Assembly: GCA_000621905.1 (NCBI GenBank)
Contig: JHXB01000008.1
Location: 62,001-126,000 of the forward strand
Direction: 5' to 3'
Length of the DNA: 64,000 nucleotides
Source: Lachnospiraceae bacterium NC2004
GTDB taxonomy: Bacteria; Bacillota; Clostridia; Lachnospirales; Lachnospiraceae
Below, piece after piece: positions 1-64,000 of this stretch. The position numbers and the translations under genes were made by a program. The notes under the pieces are model-generated. The model did not search any database and was not told the DNA's origin. It was given only the letters and a program-made list of their open reading frames with translations. The stretch's first letter is position 1; each line of letters starts with the position of its first letter.

Positions 1-1
1 G

Positions 2-607
2 GTTATGAAAGATGCTACAGCTAAGGCTATTATGTCTAAGATTGGTACTGGTACAATTACTCGTAACGTACTTGATCTTGCTTCATCAGATGCACTTGAG
101 TATGACAATGAAGACTTAAAGAAGGGTCTTAAGATTACTAATAAGTCTTCTAAGACTGTCCTTCAGTATGTAGTTTCTACAACAGCACCTACTAAGGATA
201 CCAAGTGGTCAACTCTTAAGACAACTAAGAGCGTAACCATCAAGAAGGGATTAACTGGCGCTAAGTTATACTTCAGAGCAGCAGCAGTTGCTAAGGAGAT
301 GAAGGGACCTGGTGAGACTTATAGCATCACTTATGAGAAGAAAGAGCTTACTCCTACAGCATCAAAAGATGCTTCTACAGTTAATGTTAAATTCACAGAA
401 GCTATCACTGGTAAGATTACCGTTGTTAGTGGAGAAGCAGCAATTGGTAGTGCAGAAATCACAACAACAGCTGCAAAGGAAAAGACAATTACGTTAACTA
501 CAGTTCCTACAGCTACTACTAAGTTAGTTATAAAGGTAGAGCTTACAGGCGCAAGTACGAAGTTATATACTGTTAAGGAATTAGAGTTTAACTACACAGT
601 AGAATAA
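2..607 (+). CDS. Secreted repeat protein, C-terminal part (5' end outside window)
   Basis: The reading frame is open from the first complete codon of the window and ends at TAA 605-607, so the visible ATG at 5 is probably internal. The product is rich in Lys, Thr and Ala. It carries a module (YVVSTTAP, TKWS, LYFRAAAVA, GPGETYS) that matches the module in the 537-residue protein at 1165-2778 (YYIGTSAP, TKWSKYK, IYYRRAGIA, TPGDVKS). The alignment also continues upstream of the visible Met, which supports truncation by the window edge. It is likely a secreted or surface protein like its two neighbours, but no catalytic motif was recognised. It is transcribed towards them and is followed by two hairpins. 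The function is unknown. Confidence 0.75.
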   Translation, partial: VMKDATAKAIMSKIGTGTITRNVLDLASSDALEYDNEDLKKGLKITNKSSKTVLQYVVSTTAPTKDTKWSTLKTTKSVTIKKGLTGAKLYFRAAAVAKEMKGPGETYSITYEKKELTPTASKDASTVNVKFTEAITGKITVVSGEAAIGSAEITTTAAKEKTITLTTVPTATTKLVIKVELTGASTKLYTVKELEFNYTVE

Positions 608-631
608 TAGTATAATATAGTACTTAATATT

Positions 632-705
632 AAGCCATCCGATTATCGGAAGGCTTCAGAGTGTAGACAAAATGGTCTTGAGAGAGCAGCTCTCAAGACC
701 ATTTT
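632..705 (+). terminator. Two hairpins ending the first gene
   Basis: A small hairpin (TCCGAT/ATCGGA inside AAGCC/GGCTT, 632-656) is followed by a 14-bp stem (671-684 with 690-703) and a T run at 701-706. The second has the form of a strong rho-independent terminator for the plus-strand gene. Confidence 0.8.
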
Positions 706-752
706 TCTTATTTATGAGTTTATAAAAGAATAAAAGGTTAGAAACGCGTCTA

Positions 753-836
753 TTAGGTCGTTTCTAACCTCCATTTATGCTTGATTCTTGCAAGTTTTTT
801 CAAATTCATGCACGCAAAGGTAAGCGCGGCCTTCAT
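753..836 (-). pseudogene. Remnant of an IS1182/IS5-type transposase C-terminus
   Basis: Read on the minus strand, this stretch encodes 27 residues plus a stop (MKAALTFACMNLKKL, then ARIKHKWRLETT). The ALTFACMNLKKLA tail is, from memory, a characteristic C-terminus of IS1182-like DDE transposases. Nothing upstream continues the frame: the sequence runs straight into the family B repeat at 846. Only the last part of the gene survives. An inverted repeat (AGGTTAGAAACG with CGTTTCTAACCT, 737-770) overlaps its end and may be a remnant of the element's terminal repeat. Confidence 0.6.
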
Positions 837-845
837 GAGTAATAA

Positions 846-1035
846 GGGGACGGTTCTTGTGGTAATTCAATAATCACACTTGTATATATTTTTATTCTGT
901 TAAAATTATATTCCAGTCCTTAATTATAGGGCTGGGATTATTGAATAATAAAACCCTCAGTCCACATAATGTGAACTGAGGTATGTTTAATTTTTTGTGA
1001 TGGTTTTGTGATGAATTACCACAAGAACCGTCCCC
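846..1035. mobile_element. 190-bp MITE-like element with 24-bp perfect terminal inverted repeats
   Basis: Positions 846-869 and 1012-1035 are exact inverted copies beginning GGGGACGGTTCTTGTGGT. A second nested pair (TTCAATAATC near 866 with GATTATTGAA near 937) and a hairpin around 954-981 lie inside. There is no coding capacity. The ends are the same family B sequence found at 14750, 17694 and 19421, so this is either a non-autonomous element or two REP-type repeats framing a spacer. No clear target duplication was seen. Confidence 0.6.
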
Positions 1036-1040
1036 TTTTG

Positions 1041-1059
1041 ACCAAGAACCGTCCCCTTT
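1041..1059. repeat. Extra half-copy of the family B repeat
   Basis: The core ACCAAGAACCGTCCCCTTT lies immediately beside the right end of the 846-1035 element in the same orientation as that end, as though a further half unit had been added. Confidence 0.6.
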
Positions 1060-1072
1060 GTAAACTTAGGAA

Positions 1073-1103
1073 AATCCCGGTCCACATATCATGAACCGGG
1101 ATT
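1073..1103 (-). terminator. Terminator of the 537-residue secreted protein gene
   Basis: A 9-bp stem (AATCCCGGT with ACCGGGATT) is followed, read on the minus strand, by a short T run. It lies about 60 bp past the stop codon of the gene at 1165. Confidence 0.6.
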
Positions 1104-1164
1104 GATTTACTTATTTGCGAGGTACTTGTGATTATAATTTATCGTACTCGACACCATGTTGTCA

Positions 1165-2778
1165 TTATTTCTTCTCAGCCTTTGTGTAGTAAATCTTGCC
1201 TTCTACAATAGGATCCCCTTGAGTAGCTTTCTTAAATCCAGTACCGTCCTTCTCAAACCAGTTTGCTCCGATTGTTTCAACTTCTTCATCAATCTCAACC
1301 GGTGTATAGGTGTAAGTCTTTGCTTCATAGTATGTTCCAGCTTCCTCAGCCTTATCACTATCTCCACACTTTACATAAGTACCAGAAGCTGTCTGCTTGT
1401 AAAGCCCCTTAAGAGACTCATCCTTCTGTACATTCTTAGGATCATATTCCAAAACGTCAACAGGTATCTTAGATGCAATTACAAAACTCTTAACATCACC
1501 AGGTGTCTTACACTCAGCAGCGATACCAGCCCTACGATAGTAGATAGTAGCATCTGCCTTAACTTTCTTAGCAGGAGTTGTTACACTCGCATCCTTCTTG
1601 TACTTAGACCACTTTGTCTTGTCATCAGGAGCTGATGTACCAATGTAGTATTCAACAACGCCTGCATATTTGTTATTAACTGTCAATCCCTTTTCAGCAT
1701 CATAATCGAATTCAAGGTCTCCAACAGCCGTCGTATTCTTAGCAAATGTTGCTACACCAACCTTTGAAGCAAGTGCTTTATCTGTTGCAGCCTTCTTAAT
1801 TCTTACAACACCTTCATCTACTGCAGGAAGAGTCTTTACTTCCTTGCTTGAGTTAGAGGTAAAAGTAGTCCATATATGAGCAGTGCCACCATTATCAACA
1901 ATTGTATACTCTGTATCCTTAGGAATAGTAACAGTACCCTTAGCGTAGTTAATGGCTACCTTTGGCCCGTTAGCTCTCTTCTTAAGCTTAACATTTATGG
2001 TTTTAGCGTTAGCCTGAACTACATTAGTATCCTCTACTTTAGCTTCATCATCATCTAAATAAGTAAACTTCTTGTTTTTAACTGACAACTTAGAAGCGTC
2101 GCTCTCTCCTAAAGGAGTAACCTGAATAGCTCCACCAATGTTATATAACTCCTTGTTAATTACATTAGTTTCTCCCACAAGTGCACTTCCGCCCAATGTA
2201 GCAGATACTGCACTAAATCCAGTAGCTTCATTGTTGACAGTAATCTCAGCAGAATCAGCATCTTTATTTATAGCAATTTTAGCTTTATACTTAGTAGCAT
2301 TAGCCTGAATCTCCCAAAAGATTGGTTTGGTGTAAGCAGCTGCATCTACTTTCTGAGGCGCTCCTTCCTCTTCTTCTACTTGTTTTGTAGCAACAGTTCT
2401 AAATGCTACCACCATATCTTTCTTTGGTGTGAGTGTGATATATCCGGTTGCGCCATCATATAAGTTCGAACCATCTTCTGCAGCATCTAAAACAGCGAAC
2501 TTATCAGTTCCTTTAACAATCAACTGTTTTGACTCATATGTATCCCAACTCTTAATTGTAGCTACGCTCTTCTTGTTAATTTTAACAACTCCGACCTGTA
2601 ACTCTTCATTAACTCCGACAGCCACAAATGAACCGTCTGCATTAACCTTTACAGCAAAATTCGTTTCTTCTGATTCTGCTGCACTCGCAGTTACGCCTCT
2701 TCCTACAGCACTAAATGCTGTTGCAAATGTCATAGCGAATGCTAAAACAAATGCGATTGTTTTCTTCATAGTTCTCAT
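1165..2778 (-). CDS. Secreted protein of unknown function with C-terminal repeats
   Basis: The start is set at MRTMKKT because AAGGAGGT lies 7 bases before that ATG; the open frame upstream has no comparable site. Residues 1 to about 33 form a signal peptide (KKT, then a hydrophobic stretch, then ASAA). The body is rich in Lys, Thr and Val and looks like beta-sandwich modules. Its middle and C-terminal modules match the first gene of the window, and residues around 275-380 (VAINYAKGTV, DTEYTIV, VRIKKAATDKALASKVG) match the 448-residue protein at 3244. The last 90 residues hold two copies of a short Tyr-rich repeat (YVKCGDSDK...GTYYEAK and FKKATQGDP...GKIYYTK). There is no LPXTG and no enzyme motif. 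It has its own promoter and a long leader. It is likely cell-surface or released. Confidence 0.85.
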   Translation of the reverse strand: MRTMKKTIAFVLAFAMTFATAFSAVGRGVTASAAESEETNFAVKVNADGSFVAVGVNEELQVGVVKINKKSVATIKSWDTYESKQLIVKGTDKFAVLDAAEDGSNLYDGATGYITLTPKKDMVVAFRTVATKQVEEEEGAPQKVDAAAYTKPIFWEIQANATKYKAKIAINKDADSAEITVNNEATGFSAVSATLGGSALVGETNVINKELYNIGGAIQVTPLGESDASKLSVKNKKFTYLDDDEAKVEDTNVVQANAKTINVKLKKRANGPKVAINYAKGTVTIPKDTEYTIVDNGGTAHIWTTFTSNSSKEVKTLPAVDEGVVRIKKAATDKALASKVGVATFAKNTTAVGDLEFDYDAEKGLTVNNKYAGVVEYYIGTSAPDDKTKWSKYKKDASVTTPAKKVKADATIYYRRAGIAAECKTPGDVKSFVIASKIPVDVLEYDPKNVQKDESLKGLYKQTASGTYVKCGDSDKAEEAGTYYEAKTYTYTPVEIDEEVETIGANWFEKDGTGFKKATQGDPIVEGKIYYTKAEKK

Positions 2779-3114
2779 AATGATTACCTCCTTGTAATAA
2801 TTTCTGAGTTCTGTTGTCGAACCCATAAGTTAAATATTTAGTTACGAGTCCGATCATGCCCGGGCCCCCGGCAAATGTTGTGAACGCGTCTTCCAGTGAA
2901 CCTGCTCACAACGCATGACCCAACACCTATTATATGTATCGGTCCACATGTCGTGATACTTAACCCTAAATTCAAAATTTTTTAAATTTCTCTCCATGAC
3001 GCTTAAACACTGAATCTAGAGTGTGTCACCCCGTTCACATATGACCTCAGTGCACATAAAAATCTTCAATATGCGAATCCGTTCACTAATCTTTATATGC
3101 TTTCACGGTCGTTA
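2779..3114 (-). promoter_or_regulatory. Long structured 5' leader of the 537-residue protein gene
   Basis: From the predicted transcription start near 3114 to the ATG at 2778 there are about 335 untranslated bases. Part of it folds as a three-way junction: an 8-bp closing stem (2913-2920 with 2852-2859), a 7-bp arm (2906-2912 with 2877-2883) and a GC-rich arm around 2859-2873. It contains ACTGGAAGACGCGT (2884-2897), a motif nearly repeated in the RNA at 4815-5291. No T-run terminator was found before the gene. It matches no riboswitch class I can recall. Confidence 0.45.
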
Positions 3115-3120
3115 ATAGTG

Positions 3121-3149
3121 ATTGTACCACAAAACGACCTTTTTTTCAA
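3121..3149 (-). promoter_or_regulatory. Sigma-A type promoter
   Basis: On the minus strand this reads TTGAAA (3144-3149), a 17-bp spacer and TACAAT (3121-3126). It is the only good promoter found upstream of the gene starting at 2778, and it implies the long leader. Confidence 0.65.
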
Positions 3150-3204
3150 TAAAAAAAGTCTCTGTAATCTTAAAAATATGTGAGAAGAAAATCACATAAA
3201 AACA

Positions 3205-3228
3205 GCGGCGATTGTCACCAATCGCCGC
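3205..3228 (-). terminator. Terminator of the 448-residue secreted protein gene
   Basis: A perfect 9-bp stem (GCGGCGATT with AATCGCCGC) is followed on the minus strand by TGTTTTT, just past the stop codon at 3244. Confidence 0.8.
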
Positions 3229-3243
3229 CACATATATCAATAT

Positions 3244-4590
3244 TTATTTAACCGTACCTACGCATGTATAATCACTAGCGATAAGTCCATATTGACTGTC
3301 GCCTGAGCTTCTTATATATATCTTACTTCCTGATACAGCCCCGCCGATCTTGGCAGTTCCTTTAACCTTAGTGCTTCTACCCTGTGAATCAAGAGTTGCA
3401 CCCGGCTTAACAACCTGAAAATCATAAGAAAGACCTGTCTCATTGACTATAGTAAGCAATTTATTGCTGTAACTGATATTAATCTTCTTATTGTCATATG
3501 GTCCGACAATGTAACTTCCGTTGATATCTGTACTCTCTGTTGCCTTAGATCCTGACGCTGCATACGCATTTGGCGAAGGAACTACATAATAGTTAAATAC
3601 CTTGATTCTTGATGCAGGAGCCAATTTAGTAGCAACTTTTCTAATCTCCATATACCCTGATGAAGGAACAGCCGCATTACCTTTTATAGTATACTCGGTT
3701 CCGACACCATCAGTCGTCCATGCTGTTGCGCTTCCAGGATTGGTAGGAGTTCCTGTCACAAATCTGTACTCTGTACCGGCAGGAAGCTTAACCTTACCCG
3801 CAACATAGTTAAATACTGCTGCAGGAGCTGCGCCCTCGGCTTTAACATTTACCTTGGTCTCCTTACCGGCAAGCATACCCGCTACATAAACAGGAAGTGG
3901 AGAAGCTGATTCCTTGCTCTCATACATAACATCCTCAGCAGCTGTACTCGCTGTCGCACCTGCAAGACTGTAACTCTCAGGCTTAACCCTTAAGAACACC
4001 GTCGCACCCCTTCTTACAAGTGACTTCGTATCAATAGAAGAAGCATCGCTCCAACCTGTGCCGTATAATCTGTAATCAAGCTTATCAACCGAAACCGCTG
4101 CCTGAGTGCTCTTGTTGATTACATTAATAGAAGGAGCTTCTGACGAATAATCAACATTTGCCGAAAGCTTATCAATATTGGCATTAAATTTAACTGCAAA
4201 TGTATCACTGTAGCTACCGTTCTTATCTAACGCCTTAAGCAAAACTATGTTGTCCTTACCATTATTTAATGTGGAAAGATCAATACTCAACTCCTTGGCG
4301 CTGCTATAGTCATATATATTCCATGATGCCGCCTTGGCAACCTTGGCTGAAACGCCATTAACCTTGGTCGTCTTAACGTTGGCAACCCCCATATAAATCT
4401 CGTTGACACCGGTAAGACCCTTGCTTACAACCAAAGCCTGTGAAGATCCCGAATACGAAACCGCTTCTTTAGAAAATGTTGTAACATCCGCACCGGTTAC
4501 ATACCGTTCATTGCCTGTATATGCAAATGAAGCCAGTATCGCAATAATTATTGTGATTACTGCTCCCTTTCTTATAGTAGCTTCTCTCAT
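3244..4590 (-). CDS. Secreted protein of unknown function, paralogue of neighbours
   Basis: AGGAGGT lies 7 bases before the ATG. Residues 1-25 are a basic start and one hydrophobic segment (AVITIIIAILASFAY), a signal peptide or membrane anchor. The region around residues 255-345 (FNYVAGKVKLPAGTEYRF, MEIRKVATKLAPASRIKVF) aligns with the 537-residue protein next door (INYAKGTVTIPKDTEYTI, VRIKKAATDKALASKVGV), so the two are paralogues. The C-terminal module (IYIRSSGDSQYG) resembles the IYYRRAGI module of the others. No catalytic residues, cysteine pairs or cell-wall anchor signal are visible. It has its own promoter and terminator. The function is unknown; a surface structural protein or adhesin is possible but only a guess. 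Confidence 0.85.
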   Translation of the reverse strand: MREATIRKGAVITIIIAILASFAYTGNERYVTGADVTTFSKEAVSYSGSSQALVVSKGLTGVNEIYMGVANVKTTKVNGVSAKVAKAASWNIYDYSSAKELSIDLSTLNNGKDNIVLLKALDKNGSYSDTFAVKFNANIDKLSANVDYSSEAPSINVINKSTQAAVSVDKLDYRLYGTGWSDASSIDTKSLVRRGATVFLRVKPESYSLAGATASTAAEDVMYESKESASPLPVYVAGMLAGKETKVNVKAEGAAPAAVFNYVAGKVKLPAGTEYRFVTGTPTNPGSATAWTTDGVGTEYTIKGNAAVPSSGYMEIRKVATKLAPASRIKVFNYYVVPSPNAYAASGSKATESTDINGSYIVGPYDNKKINISYSNKLLTIVNETGLSYDFQVVKPGATLDSQGRSTKVKGTAKIGGAVSGSKIYIRSSGDSQYGLIASDYTCVGTVK

Positions 4591-4623
4591 GGTGATACCT
4601 CCTATATATTAAGTTGTCCTACG

Positions 4624-4666
4624 CTCACGCTACGGACAAAGATTCTTCGCTTCGCTCAGAATGACA
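4624..4666. repeat. Family A palindromic repeat, partial copy
   Basis: It contains the core GATTCTTCGCTTCGCTCAGAATGACA, split here as GATTCTTCGCTTCGC then TCAGAATGAC. It lies inside the untranslated leader of the gene at 3244-4590. Confidence 0.7.
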
Positions 4667-4744
4667 TAAATACTTATATCATGTATTATATCGTCATTTT
4701 CCTAAATCTTCTACACCCATTTATAAAAAAAAATATATATACAT

Positions 4745-4772
4745 AGTATACCCAAACTCCATAACATAACAA
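4745..4772 (-). promoter_or_regulatory. Probable promoter of the 448-residue protein gene
   Basis: On the minus strand it reads TTGTTA (4767-4772), a 16-bp spacer and TATACT (4745-4750). It lies downstream of the two terminators at 4790-4847, so the gene appears to be transcribed separately from the RNA upstream. Confidence 0.45.
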
Positions 4773-4789
4773 CCATATTTTATTGAAAA

Positions 4790-4847
4790 AAGAGTGTGAA
4801 ATACTCTTACAAATACACAAATAACGGGGAGGCAACGCGCCTCCCCG
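4790..4847 (-). terminator. Tandem terminators of the structured RNA
   Basis: The first is a 9-bp GC-rich stem (CGGGGAGGC with GCCTCCCCG, 4825-4847) followed by TTATTTG. The second is AAGAGT/ACTCTT (4790-4808) followed by six Ts. Both read on the minus strand. Confidence 0.75.
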
Positions 4848-5291
4848 GATTATATCAATATTTAATTGACTTAACTAAATTGACATCGGATACATTCCCT
4901 ATCCACATGTCCCCACACTCAATACCATACTCAGCTAACTCTATATCAATATATCTATAATCGAACCTAAACTGAACTTGTCGATCGAGCGCCCATCGCG
5001 CCCCATATAAAATAGAACTTCTAGCTACCATCTCGCGGATCACAGCGCACCTTACAGGTCGCTACCGCTATGAGAAACAAACAGGAACTTAAGTGTACCG
5101 GCGTTCTAACCATTCCGATGTTGTATGTGAAAACATACTACGCGAACCTTACAACTATATACTAAAGGCTGAAAGTGTGGAAACCCTGTCTGCCACCCAT
5201 CATATTAAGTTGTAACAACGCTACCACTCTCCTTTCGAGATATCGGGCCACGCCCGTAGCTGCACGCGTCTTCAGTTACTCATCACTGACT
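4815..5291 (-). ncRNA. Probable free-standing structured RNA of about 475 nt
   Basis: This unit has its own strong promoter (5298-5326) and tandem terminators (4790-4847). Many stems are visible on the minus strand. These are a junction closed by 5220-5224 with 5256-5260 and containing a GGGC/GCCC hairpin, an 8-bp stem 5208-5215 with 5149-5156, a hairpin 5123-5138 with a 6-bp stem, a bulged hairpin around 5053-5073, and a two-part hairpin 4882-4911. A 62-codon frame starting at a GTG (4855-5043) lies in the 3' half. It has no good ribosome site, its start lies in a stem and its body is folded, so I treat it as chance, although a small protein is not excluded. I do not recognise the RNA class. 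Confidence 0.5.
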
Positions 5292-5297
5292 GTGTTA

Positions 5298-5326
5298 ATA
5301 TTAACATACCGTTTTATAATTGTCAA
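5298..5326 (-). promoter_or_regulatory. Strong sigma-A promoter for the structured RNA
   Basis: On the minus strand it reads TTGACA (5321-5326, consensus), a 17-bp spacer and TAATAT (5298-5303). It predicts transcription from about 5291. Confidence 0.65.
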
Positions 5327-5446
5327 TACATTTTTGATATTTTTATTAAGTTTTTTGATATTGTTGCCGACAGGGATTAATTGTGTATTCTTTTAATACA
5401 ATTTGTGTTATTTGTCATAAAATTAACAAAGTGGGTTATATAATAA

Positions 5447-5572
5447 TTGCCCTTCTTTCGAAGGGCAAAAGATTCTTCGCTTCGCTCAGAATGACACACT
5501 TTCTCTCATACGACCGATTCGTGTCATCCTGAGGAACGCAGTGACGAAGGATCTTAACAGATTCTTCGCATC
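5447..5572. repeat. Two family A palindromic repeats
   Basis: The first copy (5447-5500) is a TTGCCCTTC/GAAGGGCAA hairpin followed by TTCGCTTCGCTCAGAATGAC. The second (5520-5572) is the TCATCCTGAGGAACG variant in opposite orientation. The hairpin at 5448-5469 is followed on the minus strand by TTATTAT and could terminate the SMC operon. Confidence 0.7.
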
Positions 5573-5591
5573 ACAGAATCATGACACTCCA

Positions 5592-8500
5592 TTATATAAA
5601 CTCAAAACTGTTCTGAGAGTAATCAACCTTCTTGTACTCAACCTCGGTCTTGTCGATCTGGCTTCTGTAGTCGGCAACAACGGTCTGCTGCTTGTCGCCT
5701 ACAAGTTTCTGCTCAAGAACGTAGTTAACATCAAATCTTCCCGTAATCGCAGGAGTTGTACCTCTCGCAGGAACAATAAGCTGAACATTGTTGACCTTAA
5801 GCATTTCAAAAATAGGCTCCCATATGTATATATCCTTGGCAGCTCCAAACGGATTATCAATAAATATAACCTTCTTAAGAGTGTTATTGTCACTGTTAAC
5901 CGCATGAATATTGGCAATGTAGTTGATGATAGAAATCAAGAACTGGATATAAATACCCTGCGACTGTCCGGTAGAACCAACAGCCTCCTCGTATTTCAAA
6001 TACCTACTCTGCTCTCTGATGCGTTCTCTCTTATATAACATAAGCTTGATCGCATTCATGTCTGTAACCACAGCAGAGAACATCCTCTTAAGCGACAAGC
6101 CATTTCTGATAAACTTAATCCTGTCGTCAGGATTGTCGTATCGGTCGACGCCCTTAACAATCTCATCTATATAAGAAGACATACTCTCCCTGACTTCATC
6201 GTCATCAAGATAAGGAATATTGAGCGAAATCATTGAAACCGGCTCGTTGTCAAGAGTAATCATAGAAAGCTTGGCAAGTCGCTTAAGCTCAGTCTTAACA
6301 TCCTGACACCTAAGGATACACTGGCTCTCAAAATTGCTCTTGATAAGCTCCATATCAGAGATACCCTGCTCTATCCTCTCTTGCTCGAGGTTAATAAAGC
6401 CAATCATGTCATTTAAACTAATCTCTAAATCGTCAAATCCGGAAATGCTGTCAGGAAGGTTAATATCCCTCTTAACAACCTCAGCAAGCTCGTAAGCCTC
6501 AAGTTCCTTAAGGGTCTCCGCTGCCTTCATCTTGTAGTCCTCTAAGTCAACCTTGGCCCTCTGTTCCTTCCTTATAGATTGTTCAAATGCTTCCTGGCAC
6601 GCCTTAAGCTGATCAACCTTATACTCAGACATATCTATAAGCTTCGATTCATCTTCCAATTCAAGATTGTAAAGACTCTTAAGTCTCTTGACATCCTTAT
6701 AAATGTCCTGTTTCTTAGACATAAGCTTCTGTCCCTGAATAAATGCATCAGTAAGCTCCGCCTTATGCTTAACCAACTCATTAAGTTGTTTCTTCTCGTC
6801 ATCAATAATTCTAGAAAGCTCCTCCTCGGTAACATCAACTCTCTGATAGCTGATTCCCTCGCTTTGAAGCCCCTTCTTACCATGCTCGATAACACCTTCA
6901 AGCCTGCTTCTATTGAGTCTTACTCCATCTTCGGCTTCTCTGACCTCGTCAAGTTTAGCGGTGTACTTGTCAACATTTGCCTCGAGACGATCAATCTCTG
7001 ATGAGCTGACCATGACAAGATCTCCGGAAGCGTAAAGCTTTTCGAACTCATCAAGATCAGCATTTCTGCGCTTAAGACCTTTCATGAGTTTGTCCATATT
7101 TCTGTCAAATGTATCTATGAGCGCCTGCTTATCCTCTAAATTGGCGAGTCTCTTCTCAACTACAGCCCTCATAGCCTTGAACTCAACATCAAGCTGTTCC
7201 TCGTTGTATCCAAGATCAAGCACCGGCTTGCCCTTATAGTACTCAGCGTACTGCTCGTTCCAGAGTTTCTCGCCCTCAAATATCTGCTCGTCGTAATTCT
7301 TCTTAAGCTCTCTGACTTCCTTGAGTCTGTTATTATCAGCATCAATTCTTGCCGAAACGTCGTCAAGCTGGGCCTTTAAGACATTAGCCTGCTCTAAAGC
7401 CTCCTGGTGCTCGGCACCGACAGCCTCAAATTCCTTATAAAGCTCCTCGATGTGCTCTAATATCGCAATCTCTTTCTTGATAGAAACGCCCTGCTCGTTG
7501 ACAACCTCCATCACCTCGTGAATCTTCTTCTCTTCTTCGACTAAAGCCTTCTCCTCCTCGTCGAGGTTAGCAAGCTCAGCATTATAGTCGACAACATTTT
7601 CAGGTGCATCGGAAAGAACAGAATCTAAGATGCCTTTGAGCTGAATCTGCTCCATAACAAAGTACGCGTCTTCCTCGTAAACCTTGCACATATCCTCTAG
7701 CTGAGTGTTGCTTAATTCAAGACGTGAAAGTCTTGCCTGCAGCTCGCTAAGTCCGTCCGACCCGGCATTTGCATCAAGGAAAATGTCTTCTCGACCGCTA
7801 AGAAATACCATGCCTTTAGCGGTCTTAACGCCCTCGCCTAAAGCATCTTTAGAAATGACAGGGATAAGCGTCTCGGAAGCCAACTCCCTCAGATACCTGT
7901 CATCATTAATGCCTGTGATATCAGCATCAGTAGCATCAACCACGATTGAAACCGCAAGATACGGCCAGTTTCTTAATACCTCAGCTCTATCGCCTTCATC
8001 AAGCCCAAGAATATAGTCCTGACCCAAATCGGCATCAATGCCATGCCTGTCAGCAATATAATCACGAATCTCAGACAAGAGCTCAAGGTTTGCAACCTGC
8101 CTTCCTTCCTCTCTCGCCTCAATCTGCTTCTTCAATTTATCGTAGGACTTAACGCCCTCGTTCCACTCGAGCACAGCACGTTTGTATTTGCCAAGCAAAT
8201 GCTTGTATAGCTCGCTCAAATCCTTGTTAGGAAGCTCCTTTCCATAAGCGGTGACAAGCGCCTCTGCCCTTGCTCTTCCTGCCTCAATCAGGGACTCAAG
8301 CTTGTCAACCTTGCCCTCACTGTCCTTCATATGCGAAAGAACAGCCTCGTACTCACGCCTCTTAAGGTTAATCTCGTAACTTGCCTGATCAATCTTCTTA
8401 AGCTGCTCCTCGTTCTTTCTATACTCTTTCTCGGCACCGTTAAGCTTTCTCTCGTACTCTCGAAGAAGCTTGGTCGCATCCTCTAAAAGCAAAAGGCTGG

Positions 8501-10007
8501 TCTTCTTGCGCTCAACATTAAGCTCTTTGTCAAGCCTGTCAAGATTCTTCTTAATTCTGGCCTCTTCGGCAAATGCTACCGCGTTGCTACACTCTAAATC
8601 GCGCTTTGCCTTCATCAGATTCTTAAGAGACACCTTAAGCTCGTGCTCTTCATTGGCAGAAGCCATGGACTTCTCTCTTACACTCTTAAGTCGCTCATCT
8701 AAGAACTTCTTCTTAACGGAAGCGTAATCGCTTAATCTGTCGACGCTGTCGCCCTCGCCGCCTTTACCTTTGGCGATAACGGCAGCATTTTCTTCGCGTT
8801 TCTTTCTGTACTTAGCGTACTCTAAGAAATCGTTGATATTAGCGTGGCGAATGTATTTGTCCTTAGCTTCTAAGAGATCCTTTTTGACATTTTCTATGCG
8901 CTTTATAGCTTCCTCTTCTTCCTTAATCGCACGCGCAAGGGCATACTCTTCAATCTGAACGCCCATGCAGGCGAGATTGCGCTCCTTAGCAACGCAGTCA
9001 TGCTCAATCGACTCAATCTCATTCTTCTTGCCCTTGAGATCACGCTCCATAGCGTCAATCTGATTCTCAAGGCTTCTGTAAGCCGACAAAAGCTCAATCT
9101 TATAAGATTCTTTCTCCTTAAACATCTCAGAAAGTGAGGAAATGCGGCCGTTCAAGACAGAAAGAACCTCTTTCTGCCTGTCATACGCCGATATCTCGCT
9201 CTTCTTCATAGATAGCTCCATCAGCTTATCTCTAATCTCCAAAAGGGTCTTAGACATTGAATCTGTAACATCCTCACCCTCGGTCTTGTCTCTAAATGAC
9301 CTCTCAATAATCTCCTCGATCAAGAGGTCCTCAACAACCTTTCTCGTGGTCTTGTAGTTGGTCTCAAAGTACGTTCTTACATGTCCCTCGGTCTTGTTGA
9401 TACCTCTGATAATCTCCCACGCACTCTCATAAAGGCCGTATTGACTGATAAATCGCTGATACTCACCTTTTCTGTCAAATATATAAACCTTAAGGTCAGG
9501 GTTCTCCCTTGAAAGATCCTTAAGATACTCTCTCAAACCGTTGTAGGTGATACGCTCTCCGTCTTTATCTAACGGGAGGTTCACGATATCATTTGAATTA
9601 TATGCACGATAGAAAATGCAGTAGTTAAAGTACTCTATCGATGCAGTGTCTCTGCCGCCGGTCTCGCCTTCATCGGAATCCTTGGCTTTTCTCGCGGTGA
9701 AACCGGTGAGCATATACCTGTAATCCTCGACAATATCGCTCTCATCAAGGTTCCACTCAACTAAAGAATGAATCGTCTTAGAACCGCCCTCCGTCCTAAA
9801 AAGCTTCTCAATAGGCTGCTTCTCGTCCAAGGTACAGTTAGGTATCAGATTCTGCATCATGAGAAGCATCAAAACGCTCTTACCGCCACCATTTGCAAGA
9901 TCGTAAATGGTGTTGCTTCCATGGAAACGCATCACGAAATCGTCGTACATCTGCGTACCAAAATTGTATTTAACATTATTAACCCTAATCCTGTTCATGT
10001 TAGGCAT
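5592..10007 (-). CDS. SMC-family ATPase, JetC/MukB-like
   Basis: This is a giant coiled-coil ATPase of 1471 residues with SMC architecture. An N-terminal nucleotide-binding half has a variant Walker A (DLANGGGKS, residues 36-44). A first long coiled coil spans about 240-640 and a globular hinge about 655-765. A second coiled coil spans about 780-1310. The C-terminal half has a signature-like GSTGQSQG (about 1345) and Walker B VIFIDNPFG (about 1380). The residue after the Walker B Asp is Asn where most SMC proteins have Glu. GGGAGGT precedes the ATG by 9 bases. It is the last gene of an operon with a JetB/MukE-like and a JetA-like protein, so a condensin-like or Wadjet-like DNA-loop-extruding complex is likely. 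No JetD gene is present. Confidence 0.8.
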   Translation of the reverse strand: MPNMNRIRVNNVKYNFGTQMYDDFVMRFHGSNTIYDLANGGGKSVLMLLMMQNLIPNCTLDEKQPIEKLFRTEGGSKTIHSLVEWNLDESDIVEDYRYMLTGFTARKAKDSDEGETGGRDTASIEYFNYCIFYRAYNSNDIVNLPLDKDGERITYNGLREYLKDLSRENPDLKVYIFDRKGEYQRFISQYGLYESAWEIIRGINKTEGHVRTYFETNYKTTRKVVEDLLIEEIIERSFRDKTEGEDVTDSMSKTLLEIRDKLMELSMKKSEISAYDRQKEVLSVLNGRISSLSEMFKEKESYKIELLSAYRSLENQIDAMERDLKGKKNEIESIEHDCVAKERNLACMGVQIEEYALARAIKEEEEAIKRIENVKKDLLEAKDKYIRHANINDFLEYAKYRKKREENAAVIAKGKGGEGDSVDRLSDYASVKKKFLDERLKSVREKSMASANEEHELKVSLKNLMKAKRDLECSNAVAFAEEARIKKNLDRLDKELNVERKKTSLLLLEDATKLLREYERKLNGAEKEYRKNEEQLKKIDQASYEINLKRREYEAVLSHMKDSEGKVDKLESLIEAGRARAEALVTAYGKELPNKDLSELYKHLLGKYKRAVLEWNEGVKSYDKLKKQIEAREEGRQVANLELLSEIRDYIADRHGIDADLGQDYILGLDEGDRAEVLRNWPYLAVSIVVDATDADITGINDDRYLRELASETLIPVISKDALGEGVKTAKGMVFLSGREDIFLDANAGSDGLSELQARLSRLELSNTQLEDMCKVYEEDAYFVMEQIQLKGILDSVLSDAPENVVDYNAELANLDEEEKALVEEEKKIHEVMEVVNEQGVSIKKEIAILEHIEELYKEFEAVGAEHQEALEQANVLKAQLDDVSARIDADNNRLKEVRELKKNYDEQIFEGEKLWNEQYAEYYKGKPVLDLGYNEEQLDVEFKAMRAVVEKRLANLEDKQALIDTFDRNMDKLMKGLKRRNADLDEFEKLYASGDLVMVSSSEIDRLEANVDKYTAKLDEVREAEDGVRLNRSRLEGVIEHGKKGLQSEGISYQRVDVTEEELSRIIDDEKKQLNELVKHKAELTDAFIQGQKLMSKKQDIYKDVKRLKSLYNLELEDESKLIDMSEYKVDQLKACQEAFEQSIRKEQRAKVDLEDYKMKAAETLKELEAYELAEVVKRDINLPDSISGFDDLEISLNDMIGFINLEQERIEQGISDMELIKSNFESQCILRCQDVKTELKRLAKLSMITLDNEPVSMISLNIPYLDDDEVRESMSSYIDEIVKGVDRYDNPDDRIKFIRNGLSLKRMFSAVVTDMNAIKLMLYKRERIREQSRYLKYEEAVGSTGQSQGIYIQFLISIINYIANIHAVNSDNNTLKKVIFIDNPFGAAKDIYIWEPIFEMLKVNNVQLIVPARGTTPAITGRFDVNYVLEQKLVGDKQQTVVADYRSQIDKTEVEYKKVDYSQNSFEFI

Positions 10008-10032
10008 AAGGTCTACCTCCCTAAATAAGCTG

Positions 10033-10740
10033 TTATTCGTCTCTTAGTAGCTCGTACAATCTTCCTCTGTTCTGTTCGAAGTAATTCTCAACTATCGCTC
10101 TCATTCTGTCTGTCGGGTAATACTGCTCACCTGCAGGAATCAACAATTTCTCTCCTACTAAGAAGTTTAGTACCGTCTTAACGAGTCCAGATCTTGAACC
10201 TCGGCCTGCTCTAAATCCGGTCTCATCGTCCGATTCGGTAAATGCTATCGGCATCTCATCCCAGAGAATCGCGATTGAACGAATACTGTGCTCCTCTATC
10301 TCGTCAGTAACCAAAACATCTAATTTGCTTAATGTTTTGGCAAATGCTGACGTCGTAAACTCCAACACCTCCGACGGAGAAACGCACTCGACAAACTGGT
10401 AACTTCCGGTGTCCTTGTAAAATACCAAAATCACCTGGTACATAATGTAATAGCAAAGATATAATTCTTTGTTGTTTTTAAGACCCATGACTTTCTTAAG
10501 TTCTTCGTTGGTGTAACCGAAAGTTCTGTTACCGTCACCGGCAGTCATATAAAGCGCCGAATTGTGGTCGTAGAGGTTAAGATTGAGCCTCTTTAGCATA
10601 TTCTGCAGACACTCGTAAACCTCGGCGTTATCCATATATTCCTGGTATAAAGTCTGGTTGGCGCCGCTTAAGCTCACTTCCTCACCCATCATGAGCTTGG
10701 CGTATATATCCATTGCCTTGTCAATATTCTTCTGTTCCAT
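10033..10740 (-). CDS. JetB/MukE-like subunit of the SMC complex (DUF6063-like)
   Basis: This soluble 235-residue protein has no signal peptide or metal motif. Its size, its position between a JetA-like and an SMC gene, and its end (RMRAIVENYFEQNRGRL) fit the small winged-helix MukE/JetB subunit that bridges kleisin and SMC. I recall related sequences being filed as DUF6063. The stop lies 25 bases before the SMC start, so translation is probably coupled. An AAGGAT site precedes the ATG. The family assignment rests mainly on context; the fold itself would need structure prediction. Confidence 0.6.
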   Translation of the reverse strand: MEQKNIDKAMDIYAKLMMGEEVSLSGANQTLYQEYMDNAEVYECLQNMLKRLNLNLYDHNSALYMTAGDGNRTFGYTNEELKKVMGLKNNKELYLCYYIMYQVILVFYKDTGSYQFVECVSPSEVLEFTTSAFAKTLSKLDVLVTDEIEEHSIRSIAILWDEMPIAFTESDDETGFRAGRGSRSGLVKTVLNFLVGEKLLIPAGEQYYPTDRMRAIVENYFEQNRGRLYELLRDE

Positions 10741-10754
10741 GCTTTATCCTTTCT

Positions 10755-10834
10755 TAACTACCCAATGGGGACAGTCCCTACTGAGTACTTATCCGCTAAG
10801 TACCCAATGGGGACTGTCCCCTTTGAGTACTTAT
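10755..10834. repeat. Two family C palindromic repeats
   Basis: Two copies of a palindrome have the form TAASTACYCAATGGGGACAG followed by its complement. They fill the gap between the JetA-like and JetB-like genes, and the JetA-like stop codon abuts the repeat end. Confidence 0.8.
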
Positions 10835-12375
10835 CATATATCAGTTCTGTTAAACGAGAGATTATTAACCTTAAAGCCCTTGTGCGGCTCTATCTCCTCT
10901 TCTAAACTCTCAACCTTAAACTTAAGCTTCCCGTATCTCTCCCTCTCCTCCTGCGTCAGAGTCGAGTAAATAATACCATCCAAAAATGTATCCTGTTTGC
11001 TAAGCACTCCCTCAACCGAGTAGTCGCGTCTTCCGGCAAGATGAACCAAAAACGAGTAGTAATCAGCATTTGCCAAAATATCCTCACCGAATCTGACTTC
11101 TAAGATAGGATTAAGTTCCGTGAGTGTTATATCGTGCTTCTTCTTAATCTGCTCCATAAGCTCGACCATAAAAAGATGATAGTTGTCGCTGATTCTCTCC
11201 TCCTCAATGTCATCCGGGCAAATGTAGTCGCTCTCTTCAGCGACTTCCTCTTTCTTCTCCCTAAGAGCCTTGCTGTCCGGTCTGACGCTTAAGAGCCTAT
11301 CCACACTCACAAAGTCAAATGTCTTCTTGATATTGATGTCAAACAGCGGATTAAGTATGTGAAGAAGCTTTCTTGCGTCGTCCGATTCCTCGATAACATC
11401 AAGCTGTTCCTCAAAGTCAAATACCGGCCTTAGGCGTTTTAACTTGGCGCGCTTAATGTAATCGTCGGTAATCTTGGAAAGTTCGACTGTCTCTGCAATA
11501 AGCTTGGCGTGACGCTCGATAGTCTTCTTAAGCTCATTTTCCAGCTCATATATCTCCTTAAGGACAGTATAGTATTTCTCCCTGTCCTCAGCGGAATCGG
11601 CACTTCCCTCCGCCTTATTAAGCGCCGTCTCTATAAGATCTCTGTTCTTCATAAAGAGGCGTTCTTCCTCGTCGAACCACTTGGCAACCGACTTAATGTA
11701 TCTGTCGTAAGCCTCGGCACCCTCATAAACATCGGACTCTAGCACCTTGATTACTTCCTGTTTCTTAAGCGCCATACGGCTAACCTCGCCATTTATGCGC
11801 CTTACAACGTCAATTCCGCCTCTGAAATTGTTGGCGTGTATCATTTTCTCCAAAAGAAGTTGCTCTATGCTTATCTTGGATTCGTCCTTAACTTCCTTGG
11901 TATCGAGGTAGAATTCCACGCCCTCCGCGGTGATTCGATAATATATAATTCCGCCCTCTATCTCGCTCTCGATGAGCTTGATACGGCTTACTTTATGTGT
12001 CTTGGATTTGGGATCGTAGTGTTTGAAATAAAAAGGCTTACCGTCGTTCTTAAGCCTGTCGAAAATGAAGGTTACAAGCTCGTCAAGTTCCTCTGTCGAA
12101 ACTTTCAAAGAGAAGTCTCTTATCAGAAGCTCGCTAATAAAATTCCTGTACGCGCCGTAATCTACGCGACGCTCATTAAAGTTGTTCTCATCAATAAAAA
12201 AGCGAAGGGAAGCAAGGGTGATATAACCCATGTCAAGGTCGTTGTATCTGCCATCCTTGTACTTGGCAAAATCCATCTCCTGCAACTTAAAAAAAGGATA
12301 ATACTTCTTGAGATTATCCATTCTAAGCTCGTGATTATCAATAATGTCATTTAAGAGAATGTATTGCTCTGCCAT
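10834..12375 (-). CDS. JetA-like kleisin subunit of the SMC complex (DUF5716-like)
   Basis: The start is set at MAEQYILLND because AAGGAT precedes that ATG; the frame upstream of it runs into a repeat. The 513-residue product is soluble and highly charged. An N-terminal region of winged-helix character (about 20-165) is followed by long helices (about 180-320) and a C-terminal domain ending VEEEIEPHKGF. I associate this with the JetA family of Wadjet (formerly DUF5716), the MukF-like kleisin. It is the first gene of the three-gene operon. The repeats between the genes could affect mRNA stability but not co-transcription. Confidence 0.7.
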   Translation of the reverse strand: MAEQYILLNDIIDNHELRMDNLKKYYPFFKLQEMDFAKYKDGRYNDLDMGYITLASLRFFIDENNFNERRVDYGAYRNFISELLIRDFSLKVSTEELDELVTFIFDRLKNDGKPFYFKHYDPKSKTHKVSRIKLIESEIEGGIIYYRITAEGVEFYLDTKEVKDESKISIEQLLLEKMIHANNFRGGIDVVRRINGEVSRMALKKQEVIKVLESDVYEGAEAYDRYIKSVAKWFDEEERLFMKNRDLIETALNKAEGSADSAEDREKYYTVLKEIYELENELKKTIERHAKLIAETVELSKITDDYIKRAKLKRLRPVFDFEEQLDVIEESDDARKLLHILNPLFDINIKKTFDFVSVDRLLSVRPDSKALREKKEEVAEESDYICPDDIEEERISDNYHLFMVELMEQIKKKHDITLTELNPILEVRFGEDILANADYYSFLVHLAGRRDYSVEGVLSKQDTFLDGIIYSTLTQEERERYGKLKFKVESLEEEIEPHKGFKVNNLSFNRTDI

Positions 12376-12396
12376 CTTAATCCTTCCCCGGATAAT

Positions 12397-12475
12397 TAAG
12401 TTCTCAATGGGGACTGTCCCCATTGGGTATTTAGCAACAACTTCCCAGTGGGGACTGTCCCTACTGGGAAGTTAT
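12397..12475. repeat. Two family C palindromic repeats
   Basis: Two GGGGACTGTCCC palindromes, one flanked by AATGGGGAC/CATTGGG and the other by CCCAGTG/CTACTGGG, lie between rsmA and the JetA-like gene. Confidence 0.8.
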
Positions 12476-12485
12476 TAATATAGTA

Positions 12486-13376
12486 TCACTTAACGCCTAC
12501 ATTTTCAAGGACGTTGGACAATTCGGCGAACTCATTTAAAGAGAGTTTCTCGCCCCTTATTGAAGGAGAAATGCCGATCTCTTCTAAAGCCGCACTTACG
12601 TCCTCTTTAGAAAATGTTAACGTCTTGTCGTTAGCTATTCCGTTCTGAAGCGTCTTTCTACGTTGGTTAAATGATGCTCTTATAAGCTTAAACATGAGCT
12701 TTTCATCATTGACCTTGACAGGCTTATCGTCGTGGAGTGTGAGCTTTATAACCGCTGAGCCGACGTTAGGTCTCGGCATAAAACAGTTAGGCGGGACATT
12801 GGCCGCAAGATAAGTGTCAGCATAATACTGAACCGCCAACGATAAAGCCCCGTATTCCTTGGTCCCCGGAGCTGCGTCCATCCTGTCGGCAACCTCCTTT
12901 TGAACCATGACAGTTACGCTTGTAATCGGCGCCTCGTCCTCCAAAAGAGACATGATAATAGGCGTCGTGATGTAGTACGGAAGATTGGCAACAACCTTAA
13001 AAGGCTTGCCGTCGTTATATTCCATCGATAGTCTGTTGATATCTGTCTTAAGGATGTCCTTGTTGATTACGGTGACATTGTCGTATGGGCTTAAAGTGGC
13101 CTTTAAAACCTCGACTGCATCCCTGTCAATCTCAACAGCAACTACGCTCTTCGCACTCTCAGCAAGATACTGCGTGAGCGTTCCGATACCGGGACCAATC
13201 TCAAGAACAGTGTCTTCTTTGGTGATTTCTGCAGCGTCAACAATCTTGTTGAGCACATGCGAATCAATAAGAAAATTCTGACCGAATTTCTTCTTGATAT
13301 CAAAGTTAAATTTTTGTAAAAATGCGATGGTAATCTTAGGATTACCAAGTCTCTCCGACTCAGGTAATACAGGCAT
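12486..13376 (-). CDS. rsmA: 16S rRNA dimethyladenosine transferase RsmA (KsgA)
   Basis: This enzyme dimethylates two adjacent adenosines near the 3' end of 16S rRNA during small-subunit assembly, using S-adenosylmethionine. The N-terminal FGQNFLID, the SAM loop EIGPGIGTLTQYLA (about 60-73), the IDRDAVEVL segment and the catalytic NLPYY motif (about 130) are all present. A C-terminal RRKTLQNG helix domain follows, as in KsgA. The length of 296 residues is normal. It lies upstream of the SMC operon in the same direction, separated by repeats. Confidence 0.97.
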   Translation of the reverse strand: MPVLPESERLGNPKITIAFLQKFNFDIKKKFGQNFLIDSHVLNKIVDAAEITKEDTVLEIGPGIGTLTQYLAESAKSVVAVEIDRDAVEVLKATLSPYDNVTVINKDILKTDINRLSMEYNDGKPFKVVANLPYYITTPIIMSLLEDEAPITSVTVMVQKEVADRMDAAPGTKEYGALSLAVQYYADTYLAANVPPNCFMPRPNVGSAVIKLTLHDDKPVKVNDEKLMFKLIRASFNQRRKTLQNGIANDKTLTFSKEDVSAALEEIGISPSIRGEKLSLNEFAELSNVLENVGVK

Positions 13377-13394
13377 AACTCTCTCCTTTGGCTT

Positions 13395-13462
13395 CTGTCA
13401 TTCTGAGCGTAGCGAAGAATCTTTTAAGATCCTTCGTCGCTTTGCTCCTCAGGATGACATAA
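13395..13462. repeat. Family A palindromic repeat
   Basis: This is a full inverted unit: GTCATTCTGAGCGTAGCGAA at one end and TCGCTTTGCTCCTCAGGATG at the other, around AATCTTTTAAGATC. It supplies the last codons (Met-Ser-Ser) and the stop codon of the gene at 13449-14672. Confidence 0.85.
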
Positions 13463-14672
13463 TACTCTTTACTTCTTCTATTAGCCTCTCGCAAGCTGTT
13501 TCTCCGTTATCGTCAAACACCTTGTCTCTTAACGCTCTTCTTTCTTTCTTGTAAATGTCTAACTCAAGGCTTCCTTCTATCGCCTCAAATAGCTCTTCCA
13601 TATCCTTAGCTTTATATCCCGGTGTAACCTCGTCATAATCGTAATACATCTCTCTTGAATCAGACAAATATTTATCAAGGTCGTAATCAAAAAACACAAT
13701 CGGCTTATTTAACCACAAATAATCAAAATAAACAGAAGAATAATCCGTTATTAAAAGATCGGAATCCACCAAAAATCTGCTTATATCATCATCCGGCGGA
13801 ACCACCAATATGCGCTCGCTCGACATACTGCTAAACGCCTCATAAAGCTTGGATTTCATATGAAGTTTAAGCACCAAAATCATGTTGCCCTTCTCCAAGA
13901 AATCGTTTAATTTATCTATATCAACAACCTCAAAAAAATCCTCTTCACTTGCCCTGAAAGTCGGCGCGTATATCAAAATCTTAGGATTATCAAAACTCGT
14001 CTTCATCTCCTTAAGTCTATTCTTAACAGCCTTCTCTGACGGCGTAAGCAAGCACCTTATTGCATTTGACTTAATGCTGTCAACCCTTGGATAACCCGAA
14101 GTCAGCACATGCTCAGTCTTAAACGCTGAGGCAAATGTTGACGCTAGACTCTTAGACGTCGTAAGTACATAATCCTCAGGCTTCTCGTCGGAGATATTTC
14201 TCGGATAATTATTAATCTTCTCTATGATATTCTTAGGATGCCTAAACGAATCATGTATGTTATCATGCTGAATCTTCTTAAGCGGAATACCATGCCACAT
14301 ATTGACTTTAAGCGCACTGCCGCTTAGCGGATAGTTGATATCCTTAGAGTAGTTATCATAAAAATAAACACCGCCCCTAAGCGCATAAAATATACCTTTC
14401 AGTGAGCGATAGTAGCACGCCGGAAACCCACGACTGTCAAGGAATTTCACAAGCTCTTTATCGTGGCTTATCCACATAGGATAGATGCCTAATTCCTTAC
14501 TGTTCTGGCAAATGTAATTATATAAGTATCTTGGATTATCTGCGAAGCGTCTTCCAAATGTGCTTCCAAAAAGCCACAACTTAGAATCTCTAGGGCTTAA
14601 TTTAGACATGAAATTAACAGGCAAATATAGAAGCTGCCCCCAATATGAAATTATATTTTTAACACTCTTCAT
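13449..14672 (-). CDS. CDP-glycerol glycerophosphotransferase (TagB/TagF-like)
   Basis: Such enzymes transfer glycerol phosphate from CDP-glycerol to a teichoic-acid or capsule-like chain at the membrane. The start at MKSVKNII follows GGAGGG by 6 bases; the longer frame upstream has no site. Family signatures include KLWLFGSTFGRRF (about 30), MWHGIPLKKI, ILIYAPTFR (about 230), LKLHM, and TDYSSVYFDYLWL followed by KPIVFFDYD. The 407 residues fit a minimal catalytic form without a separate glycosyltransferase domain. The last three residues and the stop lie inside a family A repeat, so the original C-terminus may have been altered. Confidence 0.85.
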   Translation of the reverse strand: MKSVKNIISYWGQLLYLPVNFMSKLSPRDSKLWLFGSTFGRRFADNPRYLYNYICQNSKELGIYPMWISHDKELVKFLDSRGFPACYYRSLKGIFYALRGGVYFYDNYSKDINYPLSGSALKVNMWHGIPLKKIQHDNIHDSFRHPKNIIEKINNYPRNISDEKPEDYVLTTSKSLASTFASAFKTEHVLTSGYPRVDSIKSNAIRCLLTPSEKAVKNRLKEMKTSFDNPKILIYAPTFRASEEDFFEVVDIDKLNDFLEKGNMILVLKLHMKSKLYEAFSSMSSERILVVPPDDDISRFLVDSDLLITDYSSVYFDYLWLNKPIVFFDYDLDKYLSDSREMYYDYDEVTPGYKAKDMEELFEAIEGSLELDIYKKERRALRDKVFDDNGETACERLIEEVKSIMSS

Positions 14673-14749
14673 ATCAAGCCCTCCGGGTAACTTAATGTGG
14701 CGCAAACGCACACTTATTTTACCACATTTGCCATCAAAGCACAATGATG

Positions 14750-14857
14750 TACCAAGGGGACGGTTCTCGTGGTACAAGAACCGTCCCCTTGGTATTATAT
14801 TGACCTTCTTCGAAGGTCAAAGATCCTTCGTCACTTCGCTCCTCAGGATAACATATT
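14750..14857. repeat. Family B repeat followed by family A repeat
   Basis: Positions 14750-14794 form a complete family B palindrome (CCAAGGGGACGGTTCTCGTG and its complement). Positions 14798-14857 are a family A unit with the GACCTTC/GAAGGTC hairpin. Together they fill the gap upstream of the wall-polymer gene. Confidence 0.85.
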
Positions 14858-15176
14858 ACTTAACTATCGACTTATAAAGAGGATTAAAAGTAATATTAAT
14901 AATAACTGCAACTATGAGAACCGCAGAAACTATCGCCGCAACCCTCTTTCTTTTTTCTGTCTTAAAAAACAGCGCAACAACCTCTAAAACACAGGCAATA
15001 TATAACCCAATATAGAAGTAATTGACTCCGACAGAAAATGTACCCAAAGTCGCTAGAATTGTAGGCAGAAGATACAGACATCTATATATGCCGCGCGGAC
15101 GAATCTCCTCTAAATGCGCCACAAATATAAGCGCTAAAACCAGTACAAGTTCAATAATCAATATTGTGTATATCAT
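14856..15176 (-). CDS. Small membrane protein, unknown
   Basis: The product of 106 residues has about four hydrophobic segments (TILIIELVLVLALIFVA, CLYLLPTILATLGTF, FYIGLYIACVLEVVALF, AAIVSAVLIVAVIINI). The start codon overlaps the preceding permease stop by one base and has GGGAGG upstream, so it belongs to the ABC operon. I do not recognise the family. It could be an accessory subunit of the transporter or a small immunity-type protein. Confidence 0.7.
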   Translation of the reverse strand: MIYTILIIELVLVLALIFVAHLEEIRPRGIYRCLYLLPTILATLGTFSVGVNYFYIGLYIACVLEVVALFFKTEKRKRVAAIVSAVLIVAVIINITFNPLYKSIVK

Positions 15177-15952
15177 TAATCCATATCCTCCCTTCTAAAC
15201 AACGCATAACCCGCAAACAGATAAAATGCAGTCATAATAATCGACACCAATATAGTTCCGACAACAAGCGTAGCACTTAACGAATTATCAATTGTATAGC
15301 CTGAAGATGTAACATTTGTCTTACACTCAAAGAGCATATTAAGATTATATGTTCCAAGGTACAGATTACTGTGATCTTTTACTAACTCAATCACCAAAAG
15401 CATACCGGTCTGATAAAAGAAACCTGATGCAATAATTGCAATATTATGTTTGCAAATGTAAGCAATCATCACAATAAACGCCGATATTCTAAGATACGGA
15501 AAGAAGCTAAGCATCGTTCTTATCACTTCATCTCGTAACGACACATTTCCGTTTATTGTAGCAGATAGAGATACATTTCCGTCCCATCCACATTTGATAA
15601 GCCCAACCAACAACGGAACAAACGTGGCAATTGTCATAACAACAGCTGTAATTATGACAGCTAATAAGCTTCTTGCCAAGAAAGACTCAAGTCTTGACTT
15701 GCCCTCCATCAATTCATAATTAATTGTCTTATCTTTATTGTCCTCAGCACAAAAGCTTGCTATATACACTCCGATAAAAAGAACAACCATGCTAAAAGGT
15801 ATAGTATAATTTGCCATAAGCATAGTTGCAGTTCCTTCTTCAAGACTAAATAAAGATATAAGAACGCCTATAAGCATAAGACATATCGTCATCAGCAGGA
15901 TAAATGTTGAATGTGTGAACTTATAAAGCTGCGCCTTGATTATATTTGTCAT
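15176..15952 (-). CDS. ABC-2 type permease
   Basis: This integral membrane protein of 258 residues has about six transmembrane helices in the pattern of BcrB/ABC-2 permeases. The motif DKTINYELMEGKSR after the second helix is shared with the adjacent permease (DKTINYEIMVGKKR), so the two arose by duplication. The start is set at MTNIIKAQLY, which has AGTAGGT at good distance; an in-frame GTG three codons earlier sits too close to that site. It probably pairs with the ATPase at 16750-17670 to export or expel an antimicrobial peptide or to protect its membrane target. Confidence 0.85.
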   Translation of the reverse strand: MTNIIKAQLYKFTHSTFILLMTICLMLIGVLISLFSLEEGTATMLMANYTIPFSMVVLFIGVYIASFCAEDNKDKTINYELMEGKSRLESFLARSLLAVIITAVVMTIATFVPLLVGLIKCGWDGNVSLSATINGNVSLRDEVIRTMLSFFPYLRISAFIVMIAYICKHNIAIIASGFFYQTGMLLVIELVKDHSNLYLGTYNLNMLFECKTNVTSSGYTIDNSLSATLVVGTILVSIIMTAFYLFAGYALFRREDMD

Positions 15953-15961
15953 ATCATACAC

Positions 15962-16744
15962 CTACTTTCTATCCCTTTTCTTAAATATTATGCCGGCTGC
16001 TATCAAATACAGTGTTCCAAACACAAGCGATGTAACTATTGATTTAATTATAATATCATTACTCACACCGGACTCTATAGCCGATCCTGTTATACTACCA
16101 AAGGATTTGGTAGAAAGCACTGAAGCAGCGGCATTTACTCCGGCCCAAAATGTAGTATCTATATCATCTCCAAATTCGTGGGCAAGCGAGCAAATGACTA
16201 AGGCGACATCAAATAAAAGATAGTTGGCAATTATAGCAATCCCGCCACTTCCAATCAAAACAGTTACAAGTATAAACAACGCCACAACTCTATACATTAT
16301 CGGCAGTAAAAGAGCACATCTTATCATTGCGTCTTTAAAATCAATCCATGAGCCCCATTCGTTAATCAGAGTAAAAACAAACATTGGGAGAAGCATAGCA
16401 ATCAAAGTAATTAATCCACCGTAAACAAGCGCAACAACAGCACGTCCACCATATACGATACTCCTTTTCTTTCCGACCATAATCTCGTAATTAATGGTTT
16501 TATCGGACATGTCCCCTCCGCAAGCTAACGAGCAAAGCGCCATTCCTAACAAAATATAATACATGGATAAATCAGGAAGAGCCTGAAAATACATCTCGCC
16601 GGTTAGATCTGATAAACTAAATTCTCCCAAATGAACAGCTTCCAACAAAAAAAGAAACGGTCCAAAGAACATAGCAAAAAGTATAATTATAACCGGGGAA
16701 CTTTTGGTAAATGAATAATTAACTGATTTAATTATATTGTACAT
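15962..16744 (-). CDS. ABC-2 type permease
   Basis: This is the second permease of the pair: 260 residues, about six helices, with the DKTINYEIMVGKKR motif near residue 80. The start is set at MYNIIKSVNY, five bases after the ATPase stop and with GGGGTGA upstream; a GTG three codons earlier is the alternative. With the following permease it probably forms a heterodimeric channel of the bacitracin/lantibiotic-immunity type. Confidence 0.85.
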   Translation of the reverse strand: MYNIIKSVNYSFTKSSPVIIILFAMFFGPFLFLLEAVHLGEFSLSDLTGEMYFQALPDLSMYYILLGMALCSLACGGDMSDKTINYEIMVGKKRSIVYGGRAVVALVYGGLITLIAMLLPMFVFTLINEWGSWIDFKDAMIRCALLLPIMYRVVALFILVTVLIGSGGIAIIANYLLFDVALVICSLAHEFGDDIDTTFWAGVNAAASVLSTKSFGSITGSAIESGVSNDIIIKSIVTSLVFGTLYLIAAGIIFKKRDRK

Positions 16745-16749
16745 TATAA

Positions 16750-17670
16750 TCACCCCAAATCTTTCTCGACCATTTTCATGTAGTAGTCTTCTAAGTTCAT
16801 CTCGTTTTTCGCAAGCAATACAGGGATGACACCGTTATCATAAAGTGTCTTAGACACTTCTCTAATTCTATCTAATCCGTCATATATTCTGATCGTACCA
16901 TCATCCATAACCTCAAGCTTTTTAATACCAAGTTTATCACCTAAAATAACGCTTGCTTTTTCATTGTCATCAGTATCAATATGATAGTATTCACTGCACT
17001 GCGCCTCTAATTCTTCGGCAGTAAACACGCCTCTTATTTTGCCACCATTTATGAAAATGTAATCGGTACATATCTGGGATAACTCACTTAAAATGTGTGA
17101 AGAAATAACAAGAGTTACTTTGTCCTCCTTATTAAATGTTCTAAACATTTCTCTGATTTCAACGATACCTTCAGGATCAAGTCCGTTTATAGGCTCGTCG
17201 AGCACCATAAGTTCGGGCTTTCCAAGGATTGCATTTGCAAGACCGAGACGCTGTCTCATACCAAGTGAAAAGTTCTTGACCTTCTTCTTACCGACATCGC
17301 CAAGTCCGACAAATTCAAGGACCTCATCAACTCTTTTTTTATCAGGAATACCTTTTTGGATTCTTTGTTTTTCGAGATTGGTTCTGGCATTCATATCACC
17401 CTTCTCGTAAGGAGTCTCAATCATAAAGCTCATTCTGCTTCTCGCTTTATTAAGCCCCTTCTCGTCTGATGCTCCGTACAGTTCCACGCTGCCGGAGGTT
17501 GGATAGATAAGTCCTCCTAAAGTCTTCATAATGGTTGTCTTACCTGCACCGTTAGGTCCGATAAGTCCAACTATGCTTCCCTCTTTAATCTTAAAAGATA
17601 CATCATCAAGGACTGTATTTTTTCCGAATTTTTTAGTTAGATTATTAACATTTACAATGACATTTGACAT
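16750..17670 (-). CDS. ABC transporter ATP-binding protein, BcrA/LanF-like
   Basis: This is the energising subunit for the two permeases that follow. Walker A GPNGAGKTT (38-46), the signature FSLGMRQRLGLA (about 134), Walker B LMVLDEP (about 155) and the switch His in VISSHIL are all intact. The C-terminal 80 residues form the extra domain typical of BcrA-like ATPases. The length of 306 is normal. AGGAGG precedes the ATG. A two-component system lies directly upstream, so the transporter is probably induced by the compound it protects against; the substrate cannot be read from sequence. Confidence 0.92.
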   Translation of the reverse strand: MSNVIVNVNNLTKKFGKNTVLDDVSFKIKEGSIVGLIGPNGAGKTTIMKTLGGLIYPTSGSVELYGASDEKGLNKARSRMSFMIETPYEKGDMNARTNLEKQRIQKGIPDKKRVDEVLEFVGLGDVGKKKVKNFSLGMRQRLGLANAILGKPELMVLDEPINGLDPEGIVEIREMFRTFNKEDKVTLVISSHILSELSQICTDYIFINGGKIRGVFTAEELEAQCSEYYHIDTDDNEKASVILGDKLGIKKLEVMDDGTIRIYDGLDRIREVSKTLYDNGVIPVLLAKNEMNLEDYYMKMVEKDLG

Positions 17671-17693
17671 AATATTCCTCCTTATCTAGTGGA

Positions 17694-17720
17694 TACCAAG
17701 GGGACGGTTCTAGTGGTACC
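17694..17720. repeat. Family B repeat
   Basis: A single copy with ACCAAGGGGACGGTTCTAGT lies between the sensor kinase and the ATPase genes. Confidence 0.75.
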
Positions 17721-17763
17721 ACGTTTGTTAAGTATACTTTAGGAGAAAATATTAAAGAAATTC

Positions 17764-18660
17764 TTAAATAATTAATTTAAATTTTAAAATGTTATCACCA
17801 ACGTCGGCGGTTATGCTTCCACCCTGCTTATTGACAAGGAGTTTTACAATATATAAACCTAATCCTGCGCTGCCGGTAGCTCTCGCCTTATCAGCTCTGT
17901 AGGCTCTGTCAAATATATGCTCCGTATCGATTGCGTCATCATTTGCAATAGGATTAGAAAGTATAATCTCGCATTTGCCTTCACTTTCACTGACATTTAA
18001 GGTAAATGTATCCCTGGCATATTTTAAAATGTTATTTAAAAGATTAGAAAACACCCTATTCATCATATCCTTATCTGCTTTGACAAATATAGACTTCTCA
18101 GGCAGATTAATTATAGGTGTAAGATTATTGCCCCTTATTACAGCTTCATTATCAACAACAAATCCCGCAAGAAATGAGACGATATCAAGCTTACTAAGAT
18201 TAACTGTCACATCATCACTCTCTAATACTGACAATTCAAAAAAAGTGTCAACCATGTCTTTTAAGCTGTCCGTCTTTCTTAATGCAGCATCAAGATATCT
18301 TGTGCCGGCGTCTGATAAATCCTCTTTCTCAAGCATTTGAAGATTGCCCTTAACGACAGTCAATGGTGTCCTTAAATCATGCGCAATATCAGAAACAGAG
18401 CTCTCAAGACTCTTTCTTGAGCGCTCCTCTTTAAGCTTTAGTTCCTTTTGGTAAGATATATTCTCATTTATGGTTGCGGCGAGTCGTTCCGTTGACTTAT
18501 CATTTAAAGTTAACGTAATCATGCGATTATATGATTCTTCTCTGGTGTTTTTTAATTCACTGTCAAATTCTATAATATCGTGTCTGACAATAGCAAGCTT
18601 TAATGACAAAACGATTACTAATACCGCTAAAACACCTATAACAATAATGTACCATTCCAT
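17764..18660 (-). CDS. Sensor histidine kinase
   Basis: This 298-residue membrane kinase has one N-terminal transmembrane helix (about 5-24), a short helical linker, a dimerisation domain with SDIAHDLRTPL (phospho-His 94), and an ATPase domain with N box RVFSNLLNNILKYA and G2 GSAGLGLYIV. It lacks an extracellular sensor domain, like intramembrane-sensing kinases that monitor ABC transporters. The start at MEWYIIV has GGAGG 7 bases upstream and lies 2 bases after the regulator stop. Confidence 0.93.
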   Translation of the reverse strand: MEWYIIVIGVLAVLVIVLSLKLAIVRHDIIEFDSELKNTREESYNRMITLTLNDKSTERLAATINENISYQKELKLKEERSRKSLESSVSDIAHDLRTPLTVVKGNLQMLEKEDLSDAGTRYLDAALRKTDSLKDMVDTFFELSVLESDDVTVNLSKLDIVSFLAGFVVDNEAVIRGNNLTPIINLPEKSIFVKADKDMMNRVFSNLLNNILKYARDTFTLNVSESEGKCEIILSNPIANDDAIDTEHIFDRAYRADKARATGSAGLGLYIVKLLVNKQGGSITADVGDNILKFKLII

Positions 18661-18662
18661 AA

Positions 18663-19391
18663 TCAATCCTCCGACTGACTAAGCTTATAACCGATTCCCC
18701 ACACAGTTTCTATCAGTTCTCTACCGCAGGCTTTCTTAAGCTTGTTTCTTAGGTTACTCATGTGAACGTTAATCGTGTTATCCTCGCAATAATAAGTATC
18801 CTCCCAGACAGACTCATAAAGATTCGCCTTGGTATAAGTCTTGTTCGGATTAGTTAAAAATAGATAAAGCAAATGCATCTCTTTAGCGGTAAGTTTAAGC
18901 GACTCTCCGTTATACGTAACAGTGTTGAGCGACGGCGAGTAAGTTAATCCTGCAAATGTAATCTCACCTTCTTCATTTTCTGAAGTTTCACCGTCGGAAT
19001 ATTCGCCGTCTCCGGTTCTTCTAAGCACTACCTCGATTCTAACCAAGACTTCGTCAAGGTTAAAAGGCTTGATTATATAGTCGTCCGCGCCACTCTTTAG
19101 TACGTCTAACCTCGTATCCATTCCGGACTTGGCAGACAGTACTATAACCGGCGTCTTGGCCGCATTAGCGTCATCTTTCCTTGCTCTAAGCTCCTTAATA
19201 AGCTCGTCTCCCGGCTTATATGGAAGCATCATGTCCATTAAAATGACGTCGAATCTGTCGGTGTTGATTGCATTTGACGCCACTTTGCCGTCAGCAGCCT
19301 CACTGACTTCGTAGTCATTTTGGGTTAGGTAGTCCTTTAATAAGCCCCTTATTTCCTTGTCATCTTCGACTATCAATACTCTTCTGCTCAT
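18663..19391 (-). CDS. Response regulator, OmpR/PhoB type
   Basis: Receiver domain with VEDD (9-11), phospho-Asp 53 in VILMDMMLP and Lys in DYIIKPF is followed by a winged-helix DNA-binding domain (about 145-240; TYTKANLYESVW, TINVHMSNLRNKL). The start is set at MSRRVLIVED, which has GGGAGA upstream; the longer frame runs back into a family B repeat. It is the first gene of the two-component/ABC operon and probably activates it. Confidence 0.95.
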   Translation of the reverse strand: MSRRVLIVEDDKEIRGLLKDYLTQNDYEVSEAADGKVASNAINTDRFDVILMDMMLPYKPGDELIKELRARKDDANAAKTPVIVLSAKSGMDTRLDVLKSGADDYIIKPFNLDEVLVRIEVVLRRTGDGEYSDGETSENEEGEITFAGLTYSPSLNTVTYNGESLKLTAKEMHLLYLFLTNPNKTYTKANLYESVWEDTYYCEDNTINVHMSNLRNKLKKACGRELIETVWGIGYKLSQSED

Positions 19392-19420
19392 GTTAAGTGT
19401 CTCCCGCTTGTTATCAATAC

Positions 19421-19513
19421 TAAGGGGACGGTGTACCATAGGGACGGTTCTTGTGGTACCATGAAACATGGTACCACAAGAACCGTCCCTACGGTACATC
19501 GTCCCCTTGGTAC
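19421..19513. repeat. Nested family B palindrome
   Basis: A 93-bp nested palindrome is centred on GGTACCATG-AAA-CATGGTACC with GGGACGGTTCTTGT arms and an outer GGGGACG/CGTCCCC pair. It lies between metK and the response regulator gene. Confidence 0.85.
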
Positions 19514-19519
19514 AGTCTT

Positions 19520-20707
19520 TTATAAATACTTCTTTAATGCATCCACCTTATCAAGCTTCTCCCAAGGAAGATCAACATCAACTCTTCCGAAATGTCCGTA
19601 AGCTGCAGTCTGCTTGTAAATAGGTCTTCTAAGATCAAGCATCTTGATAATTCCTGCAGGTCTGAAATCAAAGTTCTCTCTTAAAATCTCAACCAACTTC
19701 TCATCAGATAACTTACCTGTTCCAAATGTATCAATCATGATTGAGGTAGGATGAGCAACACCGATTGCGTATGAAAGCTGAATCTCACATTTGTCTGCAA
19801 GACCCGCTGCAACAAGATTCTTAGCCGCATAACGAGCTGCATAAGCTGCTGAACGGTCAACCTTTGTACAATCCTTACCTGAGAAAGCTCCACCGCCATG
19901 TCTTGCGTATCCACCGTAAGTATCAACGATAATCTTACGACCGGTAAGGCCACTGTCTCCATTAGGTCCACCAATTACGAATCTTCCTGTAGGATTGATA
20001 AAGAACTTGGTCTTATCATCAACCATGTCAGCAGGAATAATCTCGTCAAATACATACTTCTTGATATCCTTGTGAATCTGCTCCTGAGATACATCAGCTG
20101 CGTGCTGGGTTGAGCAAACAACTGCCTCTAATCTCTTAGGATTGCCGTCCTCATCGTACTCTACAGAAACCTGAGTCTTTCCGTCAGGCCTTAAGTAAGG
20201 AAGCGTTCCATCCTTACGAACCTTGGTAAGCTGGAGTGAAAGCTTGTGTGCAAGGCTGATTGGATAAGGCATGTATTCCTCGGTTTCGTTGGTTGCGTAA
20301 CCAAACATCATACCCTGGTCTCCGGCACCGATTGCCTCGATGTCCTCATCAGACATGGTGTTCTCTTTCGCCTCTAAAGCCTTGTCAACACCAAGAGCGA
20401 TGTCCTTAGACTGCTCATCAATCGCGGTAATAACACCACAGGTGTCACAGTCAAATCCCTTGTCTGAACTGTCATATCCAATCTCTCTTATTGTATCTCT
20501 TACTATCTTCTGGATATCAACATATCCTTCAGTTGAAATCTCACCCATAACAAGTACAAGACCAGTTGTAATTGAAGTCTCGCAAGCTACGCGGCTGTTA
20601 GGGTCCTGACGCATAAGCTCATCTAAAACCGCATCACTTATCTGGTCGCAGATCTTATCCGGATGTCCTTCCGTAACTGATTCTGAAGTAAATAATCTCT
20701 TCTCCAT
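19520..20707 (-). CDS. metK: S-adenosylmethionine synthetase
   Basis: It makes S-adenosylmethionine from methionine and ATP in the cytoplasm. The start at [20 protein letters not shown] has AGGAGG upstream, while the longer frame runs into repeats. The ATP-binding GHPDK (about 15), [12 protein letters not shown] (about 115), the [10 protein letters not shown]-loop-like motif (about 255) and HFGR near the end are intact. The 395 residues are normal. No SAM riboswitch is visible in the 190 bp upstream, which are occupied by family C repeats. Confidence 0.98.
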
Positions 20708-20743
20708 TATAGTTCCTCCTGTATTTAAAAATAAAATATGTGC

Positions 20744-20900
20744 TAAGTAATCAATGGGGACAGACCCCACTGTTAAATTCAACTAAGTAATCAATGGGGT
20801 CTGTCCCCAATGACTACTTAGCTAACTGATCAGTGGGGACTGTCCCCACTGAAAAATAACGACTAAGTGATCAACGGGGTCTGTCCCCATTGATAACTTA
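20744..20900. repeat. Cluster of four family C repeat units
   Basis: Four units with GGGGACAGACCCC, GGGGTCTGTCCCC, GGGGACTGTCCCC and GGGGTCTGTCCCC cores stand in tandem, joined by AACTAAGTRATCA-type arms. The last TAA of the cluster is the stop codon of the gene at 20898. Confidence 0.85.
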
Positions 20901-22394
20901 GATATGATTGTCTAGTGATTTATATCCAACCCTCAACCTTGGCAAGCTGCTTATCTTCGTCCTCTGATTAATCATCCAGTCTTCGCTACCATCGTCAACA
21001 TTAAGTCCGCTCGCAGGTGGCGCAAAGAAGATTAGATCAACATCTAAACTTGTATCAGGGTAATCAAAGAATAGTGGCATAAGGTCTATGAACTTCGTTC
21101 CCGGTTTCTTGTAGAACCATCTGTCATTGGCCTTAATCATAAGGTTGGCATCCACATCCTCATCGAAGTATAACTCGAAAAATGTAGGCGCCTCGTCAAG
21201 TTTAATATTGACCGCAACTCCGTCTGAGTCTTCTGATCCACCCCATCTAAAGTCGTAGCCGTCACCATTTAACTCTAACTTGTCAAATGTAATCTCAGGC
21301 TCACAAAGTGGGCTGTGAAGAAGCTTCCTATAAACATCAAGCGAAGGTGTAGGAATTCCAACATTTGGATTGTTAGGATCCTCCATCTCAAGTCCTAAAC
21401 GACCTCTGTCTCTGAACTGGTAAAATGTAATCGCTGTCAGCCAATCCTCCGGATCTGCCTCTCTTAACTCAAAGAACTCCTTAATCATGTCTACCTGATC
21501 ATAAGGTCCGACAACATCTCCGTCAGCGTTGAACTCGCTCATAACCATCGGTCTTGCTTTGCCACCGCTAAGCTTCATAAATCTGTCATAGCTCAACCTT
21601 GCAAGCTTATATACTCTTGATACCTTGGCTCTGCCGTACTGATTGGTCTCCTCATCCGCAACATCAATCGGCCATCCCCAGTGAAGGGCCATATATTTAT
21701 CAACCGACCAGATATCGGTCTTGACAACAGCATCTTTAAATTCCTTCTCCTTAACCATAGGAGACATAGCAGTAGCCGAAGGTACTGCCCAGGCAGGATC
21801 CTCAACCCCGCCTATACAAAGGATAAAATCAATGTGTGGCGTCTTGGATTTGATAACATCCATTGCATGCATAAAGAACTCTGCGACTTCCTTGTATCCG
21901 GCTCTCTTGTTAAATGAAAACCAATTACCGGTAGCCTCGTGGTTAAGTCTAACCTGTATTCTTCCAAATGGCGCAAGATCCTCACCGATTGCCTCTAACT
22001 GCTCATCGGAAACATTAGGATCCATGGTCAGTGTAAGTATAACATCCTGTCCATGTCGTCTTACATCTCTCATTTGATCAAATGGCTCGCCCTCTCTGGC
22101 ACGACTGCCCTCTAATCCACCTTTGTAAGTGAAGTAATCATCATATGGGTAATCCCACTGAAATGTTATAACCTTGTCCTTGAAAGCATTTCTGGCTCTA
22201 AGAGGCCAGGTCTCATCAAGCGGATAGTAGCAATACATGAGGTTGACCGCGCGGTGAGGTCTGTGAAGAGAATTGAGAATGTAGTCCTGATCGACATACT
22301 CGCCTCTCTCGCTTCCATCACTTAAATCAAGCGCAAATCTTGCTTTGCCTATGTGTGCTTTTTTCACATCCTGCTTGTTTAAATCTATATACAT
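20898..22394 (-). CDS. GH26-like glycoside hydrolase, cytoplasmic
   Basis: The 498-residue protein has no signal peptide; the start at MYIDLNKQD has GAGG upstream. Residues 35-370 read as a TIM barrel. VRLNHEATGNWFSF (about 155) resembles the acid/base motif of GH26 mannanases, and VMSEFNADGD (about 295) has a nucleophile-like Glu. A beta-rich C-terminal domain follows (about 375-498). The substrate is unknown; beta-mannan or related oligosaccharides would fit GH26 and a plant-fibre-degrading habitat. The stop codon is supplied by a family C repeat, so the C-terminus may have been altered. Another clan-A glycosidase family is the main alternative. Confidence 0.55.
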   Translation of the reverse strand: MYIDLNKQDVKKAHIGKARFALDLSDGSERGEYVDQDYILNSLHRPHRAVNLMYCYYPLDETWPLRARNAFKDKVITFQWDYPYDDYFTYKGGLEGSRAREGEPFDQMRDVRRHGQDVILTLTMDPNVSDEQLEAIGEDLAPFGRIQVRLNHEATGNWFSFNKRAGYKEVAEFFMHAMDVIKSKTPHIDFILCIGGVEDPAWAVPSATAMSPMVKEKEFKDAVVKTDIWSVDKYMALHWGWPIDVADEETNQYGRAKVSRVYKLARLSYDRFMKLSGGKARPMVMSEFNADGDVVGPYDQVDMIKEFFELREADPEDWLTAITFYQFRDRGRLGLEMEDPNNPNVGIPTPSLDVYRKLLHSPLCEPEITFDKLELNGDGYDFRWGGSEDSDGVAVNIKLDEAPTFFELYFDEDVDANLMIKANDRWFYKKPGTKFIDLMPLFFDYPDTSLDVDLIFFAPPASGLNVDDGSEDWMINQRTKISSLPRLRVGYKSLDNHI

Positions 22395-22475
22395 GGCTTT
22401 TCCTCTTTTCATTAGTTTAAACACAGTAAAAAAAACGCTCCTTCAATTATAACCTCTATAGCAATAACAGTCAAT

Positions 22476-22597
22476 ATATTGACCTTCTTCGAAGGTCAAA
22501 GATTCTTCGCTTCGCGAAGCCATGACAGGGAGAGGACTCAGAACGACAGGGTAGCTAAATGTCATCCTGAGGAACAAAGTGACGAAGGATCTTAATA
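22476..22597. repeat. Two family A repeats
   Basis: One unit starts with the GACCTTC/GAAGGTC hairpin and TTCGCTTCGCG; a second (TCATCCTGAGGAACAAAGTG) lies in opposite orientation. They are separated by about 35 bp of degenerate sequence downstream of the ABC exporter pair. Confidence 0.75.
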
Positions 22598-22600
22598 ACC

Positions 22601-24340
22601 TCATCCCGCGAACTGGCTCTCATAGAGTTCCTTATAGAATCCGCCCGCATTAACAAGCTCATCATGCGAGCCCTGCTCAATAATATTGCCATCGCGCATA
22701 ACGAGTATCACATCCGCTTCCTTAATGGTTGAGAGTCTGTGTGCCACGATAAATGAAGTTCGTCCCGCCATCATTTTCAAAAATGCTCGCTGTATGCGAA
22801 GCTCGGTTCTTGTATCAATGCTTGATGTCGCCTCGTCAAGTATCAGCATTGGTGGGAGTTTAAGCATAACCCTAGTGATACAAAGAAGCTGCTTCTGTCC
22901 CTGCGAAAGGCTGCCTCCATCCTCCCCGATCACAGTGTCGTAACCGTTAGGGAGCCTTCTTATAAAGCTGTGAGCGTGCGTCTTTTTCGCTGCCTCGACA
23001 ATCTCGTCTCTCGTTGCGTCAGGATGTCCCATCGCGATATTCTCAGCGATTGTTCCCTCTTTGAGCCAGGTCTCCTGAAGCACCATTCCGTAATTAAGTC
23101 TTAACGACTTTCTTGTCAAATGCCTGATGTCAGTCAGGTCTTCTCCGACCTTAATCGCGCCGTCATTTACATCATAAAATCTCATTAAAAGATTGATGAG
23201 CGTGGTCTTTCCGCAACCGGTAGGACCTACAATCGCAACCCTCTCTCCCGGTTTCACTTCAAGATTGAAATCAGTGATAAGAGGCTTCTCAGGAACATAA
23301 GAAAAATCAACGTTCTTAAGACTCACTCTACCGTTAGCATTTGTCAAAGTAATCGCATCTTCATCCTGTTCCTCGATGTCTTTCTCAATCAGTTCAAATA
23401 TCCTGTCCGCGCAGGCGAGCGCGTTCTGAAGCTCCGTAATAACACTTGAAATCTCGTTAAACGGCTTGGTATATTGATTGGCGTAACTTAAAAAACAGGT
23501 CAGATTACCGACACTAATTCCGCCGTAAACCGCATAGATTGCGCCAACCAAGCCAACTGCCGCATACACGACATTGTTGACAAACCTCGTTCCCGGGTTA
23601 GTTATACTCGAATAAAAAACTGCCTTCAGCGAACAATCTTTAAGTCTATCATTAATCTCATCAAACTTCTCAAGCGCTTCGTCTTCCTCTGCAAATGCCT
23701 GAACGACCTTCTGGTTGCCTATCATCTCGTCGATAAGCACCGTCTGCTCAGCTCTCGCCTCACTCTGTGCCTTAAACATATCGTAAGTATGCCTTGCGAT
23801 AAATGCTGCAACGAAAAGAGACAGCGGCGTGATAACAACAACCACCAGAGCAATTATAACATTTACCTTAAGCATGAAAATGAGGGTTGCCAGAATAGTT
23901 ACAACACCTGTAAAAAACTGACTAAATCCCATCAAAAGACCGTCAGCGAACTGATCAACATCTGCAATTATACGGCTCACGATATCGCCCGAGCCCGTCT
24001 TATCAATCGTTTTTAAAGGCATCTTGGACAGCCTTGAAAACGCCTGCTCCCTGACATCCCTTACCGTGCTGTATGTGAGCTTGTTGTTGCACACATTCAT
24101 AAGCCACATTGAAAGAGCGGCTATTCCAATTGCAACCGCCATTTTCTTAAATATCTCAAACAGCGCAGAGAAATCAACTTCACCAGCGGCTACAATCTGA
24201 TCGATTGCATCACCGGTAAATATCGGAATTGAAAGCTGCATTATTACATTTATCACGGCAAATATCATCGAGAACACAAGATAGATTCTGTATCTCTTCA
24301 GATATCGCCATACTTTTTTAATTATGGTTTTTCTGTTCAT
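22601..24340 (-). CDS. ABC exporter half-transporter (catalytic NBD)
   Basis: Six N-terminal transmembrane helices (about 15-310) are fused to an ATPase domain with Walker A GPTGCGKTT (about 375), a slightly altered signature SLSQGQKQL (about 477), Walker B LILDEATSS and switch His in VAHRLS. The start at MNRKTIIKK has GGGAG upstream and lies four bases after the partner stop. With the next gene it forms a heterodimeric type IV exporter; this subunit keeps the catalytic Glu. The substrate is unknown (drug, lipid or peptide). Confidence 0.93.
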   Translation of the reverse strand: MNRKTIIKKVWRYLKRYRIYLVFSMIFAVINVIMQLSIPIFTGDAIDQIVAAGEVDFSALFEIFKKMAVAIGIAALSMWLMNVCNNKLTYSTVRDVREQAFSRLSKMPLKTIDKTGSGDIVSRIIADVDQFADGLLMGFSQFFTGVVTILATLIFMLKVNVIIALVVVVITPLSLFVAAFIARHTYDMFKAQSEARAEQTVLIDEMIGNQKVVQAFAEEDEALEKFDEINDRLKDCSLKAVFYSSITNPGTRFVNNVVYAAVGLVGAIYAVYGGISVGNLTCFLSYANQYTKPFNEISSVITELQNALACADRIFELIEKDIEEQDEDAITLTNANGRVSLKNVDFSYVPEKPLITDFNLEVKPGERVAIVGPTGCGKTTLINLLMRFYDVNDGAIKVGEDLTDIRHLTRKSLRLNYGMVLQETWLKEGTIAENIAMGHPDATRDEIVEAAKKTHAHSFIRRLPNGYDTVIGEDGGSLSQGQKQLLCITRVMLKLPPMLILDEATSSIDTRTELRIQRAFLKMMAGRTSFIVAHRLSTIKEADVILVMRDGNIIEQGSHDELVNAGGFYKELYESQFAG

Positions 24341-24344
24341 ATCG

Positions 24345-26093
24345 TTACGCTCCCTTAAACTGTGACTCGTGTATCTCTTTGTAAATGTCAGAAGTTTCAA
24401 GCAATTCCTCATGCGTTCCAATCGCCGATATCTCTCCATCATCCATAACAATGATCTTGTCGGAATGCTTGATTGACGAAGTCCTCTGGGAGACTATTAT
24501 CGTCGTCATGTCTTTGTCGAGCTCTTTTAGGGCTGTTCGTAATTTTAAATCCGTCGCAAAATCTAGAGCCGAAGAAGAGTCATCAAGAATCAATATCTTA
24601 GGCTTCTTGACAAGTGCCCTTGCAATACAGAGCCTCTGTCTCTGACCGCCTGAAAGGTTCCTCCCGCCTTGCTCAACCATGTAAGAGAGACCGCCTTCTT
24701 TCTCATCAACGAACTCTTTAGCCTGTGCTTTAGAAAGCGCCTCGTTAAGTTCAGCTTCACTTGCATCCTTATTGCCCCACCTTAAATTGTCGGCTATACT
24801 TCCGGTGAAAAGAACCGATTTCTGTGGAACAACTCCTATCGACTCTCTTAGGCTTTCTAGCTTGTAGTCGGTAACATTTGCACCAAATACTGTGACCTTG
24901 CCGGTCGTCGCATCGTAAAAACGAGGAATGAGATTGACAATCGAAGTCTTTCCTGAGCCGGTACCTCCAATTATTCCGAGTGTCTCACCCTTCTTCACCT
25001 TGAAATCTATGTTGCTCAGCGCCTCGTCGCCGCCCTCCTGATAAGCCAAGCCGACAGAACTAAACTCTATTGCGTAGTCGGAAGCATCGGTGTTTAACAT
25101 TCGACTTCCATCTAATGTTAAATCTCCTCCTATGTCACCTCTTGCAAATGTAGGTTGCACCTCAAAAACTGTCTGGATTCTATTGCCGCTCGCAAGCGCC
25201 TTGTTAACGGTAACAATGAAGTTGGCAAACTTAATAAGCTCGACCAAAATCTGCGACATATAGTTGACGAGAGCAACAACTTCACCCTGAGTCAGGGTTC
25301 CTGTATTGACCTTAAGCGCCCCAACATAGATAAGATAAACGGTTGCCAGATTTATAATTACATAAGTCACAGGATTGGTAAGCGCCGATATCCTTCCGAC
25401 ATGCATTGAAAGGTCGGTGTAATCCTTGTTCTCTTTATTGAAGCTCTCAATCTCCTGCTCTTCAAGCGCGAAAGCCCTTATAACTCTGATACCCGTAAGG
25501 TTCTCTCTCGTGCGCTTTAACACTGTATCGAGTGCCGTCTGCACCCTCTTATAAAGCGGTATACTCACTCCCATCACGCCGAATACTACAATCGAAAGTA
25601 ACGGTATTGTTACGACAAATGTTACCGCCGCACCAGCGTCCACGGTAAATGCCATTATCATTGCGCCAAGCACAATAAACGGGGATCTTAAGAAAAGCCT
25701 AAGAACCATGTTGACTCCCGATTGAGCCTGATTAATATCACTTGTCATACGAGTGATTAATGTAGACGTTCCCAACTTATCAAGAGTGCTGTAATCAAGA
25801 CTTTCTATGTGCTTAAAAAGAGCGTGCCTTACTTTGGTTGCAAATCCGACTGCTGCCTTTGCCGAAAAATACTGCGCAGTAATAGAACACACAAGGCCTA
25901 TAACGCCCAGTGCGATTACCACAAGACTCATCTTTATTATGTAAGGCTTGTCGCCGTTCTTAATACCGGTGTCGATTATCGCCGCCATCACTAGCGGAAC
26001 CAACAGTTCAAACGAAGCCTCCAACATTTTAAAAAGGGGAGCCAGCACGCACTCCCTCTTGTAATCAGTCAAAAATCTTAATAACTTTCTCAT
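24345..26093 (-). CDS. ABC exporter half-transporter (degenerate NBD)
   Basis: Six transmembrane helices precede an ATPase domain with Walker A GGTGSGKTS (about 376), canonical signature LSGGQRQR, Walker B LILDDSSSALD (about 501) and VSQRTSSI in place of the switch region. The usual catalytic Glu is Asp and the switch His is Gln, the pattern of the non-hydrolysing site in heterodimeric exporters such as TM287/288 and BmrCD. It is first in a two-gene operon with its partner. Confidence 0.93.
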   Translation of the reverse strand: MRKLLRFLTDYKRECVLAPLFKMLEASFELLVPLVMAAIIDTGIKNGDKPYIIKMSLVVIALGVIGLVCSITAQYFSAKAAVGFATKVRHALFKHIESLDYSTLDKLGTSTLITRMTSDINQAQSGVNMVLRLFLRSPFIVLGAMIMAFTVDAGAAVTFVVTIPLLSIVVFGVMGVSIPLYKRVQTALDTVLKRTRENLTGIRVIRAFALEEQEIESFNKENKDYTDLSMHVGRISALTNPVTYVIINLATVYLIYVGALKVNTGTLTQGEVVALVNYMSQILVELIKFANFIVTVNKALASGNRIQTVFEVQPTFARGDIGGDLTLDGSRMLNTDASDYAIEFSSVGLAYQEGGDEALSNIDFKVKKGETLGIIGGTGSGKTSIVNLIPRFYDATTGKVTVFGANVTDYKLESLRESIGVVPQKSVLFTGSIADNLRWGNKDASEAELNEALSKAQAKEFVDEKEGGLSYMVEQGGRNLSGGQRQRLCIARALVKKPKILILDDSSSALDFATDLKLRTALKELDKDMTTIIVSQRTSSIKHSDKIIVMDDGEISAIGTHEELLETSDIYKEIHESQFKGA

Positions 26094-26102
26094 CTCTTAC
26101 TC

Positions 26103-26142
26103 CTAAGTACTCAAAGGGGACTGTCCCCATTGGGTAGTTATT
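26103..26142. repeat. Family C repeat
   Basis: One palindrome (GGGGACTGTCCCC with AAGTACTCAA and TTGGGTAGTTA arms) lies between the ABC exporter and the glycosyltransferase gene. The latter's TAG stop is immediately beside it. Confidence 0.8.
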
Positions 26143-26143
26143 C

Positions 26144-26815
26144 CTAAGTGGTTATATAATTATCCAAAAACGCTTTATTCCACTTCTTATACTCCTCGCC
26201 AAAACTCGCCTTAAACTGCACATCAACATCATGAAGGCACCAAGGCTCATCCTGCTTTGGAACCACAACCTTATATCCCTTATTCCTCATTTCAAATGAA
26301 TGCGATACATCATAAAAATGCCATCCCTTAAATATATCCGCTCTCCAGTCGATGTCAATCGATGTAGCCATCAGGAAGCCGTCTATCGCCTGAACCTCGA
26401 TATACTCACCGTCTATAGGCACCTCAAATTCATAATCAACCTCATCTGTGACAACGTTTCTTCTAAGTCTGCCGCATCTTTTGTCATTTGCCCACATGAT
26501 ACCACTTTCAGGGAGTTCAACCGAGCCTACCATTCCTATCATCCCGATATCATTTGCCTTGAAAATGTTGACGATATCATCTATAAAATGCTCGTTGATA
26601 ATGAACGTGTCCTGGTGAAGATACACCTTGTACTTGGCGTCCGAGCTCTCCATCCCCGCCTGATAGCCTTCATTTATCGAAGGTGCGTCCTTAATTGAAC
26701 AAATATCAAGCTCCATATTGTCAGGCAAATGAAGCTGCCTTATATAAAAGCAGCACTCATCAAGAAACAGCTCGTCATTATAGCATATTATAAAGCAAAT
26801 CTTGTTCTCATTCAT
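26144..26815 (-). CDS. Glycosyltransferase, StrF-like (GT2 fold)
   Basis: The 223-residue soluble protein starts MNENKICFIICYND, overlapping the previous gene by 8 bases, with GAGGTG upstream. SINEGYQAGM, YKVYLHQDTFI (DxD-like) and IEVQAIDGFLMATSIDI match the glycosyltransferase family 2 proteins grouped with StrF. A C-terminal HFYDVSHSFEMRNKGYKVVV segment is typical of that group. The donor and acceptor are unknown. It is translationally coupled to a short protein of unknown function. Confidence 0.7.
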   Translation of the reverse strand: MNENKICFIICYNDELFLDECCFYIRQLHLPDNMELDICSIKDAPSINEGYQAGMESSDAKYKVYLHQDTFIINEHFIDDIVNIFKANDIGMIGMVGSVELPESGIMWANDKRCGRLRRNVVTDEVDYEFEVPIDGEYIEVQAIDGFLMATSIDIDWRADIFKGWHFYDVSHSFEMRNKGYKVVVPKQDEPWCLHDVDVQFKASFGEEYKKWNKAFLDNYITT

Positions 26816-27227
26816 CGGCCACACCTCGCTTATAGGTAGCTTCCAACTCACTGTACAAGGCGTTGACCTTGTCGTAGTCAACCGAAGAATACCTCATAAT
26901 AGTTTCTATTGCGGTCTCGGAAACACCAAACTCATCCCTGTACGAAAAAAGCTCATACCTTGCATCTTTAAGATGTGGGAACTCCATCCTTCTTATAAGA
27001 AACTTTATAGAATGAAAATGCATCCGCCACGCTTCCGGTTCGTCCGAAACATCAAGAATAGTGAACTTCTCGCCGTTCATGTACTCCTTGGAAGCAACAT
27101 TTAAAATTGCAAAAAGGACCATGGCGTCAGGGGTGTAGTCATCATCACTAAGGCTGTCATAATAGCGAAACGCACCCACTAAGTCTCTGTCTTTAATTAA
27201 TCCACAAACCTTACTCTCATCAAACAT
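26808..27227 (-). CDS. Hypothetical protein, 139 residues
   Basis: The start at MFDESKV is chosen because GAGGATTCT precedes it, just after the upstream stop. The product is acidic, soluble and mostly helical (VCGLIKDRDLVGAFRYYDSL, TAIETIMRYSSVDYDKVNALY), reminiscent of short TPR-like repeats. I do not recognise the family. It overlaps the glycosyltransferase gene, and such small helical proteins often accompany StrF-like glycosyltransferases, perhaps as partners. Confidence 0.7.
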   Translation of the reverse strand: MFDESKVCGLIKDRDLVGAFRYYDSLSDDDYTPDAMVLFAILNVASKEYMNGEKFTILDVSDEPEAWRMHFHSIKFLIRRMEFPHLKDARYELFSYRDEFGVSETAIETIMRYSSVDYDKVNALYSELEATYKRGVADE

Positions 27228-27235
27228 AGAATCCT

Positions 27236-28795
27236 CTACACATAAATCCACTCATCAATCGAACGATTCTCAGTTACGAAGTTAACTCCAATCTTATAAA
27301 GCCTTCTTTTATCTGCCGCATAAGGGGCAGCATACCCCTTATCTTCTATCTGATCAAGCGCCTCCTTAGCAGACTTATCGCGTTTAAATTCAAAAATAAA
27401 TATATACTCGTTAGTCTCTACGATAACATCCGCTCTACCTGTTGCATTATGAACCTCCGTTTTAACAAACTGTCCAAGAAGCATAAAAACAATATATATT
27501 ACATTCTGAAAATTACTTTCTGTCTCCTTCTCATCATTTACATACGGAATATTGGCATACAGTGCAACAAAACGATTCATAAAACTGTCAATCTCAGCGT
27601 GCTTTATGTCATTTAAAAAACTTCTGAGATCCAAAGGTCTCGCTTCTTTTTCTCTATGAAGAACCATCGGCGCCAAACTTTTTAAAAAGCCATACCTGAC
27701 CTCCTGGTTTGGATAACCAAGCCCATAATACCTTGACTCATCATCATAATCTACAATCGTCAAATATCCCGTTTGATATAGTAGAGGAATCGGGTTAGGA
27801 TTATCAGATCTATAATCCTTTAGTTCTGACTCTTCTGCATACAAACTTCCATCCGTAAATTCTTTAATGTCAATATCTATATTTTTAAGTCTGTCTACCA
27901 AAAATGTAGGAGTTCCGGTTTCAAACCAATAAGATCCGAACTCCTTCTTAGCAAATGCATTTATCAAACTAAATGGATTATATACCCCAACACCTTTATG
28001 ATGAAAATGATATCCGTCATACATGTTTTTAAGTCTTTCAAGGCACTCGTCAACAGAAATGTCATATTCATCTGCCATGTCACTTATCTCCGGCGCAAAT
28101 GATTCTCTTAGTTCTTCTTCAGTTATACCGCATATACCATCGTATCTTCTGTCAATAGAAATATCCTGCAAATGATTAAGATCACTGAAAATGCTAACCT
28201 TAGAAAACTTGGTTACACCTGTTAAGAACACAAACTTAAGATAATGATCATAACTCTTCAGCGTACTAAAAAAGCCCTTGAATACAGCTTTATTGTGTTC
28301 AAGCAATTCGTCATCCGCTTCAAGAAGAGGCTTGTCATACTCATCGACAAGAACGACTACATTATTCTTATCGGTTGCAGCCTTGACAATAAGATTCTGA
28401 AATCTCGCACTTAAAGGCTCATCGCTTACACTTATCTCATACTGATTCTCCCAAACCTTAAGATGTTCATTAAGCACAGCCTCTAAAGCATTATCCTCCT
28501 TAAAATTAGTCCTGTTGAAATCAAAGTAAAATACAGGACATGGTGCAAATGCTGACGCATCATCCTTAGATAAATCTTCAATAGCAAGCCCCTTAAACAA
28601 CTCTCTCTTACCCTCAAAATACGCTCTCATAGTCGACAAAAGAAGACTCTTACCGAATCTTCTGGGTCTGCTTAAGAAATACGGCTTACCGTTTTGGATT
28701 AAATTATATATATATTCTGTCTTATCAACATAAATATAATCATCTCTTCTTATTGATTCGAAATCTTGTATACCTATAGGAAGTTTCCTATTCAT
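27236..28795 (-). CDS. AAA-ATPase-like protein with PD-(D/E)XK nuclease-like domain
   Basis: The N-terminal signature MNRKLPIGIQDFESIR followed by YVDKTEYIYNLI and a P-loop LSRPRRFGKSLLLSTM (about 38-52) marks the AAA-ATPase-like family (PF09820). Walker B VVLVDEYDKPL lies near 145. The C-terminal 110 residues (FVKTEVHNATGRADVIVE, YIFIFEFKRDKSAKEAL) form a PD-(D/E)XK nuclease-like domain with RADV and EFK motifs. These proteins are common and multi-copy in Bacteroidetes and Lachnospiraceae. Their role is unsettled; defence or mobile-element links are suggested. Confidence 0.9.
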   Translation of the reverse strand: MNRKLPIGIQDFESIRRDDYIYVDKTEYIYNLIQNGKPYFLSRPRRFGKSLLLSTMRAYFEGKRELFKGLAIEDLSKDDASAFAPCPVFYFDFNRTNFKEDNALEAVLNEHLKVWENQYEISVSDEPLSARFQNLIVKAATDKNNVVVLVDEYDKPLLEADDELLEHNKAVFKGFFSTLKSYDHYLKFVFLTGVTKFSKVSIFSDLNHLQDISIDRRYDGICGITEEELRESFAPEISDMADEYDISVDECLERLKNMYDGYHFHHKGVGVYNPFSLINAFAKKEFGSYWFETGTPTFLVDRLKNIDIDIKEFTDGSLYAEESELKDYRSDNPNPIPLLYQTGYLTIVDYDDESRYYGLGYPNQEVRYGFLKSLAPMVLHREKEARPLDLRSFLNDIKHAEIDSFMNRFVALYANIPYVNDEKETESNFQNVIYIVFMLLGQFVKTEVHNATGRADVIVETNEYIFIFEFKRDKSAKEALDQIEDKGYAAPYAADKRRLYKIGVNFVTENRSIDEWIYV

Positions 28796-28835
28796 AACGA
28801 TTCTCCTCTCTTAATATCCTTCTTTAATTATACAA

Positions 28836-28858
28836 AAAAGCCTTGCAAATGCAAGGCT
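28836..28858 (-). terminator. Rho-independent terminator
   Basis: An AGCCTTGC/GCAAGGCT stem is followed on the minus strand by TTTTTTG. It lies between the SpoVK-like gene and the AAA/PD-(D/E)XK gene. A promoter-like TTGCAT, 16-bp spacer, TATAAT (28827-28854) overlaps it. Confidence 0.7.
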
Positions 28859-28869
28859 AAATTGATTAA

Positions 28870-28917
28870 TTGCCCTTCTGCGAAGGACAAAGATTCTTCG
28901 CTTCGCTCAGAATGACA
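28870..28917. repeat. Family A repeat
   Basis: A GCCCTTC/GAAGGAC half-hairpin is followed by TTCGCTTCGCTCAGAATGAC. It sits about 50 bp from the 248-bp palindromic element. Confidence 0.75.
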
Positions 28918-28967
28918 CGTAGATTTAAAATTAATATCGGTGGCCCTGCCACCCTGAGGATTGTAAA

Positions 28968-29215
28968 GAGCATAATATGTTATTTCGTAGGGCGCCTAAG
29001 CATCTCGTTACTTAATACAGAGCACGGCTACACGTATGCTTAAGTCGGACTCTATAAAAACGTCGGTACTTAATGAGTGCAAGTTATACGCAGCACGAAT
29101 TTAGTACCGCTACGTTTTTACCGAAGCGAGAGCGTGTCCGACGTAGCATTGTGTTGCCGGGATCGTCAATTTCATCGAGCCGAGAGGCGTCCCGAAGAAA
29201 TAACATATTATGCTC
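28968..29215. mobile_element. 248-bp near-continuous palindrome, MITE-like
   Basis: The ends are a perfect 19-bp inverted repeat (GAGCATAATATGTTATTTC at 28968-28986 and its complement at 29197-29215). Inside, successive blocks also pair across the centre: GGGCGCCT/AGGCGTCCC, GGCTACAC..ATGC/GCATTGTGTTGCC, GTCGGAC/GTCCGAC, AAAAACGT/ACGTTTTT, GGTAC/GTACC and GTGC/GCAC. The whole element can fold as one long hairpin on either strand. No protein-coding frame was recognised. It occupies most of the 435-bp gap between two genes. Confidence 0.65.
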
Positions 29216-29230
29216 AACTCAAATCCGCTC

Positions 29231-30862
29231 CTATAGTTTTATCCCCCCACCAAGATGCAACCCTTCTACATCCTCACTCTTAATCGTAACCAAATCAAGC
29301 TTAGAATTAATCCCCTCCTTGGTAATCCTGTCAATCTGCCTGTCGATAATCTTCTTCCTGAAGTTTCGCACATCTCTCGCATTACCAAAGTTCGCATCCT
29401 TATGCATTACATCATAGTCAAATGTCTTAAATATCTCCTTAACCGCAGAAGGCTCAATAATATACTGCATACTTGAACACATGTCAATAAGAATAGATAC
29501 AAGGTCAAATGCTTCATAATCCGGAAAATCAATATAAGTCGTAAATCTCGACTGAAGACCAGGGTTAGCATCAATGAAATCCTGCATCTCATTGGTATAT
29601 CCCGCAACAATCACGATGAGGTCATCCCTGTGATCCTCCATCGCCTTGACAAGAGTATCAATCGCCTCTTTACCAAAATCCTCCTGATTCCCGTTAGAAA
29701 GCGAATACGCCTCGTCAATAAACAACACTCCTCCAAGCGCCGAATTAACTACATCCGTAACCTTAGACGCAGTCTGCCCCATATATCCTGCAACAAGTCC
29801 CGACCTGTCAGTCTCAACAAATTGTCCCTTGCTAAGAATACCCATCTCGTAATAAATCTGCGCAAGAAGTCTCGCAACAGTAGTCTTACCTGTACCCGGA
29901 TTGCCCGTAAAAACCATATGCATCTCAATAGGAAGCGGTGGCAACCCTTGAGCCTTACGAAGATTAGACACATTAAGCTTGTTAACCAGACTCTGAACAT
30001 CCTGCTTAACGGAAGCAAGTCCAATCATGTCATTAAGTTTCTTTAGAAGTTCATCTAATCTTGGCGAACTTGGGCTGTAGTCATCATTTGCAGAAGTTGA
30101 CGACTCTATGCTCTCGGAGATGTCAGCGAGGCTAAGCCTCTCTTCGCTCGACGGAAGCTTGCCCTCTGTCGTACCGCCTAAGATATCTCTGCCTTCATTG
30201 TCTCTGTTAGTCGGCATCTCGCGATTGCCCGTAACAGTCATCCTCTCGTAGTCCCGCCCGGGCTCGTAGACTCTCACATTAGAAAGATCAGGCTTACTCT
30301 CTTCCTCAGCCTCCTCTTCCTTCTCCATGCTAACCTTCTTACGCCCATAGCTTCTATAGATGTCCCTATCCTTGTAGTCTCTAACCTCATTCTCTAAAGT
30401 CAGACAGAACGCATTTAAGTGTTCAATCTCCTCCTGAGACACAAGTCCGTCAACCGCAATAAACTCCTGTCCGGCTTCCCTAAAGGTCTTAATATACTTT
30501 CTGGTACTTCCTCGGTAAATATTATAAAGAGTCTTACCTCTAACAAACTCCGCCTTTAGAAAATACTGAAAAGAAAGCGGAACCTCGTTAACAAACTTCT
30601 CAAGTGGAAGCACATTCTCCTCCGCATAGCGCCTTAGAGTCTCCTTGTTGAAATCATACTTAAGCTCTTTATTGATAAACTTAATCTCCCTCTTATGCAC
30701 GTCACCACTTGAATAACTGAGCATAACAAAGAAATTAAGAAGATCCGTCATAAACAATTCTTCAACCCTCTTGTCAGGATTGTCGTTGCCATACGGACTC
30801 TGCTCAATGTCCGAACATGTCTTTATAAGATCAACCAAACCAATAAGTGTATCATTGTCCAT
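29231..30862 (-). CDS. AAA+ ATPase of CbxX/CfqX (SpoVK-like) family
   Basis: The 543-residue protein has an N-terminal helical region (about 1-190), a polar linker and a C-terminal AAA+ domain (about 265-540). The latter has Walker A GNPGTGKTT (about 319), pore-loop-like sequence LVAGYMGQTA, Walker B GVLFIDEAYSL (about 379), a sensor region in VIVAGY and the arginine-rich NARDVRNF. This architecture matches CbbX/SpoVK-type hexameric remodelers. The start at MDNDTLIGL has GAGGAG upstream and overlaps the previous gene by 11 bases. The substrate is unknown. Confidence 0.88.
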   Translation of the reverse strand: MDNDTLIGLVDLIKTCSDIEQSPYGNDNPDKRVEELFMTDLLNFFVMLSYSSGDVHKREIKFINKELKYDFNKETLRRYAEENVLPLEKFVNEVPLSFQYFLKAEFVRGKTLYNIYRGSTRKYIKTFREAGQEFIAVDGLVSQEEIEHLNAFCLTLENEVRDYKDRDIYRSYGRKKVSMEKEEEAEEESKPDLSNVRVYEPGRDYERMTVTGNREMPTNRDNEGRDILGGTTEGKLPSSEERLSLADISESIESSTSANDDYSPSSPRLDELLKKLNDMIGLASVKQDVQSLVNKLNVSNLRKAQGLPPLPIEMHMVFTGNPGTGKTTVARLLAQIYYEMGILSKGQFVETDRSGLVAGYMGQTASKVTDVVNSALGGVLFIDEAYSLSNGNQEDFGKEAIDTLVKAMEDHRDDLIVIVAGYTNEMQDFIDANPGLQSRFTTYIDFPDYEAFDLVSILIDMCSSMQYIIEPSAVKEIFKTFDYDVMHKDANFGNARDVRNFRKKIIDRQIDRITKEGINSKLDLVTIKSEDVEGLHLGGGIKL

Positions 30863-31190
30863 CGCTCTCACTCTCCTCTTCCGATAATGGCGTATTCTCT
30901 ATCTCTGCTTTAAAACTCTCGACCATTGCCGCTTCTTCCGCCTTAAGTTCTTCGTATTGTAAAGCCAGGTTGTAGCATTTCTTAAAATATATCGCCACAA
31001 ATATCGACGCCGCCACAAGCAAAACTCCAAGAACAAGCGCAAGCACAATAACAAATATCATTTGCTGACTTCTCGCCCCATTAGTCATAACCTTATAGGA
31101 AATGAATATCTCACCGAAAAGAAGCATCGTACTTGCAAAAACGCAAAAGCAAGCAACTCTGTATATAATCTTATATAAATCCGACTTCAT
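30852..31190 (-). CDS. Small membrane protein, unknown
   Basis: The product of 112 residues has two transmembrane helices (about 8-30 and 43-70) followed by a charged acidic tail (EELKAEEAAM, LSEEESESDGQ). It overlaps the SpoVK-like gene by 11 bases, so the two are co-translated and may work together, for example as a membrane anchor for the ATPase. I do not recognise the family. Confidence 0.7.
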   Translation of the reverse strand: MKSDLYKIIYRVACFCVFASTMLLFGEIFISYKVMTNGARSQQMIFVIVLALVLGVLLVAASIFVAIYFKKCYNLALQYEELKAEEAAMVESFKAEIENTPLSEEESESDGQ

Positions 31191-31213
31191 AACATCACCC
31201 TAATTATAATAAA

Positions 31214-31239
31214 AAGAGCACCTTCTGAGGGTGCTCTTA
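31214..31239 (-). terminator. Terminator of map
   Basis: An AAGAGCACC/GGTGCTCTT stem is followed on the minus strand by TTTATTAT, starting five bases after the map stop. Confidence 0.85.
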
Positions 31240-31243
31240 AAAT

Positions 31244-32119
31244 CTAACATGAAACGATCTCATTGCCATTCTCAGTAATAATCAAATGATATTCCCATTG
31301 AGCTGACGGAGATCCGTCATCCGTATAAATCGTCCAACCGTCATCCGAATCACAGTATACATTAGGCTTACCAACATTAATCATAGGCTCGATGGTAAAT
31401 GACATTCCCGGAACAATCAAACATCCGCTGTCCGGCTTGCCGATATGAGGAACCCATGGATCCTCGTGGAAATCAACTCCACAACCATGACCGCCAATCT
31501 CTCTTACTACGCTGAATCCATTGTCAGACGCTCTCTTGTTGATAAGATATCCGAAATCTCCTAAAGTAGTCCAAGGCTGAGCAATCTTAACAGCCTCATC
31601 CAAGCATTCCTTGGTTACTTCAACGAGCTTCACCCAAAGAGGATCAACATCACCAATCATAAACATTCTTGATGCATCTCCATAATATCCCTCGTATATA
31701 GTTGTACAATCAATATTAACAATGTCTCCATCCTCTAAGAAACGGTTGTCATCAGGAATACCATGACACACAACATCATTAATTGAAGTACATACCGACT
31801 TAGGGAATCCTTCATAATTAAGCGGCGCAGGAATACCCCCAAGTTCCTTGGTCTTCTCTGCAACAATCCTGTCAAGTTCACCGGTCGAAACACCTTCCTT
31901 GACATGCTCAGCAACCGCATCAAGTATCTTAGAATTAATCTCTCCCGCGCGACGAATTCCATCAAGCTGCTCAGGAGTCTTAATCATATCAGGCGTAGGT
32001 CTGGTAATCTTCTTATTCTTGTTACATATAACTTCAATCTTGTCGTCAAATGCCATATGGCACGCTTTATACTTCTTACCGCTTCCGCACCAACACGGCT
32101 CATTTCTTCCAATCTTCAT
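31244..32119 (-). CDS. map: Methionine aminopeptidase, type I, with SEC-C zinc motif
   Basis: It removes the initiator methionine from nascent proteins. The start at MKIGRNEPCW has GGAG 6 bases upstream. An N-terminal SEC-C motif (CWCGSGKKYKACH, 9-21) binds zinc and may help ribosome contact. The catalytic domain has the five metal ligands in VNIDCTTIYEGYYGDAS (Asp, Asp), GGHGCGVDFHEDP (His), FTIEPM (Glu) and SAQWEYHLIIT (Glu). The length of 291 fits the SEC-C-bearing type. Confidence 0.96.
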   Translation of the reverse strand: MKIGRNEPCWCGSGKKYKACHMAFDDKIEVICNKNKKITRPTPDMIKTPEQLDGIRRAGEINSKILDAVAEHVKEGVSTGELDRIVAEKTKELGGIPAPLNYEGFPKSVCTSINDVVCHGIPDDNRFLEDGDIVNIDCTTIYEGYYGDASRMFMIGDVDPLWVKLVEVTKECLDEAVKIAQPWTTLGDFGYLINKRASDNGFSVVREIGGHGCGVDFHEDPWVPHIGKPDSGCLIVPGMSFTIEPMINVGKPNVYCDSDDGWTIYTDDGSPSAQWEYHLIITENGNEIVSC

Positions 32120-32217
32120 ATCAATCTCCATTCTACCCCGGTTATCATACTAACCACACCTGACTATTGTATCACATTTGTTAGATATGTCAAACAAATG
32201 AAAGAGGTAACTACAGA

Positions 32218-33372
32218 CTATATTATAAACTTGTCTGTATGCTCTTTTTGTTTCTCTATTATCTTCTTCTGATAATCTGCTACAACACATATCTGCTCAA
32301 GATACGTAACAATGCTCATAAGCTCCTTGCTCGATTCATCTGCAAGCACAAGATTATTATCAAGTCTTTCAAGAACGACATTCCACTCTTTTATCATCTC
32401 TTCATCAAGTGGATATAACTGCATAGTCTTTTTAATCAACGCAGCCAATTGATTGCCATCTTCATCATATTGAAGCTCCGTAAGATTAATAGCTTCAATT
32501 CTATCCTTAATCTTCTTGATAGCTTCTCCGACATCTTCTTCAGATTGCGAAAGAGTCTCAGTCTCATTCTTAATCTTAGACAAAATCTCCTTTAACATAA
32601 ACTTTGAATCATTAAGCGACTTAGCCGTTACTCCGAACTCGTCGTTGGAATGGATTTCGATATCATTTGACATATCATACTTAGCGACTCTGTCTGCCCA
32701 TTCCTGAATCTTGTTAAGCTTCCTGGTGTATGAATTGCTAACCCTAAGCGATATTATCACGCCAAAAGCCACAATGATTACCATTGTCACAACGATAATA
32801 TTGATTGTTCTCACATAGTAACTCCTGTTGTCAGCATTCTTATCACTCGCTCTGTTAGAAGCAAGCTCAGATGTGGCATCCAAGAACTCATATACGCTGT
32901 TCTCCATCGGTATCAATTCTCGAGTGTAGACTTCAGACGCTTCCGTTACATTGCCTTCATCAACATATTTAATTACCGTATCGACATATTGGTTAAATGA
33001 TATAATGCTGAGTTTACACTGCTTATATCTCTTCTTCTCTAACTTGCTTAAATTAAGAGCCTCATAATCCTCCATGATCTTGCTGCTCTTCTCTCTTAAG
33101 TTCTCGATATATGCCTTATTGTCAGTCATGGTATCATCCCCGACATGTTTAACCATCCTGACAACCACCTGATCCGTCATCCAGATATTGGTATCAAGGG
33201 TCATAAGATAATCAACGGCATTAAGATTGTCCTCGTAAATGGTCTTACCATTCTCGTAAACATGCTTAACATGATAAATAGAACTAATTCCCACTACAAT
33301 CGTCATGAAAATGATTATTAAAAAACTCAGGATTAGCTGTCTATGTATACCCTTTTTGTTTCTACGCGCCAT
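32218..33372 (-). CDS. Membrane sensor with 4-helix and HAMP domains, no chemotaxis output domain
   Basis: A transmembrane helix at about 12-33 is followed by a roughly 150-residue extracytoplasmic four-helix bundle (4HB_MCP-like, TLDNIWMTDQVV-type start), a second helix at about 188-210, a HAMP domain (about 210-262) and a C-terminal coiled coil (about 262-384). The conserved hairpin tip of chemoreceptors is absent, as are kinase and GGDEF/EAL domains. It is the last of three genes with an EAL protein and a sugar-binding lipoprotein, so it may pass the binding protein's signal to a partner. Confidence 0.8.
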   Translation of the reverse strand: MARRNKKGIHRQLILSFLIIIFMTIVVGISSIYHVKHVYENGKTIYEDNLNAVDYLMTLDTNIWMTDQVVVRMVKHVGDDTMTDNKAYIENLREKSSKIMEDYEALNLSKLEKKRYKQCKLSIISFNQYVDTVIKYVDEGNVTEASEVYTRELIPMENSVYEFLDATSELASNRASDKNADNRSYYVRTINIIVVTMVIIVAFGVIISLRVSNSYTRKLNKIQEWADRVAKYDMSNDIEIHSNDEFGVTAKSLNDSKFMLKEILSKIKNETETLSQSEEDVGEAIKKIKDRIEAINLTELQYDEDGNQLAALIKKTMQLYPLDEEMIKEWNVVLERLDNNLVLADESSKELMSIVTYLEQICVVADYQKKIIEKQKEHTDKFII

Positions 33373-33380
33373 AAAATCGC

Positions 33381-34382
33381 CTATTCCTTTCCGAGTGGAT
33401 CAAGTAACCACTGCGTTACCTCATCATTATAATTATCTTTGGTTACATATGTAGAACCTGTATCAATAAACTTCTTGACAGTCTCGCCCCTTTTGACTTT
33501 GACTATATTTCTCACAGCAAGATATCCCATATTATAAGGATTCTGAATCATCGTTCCATCTATTGTTCCATCTAAAAGGTATTCACTCGAAGCCTCTGAA
33601 TAATCAAATCCCACAACCCAAATCTTATCTTTGAGATTGTGTTCAGAAATAGCCTTGGCAACTCCAATCGCATCCCTTTCATCCGTCGCATAAATAGCTT
33701 TCAAATCAGGATAATCTGCAATAAGTCTGTTGGTTTCATCATATGCAACTTTCTCATCACCGCCTGAATATACTAAATCAACTATGGAAATATGCTGATA
33801 GTGATCCTCTATCTCCTTTTTGAAACCATTGGTGCGCACCTCAGTAATCTGATCACCTTTAATGCGTGAAACCATAGCAACCTCACCTATACCGCCTATA
33901 TCGTCAGCAAGATGTCTCGCTGCAACCGCACCAAAATTCTCGTTGTTGGTTCCGATAAATGCGGTCTTCTTAGAAGTTGTTACATCTGAATCGACAGTAA
34001 TTACCGGTATTCCTTTATTAACAGCTTTCTCAATAACCTTATTAAGCCTCATAGCATCAAGCGGAGCAATTACTATAGCATCCACATCATTCTTAATGGC
34101 ATCCTTAACAAGCTGTATCTGTGTATCTACGTCTTTACCATCATTAGGTGACTCAAAAGTCAACTTGTAATTGAACTCTTCTGCACCATCCATAAGGCCT
34201 TGACTTAACACATTCCAGAATTCATAATCGTTTCCCTTGGTGATAACCTCTATACTTCCAGCTTTTTCATTGCTATCATCTGCATCATCTTCGGTCTTAC
34301 CGCACCCTGAAAACATCAACACCATAGTTACAAAAATGAGCATGGTTATATATTTAGTTGTGTTCTTAACTAATCTTCTCAT
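33381..34382 (-). CDS. Sugar-binding lipoprotein, RbsB/LacI type (periplasmic-binding fold)
   Basis: A lipoprotein signal ends at MFSGC (Cys 27). The mature part has the type I periplasmic-binding fold: IEVITKGNDYEFWNVLSQG at the start, VDAIVIAPLDAMRLN (about 105-120), GIPVITVDSDV, TAFIGTNNENFGA and AIYATDERDAIGVAKAI. Such proteins bind ribose, galactose, autoinducer-2 or similar ligands. No permease or ATPase gene is adjacent, so a sensory role is likelier than transport, as with LuxP and TorT. The start overlaps the EAL gene by 17 bases. Confidence 0.9.
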   Translation of the reverse strand: MRRLVKNTTKYITMLIFVTMVLMFSGCGKTEDDADDSNEKAGSIEVITKGNDYEFWNVLSQGLMDGAEEFNYKLTFESPNDGKDVDTQIQLVKDAIKNDVDAIVIAPLDAMRLNKVIEKAVNKGIPVITVDSDVTTSKKTAFIGTNNENFGAVAARHLADDIGGIGEVAMVSRIKGDQITEVRTNGFKKEIEDHYQHISIVDLVYSGGDEKVAYDETNRLIADYPDLKAIYATDERDAIGVAKAISEHNLKDKIWVVGFDYSEASSEYLLDGTIDGTMIQNPYNMGYLAVRNIVKVKRGETVKKFIDTGSTYVTKDNYNDEVTQWLLDPLGKE

Positions 34383-36285
34383 AACTCTTCTCCCTGATAA
34401 AATCTACGAACTTATCCTTTGGAACAGGCTTAGAATAGTAATAACCCTGCAAGTAATCAACACCCATATCAATCAGAATATTAGCCATATCAAGGTCTTC
34501 AACACCCTCAGCAACAATCTGAAGGTGAACATCCTTAAACATCTTGACAGTATTCTCAAGTATCTTTCTTGACGACGCATCCTTCAAGGCCGCCCATACA
34601 ACATACTTATCAATCTTAACGATAGAAAACGGCAAATCAACTATATAGTTGATATTGGAATATCCTGAACCGTAATCATCAAGTGAAAATGTAAAATCAG
34701 AAAGCGCAAGCTGTGCCATGGTTCTGATAAGCTTCTCCTCAGAATCTCCCGCCGCACTCTCAGTAATCTCCAAATTAATCATATCATGAGGAATTCCATA
34801 CTTGTCGATAGCCTCAGTTATATCTGTGTTAATGTGCTCTTTCATACACTGAACCACAGACAAATTAATCTCAACAAATTCTATTCCATACTTCTTAAGG
34901 TCGTATTCCTTAATAAACTTACACACTTCCTCAATTACAAGAATTCCAATCTGGAAGATAGTACCATTCTTCTCTGCAACCCTGATAAACTCTTCAGGGG
35001 AGACGTAACCAAATCCCGGAACATTAAGTCTTGCAAGCGCTTCCATAGAGTGAATCTTCTTGTGCGCAGTATCGTATATAGGCTGGTAATGAACCTCAAA
35101 AGATCCATTCATTATTGAATTGTGTATAGCCTGCTCAATCGCAACGCTTCTTCTGATATCCTGCTCGATACTCTTATCGATAACGACGTACGAACCCTTA
35201 CCTTTATTCTTGACTTTACCAACAGCAAATTCTATAGTCCACGCAATCTTGTCTTTATCCATGTCACTCGTATCAAGAAGGCAAATGCAGGCTCCAAGCT
35301 CAAGCATACTGCTCTTAACAAAGTAAGGCATCTGGATAATCCTTCTTATAATCTCGGCATCTCTTGAACTCTCTCTCTCGGCTGGAACCGTAACAATAAA
35401 GACATCTCCGCCCCAACGGAATACATTTCTTACACCATACTCTTCCTGAAGGTTATCGACAAGCATAATCATAATCTCATTACCGCCATCGATGCCTACA
35501 ACCTCGTTGACAATCTTAAAATTATCAAGAGCAATAACAAATAAATTCTCGTCTCTCTTCTTTCTGAAGCTGTCGTTAATGTGCTTTAAAAATGCATTTC
35601 TGTTGAGAGCATCTGTAACCGTATCCTCATAAACCATCTGGCTCTCATTGGTAAAATACATTAAGAAAATGAATAACATAACAGCAAGTCCGGTAAGAAG
35701 AACCGTCTGAAGAAGCATCTGTATGCCAACAGGCACAAATGCCGTCAATGTAATGATAACATTAAGCTGACACTGCCTCTTACCTAATATGTCTCTAAGG
35801 AAAAATGTAAGAGCAATCGAAGCAAAAAAATAAAATATGGCACTACCGTAGACAATCATATATATAGGTCCATGATAATATTCGCCATCTTCAAAATAAA
35901 AAACCGCGTGAGTAAATCCATTGGTCAACAGTATAAGTGTTGTCATGGCAGCAGGCGCCGTTAATCCTATAAACAACTCCTTAGAAACATCCTCCACCAT
36001 ACTTGCCTTCATATAGACATAATGAATGAGAAAGGTAGGAATAACTGCCTGCATAATCAAAAACATAGTATTGAGAGTGTAATCAAGAACTATTGGATAT
36101 CTGTCAGGAAATGAATCCGTATATGATGTAACAATATCTAAAATGACATCAATCACACCGAGAACAAAGTACGTCATGAAAGCCTTACGGCTGTATTCAT
36201 CATAGTCGCGTTTAGAAATCATTGTGACGATAAAGACGAGAGCAAACACAAGTGATGCTATTTCAAAATCAATATTAAATATCAC
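34366..36285 (-). CDS. Membrane c-di-GMP phosphodiesterase (degenerate GGDEF, intact EAL)
   Basis: About seven N-terminal transmembrane helices (1-210) precede a GGDEF domain whose active-site motif is changed to WGGDVF (about 290), so it is unlikely to make c-di-GMP. The EAL domain (about 375-635) looks active: SMEALARL (about 413), VEINLSV, LEITES, DDYGSGYSN, VKIDKYV, AEGVED and LQGYYYSKP. The start is a GTG with GGGGAG 9 bases upstream. It is the first gene of the EAL/binding protein/HAMP cassette and probably hydrolyses c-di-GMP under control of an extracellular ligand. Confidence 0.92.
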   Translation of the reverse strand: MIFNIDFEIASLVFALVFIVTMISKRDYDEYSRKAFMTYFVLGVIDVILDIVTSYTDSFPDRYPIVLDYTLNTMFLIMQAVIPTFLIHYVYMKASMVEDVSKELFIGLTAPAAMTTLILLTNGFTHAVFYFEDGEYYHGPIYMIVYGSAIFYFFASIALTFFLRDILGKRQCQLNVIITLTAFVPVGIQMLLQTVLLTGLAVMLFIFLMYFTNESQMVYEDTVTDALNRNAFLKHINDSFRKKRDENLFVIALDNFKIVNEVVGIDGGNEIMIMLVDNLQEEYGVRNVFRWGGDVFIVTVPAERESSRDAEIIRRIIQMPYFVKSSMLELGACICLLDTSDMDKDKIAWTIEFAVGKVKNKGKGSYVVIDKSIEQDIRRSVAIEQAIHNSIMNGSFEVHYQPIYDTAHKKIHSMEALARLNVPGFGYVSPEEFIRVAEKNGTIFQIGILVIEEVCKFIKEYDLKKYGIEFVEINLSVVQCMKEHINTDITEAIDKYGIPHDMINLEITESAAGDSEEKLIRTMAQLALSDFTFSLDDYGSGYSNINYIVDLPFSIVKIDKYVVWAALKDASSRKILENTVKMFKDVHLQIVAEGVEDLDMANILIDMGVDYLQGYYYSKPVPKDKFVDFIREKSYEKIS

Positions 36286-36347
36286 TGTTTATCACTCCCC
36301 TCTTCAAGCACTATGCATTATTTAACCATCGTTAGATGCACATAGTT

Positions 36348-36376
36348 ATTTTACCATTTTTTTACCATAACATCAA
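36348..36376 (-). promoter_or_regulatory. Promoter of the c-di-GMP cassette
   Basis: On the minus strand it reads TTGATG (36371-36376), a 17-bp spacer and TAAAAT (36348-36353), about 60 bases upstream of the GTG start. Confidence 0.6.
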
Positions 36377-36429
36377 GTAAAATAGGGGTGTCTTAGCATT
36401 TTCATCAAGATTTAATTATCATAATGCAA

Positions 36430-36482
36430 CATGTCATCCTGAGCGTCAGCGAAGGATCTTTGACCTTCGAAGAAGGTCAACT
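36430..36482. repeat. Family A repeat
   Basis: TGTCATCCTGAGCGTCAGCG is joined to a GACCTTC/GAAGGTC hairpin. It lies between metG and the c-di-GMP cassette. Confidence 0.8.
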
Positions 36483-36500
36483 AATCTAAAGCATAATAAT

Positions 36501-36523
36501 AGCGGCGATTATTAATCGCCGCT
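36501..36523 (-). terminator. Hairpin after metG
   Basis: A perfect AGCGGCGATT/AATCGCCGCT stem is followed by ATTATTATG on the minus strand, about 23 bases past the metG stop. The T run is weak. Confidence 0.55.
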
Positions 36524-36545
36524 ACAACAAAAACATATCTAAATA

Positions 36546-38489
36546 TTAACAAATCTCCGCGCCCGGTACCATCTGCCTGTCAGGAACCATAAGGCTTAAC
36601 TCACCCTTGTCATTCTCTGCACAAAGAAGCATACCCTCTGAGAGAACTCCTGCAAGCTTAGCAGGTTTAAGGTTAACAAGCACCATTACATCCTTACCAA
36701 CCATGTCTTTAGGCATGTACTGTGGCTTGATACCTGATACAATCTGCTTAACCTCGCTACCTACCTGAACCTTAGAAACAAGAAGCTTCTTAGACTTAGG
36801 AACTTCCTCACACTCTAAGATTCTTCCGACCTGGAACTGCATCTTGCCAAAGTCGTCAAATGAAATCTCTTCCTTAGGCTCAATATCAACTACAGGACCA
36901 AGCGCCTCTTTCTTAGCTGCCTCTTCCTTCTCGGCAACAAGCTTAGCAACCTCTTCAGGATCCTGTCTTACAAAGAGAATCTCAGGAGTATCGGTAAGCT
37001 TGGTTCCGTTCTCATAAAGACCAAACTTCTCAAGGTCGGTAAACTTGCGCTCTGTTGTGTTAAGCTGCTTTAAGATCTTCTCTGTAGTCTCAGGCATAAA
37101 TGGCTGAAGAAGTGTCGCGCCAATTGTGATTGATTCTACAAGATTGTATAATACCGTATTTAACTTGCCCTTGTCTTCCTCATTCTTAGCAAGAACCCAA
37201 GGTGTAGTCTCGTCAATATACTTGTTACATCTCTTAAAGAGAGTGAATATCTCTGAAATAGCATCTGCAACTCTTAACTGATCCATCTTCTTAACAACCT
37301 TGCCGGCTGTAGAAGTTGCAACAGCAATTAAATCATCGTCAAATACTGTCTTGTCGTCAGTTCTTGTAACAACACCACCAAAATACTTGTTGCTCATAGA
37401 AACTGTTCTGTTAACAAGGTTGCCGAGTGTGTTGGCAAGCTCAGAGTTAAAACGCTCAACCATAAGATCCCATGTGATAACACCGTCATTTTCAAAAGGC
37501 ATCTCATGAAGCACGAAGAAACGAACTGCGTCAACACCGAATAAGTCTACAAGATCGTCCGCGTAGATAACATTTCCCTTAGACTTACTCATTTTGCCGT
37601 CACCCTGAAGTAGCCATGGATGACCAAATACCTGTTTAGGAAGCGGAATATCGAGAGCCATAAGCATGATTGGCCAGTAGATTGTATGGAATCTTAAGAT
37701 GTCCTTACCAATCAAATGAAGATCTGCAGGCCAGAATCTGTCGAACTGCTCTGTGCTTCCGTCAGGATCGTAACCGATACCTGTGATATAGTTGCTTAAC
37801 GCATCAAGCCATACATAGACAACATGCTTATCATCGAAATCTACAGGGATACCCCATGAGAATGAAGTTCTTGATACGCAAAGATCCTGAAGACCCGGAA
37901 GAAGGAAGTTGTTCATCATCTCATTCTTACGCGACTCAGGCTGAATAAACTCAGGATGTGAGTTTATATGGTCAATAAGCCTCTGAGTGTAGTTAGATAA
38001 CTTAAGGAAATAAGCTTCCTCCTTAGCAGGCTTAACCTCTCTTCCGCAGTCAGGACATTTGCCGTCAATAAGCTGTGAAGAAGTGAAGAAAGACTCGCAA
38101 GGAGTACAGTACATACCCTCGTAGAAGCCTTTGTAAATATCTCCCTGATCGTAAAGCTTCTTAAATATCTTCTGAATAACCTTCTCATGATCTGCATCTG
38201 TAGTTCTTATGAACTTGTCATAAGATGTGTTCATGAGATCCCAGATTCTCTTAATCTCTGCCGCTGTCTCATCAACGAATTCTTTAGGTGTTACGCCCTT
38301 CTCCTCAGCCTTTAACTCAACTTTCTGTCCATGCTCGTCAGTACCTGTCTGGAAAAATACGTCATAGCCCTGCTGTCTCTTAAAACGGGCGATTGAATCT
38401 GCAAGCACGATCTCGTAGGTGTTACCAATATGTGGTTTACCTGACGCATATGCGATTGCAGTAGTCATATAATACGGTTTCTTACTCAT
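36546..38489 (-). CDS. metG: Methionyl-tRNA synthetase
   Basis: This class I synthetase charges tRNA-Met. The HIGH-type motif GKPHIGN (18-23), the zinc knuckle (CTPCESFF and CPDCG) and DGKMSKSKGN (about 297) are intact. The C-terminal 100 residues (FGKMQFQVGRILECE onward) form the EMAP/Trbp tRNA-binding and dimerisation domain. The length of 647 is normal for the long form. It lies 17 bases after proS, so the two are co-transcribed; no T-box leader is seen. Confidence 0.98.
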   Translation of the reverse strand: MSKKPYYMTTAIAYASGKPHIGNTYEIVLADSIARFKRQQGYDVFFQTGTDEHGQKVELKAEEKGVTPKEFVDETAAEIKRIWDLMNTSYDKFIRTTDADHEKVIQKIFKKLYDQGDIYKGFYEGMYCTPCESFFTSSQLIDGKCPDCGREVKPAKEEAYFLKLSNYTQRLIDHINSHPEFIQPESRKNEMMNNFLLPGLQDLCVSRTSFSWGIPVDFDDKHVVYVWLDALSNYITGIGYDPDGSTEQFDRFWPADLHLIGKDILRFHTIYWPIMLMALDIPLPKQVFGHPWLLQGDGKMSKSKGNVIYADDLVDLFGVDAVRFFVLHEMPFENDGVITWDLMVERFNSELANTLGNLVNRTVSMSNKYFGGVVTRTDDKTVFDDDLIAVATSTAGKVVKKMDQLRVADAISEIFTLFKRCNKYIDETTPWVLAKNEEDKGKLNTVLYNLVESITIGATLLQPFMPETTEKILKQLNTTERKFTDLEKFGLYENGTKLTDTPEILFVRQDPEEVAKLVAEKEEAAKKEALGPVVDIEPKEEISFDDFGKMQFQVGRILECEEVPKSKKLLVSKVQVGSEVKQIVSGIKPQYMPKDMVGKDVMVLVNLKPAKLAGVLSEGMLLCAENDKGELSLMVPDRQMVPGAEIC

Positions 38490-38506
38490 TTCTAAACCCT
38501 CCCTGA

Positions 38507-39943
38507 TTAATATGCTCTTCCAAAGTATACCATCTTAAATGCTTTTTTGCCACAATGTACGCAGACATCCGAAATCTCTTCCTGTTCAAATGGCATACAT
38601 CTTGTTGAAGCACCTGTCTCTTCCTTAATAGCTTCCTCACAAGCTCTGTCTCCACACCACATGGCTTTTATGAAGCCCTGCTTATTCTCGATGATATTCT
38701 TAAACTCATCCCAGTTAGAAGCTGCGTGTGTATTCTCCTCACGATGCTTTAAAGCCCTATCATACATATCTTTGTGGATAGTCTCCATAAGCTCGCTGAC
38801 CTTAGCAGGAATATCATCAATTGCAACCTCAATCTTCTCTCTTGTGTCACGACGAACAAGAACTGCCTGACCTTTCTCGATATCCTTAGGTCCAATCTCA
38901 ACTCTTACAGGGATTCCTCTCATCTCTGCCTCTGAGAACTTCCATCCAGGACTCTTGTCGGAATCGTCAACCTTTACTCTAAGTCCCGCTGCCTTAACGG
39001 CATCTCTTATCTCGTAAGCCTTATCAAGCACGCCTTCCTTCTTCTGCATGATAGGAACAACCATAACCTGAGTAGGTGCAACTTTTGGAGGAAGTACAAG
39101 TCCCTCATTGTCACCGTGAACCATGATGATAGCTCCGATAAGTCTTGTAGTAACACCCCAAGAGGTCTGGAATACATGCTTTAACTTGTTATCTTTATCT
39201 GTGTATTGTATGCCAAATGCTTTCGCAAATCCGTCACCAAAGTTATGGCTTGTACCCGACTGTAACGCCTTACCGTCATGCATCAAAGCCTCGATGGTGT
39301 AAGTTGCTTCCGCACCGGCAAACTTCTCTTTATCAGTCTTCTTACCCTTAACAACAGGCATTGCAAGAACTTCCTCACAGAAGTCTGCGTATACATTTAA
39401 CATTTGCTCTGTACGAGCCTCTGCGTCCTCGTAAGTAGCGTGGGCGGTGTGACCCTCCTGCCACAAGAACTCTCTTGAACGAAGGAAAGGTCTGGTCTCC
39501 TTCTCCCATCTTACAACCGAGCACCACTGGTTATAAACCTTTGGGAGGTCTCTATATGACTGGATGTCATTTTTATAGAAATCACAGAACAATGTCTCTG
39601 ATGTAGGTCTTACACAATAAGGTTCTTCAAGCTCGTTAAGACCGCCCTTGGTTACCCATGCAACCTCAGGTGCGAAGCCTTCAACGTGATCCTTCTCCTT
39701 CTCTAACAAACTCTCAGGAATGAACATTGGAAGGTAAACATTTTCAACGCCCGTCTCCTTAAATCTGTCATCAAGCTGTCTCTGGATAAGCTCCCAGATG
39801 GCATAACCTGCTGGCTTAAAAACCATACAACCCTTAACACTTGTATAGTCCATGAGGTCTGCCTTCTTAACCACGTCAGTGTACCACTGCGCGAAATCCT
39901 CCTCCATCGAAGTAATCGATTCAACTAATTTCTTGTCTGCCAT
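38507..39943 (-). CDS. proS: Prolyl-tRNA synthetase, type 3 (archaeal-like)
   Basis: This class II synthetase of 478 residues has motif 2-like YCVRPTSET and [20 protein letters not shown] (written as two overlapping parts) and motif 3 in the [16 protein letters not shown] region. It lacks the editing insertion of the bacterial type and has a C-terminal zinc-binding domain (CMPFEQ, CVHCGKK), diagnostic of type 3. AGGAG precedes the ATG. The proS-metG pair forms a synthetase operon. Confidence 0.97.
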
Positions 39944-39976
39944 AATATATCTCCTTTATTTAATATCCTTACAACA

Positions 39977-40876
39977 TTACTCATCCCCAGGTAATATAGG
40001 TATAAACTGCATACGAGGGTAGTGCTTTTTTAGCAACTCATACACAGTTTTATTAACTATGTACAATGGTTCTAGACTCGTTGACAATTCATCATCATAA
40101 TCTTTATCTTCATTTTCTAAAATCGGACCTTCCATTTCTGTCGTACAATTTAACCCATTTAGCTGTTCACACAATTCTTCACTAATATAATAAGGTTCAC
40201 TTACAGGATTATATCTCTTCATTCCGCAGTTGGCGCAACAATCTACCACTTTGCCATTATTATAATCCAAAAAACCTGTTATCTTATTTGTCGGAGTAAT
40301 CTGATAGCACACATGACTTCCGTTTTTTGTTGTTACTTCACGAAAATCATTGTCGGTCGCTAGTCCTTCCTCTATCAGTAATTTCCTCACTTCATCAGAG
40401 GCAGCATATCCAAGCATTAACTTAGCATATTTCTTTCTGCCAAATTCAGACTTTGGAATCATATAATTACGATTCTGGACAGTACATTTCTCTATGCGCC
40501 ATGATGGTTTATCACAACAGAAACCAACAAATTCATCACTTGACATGTCGTCATAATCATAGGCAAAATACCAAAAATTAATCAAATATGCAGATGCCTT
40601 ATTGTAATCAAGTTCATCATATTCTGTATAAGTTGATTCGCTCTCAGTTACATACATATATGGTATATCATTTGCATCATTATAATCATTGACAGGGTAC
40701 TCAATTGCAAATCTCTGGGCGTACTTATATTCATCCGAGTCAATCGGAATCTGATATAATTGCATATCATCATCCACACAAAAATCTGATAGTCTAGCTC
40801 TAAACTCGTTATACGACTCCATCAAATTACTATCATCAGAGGAACAATCAATACCAAAATTAGCATATGTTATCAC
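39977..40876 (-). CDS. Hypothetical protein, about 300 residues
   Basis: The start is uncertain. A GTG at 40876 is about 11 bases from the GAGGAG site inside the end of the preceding gene; a GTG at 40888 is too close to that site. The product is very acidic and rich in Tyr and Asp, with no signal peptide or membrane segment. A short cysteine motif (VDCCANCGMKRYNP) near residue 215 may bind a metal. The segment YELLKKHYPRMQFIPI ends the protein. Overall it resembles single-gene immunity or regulatory proteins with CxxCG motifs, but I do not recognise the family. It overlaps or abuts the RluA-type gene and precedes proS. Confidence 0.65.
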   Translation of the reverse strand: MITYANFGIDCSSDDSNLMESYNEFRARLSDFCVDDDMQLYQIPIDSDEYKYAQRFAIEYPVNDYNDANDIPYMYVTESESTYTEYDELDYNKASAYLINFWYFAYDYDDMSSDEFVGFCCDKPSWRIEKCTVQNRNYMIPKSEFGRKKYAKLMLGYAASDEVRKLLIEEGLATDNDFREVTTKNGSHVCYQITPTNKITGFLDYNNGKVVDCCANCGMKRYNPVSEPYYISEELCEQLNGLNCTTEMEGPILENEDKDYDDELSTSLEPLYIVNKTVYELLKKHYPRMQFIPILPGDE

Positions 40877-40881
40877 TATTG

Positions 40882-41580
40882 TTACCACTCCTCTTGTGCG
40901 TCTAAAATGTCAAATGCATCGCCAAACGGCTCCGTCTTAAATACCATGTCCTCACCCGTAGCGGGGTGTTTAAACTCAAGCCTTGTGGCAATCAAGCCTA
41001 TCTGCTTGACATTTGACTTCATCTTGTTATACTTTCTGTCTCCGTAAATGGGGACTTTATGCGCTGCCATCTGACATCTGATCTGATGAAAACGCCCGGT
41101 ATGCAAGGTGATAAGCGCATAAGTAAATATACCCTTGTCTGTCTCTAACGCGTCAAGCTCCTCATAATCAAGAATTGCTTTCTTGGCATTCTTAGTCCCC
41201 GGCTTAACTACCTTACTCATCTTCTTGTTCTTATCAATGATTAGATAATCTTCAAATGTTCCCTCTGCCTCGGGGAGTTCCCCGCAAAGAATAGCTTGAT
41301 AATATTTCTTTATCTTGCTGTCTGTAAGCTGGTCGGATAAATTACCTGCAGCTTCTTGATTTTTGGCATAAACCATAACGCCGGCAACCGGCTTGTCTAG
41401 CCTATGAATGCAGGCTACATAAGGGTCGACTTCCTTACCGTCTGACGCCTCATATATGTGCGTCTTAAGATAAGAGACCATATCCTGATCCAAACCCTTG
41501 CCGCCCTCGGACGCCATCCCCGGCGGCTTAATAACCACAACTATATCCCCATCCTCATGTAATATTTCCGGATGTTTCAT
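40882..41580 (-). CDS. RluA-family RNA pseudouridine synthase
   Basis: It converts a uridine in rRNA or tRNA to pseudouridine. The catalytic Asp 62 lies in IHRLDKPVAGVMVY, followed by the family motifs YQAILCGELP and LITLHTGRFHQIRCQM. The 232-residue length fits the catalytic domain alone, without an S4 domain, as in RluA and TruC-like members. The target position cannot be assigned. GGAGAT precedes the ATG. Confidence 0.92.
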   Translation of the reverse strand: MKHPEILHEDGDIVVVIKPPGMASEGGKGLDQDMVSYLKTHIYEASDGKEVDPYVACIHRLDKPVAGVMVYAKNQEAAGNLSDQLTDSKIKKYYQAILCGELPEAEGTFEDYLIIDKNKKMSKVVKPGTKNAKKAILDYEELDALETDKGIFTYALITLHTGRFHQIRCQMAAHKVPIYGDRKYNKMKSNVKQIGLIATRLEFKHPATGEDMVFKTEPFGDAFDILDAQEEW

Positions 41581-41597
41581 AACTTATCTCCTTAATT

Positions 41598-41727
41598 ATA
41601 TTGACCTTCTTCGAAGGTCAAAGATCCTTCGCTTCGCTCAGAATGACATTTTTTTACATAAACCTCGGTGGTTTTACCACCCTGAGGCTATTTGTGTTTG
41701 GGATCCTTCGCTTCGCTCAGGATGACA
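41598..41727. repeat. Family A repeats with interposed sequence
   Basis: A complete unit (GACCTTCTTCGAAGGTC then TTCGCTTCGCTCAGAATGAC, 41598-41648) is followed by GGTGGTTTTACCACCCTGAG and a second TTCGCTTCGCTCAGGATGAC (41707-41727). A GGTGG..CCACCCTGAGG motif also lies beside the family A copy at 28939. Confidence 0.75.
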
Positions 41728-41755
41728 TGCTTTTTTGTATAAATCTATCACCACA

Positions 41756-41830
41756 GATGCGAGTGGTATGTGGATTTTGCGGGCGATTTTGCGCAAGCAA
41801 GAGCCCGCGAAACCACATGCCGCTCACATC
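41756..41830. repeat. 75-bp imperfect palindrome
   Basis: Arms GATG, GAG, GG, ATGTGG, TT and GCGGGC pair in order with GCCCGC, AA, CCACAT, CC, CTC and CATC around a loop at about 41786-41802. It lies 15 bp past the argF stop. The T run expected of a terminator is absent. Confidence 0.6.
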
Positions 41831-41844
41831 GTCCAGAGTAAGCA

Positions 41845-42843
41845 TTATATCTCCTCACTCAAAGTAGCCGCTATAACCGCCTTGATGGTATGCATTCTAT
41901 TCTCTGCCTCATCAAACACAACATCTGCATACTTCTCAAACACCTCATCGGTAACTTCCATCTCGGTAAGTCCGTATTTCTCATGAATCTCACGACCAAT
42001 CTCGGTCTCCAAATCATGAAAAGCAGGAAGACAATGCATAAAGATAGCAGTATCCTTAGCGTTATCAACAGCCTTCATATTAACCTGATAAGGCAAAAGC
42101 GCGTCGATACGCTCCTTCCACACTTCCTCAGGCTCACCCATAGACACCCATACATCAGTGCAAATGATATCTGCATCCTTAGTAGCAACCATTACATCTT
42201 CTTCAAATGAAAGCGTCGCTCCGCTCTCTTTAGCAAACTCCTGACACTCATCAATAAGCTTCTGATCAGGGAAATACGCCTTAGGCGCACAAGCAACAAA
42301 GTCAAGACCAAGCTTAGCACAGGTAATCATATAAGAATTACCCATGTTGTATCTCGCGTCACCCATATATACAAGTTTCAAACCTTTAAGCTTACCGAAA
42401 CGCTCGCGAACAGTAAGCATGTCTGCAAGCATTTGCGTAGGATGATACTCATTGGTAAGACCATTCCATACCGGCACTCCGGAGTATTTAGCAAGCTTCT
42501 CAACTATCTCCTGACCGAATCCTCTGTACTCAATACCATCAAACATTCTTCCAAGCACTCTTGCAGTATCAGCTATACTCTCCTTCTTGCCAATCTGCGA
42601 ACTCTTAGGATCAAGATAGGTAACACCCATTCCAAGATCATATCCCGCAACCTCAAAAGAGCAACGGGTTCTCGTACTTGTCTTCTCAAAAATAAGCGCA
42701 ATGTTCTTGCCCTCGCAGAGTTTGTGAGGAATACGATTCTTCTTCTTGTCCTTTAAATCCGCTGCGAGATCCAAAAGATATATAATCTCATCAGGAGTAA
42801 AATCCTTTAATGTCAAAAAATTCTTTCCAAGTAACTGTCCCAT
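41845..42843 (-). CDS. argF: Ornithine carbamoyltransferase
   Basis: It makes citrulline from ornithine and carbamoyl phosphate. The phosphate-binding STRTR (56-60), HPTQMLADM, the ornithine-side motif [11 protein letters not shown] and HCLPAFHD (about 272) are intact. The length of 332 is normal. It may serve biosynthesis (argF) or catabolism (arcB): no other arginine genes are adjacent, so the symbol is by default. It lies 13 bases after clpA, which is an unusual neighbour. Confidence 0.95.
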
Positions 42844-42855
42844 AGTAATATCTCC

Positions 42856-45180
42856 TTATCTAAGTAACTCTACCTTACCGTCAAGGTAGGTGATTGCCAA
42901 ATCACCGCCATCTTTTAAATCTCCATACAAAATCGCATCAACCAAAAGTGGCTTTAATTCTCTGTCTATAACCCTGTTAAGCTCTCTGGCTCCATACTCC
43001 GTTGTAACTCCAACCTCAAGGATATGCTCCTTAAGCGCATCTGTATAGGAAATGGTAACATTTCTGTTAAGCAACTTATCCGATAATGTTTTAAGTTGCT
43101 TATCAACTATACGTCTTGCCATATCGTTATCAAGTCCGTTAAATGTCACTATGCTTGAAAGACGATTTCTAAACTCAGGTGAAAAAGTCTTCTTAACTTC
43201 CTCATCAATCGCTCCTAAATTAAGCGAGCTATCCCCGAAACCGATAGCAGGTTTAAGAAGCCTTGACGCACCCGCATTGGAAGTCATTATGATAATAACA
43301 TTTCTGAAATCAGCCTTGCGCCCTTGATTGTCAGAGAGCGTTGCATAATCCATAACTTGAAGCAATACATTGAAAATGTCAGGGTGAGCCTTCTCAATCT
43401 CATCCAAGAGAAGAACCGAATGCGGATGCTTCCTTATAGCATCCGTAAGTCTTCCACCCTCTTCATATCCCACATATCCTGCCGGAGCACCGATAAACTT
43501 GGATACTGAGTGCTTCTCCATAAACTCACTCATATCAAACCTTACAAGTTCAACTCCAAGGTTGTCTGCCAATGTTCTTGCAATCTCAGTCTTACCGACA
43601 CCTGTAGGTCCAACAAAAAGTAAACTTGCGACCGGCTTGTTATCTTCATTAAGACCGGCCCTTGATATTCTGATTGCTTTGCAAATCTTGTCTACAGCCT
43701 CGTCCTGACCGAATACTTTAGACTTTAGATTGTCATCTAATGTTCTTAAAGACTCAGCTTCGTCATCATTTACACTCTGTTTAGGAATCTTAAGAAACTC
43801 TGACAGAACTTCTTCAACCAACGACTTGGTAACTGTCCTCTCTTTATCGCGCCTCATGGCAATGACAGCACCGCACTCATCCATAAGATCAATAGCCTTG
43901 TCAGGAAGAAATCTCTCGTTGATATACTTGCTGCTTAAAGAAACAATAGATTTCAAAACAGCGGTAGGATACACAACATGGTGGAATTCCTCGTAATAAT
44001 TCCTGATGCCTTTTAGAATATCAACTGTCTCCTCCTCAGAAGGTTCCTTGATGCCAATATTCTGAAAACGTCTGACCATCGACTTACTCTTCTCAAAATG
44101 CTTCTTATACTCATCGTAGGTTGTAGCGCCTATGAATCTTATATGTCCATCTGCCAGATAAGGCTTAAGGATATTAGAAGCATCAAGTGAACCTGAGCTG
44201 ACCGCTCCGGCTCCTATAACATTATGTATCTCATCTAAATAAACAATGGGCTTATCAAGGGCATTAATCCCTTCAAGCACCATCTTCATCCTCTTCTCAA
44301 AATCTCCTCTGTACTGGGTTCCCGCAACCATGCTACCCATATCTATAGAATAAACAGTTGCGTCCTTTAGAGATTCAGGAACCTCGTCCTCAACAATCTT
44401 TCTAACTAATCCATATGTGATTGCGGTCTTACCAACACCCGGCTCTCCAATATGAAGAGGATTGTTCTTGTCTCTTCTTGAGAGAACAAGCATTGTTCTT
44501 CTTATCTCATCCTCACGACCAATCAAAGCCGTATATGAGGATGATTCTACATACTCATTTAAATTGGTAACGTATTTCATCCAACCTTTGCCCTTGGATG
44601 CACCGCTTGGCTCGTGACCCATATAAGGGTAAGACTCCTCCATATCCTCCTCGGAATAAAAGTCACCCATATCCGAACTGTAAGACTCCTCCCACATCGC
44701 CTCTCCGTAACGGTCTACCGTACCTCTGGTTGTGGAATCGTCTCTCTCTTCCTCTATATAACACAATTCAAAGAATACGTCATTGATATTGACATTCTGC
44801 TCTGCCATAAGGTAAATCGCATAGCACTCGGGAAGCTTCATCATCGCAAAGAAAACATGAGTAAGCTTTAGCTGATCCCGTCCGCTTGAACCCGCCTGCT
44901 GTGCGCCGTATTCGAGCATTGATTGAAATGCATTAGACAAATGAGGAGAATAGCTTGCACTCTTCTCCGGAATCTGTTCCATATTCTTTTTGAAATATCT
45001 CTTTAGCTTCTTCTTCAACTCGTCTGCATCCCCACCGCAGACATCGTAGCTCTCGATAAATGCATCGTCTTTAGTTAATATATATAACAAATGCTCAGGA
45101 GTAACGAATTCGTGGCGCCATTTCTTGGCAACCTCAACGGTATCAAGGAGAAGCTGTTGTAGTCTCGCTGAAGTCTCCAT
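42856..45180 (-). CDS. clpA: ATP-dependent Clp protease ATPase subunit ClpA
   Basis: It unfolds proteins and feeds them to ClpP. An N-domain (about 1-150, starting LQQLLLDTVEVAKK) and two AAA+ modules are visible: GEPGVGKTA (about 245) with YLDEIHN, and GPTGVGKTE (about 525) with LLLDEIEKAHPD. There is no long middle domain, which separates it from ClpB/ClpC. The IGFG loop (LLKPAIGFGD) for ClpP docking is present. An acidic insert (SSDMGDFYSEEDMEESYP) follows the N-domain. It is preceded by clpS, its usual partner. Confidence 0.96.
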   Translation of the reverse strand: METSARLQQLLLDTVEVAKKWRHEFVTPEHLLYILTKDDAFIESYDVCGGDADELKKKLKRYFKKNMEQIPEKSASYSPHLSNAFQSMLEYGAQQAGSSGRDQLKLTHVFFAMMKLPECYAIYLMAEQNVNINDVFFELCYIEEERDDSTTRGTVDRYGEAMWEESYSSDMGDFYSEEDMEESYPYMGHEPSGASKGKGWMKYVTNLNEYVESSSYTALIGREDEIRRTMLVLSRRDKNNPLHIGEPGVGKTAITYGLVRKIVEDEVPESLKDATVYSIDMGSMVAGTQYRGDFEKRMKMVLEGINALDKPIVYLDEIHNVIGAGAVSSGSLDASNILKPYLADGHIRFIGATTYDEYKKHFEKSKSMVRRFQNIGIKEPSEEETVDILKGIRNYYEEFHHVVYPTAVLKSIVSLSSKYINERFLPDKAIDLMDECGAVIAMRRDKERTVTKSLVEEVLSEFLKIPKQSVNDDEAESLRTLDDNLKSKVFGQDEAVDKICKAIRISRAGLNEDNKPVASLLFVGPTGVGKTEIARTLADNLGVELVRFDMSEFMEKHSVSKFIGAPAGYVGYEEGGRLTDAIRKHPHSVLLLDEIEKAHPDIFNVLLQVMDYATLSDNQGRKADFRNVIIIMTSNAGASRLLKPAIGFGDSSLNLGAIDEEVKKTFSPEFRNRLSSIVTFNGLDNDMARRIVDKQLKTLSDKLLNRNVTISYTDALKEHILEVGVTTEYGARELNRVIDRELKPLLVDAILYGDLKDGGDLAITYLDGKVELLR

Positions 45181-45192
45181 GATAATCCCTCC

Positions 45193-45516
45193 TTAGCTCT
45201 CCATAACCTCTACCCTAAAAGGATATCCGGCTTCCTTGGCCATGGACATCGCAAGCGACCTCTTACTGATAGCGATATCGTAAGTATAGGTTCCAACCTC
45301 TGCCTGGCCGCTCTTATGTACTTTAAGCATCAACTCTGTTGCTTCTGATTCAGTTTTATGAAAAACAAGTTTTAGAACCTCAACCACAAAATCCATCGGT
45401 GTAAAGTCATCATTTAACATTATCACCGTATAGTGGTTAGGTTCCATAATCTTGTAGTCTATACGCTCTTTAACACCCGTTCCGGTATCAAATGCATTCT
45501 TACCTTTCTTGCCCAT
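45193..45516 (-). CDS. clpS: ClpS adaptor, N-end rule recognition
   Basis: ClpS delivers proteins with destabilising N-terminal residues to ClpA. The product of 107 residues has YTVIMLNDDFTPMDFVVEVL and KSGQAEVGTYTYDIA, matching the ClpS core. The start at MGKKGKNA has GAGG 6 bases upstream; the promoter at 45565 would make an earlier GTG at 45558 leaderless, so the later ATG is preferred. It lies 12 bases before clpA. Confidence 0.95.
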   Translation of the reverse strand: MGKKGKNAFDTGTGVKERIDYKIMEPNHYTVIMLNDDFTPMDFVVEVLKLVFHKTESEATELMLKVHKSGQAEVGTYTYDIAISKRSLAMSMAKEAGYPFRVEVMES

Positions 45517-45564
45517 ATCAAACCTCACTGCTTCATATGCAGGATTTTTAGAAAACACGAAGTC

Positions 45565-45593
45565 ATTATATCATTTTCATAAGGTAACATCAA
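45565..45593 (-). promoter_or_regulatory. Promoter of clpS-clpA(-argF)
   Basis: On the minus strand it reads TTGATG (45588-45593), a 17-bp spacer and a consensus TATAAT (45565-45570). The predicted start is near 45558, about 42 bases before the clpS ATG. Confidence 0.7.
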
Positions 45594-45605
45594 GAAAAAT
45601 ATAAA

Positions 45606-45684
45606 TAAGTACCCAAAAGGGACAGTCCCCTTTGGGTACTTAACAAATAACTACCCAGGGGGGACAGTCCCCACTGGGTAGTTA
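45606..45684. repeat. Two family C repeats
   Basis: Two palindromes (GGGACAGTCCC cores with AAGTACCCAAAAG and AACTACCCAGGG arms) stand between clpS and the 89-residue gene. The TAA stop of the latter is the end of the repeat. Confidence 0.85.
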
Positions 45685-45951
45685 GTAGTCATCTTCAATG
45701 ACTTGAAAGTCCATATAATCGAAGTCTACGCCCTCGATAAACGATTCCTGCCTGAATCTTGTGCGGTCATGAAGAATAAAGTCCTTCTTATTACTCTCAA
45801 GCCAAATCGGCTTAGGAAGATCAAACTCATAGCACATCTCATCCAGGCAAGCGTACACCTTCCTCGTGCGATTAAGAGTGGTGTCATAATTCTCCGCCAC
45901 ATAATCTTTAATCAGTCTGTTATCTTTGATTAATTTGCCCCAAATGCGCAT
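45682..45951 (-). CDS. Conserved-looking small protein, 89 residues
   Basis: AGGAGACGATT precedes the ATG, and the gene follows the large TPR/DUF4037 gene by 9 bases. The product is soluble and basic at its start (MRIWGKLIKDNRLIKDYV) and acidic at its end (YMDFQVIEDDY), with no motif I recognise. The stop codon is supplied by a family C repeat, so a longer original C-terminus is possible. Confidence 0.7.
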   Translation of the reverse strand: MRIWGKLIKDNRLIKDYVAENYDTTLNRTRKVYACLDEMCYEFDLPKPIWLESNKKDFILHDRTRFRQESFIEGVDFDYMDFQVIEDDY

Positions 45952-45960
45952 AATCGTCTC

Positions 45961-48450
45961 CTACTTCATCCCATCCATCGCATCTTCAAATGAATTATAT
46001 CCGTAATAATGGATGGTCTCTTCCATTATCTTATAAGCAAGATTGCCGCCCGTCTTAGTGACACCAACAACAAACTCGCCGTACATCTTAAGCATCTTGT
46101 CAGAATATGTCGAAAGCTCACCTCTTAAATAAGTCTCGTAAGATGTATCCCAAGGTGCATCCTCAGAAGTATGAATGCGCCTTGCATTCTTGGCAAGTCC
46201 AGGATACTCAGCCGCGAACTCTTCCATCCACTTAACCTGCATCTTAACTATCTCTTCAATAATAGCCTTCTTGCCCTCAGGTATAACAGGAAATGAATCC
46301 TTAATCTTAGCCCACTCATCAGGCGAAGTACTCTCCTCCATGCGCCCGTACTTCTCGGTAATCATATTCCAACCGCGCTCAAGTGCACCCTGAAAATCTA
46401 CAGCATACTGAACAAGCATAGGCATCGTCCAGGTATTGTACTGACTCGATCTCATAATGTTAAATGTCTCAAAATCATCCTGACATGAGGCTCTGCCGCC
46501 TTCATTTACCACTTCGTCAAATGCAGCAAACTCCATCTGAACAATCGTACCGACAAGCTCATCCTTACTCTGCTCCATAAAGTCAGATCTTAAAACCATC
46601 TCATTGGTGTAATGCTCAAGATAAAGGTCGGTCCCCAAACTTCCATCTTCCATATCTATAAGCTTCATATCACCAACATATCCCTTGTTGATCATGGCGC
46701 TTAAGAGGCATAAAGCAAGCTCCTCTATAATAGGCAACGCTGTGTCTTCTTTGTTGATTCTGTCATGCTCGTCCGCCTCGGTAATCTTCTCTACAAATGA
46801 CGATACTTTAGACACAATCTCAAAGTCCTCAGCCCCCTTAAAAAGCCACTTCTCATGAGGCGCATATTTCTTGTTAAGCAAATACGCTATTCTTAACGCC
46901 TGCTTAAGTCCATCATTTAAGACAAATGCTACCGCAACTCTATCATTTCTCATGCGCATTCTTACATAATTGTACTGAAGGTTCTGACTGAAGAGAGCAG
47001 ACATCTGAGCAAGTTTAAGAAGCACACTGCTGTCATCATAGTATTTAGCAAGTTCTTCTCTAATCTTAGTAAAATCGCCCTGCTTGTCCTCCCACACTTC
47101 ACCGTTGGTTGCTGCAGCAAGCTGATATTCCTCAATCCACATAAGTGTATTGTTAGAAACGTGTCCGAGCTCGATCCACTCCTTAAATGCAGAAGCACCG
47201 ATAAAATGAGTATAGAAGTCACTTATCCTATGAACTCCGAGTCTTACCATGCCCTGAGGAGTCGTAATCCTCGTATATCCCTTGTATTCAGAAGGAAGAT
47301 CATCATACAGCTTCTGAACCTTAAGACCTATAAGGTCATAGACCTCATCACTCATCCAAATGCAGAAGCCAGGTCCCCAGTCATGATCTCTGGAATACTC
47401 ATCATCATAACCAAAGCAATCTGAGCCTTCTCCCACAAGTCCAAACGCCATCTTATCGTAATCATCAGGAAAATGTTCCTTGATTGCAGGTTTACCCACT
47501 TCCTCAAAGAACTCCTTACATATGCGCATTCCCTTTTCATAAGTCTTATCGTTGTCTTCCGAAAAGATACTATCCACCTTCACAGGTGCTTTCTGATATT
47601 CCTCGTATTCATTTGCCATAAAATCAAAAGCGTCCATCTTGGCGATTGCGCTATTAAGATACTCTCTTATTCTATTGTACTCATCTGTCTTGCCGAACTT
47701 ATTAAACACCGCGTCAAGGGCGCTCTTATAAGAAGATACGGCAAGAGAGAACTCTTTACGCTTCTCGAAGATTCTTCCCCTCGCAACCATTGCGGCAGCG
47801 TAATGTGTACCTCTTGAGTTCATCTTGTCAAATGCAGCTATCGCTTTATCGGCATATTCTATGGCTTTCTGGTTGTATGACTCGCTATCCTTGCCGCCCA
47901 TGTTAGCAAGCTCGATAGCAGTATTGGCGAGATTGGCAAATGTAACAGCAACCTCCCACTCCTTGTCACCCGCATTGACAACTATATCAAGCGCATACTT
48001 AAGTCTTTCGTATGCATCCTTATATTGACCCATCTCCTGAAAAAGCAAGCTCTCGTTGTTGTAAAGGCTTGCATAATTAAAATCATCAGGATTTAAAAGG
48101 TTCCGATACAAATCCTCAACCTGCTTATATGTTCTTAATGAATCCTCAAGGTGACCTGCCGCTCTTAAAGCATTGGCGATATTAAGCATAGTTGTAGCGT
48201 GGTGGACACTGCCCTCTAACGAAGCGTCCTTAATAAGCTTAAGCGCAGTAGAGCCATAACCCATAGCATCATCATGATGACACATCTCTCTACTGATACC
48301 AATAAGTTCATTAAGAATTGAGAGCATTGCTCCCACATCACCCTCAATTTCTGCAACTTTAAGGTTCTCAAGAAGAAATGGAGTAACCTCTTCGACCTTA
48401 CCTGCATTTGCAAGAGCATCAAGTTCGCTTATAACCTTATTAAGATCCAT
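45961..48450 (-). CDS. TPR - nucleotidyltransferase-like (DUF4037) - DUF4125 fusion
   Basis: The 829-residue soluble protein combines three parts. Residues about 1-290 are TPR-like repeats (ATTMLNIANALRAAGHLEDS, YASLYNNESLLFQEMGQYKD). Residues about 300-610 resemble DUF4037, with the nucleotidyltransferase-like GEGSDCFGYDDEYSRDHDW (338-356; GS and DHD in place of the usual DxD). Residues about 620-829 resemble DUF4125 (EGGRASCQDDFETFNIMR, YAVDFQGALERGWNMI). The last two domains are, as I recall, often separate neighbouring genes. GGAGGT precedes the ATG. The role is unknown; nucleotide transfer to an RNA, protein or metabolite is an inference. Confidence 0.75.
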   Translation of the reverse strand: MDLNKVISELDALANAGKVEEVTPFLLENLKVAEIEGDVGAMLSILNELIGISREMCHHDDAMGYGSTALKLIKDASLEGSVHHATTMLNIANALRAAGHLEDSLRTYKQVEDLYRNLLNPDDFNYASLYNNESLLFQEMGQYKDAYERLKYALDIVVNAGDKEWEVAVTFANLANTAIELANMGGKDSESYNQKAIEYADKAIAAFDKMNSRGTHYAAAMVARGRIFEKRKEFSLAVSSYKSALDAVFNKFGKTDEYNRIREYLNSAIAKMDAFDFMANEYEEYQKAPVKVDSIFSEDNDKTYEKGMRICKEFFEEVGKPAIKEHFPDDYDKMAFGLVGEGSDCFGYDDEYSRDHDWGPGFCIWMSDEVYDLIGLKVQKLYDDLPSEYKGYTRITTPQGMVRLGVHRISDFYTHFIGASAFKEWIELGHVSNNTLMWIEEYQLAAATNGEVWEDKQGDFTKIREELAKYYDDSSVLLKLAQMSALFSQNLQYNYVRMRMRNDRVAVAFVLNDGLKQALRIAYLLNKKYAPHEKWLFKGAEDFEIVSKVSSFVEKITEADEHDRINKEDTALPIIEELALCLLSAMINKGYVGDMKLIDMEDGSLGTDLYLEHYTNEMVLRSDFMEQSKDELVGTIVQMEFAAFDEVVNEGGRASCQDDFETFNIMRSSQYNTWTMPMLVQYAVDFQGALERGWNMITEKYGRMEESTSPDEWAKIKDSFPVIPEGKKAIIEEIVKMQVKWMEEFAAEYPGLAKNARRIHTSEDAPWDTSYETYLRGELSTYSDKMLKMYGEFVVGVTKTGGNLAYKIMEETIHYYGYNSFEDAMDGMK

Positions 48451-48555
48451 AACGCCACCTCCAAAGCCATGAAATAATACCTATATATTACCATAAACAC
48501 TTCACAAATTAAAGTTAAAACTGTATTATGTAGAAGGAGAAGGATGACATTTAGC

Positions 48556-48590
48556 TACCATGTCATTCTGAGCGAAGCGAAGAATCTTAA
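48556..48590. repeat. Family A repeat, half unit
   Basis: TGTCATTCTGAGCGAAGCGA followed by AGAATCTTAATAATAGG lies just before the Nudix gene and contributes to its leader. Confidence 0.75.
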
Positions 48591-48605
48591 TAATAGGAGA
48601 ACACC

Positions 48606-49070
48606 ATGAAGAAAGTAGAACTCACCACACTGTGTTATATAGAGCATGACGACAGCTACCTGATGCTTCACCGTATCAAGAAGGCAAATGATATCAACGA
48701 GGGCAAATGGATAGGTGTCGGCGGACATATTGAATTTGCCGAAAGCCCGGAGGAATGCCTTATAAGAGAAGTCAAGGAGGAGACTAATCTCACTCTCACC
48801 TCCTATAAGTTTAGAGGCGTGGTGACATTTGTATCGGGAGATGAACTTTGTGAGTACATGGCCTTATACACCGCCGACGGATTCGAAGGCGAGATTAAAC
48901 CTTGTGACGAAGGCGAGCTTCACTGGGTTAAGAAAAGTGATTTGTTTGATTTAAACCTCTGGGAAGGGGATAAGATATTCTTGAAGATGTTAATCGAAGA
49001 CGCACCGTTCTTCTCACTTAAACTTGTGTATAATGAGGACGGAGAGTTGATAGAGTCGGTAGTGAAATAA
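48606..49070 (+). CDS. Nudix hydrolase, MutT/8-oxo-dGTPase-like
   Basis: The Nudix box GGHIEFAESPEECLIREVKE continuing ETNL (39-62) is complete apart from Asn in place of the final Gly. The N-terminal TTLCYIEHDDSYLMLHR and the length of 154 residues fit MutT-like 8-oxo-dGTP diphosphatases. AGGAGAACACC precedes the ATG. This is the first plus-strand gene of the block to 52 kb. The exact substrate is not certain. Confidence 0.92.
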   Translation: MKKVELTTLCYIEHDDSYLMLHRIKKANDINEGKWIGVGGHIEFAESPEECLIREVKEETNLTLTSYKFRGVVTFVSGDELCEYMALYTADGFEGEIKPCDEGELHWVKKSDLFDLNLWEGDKIFLKMLIEDAPFFSLKLVYNEDGELIESVVK

Positions 49071-49104
49071 TAAAAACAGATTTTTCATATATTAAGGAGG
49101 CACT

Positions 49105-50046
49105 ATGGAAGGTAACACCCGCTTAATAGAATTCAATAACTATATAGATCTTGCAGAATTATTTAAGAGGCATAATCGCGGCTTTAACGAATATGTGACA
49201 ATGCAGATTGGCTATGACGAGAAGATATACATTTTGTTTAACGAGCAGATCCCTGAGAGAATAAATGGGATGTTTGTTCCGACTGAATCCAACAGCCGCT
49301 ATTATGTTTTAGAATTAGAAGTTGACTGGTACGAAGGAAGTGTAATAAACGAAAAGCTATATGATTTAGGCAATCAAAAGATGAACTACAGCTTCGTTCA
49401 GCCAATCGAAGGCGGTCTACTTCTTGTAGCAGCAAGATGCAGTTTTAACAAAGGGAATCCGGATAAAAATGCAACTATTGTAGACTTTAGCGGAAACATA
49501 GTAGATGAACTCTGCCTTGGAGATGGCATTTCTCAATGTTTGTATCATCCTGAGATTGGGATTGTTATCGGTTATTTCGACGAGGGAGTTTTCGGTAATT
49601 ATGGATGGACCGAACCATTAGGAACATATGGGGTCAGAGTATGGGGAAGAGATGGTCAGGACGTTTGGAAAGCAGACAGACCAATCTTTGATTGTTATGC
49701 AATGAATGTCAGCGCGGCTGGGGACATCTGGTACTATTACTATGATGAGTTTAAGCTTATCAAGGCTAACATAAACAAACCAAGTGAAGTTGAATTCGAT
49801 CCCGGAACAAAGGGCTCATACTCTCTTATAATCTCTGAAGATACAGTCACAATAATAACAGATAAGGGATATGATGCAAATGAAGATTATATTGCTGAAA
49901 GTGTTCAGGGCGATAAGCTTTCTGAACCCGTCCCTGTTTCATTTGCATATAAAGGAGAGCACTGCGTCCTCGGACTACTCGCATCATATGGCTCAAAAGC
50001 TGCATTCGTTGAAGGTGGAACGAGATTGTTCGTACGGAAGATTTAA
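49105..50046 (+). CDS. Hypothetical protein, beta-propeller-like
   Basis: AAGGAGG precedes the ATG by 5 bases. The 313-residue product is rich in Gly, Tyr, Asp and beta-strand alternation (KIYILFNEQIP, GGLLLVAARCS, DIWYYYYDEFKLIKANI, CVLGLLASYGSKAAFVEGG) with a blade-like periodicity of about 45 residues, suggesting a WD40-like or YVTN-like propeller. There is no signal peptide or enzymatic motif. Its end overlaps the truncated antitoxin on the other strand by four bases. I do not recognise the family. Confidence 0.75.
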   Translation: MEGNTRLIEFNNYIDLAELFKRHNRGFNEYVTMQIGYDEKIYILFNEQIPERINGMFVPTESNSRYYVLELEVDWYEGSVINEKLYDLGNQKMNYSFVQPIEGGLLLVAARCSFNKGNPDKNATIVDFSGNIVDELCLGDGISQCLYHPEIGIVIGYFDEGVFGNYGWTEPLGTYGVRVWGRDGQDVWKADRPIFDCYAMNVSAAGDIWYYYYDEFKLIKANINKPSEVEFDPGTKGSYSLIISEDTVTIITDKGYDANEDYIAESVQGDKLSEPVPVSFAYKGEHCVLGLLASYGSKAAFVEGGTRLFVRKI

Positions 50047-50225
50047 GGGTGTGCATCGCTCTGAGTGGTGACAGTACTCTCAGACAACTCCTTTTGACTC
50101 ACATTCTGTGATATTCTGGCATCAATTATCGCTCTAATTACGTTCATTTCTGGTTGCATCTCAACATACGCCTCAGCAAACTCAGGATCCTGCATTCTCT
50201 TCTCTTTGTATTCCTTCAATGTCAT
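50043..50225 (-). pseudogene. Truncated XRE-type antitoxin
   Basis: The start MTLKEYKEKRMQDPEFAEAY with the following NVIRAIIDARISQNVSQKEL is the beginning of a HigA/XRE-type antitoxin. After QKELSESTVTTQSD the frame stops, within the second half of the helix-turn-helix, and the expected recognition helix and C-terminus are missing. The break coincides with the end of the convergent gene at 50046. No HigB-like toxin frame is present upstream. The leader GAGGTGATTTTTATG is identical to that of vapB at 50587. Confidence 0.7.
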
Positions 50226-50405
50226 AAAAATCACCTCTCAATCCAATTTATTATAATGAATTATTTGAATAACATTTTTAACTCTATTAATTATATCTAA
50301 ACATTTTTCAAATGTCATTCAACGCGTAGTTGAAAAAAGTAGAACCAAAAAATCATGCAAAAATGAATAGAAATTCGTACTTTTTCGACCTTTTTAAGAT
50401 TTTTT

Positions 50406-50450
50406 AACAACTAACAGTTGTTGGACAGACTTCTAACAAAGAGTTATAAT
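50406..50450 (+). promoter_or_regulatory. Second, distal promoter with a palindrome
   Basis: TTGGAC (50421-50426), an 18-bp spacer and consensus TATAAT (50445-50450) lie about 130 bp upstream of vapB. A perfect palindrome AACAAC-TAACA-GTTGTT (50406-50422) overlaps the -35. The 360-bp gap between the broken antitoxin and vapB otherwise holds only AT-rich sequence. Confidence 0.45.
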
Positions 50451-50525
50451 TATAAAAATAGCGAACGGAAGGTAGAATCATACGACAAGTAATAAGGATT
50501 TATATATTATCATCAAAAGCCTACT

Positions 50526-50568
50526 TGATATTTTAAATCACATTGTATATACTGTATGTATATACAAC
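50526..50568 (+). promoter_or_regulatory. vapBC promoter and operator
   Basis: TTGATA (50526-50531), a 17-bp spacer and TATACT (50549-50554). A perfect 10-bp inverted repeat TTGTATATAC-TGTAT-GTATATACAA (50544-50568) covers the -10, the classic arrangement for autorepression by a VapB-VapC complex. Confidence 0.7.
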
Positions 50569-50586
50569 AGAAACGAGGTGATTTTT

Positions 50587-50820
50587 ATGGTTACTGCAAA
50601 AGTATTTCAAAGTGGCAATAGCCAAGCGATCCGTATTCCTAAAGAATATCATACTACAGAAAAAGAATTCTATATTCGTCAATATAATGGGGGATTTTAT
50701 TTAATCCCTACAAGCGACCCATGGAAATTACTTAGAAACAGCATAGGTGCGGCAGAAGACCTCGATTTTGAAAGAGATCAGCCAAGCATACTACAATTAT
50801 CTGAAAGCGAGGAATTCTAA
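50587..50820 (+). CDS. vapB: VapB-type antitoxin (AbrB-fold)
   Basis: The start at MVTAKVFQSGNSQAIRIPKE has GAGGTG 6 bases upstream. The N-terminal half is the swapped-hairpin AbrB/MazE-like DNA-binding fold. The C-terminal acidic tail (ILQLSESEEF) would neutralise the PIN toxin. The 77-residue length is normal. It overlaps the toxin gene by one base (TAATG). Confidence 0.93.
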   Translation: MVTAKVFQSGNSQAIRIPKEYHTTEKEFYIRQYNGGFYLIPTSDPWKLLRNSIGAAEDLDFERDQPSILQLSESEEF

Positions 50821-51221
50821 TGTACCTTATTGATACCAATATATGCATTTACGGACTCAAAGGTAGCTATCCCAATCTGAATCAAAAGCTTTTATCCGTT
50901 CATCCTGACCTAGTAAAAGTATCTTCAATAACAATACATGAATTAGAGTATGGAGCGGCTAAAAGTAAGTGGGGCAAACGTGCTTACGAAGCAATGGGGA
51001 TGTTTCTGTCATCATTCGAAGTAATACCATTTACAGAAAGTGATGCAATCACTGCAGGTATCATAAGAGCTGACCTTGCTTCAAAAGGAACACCTATCGG
51101 AGCATATGATGTTATGATTGCAGCCCAAGGAGTATCAAGAGACCTTACTGTTGTAACGCACAATACTAAAGAATTCCAAAGAGTATCTGGAATCACGCTT
51201 GAAGATTGGGTAGTCAAATAA
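50820..51221 (+). CDS. vapC: VapC-type PIN-domain toxin
   Basis: The PIN ribonuclease has its acidic residues at Asp 5 (YLIDTNICIYG), Glu 41 (IHELEYG), Asp 97 (GAYDVMIAAQ) and the THNTKEF loop near 113. The 133-residue length is normal. VapC proteins typically cleave initiator tRNA or rRNA when freed from VapB. All catalytic residues are present, so the pair looks functional. Confidence 0.94.
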   Translation: MYLIDTNICIYGLKGSYPNLNQKLLSVHPDLVKVSSITIHELEYGAAKSKWGKRAYEAMGMFLSSFEVIPFTESDAITAGIIRADLASKGTPIGAYDVMIAAQGVSRDLTVVTHNTKEFQRVSGITLEDWVVK

Positions 51222-51239
51222 TGCCCCCGTGGTGCTATC

Positions 51240-51295
51240 TGCAAAAGTCATAGGAGTTTTGCAGTAGCATTTGCAAAAGTCATGGGAGTTTTGCA
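51240..51295. repeat. Two 24-bp direct repeats with inverted ends
   Basis: Copies at 51240-51263 and 51272-51295 differ at one base and recur at a 32-bp period. Each has TGCAAAA at one end and TTTTGCA at the other, so each can also fold as a hairpin. They lie between vapC and the next gene. Confidence 0.75.
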
Positions 51296-51323
51296 ACTGA
51301 TTCCACTTTTCAGGAGGCACAAA

Positions 51324-52088
51324 ATGAAAACAAAAGATGTAATTTTATCTGTTATATGGGGGATTTTAGCGTGTGGATTCATACTCTATGGAATTATGAT
51401 CGCAGCGATTCGCTCAGGTTCTAAATTTTATATATTTTGGTTCTTTATGGCTGCAGTCTGCATTTTCTTTGCATTTGCTGCTAAGATACATTTGTGGACC
51501 AAGCTTAAGAAGCCGATAAAGATAGCACTTATCGCACTTGTTGTAATAGGTATTTCAGCGGTTGGTATATTCGAAGCTATGGTTATCTCTTCGATGAACA
51601 AAACCGGTCCCGATAACCTTGACTACATAATCGTATTGGGTGCCCATGCAAAGACCACCGGACCAAGTGTCGTCCTTAAGGCACGCCTCGACAAAGCGAT
51701 AGATTACATGAACAACAATCCCGATACTATATGCATCGTATCAGGCGGCCAGGGTGTTAACGAACCGTTCTCCGAGGCTTACGGCATGAAGGATTATATG
51801 ACAAACAATAACATAAACGAAGATAGAATTATCATGGAAGACAAGTCAACAACCACGATGGAGAACATCGAATTCTCAAAAGTTATCATCGACAAGCATT
51901 CAACCAAAGATGACTATTCTGTCGGCGTAGTAACTAACAATTTCCATGTGTTTAGAGCAATGCAGATTGCAAATGACAACGGACTTAACAACTCTTACGG
52001 AATATCAGCGCACTCCAACCCACTTTATCTTCCGAACAATATGATGCGTGAATTCTTCGGGGAAGTTAAGTACTTGATTTGTAGCTGA
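51324..52088 (+). CDS. YdcF/SanA-like DUF218 membrane protein
   Basis: The start at MKTKDVILSV has AGGAGG upstream. Three hydrophobic segments (about 5-25, 35-52, 65-88) precede a DUF218 domain (about 100-250) with LDYIIVLGAHAKTTGPS, ICIVSGGQGVNEPFSEA and EDKSTTTMENIEFS. Family members such as SanA and ElyC take part in envelope integrity and peptidoglycan precursor metabolism. The 254-residue length is normal. Confidence 0.9.
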   Translation: MKTKDVILSVIWGILACGFILYGIMIAAIRSGSKFYIFWFFMAAVCIFFAFAAKIHLWTKLKKPIKIALIALVVIGISAVGIFEAMVISSMNKTGPDNLDYIIVLGAHAKTTGPSVVLKARLDKAIDYMNNNPDTICIVSGGQGVNEPFSEAYGMKDYMTNNNINEDRIIMEDKSTTTMENIEFSKVIIDKHSTKDDYSVGVVTNNFHVFRAMQIANDNGLNNSYGISAHSNPLYLPNNMMREFFGEVKYLICS

Positions 52089-52092
52089 AAAA

Positions 52093-52125
52093 AATCCCCA
52101 CGGTGGCCCCGCCACCATGGGGATT
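52093..52125. terminator. Bidirectional terminator
   Basis: A 15-bp stem AATCCCCA-C-GGTGGC / GCCACC-A-TGGGGATT with A and T rich flanks separates the convergent genes ending at 52088 and 52129. Confidence 0.8.
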
Positions 52126-52128
52126 ATA

Positions 52129-53577
52129 TTATTTCAACCTTATAACTTCATTCTTGCTCGGCGTCAGCAATATATACTGATTCCTGCTATTGCCTGGGAA
52201 CATATCCATGATTCCATTCTCGAAATCACTCTTAAACCTAACGCGTCCATTATAGTTATAAACCCTAGCCGACTTCTTACCAATCAGAATAATCTCTTTC
52301 TCACTGGCATGAATATTGGTGTAATAATAATCAATATCCCTATTAACAACCTCATTGCCATTTAAAGTAAACGCTCTAAGTCTATATCTATCCTCCTGCT
52401 CGCCTTTAGAAACCTCCTTGTGTTCCTCGCCATCCTTAGACGAAACAGTCTTAACACTGTTAGCAATATACCCAACATAAGAAGTGTTGTAGAATATCGA
52501 CTTAACTCTACCGCCGGTCTTCTTGTTAAGAATCTCCTTAGGCTTCTCCTTCATTGAGTAAAGGACAATCCTCTCATCGCTGTAGGCAACAACAGTATCA
52601 TTATCGACAAATGCAATCCTTGGGAACAACTCCTCTTCATAGCTGATCGTTCCAACAAGCCTGTCAACCTCGTTCTTACCAACATTTCCGAAATTGTAAA
52701 ATGTCAAAACGCTCTCAACCTTGGTATTATTGACAATCACATAAGCCGCAACAAGCTTGGTGCCATCTTCAGAAAGCGCAATCGCAAGCGGATAACCATT
52801 CTTGTTGATAGTAGTCTTGATCTCCAACACCTTGCCCCCGTCGTCATCGAAAGCAGTGATGTAATCCACCTTCTCATCCTCAAGGACCACAGTTACAAGT
52901 CCCTGTGACGCAACAGTAATGTCGCTTATCGGAAAATCAGTAGTCACCGAATTGACCTTCTTAACCGAGTTGTAAAGGGTAAATTGGTTATTGCCGATAT
53001 CAGCAATAGCAACATAATCCTTACAAATAGCCACCTTAGGTGAAGTCATGTTAAATGCTTCCGTCCACACTATGGAACCTGTCTTGTCCTCATAGGTTAT
53101 TCCGTCGACATTATATTTGACAAATCCACCCTGAAAAGCGAGATACTCCATAGAAGATTCATCCGCCTTGTCAGTAGAACTGATCACTTCATAAGAATCG
53201 AAACTTCTAAAATGCCAAAATACCGCAAATGCTGCCGCGAGCACTATAATAACAATAAGCCCGATAGCAATCTGCCTGGTGTGTCTCCTCGGAATCTTGA
53301 TAACATTGCTGTTCTTGTTCTTAGGTTTAATTCCAAACCTGCCGGTATTAAGATTATTAGGAACGGGAGTCTCTCCCGCCTCTTCCTCCTCCGTAAAAGG
53401 AGCCTCCATCTGCTCCTTCTCTTCCTTGGTCTCTAACCCTTCAGTAAGCTCTTTCTTACTGATGCCGATAGAATCTACTTTAGAAGAAATGTCTTCTATA
53501 TCCGACTGTTCTTTATTCGGTTGTTCTTTATCAGGATTACCAAATGAGATAAACCTGTCAGAATCCTTTCTGCTCAT
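52129..53577 (-). CDS. DUF5711-like membrane-anchored beta-propeller protein
   Basis: An acidic and polar cytoplasmic segment (about 1-98) precedes one transmembrane helix (IAIGLIVIIVLAAAFAVFWH, about 107-126) and a long beta-rich extracellular part (about 140-480) with propeller-like repeats (YVAIADIGNNQFTLYNSVKK, TVVAYSDERIVLYSM, ILIGKKSARVYNYNGRV). I associate this layout with DUF5711 of Clostridia. The function is unknown. It lies 14 bases after the PTS-IIC-like gene and may act with it. Confidence 0.75.
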   Translation of the reverse strand: MSRKDSDRFISFGNPDKEQPNKEQSDIEDISSKVDSIGISKKELTEGLETKEEKEQMEAPFTEEEEAGETPVPNNLNTGRFGIKPKNKNSNVIKIPRRHTRQIAIGLIVIIVLAAAFAVFWHFRSFDSYEVISSTDKADESSMEYLAFQGGFVKYNVDGITYEDKTGSIVWTEAFNMTSPKVAICKDYVAIADIGNNQFTLYNSVKKVNSVTTDFPISDITVASQGLVTVVLEDEKVDYITAFDDDGGKVLEIKTTINKNGYPLAIALSEDGTKLVAAYVIVNNTKVESVLTFYNFGNVGKNEVDRLVGTISYEEELFPRIAFVDNDTVVAYSDERIVLYSMKEKPKEILNKKTGGRVKSIFYNTSYVGYIANSVKTVSSKDGEEHKEVSKGEQEDRYRLRAFTLNGNEVVNRDIDYYYTNIHASEKEIILIGKKSARVYNYNGRVRFKSDFENGIMDMFPGNSRNQYILLTPSKNEVIRLK

Positions 53578-53591
53578 AATAAGCAGTCCTC

Positions 53592-54707
53592 CTAGTTAAT
53601 TAAAAGCTGCATATCTCCCTCTTGAATCCACTTTTTGTGGCGCATTATCTCAGATATTGCAAATGCTATAACCCCCGGTGCAACAAAGTGCATCACTATA
53701 ATCTCTATAAGAACCATGATACTGTGAAATCCTTCACTCACCATAGTCTGATAAGTCATAATCTGTCCTACAAGTCCGGCAGTTCCCATACCGGAACCCG
53801 TTGCGTTGTTAGTCATACCAAGCACAACCGTCGATATCGGGCCTAAAATCGCACTCGATATAATCTCAGGAATCCATATAATCGGGCGCTTAGCAACATT
53901 AGTCCACTGTAACATAGATGTTCCGATACCCTGAGTTGCAAGACCGCTGAATCTGTTCTCATGAAAACTTGCAGCCGCAAATCCTATCATATGACAACAA
54001 CAACCAACCGTCGCCGCCCCTGCAGCTATTCCTGACAAGTTAAGTATAACGCCAAATGCAGCCGCAGACAAAGGAAGCGTAGTCATAATACCCATAACAA
54101 CAGATACAAAGATACCCATGACAAGCGGGCTCGACTCTGTTGCATTATTGATAACCTCACCCATATCAATCATAAAGCTTGAAATAGGCGGCCCGATAAC
54201 AACACCCATTATAACACCCGGAACAATAGTAACAACAGGCGTAATCAATATATCAAGCTGAGTCTTACCTGCAACCAAATGTCCACATTTGATACCTACA
54301 TAAGACGCAATAAAAGCACTAAGCGGTTCTCCGAAAGTAGCAAGATTGAGAACATCATTAACCATAAAAGTTCCGTTAATCATACTTCCCGCAAAAGCAC
54401 CTATCATTCCGCAAATGCCGGCGCTGACCGTCGCTATCGTCTCCTCTTTATAATGCATCGCAACTCCAACACCTATACCGGCTCCTGTAAGGTACTGCGC
54501 AGTGTTGGCAACATATAAAATGTATTGGCCCAAAACTCCACCGACAAGAATCGATATCTGCTCTAAAATGACACCTATAATAAGTGTCGCAAAGAGACCA
54601 TATCCCATTCCAATCATACCCTCAGTGAAAATGTCTTTAAGAATAAGCTTAATAACATTTAGTACAGTGAGTATCGGATGCCTTTTTTTCTTTTTGGTGC
54701 CAGACAT
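53592..54707 (-). CDS. PTS EIIC-like membrane protein (PF13303 type)
   Basis: About nine hydrophobic segments and Gly-rich motifs (GVLGQYILYVANTAQYLTGA, SGIAAGAATVGCCCHMIGF) match the small group of PTS_EIIC_2 proteins that stand alone without IIA or IIB subunits. The N-terminus is basic (MSGTKKKKRHPIL). The solute is unknown. GGAGG precedes the ATG. The DUF5711 gene follows closely. Confidence 0.8.
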   Translation of the reverse strand: MSGTKKKKRHPILTVLNVIKLILKDIFTEGMIGMGYGLFATLIIGVILEQISILVGGVLGQYILYVANTAQYLTGAGIGVGVAMHYKEETIATVSAGICGMIGAFAGSMINGTFMVNDVLNLATFGEPLSAFIASYVGIKCGHLVAGKTQLDILITPVVTIVPGVIMGVVIGPPISSFMIDMGEVINNATESSPLVMGIFVSVVMGIMTTLPLSAAAFGVILNLSGIAAGAATVGCCCHMIGFAAASFHENRFSGLATQGIGTSMLQWTNVAKRPIIWIPEIISSAILGPISTVVLGMTNNATGSGMGTAGLVGQIMTYQTMVSEGFHSIMVLIEIIVMHFVAPGVIAFAISEIMRHKKWIQEGDMQLLIN

Positions 54708-54735
54708 AATCTAACCTCCATAATCAACTAAAATA

Positions 54736-56193
54736 TCAAGACAAAACCTCATTGATACTGTTAAGCATCTCCTTATATTCCTTGATTAACTCTTCATGAT
54801 GCTCTTTGGCATAATCGGTATCACCCTCCTTGATGGCAACCTCTGAAGCCTTAGCCTTCTGCGAAAGCTCTTTAGCTCCGATGTTAAGAGATGTACTCTT
54901 TAACGCATGAACATTAATCCTGTAATTATCGTAATCTTCTGACTTTAGACACTCATCTAATATTGATAATTTGTTTTTCTTGACATATTCCTGAATAACC
55001 ATAAGATAAAAATCCTTGTTATTCATACAATACTTAAGTCCGACATCAGTCTCTAGTCCCTCTATCGCACTTAAACGATCAATCTTAGAATCACCGCTTG
55101 ACGGTTTCTCATCCTTCTTATCAGACTCTTCTTCAGAAGAAGAGTCATTGACATCATAAGTCTCAAATGCAACATCATCCTCTTCGTAATACCCCTGATA
55201 GTCATCGCTCTCTGTCAACTCGCTCTCACCATAGTAAGAACTCTCTTCTGCCATGATAGCATTAACTTCATTCAGAAGGTTGACATCGTCAACATTTGCC
55301 GTAGAGAACTCCTCTATATCAAGGTCTATAGGATAGTTATTGTTTCTTGAAAACAGAAGTCCAAAAGTTCCGGCTCCACAGTTACAACTTATAGCCGAGC
55401 CGGCATTAACAATAAATATATGATTGAATCTGTATATCTTGTCAACCGCAACTCTGATATAATCAATCTCGTTAAGATCAAGTCCCACCTGAGTTATAAA
55501 CAATATGTCTCTGTTAATGGACTCAGGGTCTCTTAAGCAGCTCTTGATGTAGCGATCAACAACATGTGTCCATTTGCCAAGGCTGACGCCACCGACTTTA
55601 ATGTCACTCTTCTTCATAACAAGCTTTGGATGGAGCATAAGCCTCTCACATATCCTCTGCACTCTTGGCGATACTCTTTTAGCACGCACCATGTTATCAA
55701 AATACTTGATAATAAAGCTTGATGACACCTTCTTGGTAAGCTCTTTGATAGCGACTACTACATCATCGTATCCTTTGCCGTCCTTAACCATGGTCGCAAC
55801 CTTAAGCACCACAATACCAAGTCCCGAAGATATCTGACCGGTATCATATACAACCACATTATCATATCGATTAGCTGCTTCGGTAGCATTAGCGTATCCT
55901 CTACCGACGCGGCTTCCTATTGACAAATGAATAACTTTCTTGTATGACTGGCTAAGCACTCTAAAATACTCGTCATATTCATCAACCTCAGGTGCAGCCG
56001 AATGAGCAGTAGTCCTGGTGTCTTTCATTGAATCAAGAAGGCCTCTTGAATCAATCTCGACGTTATCTTTGAATCTACCCTTACTGGTCACAACATAATA
56101 AGGGATAACCTCAACAGGGAGCTTGGAATATAGGTCTCTTGGGATGTCACACACACTGTCAGTGGAAATTAAGATATCGTACTGTTTCTTCAT
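54736..56193 (-). CDS. DegV-family lipid-binding protein fused to an Hpt phosphotransfer domain
   Basis: Residues about 1-290 form a DegV fold: ISTDSVCDIP (10-18), TTAHSAAPEVDEY, VVYDTGQISSGLG and the terminal NAGSAISCNCGAGTFG. DegV proteins bind long-chain acyl groups, as in FakB of fatty-acid kinase. An acidic linker (about 320-370) joins a C-terminal Hpt helical bundle (about 385-485) with phospho-accepting His 429 in INVHALKSTSLNIGA. The combination is one I have not met elsewhere. The start overlaps the hybrid-kinase stop by one base, so it belongs to the phosphorelay operon. Confidence 0.88.
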   Translation of the reverse strand: MKKQYDILISTDSVCDIPRDLYSKLPVEVIPYYVVTSKGRFKDNVEIDSRGLLDSMKDTRTTAHSAAPEVDEYDEYFRVLSQSYKKVIHLSIGSRVGRGYANATEAANRYDNVVVYDTGQISSGLGIVVLKVATMVKDGKGYDDVVVAIKELTKKVSSSFIIKYFDNMVRAKRVSPRVQRICERLMLHPKLVMKKSDIKVGGVSLGKWTHVVDRYIKSCLRDPESINRDILFITQVGLDLNEIDYIRVAVDKIYRFNHIFIVNAGSAISCNCGAGTFGLLFSRNNNYPIDLDIEEFSTANVDDVNLLNEVNAIMAEESSYYGESELTESDDYQGYYEEDDVAFETYDVNDSSSEEESDKKDEKPSSGDSKIDRLSAIEGLETDVGLKYCMNNKDFYLMVIQEYVKKNKLSILDECLKSEDYDNYRINVHALKSTSLNIGAKELSQKAKASEVAIKEGDTDYAKEHHEELIKEYKEMLNSINEVLS

Positions 56194-58244
56194 CAGCGCT
56201 CCACCCCCTTACCTAAGTATTTGCTTATGATTTTCTTAAGCGAAACAGACTCAATAGGTTTGGAAATGAAGTCATCAAAGCCTTCTCTCTTAAAGTCTTC
56301 TCTCGCCGAACTGACTGCATTGGCAGTTAGAACTATGATTGGAACATTCTTATAACGTCCTCCCTTAATCTCTCTGATTGCTCTCATAGCCTTGATTCCA
56401 TTCATCTCAGGCATCATATAATCCATAAATATTATATCGTAGTCCTTAGAAGAGCACATCTCAATTGAAGCCTCTCCGCTGTTAGCTGTCTCAGACTCAA
56501 CACCCATCTGGCTTAATACTCCGTTAGCCACCATGAGATTCATATCGTCATCATCAACAACAAGCGCGAGCTTGCCGGAATAGTCTTCTTTGCTGATTAC
56601 CACCTTTTCTGAAACGCCGTCAGCAGTATTTCGAAGGAAATTAACTACATTAAGTGTGAATATCGGCTTAGATATAACAGTAGCCATACTGCCCTTCCTG
56701 AGTCTGAAATCAGGCTCACCAAATACGCACACAGGCTTCACGCTTGCAATCTTATCAATAAATACAGGCTCGCTTCTATATACATTCGCAGCTATGAAGA
56801 GATGAGTAAAACCACCCTTCTCCATTTTGTCCTTAACCTCTTCCATTGAATAAGCCGCGCTAACATCCAAACCTTTGAATGATACAATATGGTCAACCAT
56901 ACTCTGGTAATACTGGGCAATCTCAGGTCTCACATACTTAGAATAGTTGAAGAAATACAGAATCTTGTACTTCTCAGGATTATTAAGTTCAAATGCAGGC
57001 GCCTTGTCGATAACCTTAGAAGGAATCGTCACATGCACATGAGTACCTTCGTTGGGCTTACTCTCCAAAAATACATAACCGTTCATCGCACTGACGATCT
57101 TCTGAACAATGGTAAGTCCTAATCCCAAACCGCCTCTTTTTCTCTCGGAGCTGCTATCCACAATATAGATACCATTAAACAGCTTCTGCTGCTCTTCTAA
57201 CGTTATACCACATCCGGTATCATGAATATCTATGTTAAGATTAACTCCGTATTCCTCTTCTCTGGTTGATACATGCATATATCCACCACCGATAAAGGTA
57301 AACTTGATTGAGTTATCAAGCAGTCTTACGATCAAATTCTTGATTGCGTGCGGATCTCCCTCTAACACTCTAGGAAGATTCTGATCTACATCTATCGCAA
57401 ATTCTAACCTTCCGTTTTTATTGAGTTTAAATGCGTCTGCTATCGCATCATTAATAACCGACAGAGGCTCATACTCTGTGTAATTGAGGGTAAATCTGTC
57501 GTTCTGAAGCTCGGAATAAAGGAGGACATCATCTACCTGACGCGTAAGACGTCTGGCTGAATTCTTGATGTTAAGCGCATTACGCTTATCCTGAGCTGTA
57601 ATTCTCGAATTAAGCATAATATCGCTTGTTCCACGAATTGCATTAATAGGAGTTCTTAGTTCGTGAGACATGTTAGCAAGGAATCTCTCATTCTCCTTCT
57701 CAGCAGCAATAAGCTCTGCCCTGACATCGTCAATCTCACCCTTAGATGATTCATCTAACTTGATAAAATGATTGGAAATGCATGTTGCACTGATAAGGCA
57801 CACGACTCCAAGCGCTATACGCGAATATACAATCGGCGCTGTGGTAGGATTCAAATATCCTGTTATAAAAATATTCTCTAAAATATATAAAATGTAGGAA
57901 AGACCGATAATACTGATAAGCTTACGATCCTTAACTCTCGCAAGAAGAATAATCAAAAGACAAAGTATAATCGGAATGTCTGTAATAGGTCCGTCGTGAT
58001 AGCCATAGTAAATAAGCGCCAGCAGAATAAGCGTGACGTAAAAGTATATCCTCTGGCTCGGCGTACCTAAATCCATAATATGCACCACCCACATAGAAAC
58101 TGCGGCACATGTCAACGGAAAAAGAGCAACTGTGTCCCATCCCGAAATAACTATAATGACTCCTAAAAGTATTCCAAATACAGTAAATACTATCAGCAAG
58201 AGCACATGTAATGTTATCTGATTCTCCTGACTCTCCTGGCCCAT
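56193..58244 (-). CDS. Hybrid sensor histidine kinase with pseudo-receiver and receiver
   Basis: About six N-terminal transmembrane helices (18-165) precede a HisKA domain (FLANMSHELRTPINAI, His 194), an ATPase domain (N box LLDNSIKFT, G1 DTGCGI, G2 RGGLGLGLTIV), a degenerate receiver-like segment (about 415-530) without a phosphorylatable Asp, and a C-terminal receiver (ALVVDDDDMN, Asp 608 in IIFMDYMMP, Lys in FISKPIES). The start at MGQESQEN is preferred for its spacing to GGGAG; an ATG two codons earlier overlaps the previous stop. It lies between the HD-GYP and the DegV-Hpt genes. Confidence 0.92.
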   Translation of the reverse strand: MGQESQENQITLHVLLLIVFTVFGILLGVIIVISGWDTVALFPLTCAAVSMWVVHIMDLGTPSQRIYFYVTLILLALIYYGYHDGPITDIPIILCLLIILLARVKDRKLISIIGLSYILYILENIFITGYLNPTTAPIVYSRIALGVVCLISATCISNHFIKLDESSKGEIDDVRAELIAAEKENERFLANMSHELRTPINAIRGTSDIMLNSRITAQDKRNALNIKNSARRLTRQVDDVLLYSELQNDRFTLNYTEYEPLSVINDAIADAFKLNKNGRLEFAIDVDQNLPRVLEGDPHAIKNLIVRLLDNSIKFTFIGGGYMHVSTREEEYGVNLNIDIHDTGCGITLEEQQKLFNGIYIVDSSSERKRGGLGLGLTIVQKIVSAMNGYVFLESKPNEGTHVHVTIPSKVIDKAPAFELNNPEKYKILYFFNYSKYVRPEIAQYYQSMVDHIVSFKGLDVSAAYSMEEVKDKMEKGGFTHLFIAANVYRSEPVFIDKIASVKPVCVFGEPDFRLRKGSMATVISKPIFTLNVVNFLRNTADGVSEKVVISKEDYSGKLALVVDDDDMNLMVANGVLSQMGVESETANSGEASIEMCSSKDYDIIFMDYMMPEMNGIKAMRAIREIKGGRYKNVPIIVLTANAVSSAREDFKREGFDDFISKPIESVSLKKIISKYLGKGVER

Positions 58245-58246
58245 AA

Positions 58247-59635
58247 TCATTTCTCCCTCATGTCGTAATTAGTATCAGCATCTATCATATCAAGCATATG
58301 TTGAGCGATAACCGGATCAAACTGTGATCCCATACCTTTGACAATCTCTTCTCTAACAACAGCCTGTGGAAGCGCATCACGATAACTTCTGTTGGAACTC
58401 ATAGCGTCGTAACAATCCGCGATACAGACTATTCTTGCAATCTCAGGGATATCCTCCCCTGCTAAACCATCAGGGTATCCCTTACCATCGTATCTCTCGT
58501 GGTGCCAGTGTGCACCGATAGCAAGCTCAGGAAATTCTGAAATCTCGCTAAGAATCTTCCAGCCCATGACTGTATGACTCTTGATAATCTCGTATTCCTC
58601 GTCATCTAACTTACCCGGCTTATTGATAATATCGTTGGATATACCTATCTTACCTACATCGTGAAGCATCGCGATATTGTATATATTTCTGACTTCTTCT
58701 TCGTTCTTACCCATACGAATCGCAATCTCTTTAGAATACTCAGCGACGCGGTTAGAATGACCGTTGGTGTAAGAATCCTTTGCATCTATGGAACCTGAAA
58801 GAGCCGATACAAGCTGATCGAAAAGCCTCTTAACCTTGTTATTGCTCTCTACCAAATCAGATGTCTTACGGTTAACCTCATCATTTAAGAAATCCTGAAG
58901 CTTCTTAAGCTCTAATATCCTTCTGATACGCTCCTTCATAATCTCAGGAATAAACGGCTTTCTGATAAACTCCATAGCGCCAAGCTTGAATAACTCAAGC
59001 TCAGTGTCTTCGTCGTCCTCAGCTGTTATAAATACGGTTGGAATGTCAGCACATCCCTCAACATTTTTGATATTTTCAAAAGTCTCCTTACCATCCATCT
59101 CAGGCATGTTAATATCTAAAATGATAAGGTCAGGCACACTATTTTTAACGAAATCAATAGCTTCAGCACCTGATGAAACACAGTTGACACGATAAGTCTC
59201 CTCAAATACCATCTTCATCATCATGTGATTCATAGGCTCGTCATCAACCACCAAAACAAGCGCTTTGTCGCGCTCTACAAGAATCTTTTTAACCGACTTA
59301 AGAAGTTCGTCAGGAAGACATGGTTTCTTGATAAATCCTTTAGCACCATATCTAACCGCATCTGACATATCTTCCTTAGAGGTTGACGCAGTTAAAAACA
59401 TAACCTTAACATCGCTTATCGCCTCGTCTTCTCTAATCATCTCCAAAGTCTTTATTCCGTTCATAACAGGCATCTCAACATCCAGGAGAAGAAGATCTAT
59501 ATCATCCTTCTTGAGAATATCTATACCTTCCTGTCCGGATTCGGCAGTTATAACTTCATATCCTGCACCCTCAAGTATAAACTTGGTACTGATTAAGTTC
59601 ATACTCTCATCATCAACAACCAAAATCTTTCTCAT
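58247..59635 (-). CDS. Two-receiver HD-GYP response regulator (c-di-GMP phosphodiesterase)
   Basis: Two receiver domains are in tandem: LVVDDES with Asp 52 (LLLDVEMP) and LVVDDEP with Asp 174 (IILDINMP). A coiled linker (about 240-280) precedes an HD-GYP domain with HDVGKIGI (His 325-Asp 326), the HxxMG SHTVMGWKIL, HWHHERYDGKGYP and ICIADCYDAMSS. HD-GYP proteins break down c-di-GMP. GAGGGATAG precedes the ATG. It is the first gene of the phosphorelay operon. Confidence 0.95.
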   Translation of the reverse strand: MRKILVVDDESMNLISTKFILEGAGYEVITAESGQEGIDILKKDDIDLLLLDVEMPVMNGIKTLEMIREDEAISDVKVMFLTASTSKEDMSDAVRYGAKGFIKKPCLPDELLKSVKKILVERDKALVLVVDDEPMNHMMMKMVFEETYRVNCVSSGAEAIDFVKNSVPDLIILDINMPEMDGKETFENIKNVEGCADIPTVFITAEDDEDTELELFKLGAMEFIRKPFIPEIMKERIRRILELKKLQDFLNDEVNRKTSDLVESNNKVKRLFDQLVSALSGSIDAKDSYTNGHSNRVAEYSKEIAIRMGKNEEEVRNIYNIAMLHDVGKIGISNDIINKPGKLDDEEYEIIKSHTVMGWKILSEISEFPELAIGAHWHHERYDGKGYPDGLAGEDIPEIARIVCIADCYDAMSSNRSYRDALPQAVVREEIVKGMGSQFDPVIAQHMLDMIDADTNYDMREK

Positions 59636-59769
59636 AAGCTATCCCTCGTTAATTACAAACAAAAAACCGTATTCCATATGTACCTCGTGTTAAATGCAGA
59701 CACACTCTTAAAGATACCATAAAATACAGTTTTTTTCAATGTTTTTATGTAGTTACGGGGCTTCAACTC

Positions 59770-60681
59770 TTACTGAAGCAACTCGAATCTGTAGCCTTTA
59801 TCTCTCGCCTGATCAATCAAGTCCGGTAGAATTGCAGCATTTGTCGAAGAAATACCGTGCAAGAGGTAGATTGAGCCCGGTGCTAGGCAGTCTACAGCAT
59901 TCTGCAAAGACTCACCTACAGGCGGCTGATCTTCAACAACCCAGTCATGATGAGCAAAACTCCAGAACACCGCCCTGTAGTTGCAATTATTGACAACTGC
60001 AAGCCCCTGCTCAGAGAACTTACCCTCAGGATATCTCCACAAATGCATCTGGTAATTGTAATTCTTAAGAGCTGCATCATTGACATCCATAATCTCTTTG
60101 GTCTGCTCCTCAACTGACTTTGCAGCCATGTTGGTGTGGGAAACACTGTGATTAGCAAGCTCATGACCCTCGTTTATTATTCTGTTACAGATCTCCTTTT
60201 GATTCTCGACAACGTCAAGAGTCGCAAAGAACACGCCCGGTACATCCTTCTCTTTCAATGTGTCTAAGATGTCAGTAGTCGCCTCGTTGGTGTATCCTAT
60301 GTCAAATGTAAGATATATAACCTTGTCCTCTTTGTCTTCCATAGGCGCTATAAAATACGCATTGAAATCCTTATATTTGTCCTGATACATAACAGCTCCC
60401 GCTGAGCGGTTAAGGTCATCTCTAGGTCCACCTGAACCCCACTCTATAAGCTCACTGCTATACTTAGTAACATCGAGCTGATCATTGTTAAGCGCCGTTC
60501 CCTTAACTTCAGGCTCTGCCTCAGTTGTAGTAGCAGCCTCCGTCACCTCTTCCGTCGCATCGGCTTCTTTAGCAACATCCGAACTCTTAGATGTCTTCTC
60601 ACTTTCTGACTTGCCACACGCCGTAAGTCCAACAACCAACGCCGCGCTCACCAATAAAGCTATTATAAAGTTCTTCATCAT
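59770..60681 (-). CDS. Polysaccharide deacetylase, PdaA-like lipoprotein
   Basis: The lipobox LTAC (Cys 22) is followed by a Ser/Thr/Glu-rich spacer to about residue 60 and a NodB-fold catalytic domain. Motif 1 is YLTFDIGYTNE (about 122; the second Asp of TFDD is Ile, as PdaA-type enzymes also vary it), motif 2 ELANHSVSHTN, then LWRYPEGKFS and a terminal IYLLHGIS. The likely reaction is removal of acetyl groups from peptidoglycan muramic acid or glucosamine. GGAGG precedes the ATG. Confidence 0.88.
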   Translation of the reverse strand: MMKNFIIALLVSAALVVGLTACGKSESEKTSKSSDVAKEADATEEVTEAATTTEAEPEVKGTALNNDQLDVTKYSSELIEWGSGGPRDDLNRSAGAVMYQDKYKDFNAYFIAPMEDKEDKVIYLTFDIGYTNEATTDILDTLKEKDVPGVFFATLDVVENQKEICNRIINEGHELANHSVSHTNMAAKSVEEQTKEIMDVNDAALKNYNYQMHLWRYPEGKFSEQGLAVVNNCNYRAVFWSFAHHDWVVEDQPPVGESLQNAVDCLAPGSIYLLHGISSTNAAILPDLIDQARDKGYRFELLQ

Positions 60682-60690
60682 AAACCTCCA

Positions 60691-61851
60691 TCATTTGGGA
60701 TATTTTGTAAATGTATATTTGTCTTTGTAAAGCACATCCAAATCAACATAAGTCTCTATGCCGCTCAAATGTCCTGTGCTTCCTTTCTGCCACATAATAT
60801 AGTCTCCGCTGTAGTCGGTAGAATCAGCGTACTGAGCAACCCAGACAGGATATCCGTTAGGCCTCCACACAGATTCAAGGTAGTTCTTGCTTCCGTACAA
60901 CATAGCTTCGTATCCGTACTTTTCGACTTCATTTGCAAATGCATAAAAGCACTCATTAAACTCCCTTATGCTGACACGATAATCTTCTATGTTGGTGAAA
61001 TCTTCCCAGTCATAAGCAATCGGAAAATCAAGTTCTTCGCCCTTTAAAAGCTCCATCATATAGCTAACATTTGACTTAACCTCGTCAATCGTGCTCTCCT
61101 CACCTGCCCAGTAGATTCCGACCTTTAGGCCCGCTGCCTTGGCATTTCTTATATTGGTAGCATAGTATCTATCCTCATACGGCTCACCATCATCATAACC
61201 ACCAATTCTTATTATCGCGAACTTACAGCCTGCCGCGGCAACCTTGTTGAAATCAATGTCATTCTGCCATCTTGACACATCGATTCCTAAGATGGTGTTC
61301 TTGTTCTTGTAATTCTTCTTAAATTTCTTGAATTTGTACCAGTTGTAAGAAGGTGTAGAAGTGCTCTTCTTAGATGATGACTTGTTCTTGACCGTAACAG
61401 TCATCTGCTGTTTAAGCTTGTTGCCTGAGTAATCTTTGATAACAACTTTGACAGGGTAAGTTCCCTCCGTAGATGTGTCAATCTCACCTTTGACCTTAAG
61501 CTTGGGATTGCTGTCATAGTCATCGATATAACCCACAAACTTGTGGATATCGAACTTCTCTCCGACATTAATCACCGGATATGAGTTACAGTATGTAAAT
61601 ATCGGAGCAGTCGTGTCATTATAAGGCTCCTCCGTTGTCGGCTCTTCTGTCGTCTCCTCCTCGGTAGTCACCTCTTCAGTTGTTATCTCTTCTGTTGTAG
61701 GCGCCTCAGTACTTGGTGACTCAGTAGTAGCATTTGCCATAATATCTTTATATCTGTCTTCATTGCGGTTCATTCTTCCGGTAATTAACATAATTACCAC
61801 CACAACAAACAGCGCGCCAAAAAACGCGCCGAATATCGTTGATTTCTTCAT
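60691..61851 (-). CDS. Membrane-anchored GH25 lysozyme with Thr/Glu-rich linker
   Basis: One N-terminal helix (4-23) anchors the protein. A TTEE-repeat linker (about 40-80) spans the wall, and an Ig-like DUF5011 domain (about 85-165) follows. The GH25 domain (about 188-380) has GIDVSRWQND (about 188), IIRIGGYDDG, KVGIYWAGEES and AYDWEDF (about 280) with the catalytic acidic residues. It lies 9 bases before the deacetylase gene, so the two act on the wall together. Confidence 0.93.
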   Translation of the reverse strand: MKKSTIFGAFFGALFVVVVIMLITGRMNRNEDRYKDIMANATTESPSTEAPTTEEITTEEVTTEEETTEEPTTEEPYNDTTAPIFTYCNSYPVINVGEKFDIHKFVGYIDDYDSNPKLKVKGEIDTSTEGTYPVKVVIKDYSGNKLKQQMTVTVKNKSSSKKSTSTPSYNWYKFKKFKKNYKNKNTILGIDVSRWQNDIDFNKVAAAGCKFAIIRIGGYDDGEPYEDRYYATNIRNAKAAGLKVGIYWAGEESTIDEVKSNVSYMMELLKGEELDFPIAYDWEDFTNIEDYRVSIREFNECFYAFANEVEKYGYEAMLYGSKNYLESVWRPNGYPVWVAQYADSTDYSGDYIMWQKGSTGHLSGIETYVDLDVLYKDKYTFTKYPK

Positions 61852-61872
61852 GTATTAGAATTCACCCACTCC

Positions 61873-63318
61873 TTACAAAACTCTATATAACGAGAAGCCA
61901 TCTCCACCATCGTTTTGAACTGTTCTTAACGCTTGTGAAGCATGCTCCTTTAGTGTGCTGTACTCATCGTCAGAGTCCTTATATATAGCCGCGCCGATAC
62001 TTGCCGAAAACATAACATCCTTGCCTTCCGACGAATATCCTCTCCTGATGCATTTTAATATTCTTCCGGACATATCTCCGATATAACCTTCATCCGTCAT
62101 ATTAGGAGCAAATACTGAAAACTCGTCCTCGTCAATTCGTCCGATAATGTCCGTGTCGGAAAAAAGCTCTACAAGCGTCTCAGCAACATTTCTAATCATC
62201 TGATCCGCAACACCTCTTCCAAATGTATCCGTGAAACGTCGTAAATTATCAAGGCAGATTACAAACATGCATCCACCCCTCTTGTGATTGTTAAGCTTAT
62301 TCATCTCTTTTATGGTGCTGACACCAAATCCTTCAAGATTGTAAAGCCCCGTCTCCTTGTCCCTAAGCGACTCAACTCTGACATATCTAAGGAAATTCCT
62401 CTTCTTGTTAAGATCATTGACTAAAATGCCTGTTCCAAAAACACAAAGCACAACCACCGAAAATACCAGTATCTTATAAAGCCCCTTAACATCTTTTTTC
62501 GCGTCGGTTCTGACAACAACATTCCATCCCATCGAAGGCATGTACTTAGCATACTCGTATACCAACCCATCCCTTTTAAATGTATTTTCTTGAGACTTGT
62601 CAGGAATCTCGACATAGAGATATCTCGAAGCAAGATTATTGACGGAAGGTCCGATTAACACTTCTCCCTTATCATCGGCAAATGATACCGATGCACCATA
62701 CTCATTCTCGTATTCCTCAATCTCATCCTGAATATTACTCATAACCATGCCGACACCGCACACTCCCAAAAGTTTGGAGTCGTCATCCTCCACTCTCTTG
62801 TCCACAAAAACAGTGTAGTCCTTGGTATTGTACTCGTCTATACTAATGTCGAGATCATAGTCGTTGACGCTCTCGACAAATACAGAATACCATACATCAT
62901 AATCGTCATTAACAGGATCTACTATCTTACCGATTCCGTCCGGAGTATAATATCTCTTGGTCTTATCAGAAATCAAAAATGCACTCGACCACGAATTGCC
63001 ATACTTAATCGCCCCTAAATAATCAGACATAATCTTCTCCGCCTGACTCTCTGAATACTTATCCTCACGCTCAAGAAAATCCTTTAAGAACGTGTCATAA
63101 CTCATCGTTTTGGACACTCTTATACACTGATCGAAATCACTTTGAACTGTGGTATAAGCGTTCTCTGCAATCATTTTGGTTGTATTCTCCTGACTATGCT
63201 CAATGAACTCAATCCCTATCCAATAACAACCTGCACACATAACCACTACAACCAGGAACAAAACCAATATCCTGCTTAACGCAGATGCTCCGTATCCATA
63301 TTTAAGTTTATCTCCCAT
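61873..63318 (-). CDS. Cache-domain GGDEF protein with degenerate active site
   Basis: Two transmembrane helices (about 15-38 and 280-300) flank an extracellular Cache-type sensor (about 40-275). The cytoplasmic GGDEF domain (about 320-480) has CLDNLRRFTDTFGRGVADQMI but the active-site motif reads GRIDEDEFSVF (about 394), with both glycines replaced. Synthesis of c-di-GMP is therefore doubtful; a nucleotide-binding or regulatory role is possible. GAGGATG precedes the ATG. It follows folD by 4 bases. Confidence 0.9.
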   Translation of the reverse strand: MGDKLKYGYGASALSRILVLFLVVVVMCAGCYWIGIEFIEHSQENTTKMIAENAYTTVQSDFDQCIRVSKTMSYDTFLKDFLEREDKYSESQAEKIMSDYLGAIKYGNSWSSAFLISDKTKRYYTPDGIGKIVDPVNDDYDVWYSVFVESVNDYDLDISIDEYNTKDYTVFVDKRVEDDDSKLLGVCGVGMVMSNIQDEIEEYENEYGASVSFADDKGEVLIGPSVNNLASRYLYVEIPDKSQENTFKRDGLVYEYAKYMPSMGWNVVVRTDAKKDVKGLYKILVFSVVVLCVFGTGILVNDLNKKRNFLRYVRVESLRDKETGLYNLEGFGVSTIKEMNKLNNHKRGGCMFVICLDNLRRFTDTFGRGVADQMIRNVAETLVELFSDTDIIGRIDEDEFSVFAPNMTDEGYIGDMSGRILKCIRRGYSSEGKDVMFSASIGAAIYKDSDDEYSTLKEHASQALRTVQNDGGDGFSLYRVL

Positions 63319-63322
63319 ATAA

Positions 63323-64000
63323 TCATCCTCTTCTAATCTTAGCTGCTTTTAGCAAATGAAGAGCGAGCACTGAAGTCGTAACCGAACCAACACCTCCGGG
63401 AACCGGGGTGATAATTGAAGCCTTGCTCTCAACCTTTTCAAAATCAACATCACCGCAGAGCATACCCTCTTCATTGACATTGATTCCAACATCCATAACA
63501 ACCGCACCGTCAGAAACATAGCTGTCATCAATCATATTGGCAACGCCGGCTGCAGCAACAAGCACCTCAGCACGATTGCACTCCGCCTTCATATCAGCAG
63601 TTCTTGTATGGCAAATGGTAACGGTAGCATTTGCCTTCATAAGAAGCATAGAAACAGGCTTGCCTATAACAAGACTCCTTCCGACAACCGTAACTCTCTT
63701 ACCTGTAAGATCAACATTGGCAAACTTAAGCATCTCTAAAACTGCTTCAGCGGTACAAGGTGCGTATCCTGACTCATCACCTGAATAAACCTTGGCCATG
63801 TTGATACTTGAAATACCATCCAAATCTTTGACAGGGTCAATTCTTTTAAGAACCTCCGCCTCGTCTATATGTTTAGGAAGCGGCTTAAGAAGAAGGATTC
63901 CGTCTATGTCATCATCATTGTTAATCTTGTCAAATTCAGCAAGAAAATCTTCGTTGCTGATACCCTCAGGAAAGACATTAGATGTGCATCTAAAGTTGAC
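63323..64000 (-). CDS. folD: Bifunctional methylenetetrahydrofolate dehydrogenase/cyclohydrolase (5' part outside window)
   Basis: It interconverts methylene-, methenyl- and formyl-tetrahydrofolate using NADP. The frame is open through the window edge at 64000; a TTG start at 63823 would cut the catalytic domain and is rejected. DGILLLKPLPKHID, IDPVKDLDGISSIN, YAPCTAEAVLEML, GKRVTVVGRSLVIGKPVSM and ITPVPGGVGSVTTSVL are the family motifs in order. About the first 55-60 residues, including the catalytic Lys region, lie outside. Confidence 0.96.
   Translation of the reverse strand, partial: VNFRCTSNVFPEGISNEDFLAEFDKINNDDDIDGILLLKPLPKHIDEAEVLKRIDPVKDLDGISSINMAKVYSGDESGYAPCTAEAVLEMLKFANVDLTGKRVTVVGRSLVIGKPVSMLLMKANATVTICHTRTADMKAECNRAEVLVAAAGVANMIDDSYVSDGAVVMDVGINVNEEGMLCGDVDFEKVESKASIITPVPGGVGSVTTSVLALHLLKAAKIRRG

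Follow-up and report, generated by a model that had tools for sequence, protein, structure and literature searches.

A predicted pseudoknotted RNA gene beside a type III Wadjet operon in one genus of Lachnospiraceae

The locus and its transcription unit

The window analysed here (64,000 nucleotides of Lachnospiraceae bacterium NC2004) carries on its minus strand the JetABC genes of a type III Wadjet system (5592-12423, assigned by PADLOC models), placed between a TPR-like gene and a gene further upstream of jetC that we take, from its sequence, to be rsmA-like. The RNA gene described below sits between this SMC-type (Wadjet-like) cluster and the cluster's neighbour, and its whole unit occupies the minus strand of the window, as judged by reading the sequence and by promoter and terminator searches. 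The unit and its upstream neighbour comprise:

5592 to 10007, minus strand: jetC, whose product is an SMC-like protein of type III Wadjet; linkage with the RNA kept in five of five species
5298 to 5326, minus strand: sigma-70-type promoter, TTGACA, 17-nt spacer, TAATAT; same geometry in five of five orthologues
4825 to 5290, minus strand: noncoding RNA gene that begins at GUCAGUGA and ends with terminator 1, about 466 nt; orthologues L002, L003, L004 and L008
4825 to 4847, minus strand: terminator 1, a 10-bp stem with a poor T tail (terminator search)
4786 to 4808, minus strand: terminator 2, a 6-bp stem (4808-4790, AAGAGU...ACUCUU) followed by T's (read from the sequence)

The predicted start lies at about 5291/5290, and the RNA begins with GUCAGUGA. 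All five orthologues have a promoter of the form TTGACA-17-TANNNT a few bases 5' of GTCAGTGA, and hexamers, 17-nt spacing and the interval before GUCAGUGA agree among the five to within 1 base. Each orthologue also has its own terminator, including the sequences of L003, L004 and L008. The predicted transcript measures about 470 nt if it ends at terminator 1 and about 505 nt if it ends at terminator 2. An earlier note, made from the sequence of the window alone, had proposed a consensus promoter, a transcript of about 475 bases and tandem terminators; the promoter is indeed present on the minus strand with its geometry conserved, and the two stems lie at 4847-4825 and 4808-4786.

The gene that follows the RNA is TPR-like in three species, and surface proteins take this place in two. 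Where the surface proteins intervene, about 7.5 kb separates the RNA from the TPR-like gene (measured in the window's genome). Two large surface-like proteins are encoded within this gap on the minus strand (window positions 1165-2826 and 3244-4590), neither with a Pfam or NCBIfam match above the cut-off. A DNA motif, CTACATCTTGTAGGTGCA, is conserved 5' of the TPR-like gene in three species (minus strand, at about 710-735 in L003, 1065-1085 in L004 and 565-590 in L008) and looks like a regulator box. A dispersed repeat, GATTCTTCGCTTCGCTCAGAATGACA, occurs seven times in the window, where no copy is expected, and two copies flank the RNA gene (4641-4666 and 5471-5496; the others lie at 13396-13421, 28892-28917, 41623-41648, 41702-41727 and 48561-48586). 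It is probably a small palindromic mobile repeat.

Distribution, constraint and coding potential

The RNA is found once per genome, downstream of jetC, in all five genomes searched of this GTDB genus, and its carriers form a small group of gut Lachnospiraceae. The copy in G003 (L002) is 95% identical in DNA to the RNA of the window, and diverged copies occur in G004 (L003), G002 (L004) and G001 (L008). Lengths to the terminator across the five orthologues are 466, 466, 733, 592 and 546 nt; the set consists of these five sequences only, two of them about 95% alike. Conservation is concentrated in about 200 nt at the 5' end and about 75 nt at the 3' end, and the middle differs in both length and sequence:

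5090 to 5290, minus strand: conserved 5' domain (alignment A2), 62-75% identical between divergent species
4930 to 5089, minus strand: species-variable middle, 160 nt here and 399, 246 and 206 nt in L003, L004 and L008, respectively
4849 to 4929, minus strand: conserved 3' domain (alignment A4), nhmmer E of 8e-23 or better in five of five

A covariance model of the 5' domain (R1) matches the five genus genomes at E of 1e-51 or better and has no credible match outside the genus in the 397 family and 392 order genomes sampled, or in 40 relatives searched with laxer filters. When 85,000 species genomes were scanned with a two-motif pattern, ten stretches came up. The model matches just the four from Lachnospiraceae (L024, L027, L028 and L029), which are genus copies already known; the other-phylum stretches fail the RNA model and were rejected, as were pattern matches from IMG/VR. 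Searches of IMG/VR, phages and plasmids gave no real match at the sensitivities used. A 41-nt DNA match in another genus (L005), a terminator-like stretch after an unrelated gene, was attributed to chance. Chance was also taken to explain L042 and L046-L050, which R1 matches weakly (15-21 bits) and which have no core motif and nhmmer E values of 0.13-0.41. Reading of JetC-bearing genomes from other genera showed a TPR-like gene or other DNA after jetC, without the RNA. Because these jetC loci lack it, an origin or insertion of the RNA gene within this genus is probable. A genome of another genus (G019) carries, about 900 nt downstream of jetC (L014), a long purine-rich and apparently noncoding stretch with a TTGACA promoter-like start, which the model of this RNA does not match.

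Fourfold-degenerate sites of jetC (last ~670 codons) are 72% identical in the closest pair and 24-47% identical, near saturation, among the rest; the JetC proteins of the diverged species share 51-65% identity. The 5' domain of the RNA is 97% identical in the closest pair and, between divergent species, reaches the range listed above. Because these values are far above those of the jetC fourfold sites, the RNA is under strong constraint, though it does not code. A test for a conserved reading frame found none kept. A short mRNA for a 62-codon protein has in its favour a frame that is open in the window (4855-5043, minus strand), but in the 95%-identical orthologue a 1-nt insertion shifts this frame into a stop at codon 26, three 1-nt indels fall inside the RNA in the closest pair, the frame has no Pfam or NCBIfam match, and L003 and L004 contain no frame of at least 60 codons within the RNA on its strand, so that the explanation is refuted for this frame and retains almost no probability. 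The earlier note had seen no convincing gene in the unit and had named strong protein conservation of the 62-codon frame as evidence against an RNA; in the closest relative the frame is dead, being both shifted and stopped.

Covariation and the pseudoknotted core

Thermodynamic stability is unremarkable (z -1.43 for the whole unit and -0.46 without the terminator), so the stems pointed out in the earlier note do not by themselves constitute evidence. Comparison of the homologous loci, which that note had suggested, does reveal compensatory changes and delineates the following elements:

5244 to 5256, minus strand: hairpin P2, CGGGC GUG GCCCG; four of five pairs compensatory, triloop in all
5209 to 5219, minus strand: hairpin GUUG UUA CAAC, inside the invariant motif GUGGUARCGUUGUYACAA
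5174 to 5184, minus strand: helix A, 5' arm GUUUCCACACU (covariation)
4909 to 4919, minus strand: helix A, 3' arm AGUGUGGGGAC, 11 bp; terminal pair U-A/G-C/A-U
5144 to 5147, minus strand: helix C, 5' arm GUUC; three of four pairs compensatory
5103 to 5106, minus strand: helix C, 3' arm GAAC (covariation)
5123 to 5138, minus strand: hairpin P6, GUAUGU UUUC ACAUAC (alignment fold, unbiased scan)
5114 to 5121, minus strand: helix B, 5' arm ACAUCGGA, enclosed by helix C
4883 to 4890, minus strand: helix B, 3' arm UCCGAUGU (covariation)

In helix A, GUUUCCACAC(U/G/A) pairs with (A/C/U)GUGUGG..C located ~255-500 nt downstream. Helix B (7-8 bp) joins CAUC(G/A)GA to UC(C/U)GAUG, with a G-U intermediate in L004, and helix C occurs as GUUC/GAAC, GUCC/GGAU or ACCC/GGGU. 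Helices A and B are long-range and return the 3' end of the RNA onto its 5' domain. Read from the aligned sequences, the arm order A5-B5-A3-B3 is that of a predicted pseudoknot. The core consists of helices A, B and C together with hairpins P2 and P6, with the variable middle forming a loop between B5 and A3.

In the aligned arms of five helices, 159 of 160 cells (99.4%) hold a standard pair, against 91.5% in shuffles, and pairing falls to 37-53% (at most 52.5%) in sliding-partner controls. Changes on both sides affect 9 of 32 pairs compared with 4.3 in shuffles, a count of 9 being reached by 1 of 500 shuffles; the arms were picked partly by eye before testing and the alignment was hand-corrected, and an unbiased scan of that both-domain alignment recovers the same helices; compensatory change is present in 7 of its stems, whereas none of 200 column shuffles gave more than 4. 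The stable stems and three-way junction of the earlier note are borne out in part: structure is real and its stability weakly so, but the junction of the minimum-energy fold is not supported by covariation, which favours a different, pseudoknotted core with a species-variable insert.

Other pairings were also considered. When the 5' domain is folded alone (RNAalifold), the GUUUCCAC arm pairs locally with the upstream GUGGUARC, without compensatory change, and this segment may switch between the helix arm and the local partner. Helix E (GCGU/ACGC, alignment columns 25-28/228-231) pairs in five of five sequences without compensatory change and overlaps helix C. Two hairpins were dropped, GUAAC/GUUAC being broken in L004 and L008 (read by eye) and CCUU/AAGG in L003.

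G-U intermediates are seen in helices A, B and C, which favours RNA pairing over DNA cruciforms. Adjacency to the SMC-like operon might suggest a DNA-level element, such as a site of replication, segregation or recombination, perhaps for the SMC complex, but the conserved flanking promoter and terminators, the long-range pairing with its G-U intermediates, and a variable middle and pseudoknot unexpected for a DNA site make this exceedingly improbable.

Relation to known RNAs and possible role

No Rfam family reaches threshold in a scan of the whole window, and nothing relevant appears when the surrounding 1 kb is searched with permissive filters at E<=10, nor in three homologous loci at E<=1. 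The covariance models of ROOL, GOLLD, OLE, raiA and HEARO match neither the RNA unit nor its homologues. The earlier note had been unable to match the sequence to OLE, GOLLD, ROOL, HEARO, 6S, tmRNA, RNase P or SRP, and the Rfam/Infernal-type scan at E<=10 leads to the same result. Both tmRNA and RNase P RNA contain pseudoknots and have their ends folded together; however, neither model matches this RNA, and the genome holds its true copies of RNase P, 6S and tmRNA elsewhere. A tRNA search of the window found none.

This RNA recalls ROOL in its size, its predicted pseudoknot and its variable linker; ROOL is itself large and noncoding, of uncertain function, and combines pseudoknots with a linker that is disordered (PMC12286853). 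In contrast to ROOL, which occurs in phages and prophages, often near tRNA islands, the present locus is chromosomal and adjoins jetC. GOLLD, also large, has one region that is conserved and another that is less so (PMC12286853); in the present RNA it is the two ends that are conserved and the middle that varies, and the IMG/VR and phage records searched gave no real match to it at the sensitivities used. The raiA motif, or ModT (RF03072), is a stand-alone structured RNA of Bacillota with pseudoknots (PMC11706538); it is shorter and conserved in >2,500 species, whereas this RNA is found in five species of one genus. OLE, a stand-alone RNA of ~600 nt in Gram-positive bacteria (PMC9723947), has another neighbourhood. 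Homo-oligomeric RNA complexes are a feature of ROOL, GOLLD and OLE. These likenesses in size and architecture are what would favour a highly diverged member of a known large family (ROOL, GOLLD, OLE or raiA/ModT) or a housekeeping RNA; set against the empty Rfam searches, the separate housekeeping copies and the position beside jetC rather than in a phage, such an origin is very unlikely. Microbiome scans have listed thousands of unnamed RNA candidates (PMC8040213). The best reading is a new family within the broad kind of stand-alone structured bacterial noncoding RNAs, set apart from Rfam families by model. The proposal of the earlier note, a structured RNA that is new and has a promoter and terminators to itself, is supported by the lack of an Rfam match, by covariation and by the loss of the 62-codon frame.

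The explanation that fits best, with a probability of about 0.87, is a gene, confined to one Lachnospiraceae genus, whose RNA is transcribed independently and left untranslated and has a putative scaffold role in trans. The RNA would be made from its own promoter, the pseudoknotted core would be its working part, and it would act in trans; an RNA scaffold or an RNA-protein particle, bearing a species-specific appendage, is the likeliest form. A role as a cis-regulatory leader is unlikely because two terminators precede the next gene and the next gene differs between species.

Alternatively, the RNA may be a working partner, either subunit or regulator, of the JetABC SMC complex. No match to JetD_C (PF09983) occurs in the whole genome, which leaves an SMC-like set without a recognised nuclease, and linkage to jetC is kept in five of five species even where ~7.5 kb separate the RNA from the next ancestral gene. 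However, linkage is weak evidence among five related species with general synteny, where function and inheritance are inseparable; the RNA does not accompany JetC homologues in other genera and is served by a promoter of its own, and no copy of it lies next to a second JetC-like match, a distant one, in G002 (L020). A partnership of this kind is doubtful, and it is improbable that the RNA serves JetABC, as a nuclease-less SMC complex of Wadjet type, in the part of a dedicated component or regulator. Searches of the open-licence literature brought up no RNA described next to Wadjet genes.

Bacteria have few large RNAs of conserved structure whose role is not known, and several such RNAs have proved to be unexpected machines. 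The trans-acting RNA gene favoured here would add a family that appears undescribed, whose pseudoknot core is backed by covariation and whose place beside an SMC-type operon is fixed. If the link to JetABC were true, it would make JetABC an SMC complex that has a structured RNA linked to it genetically.
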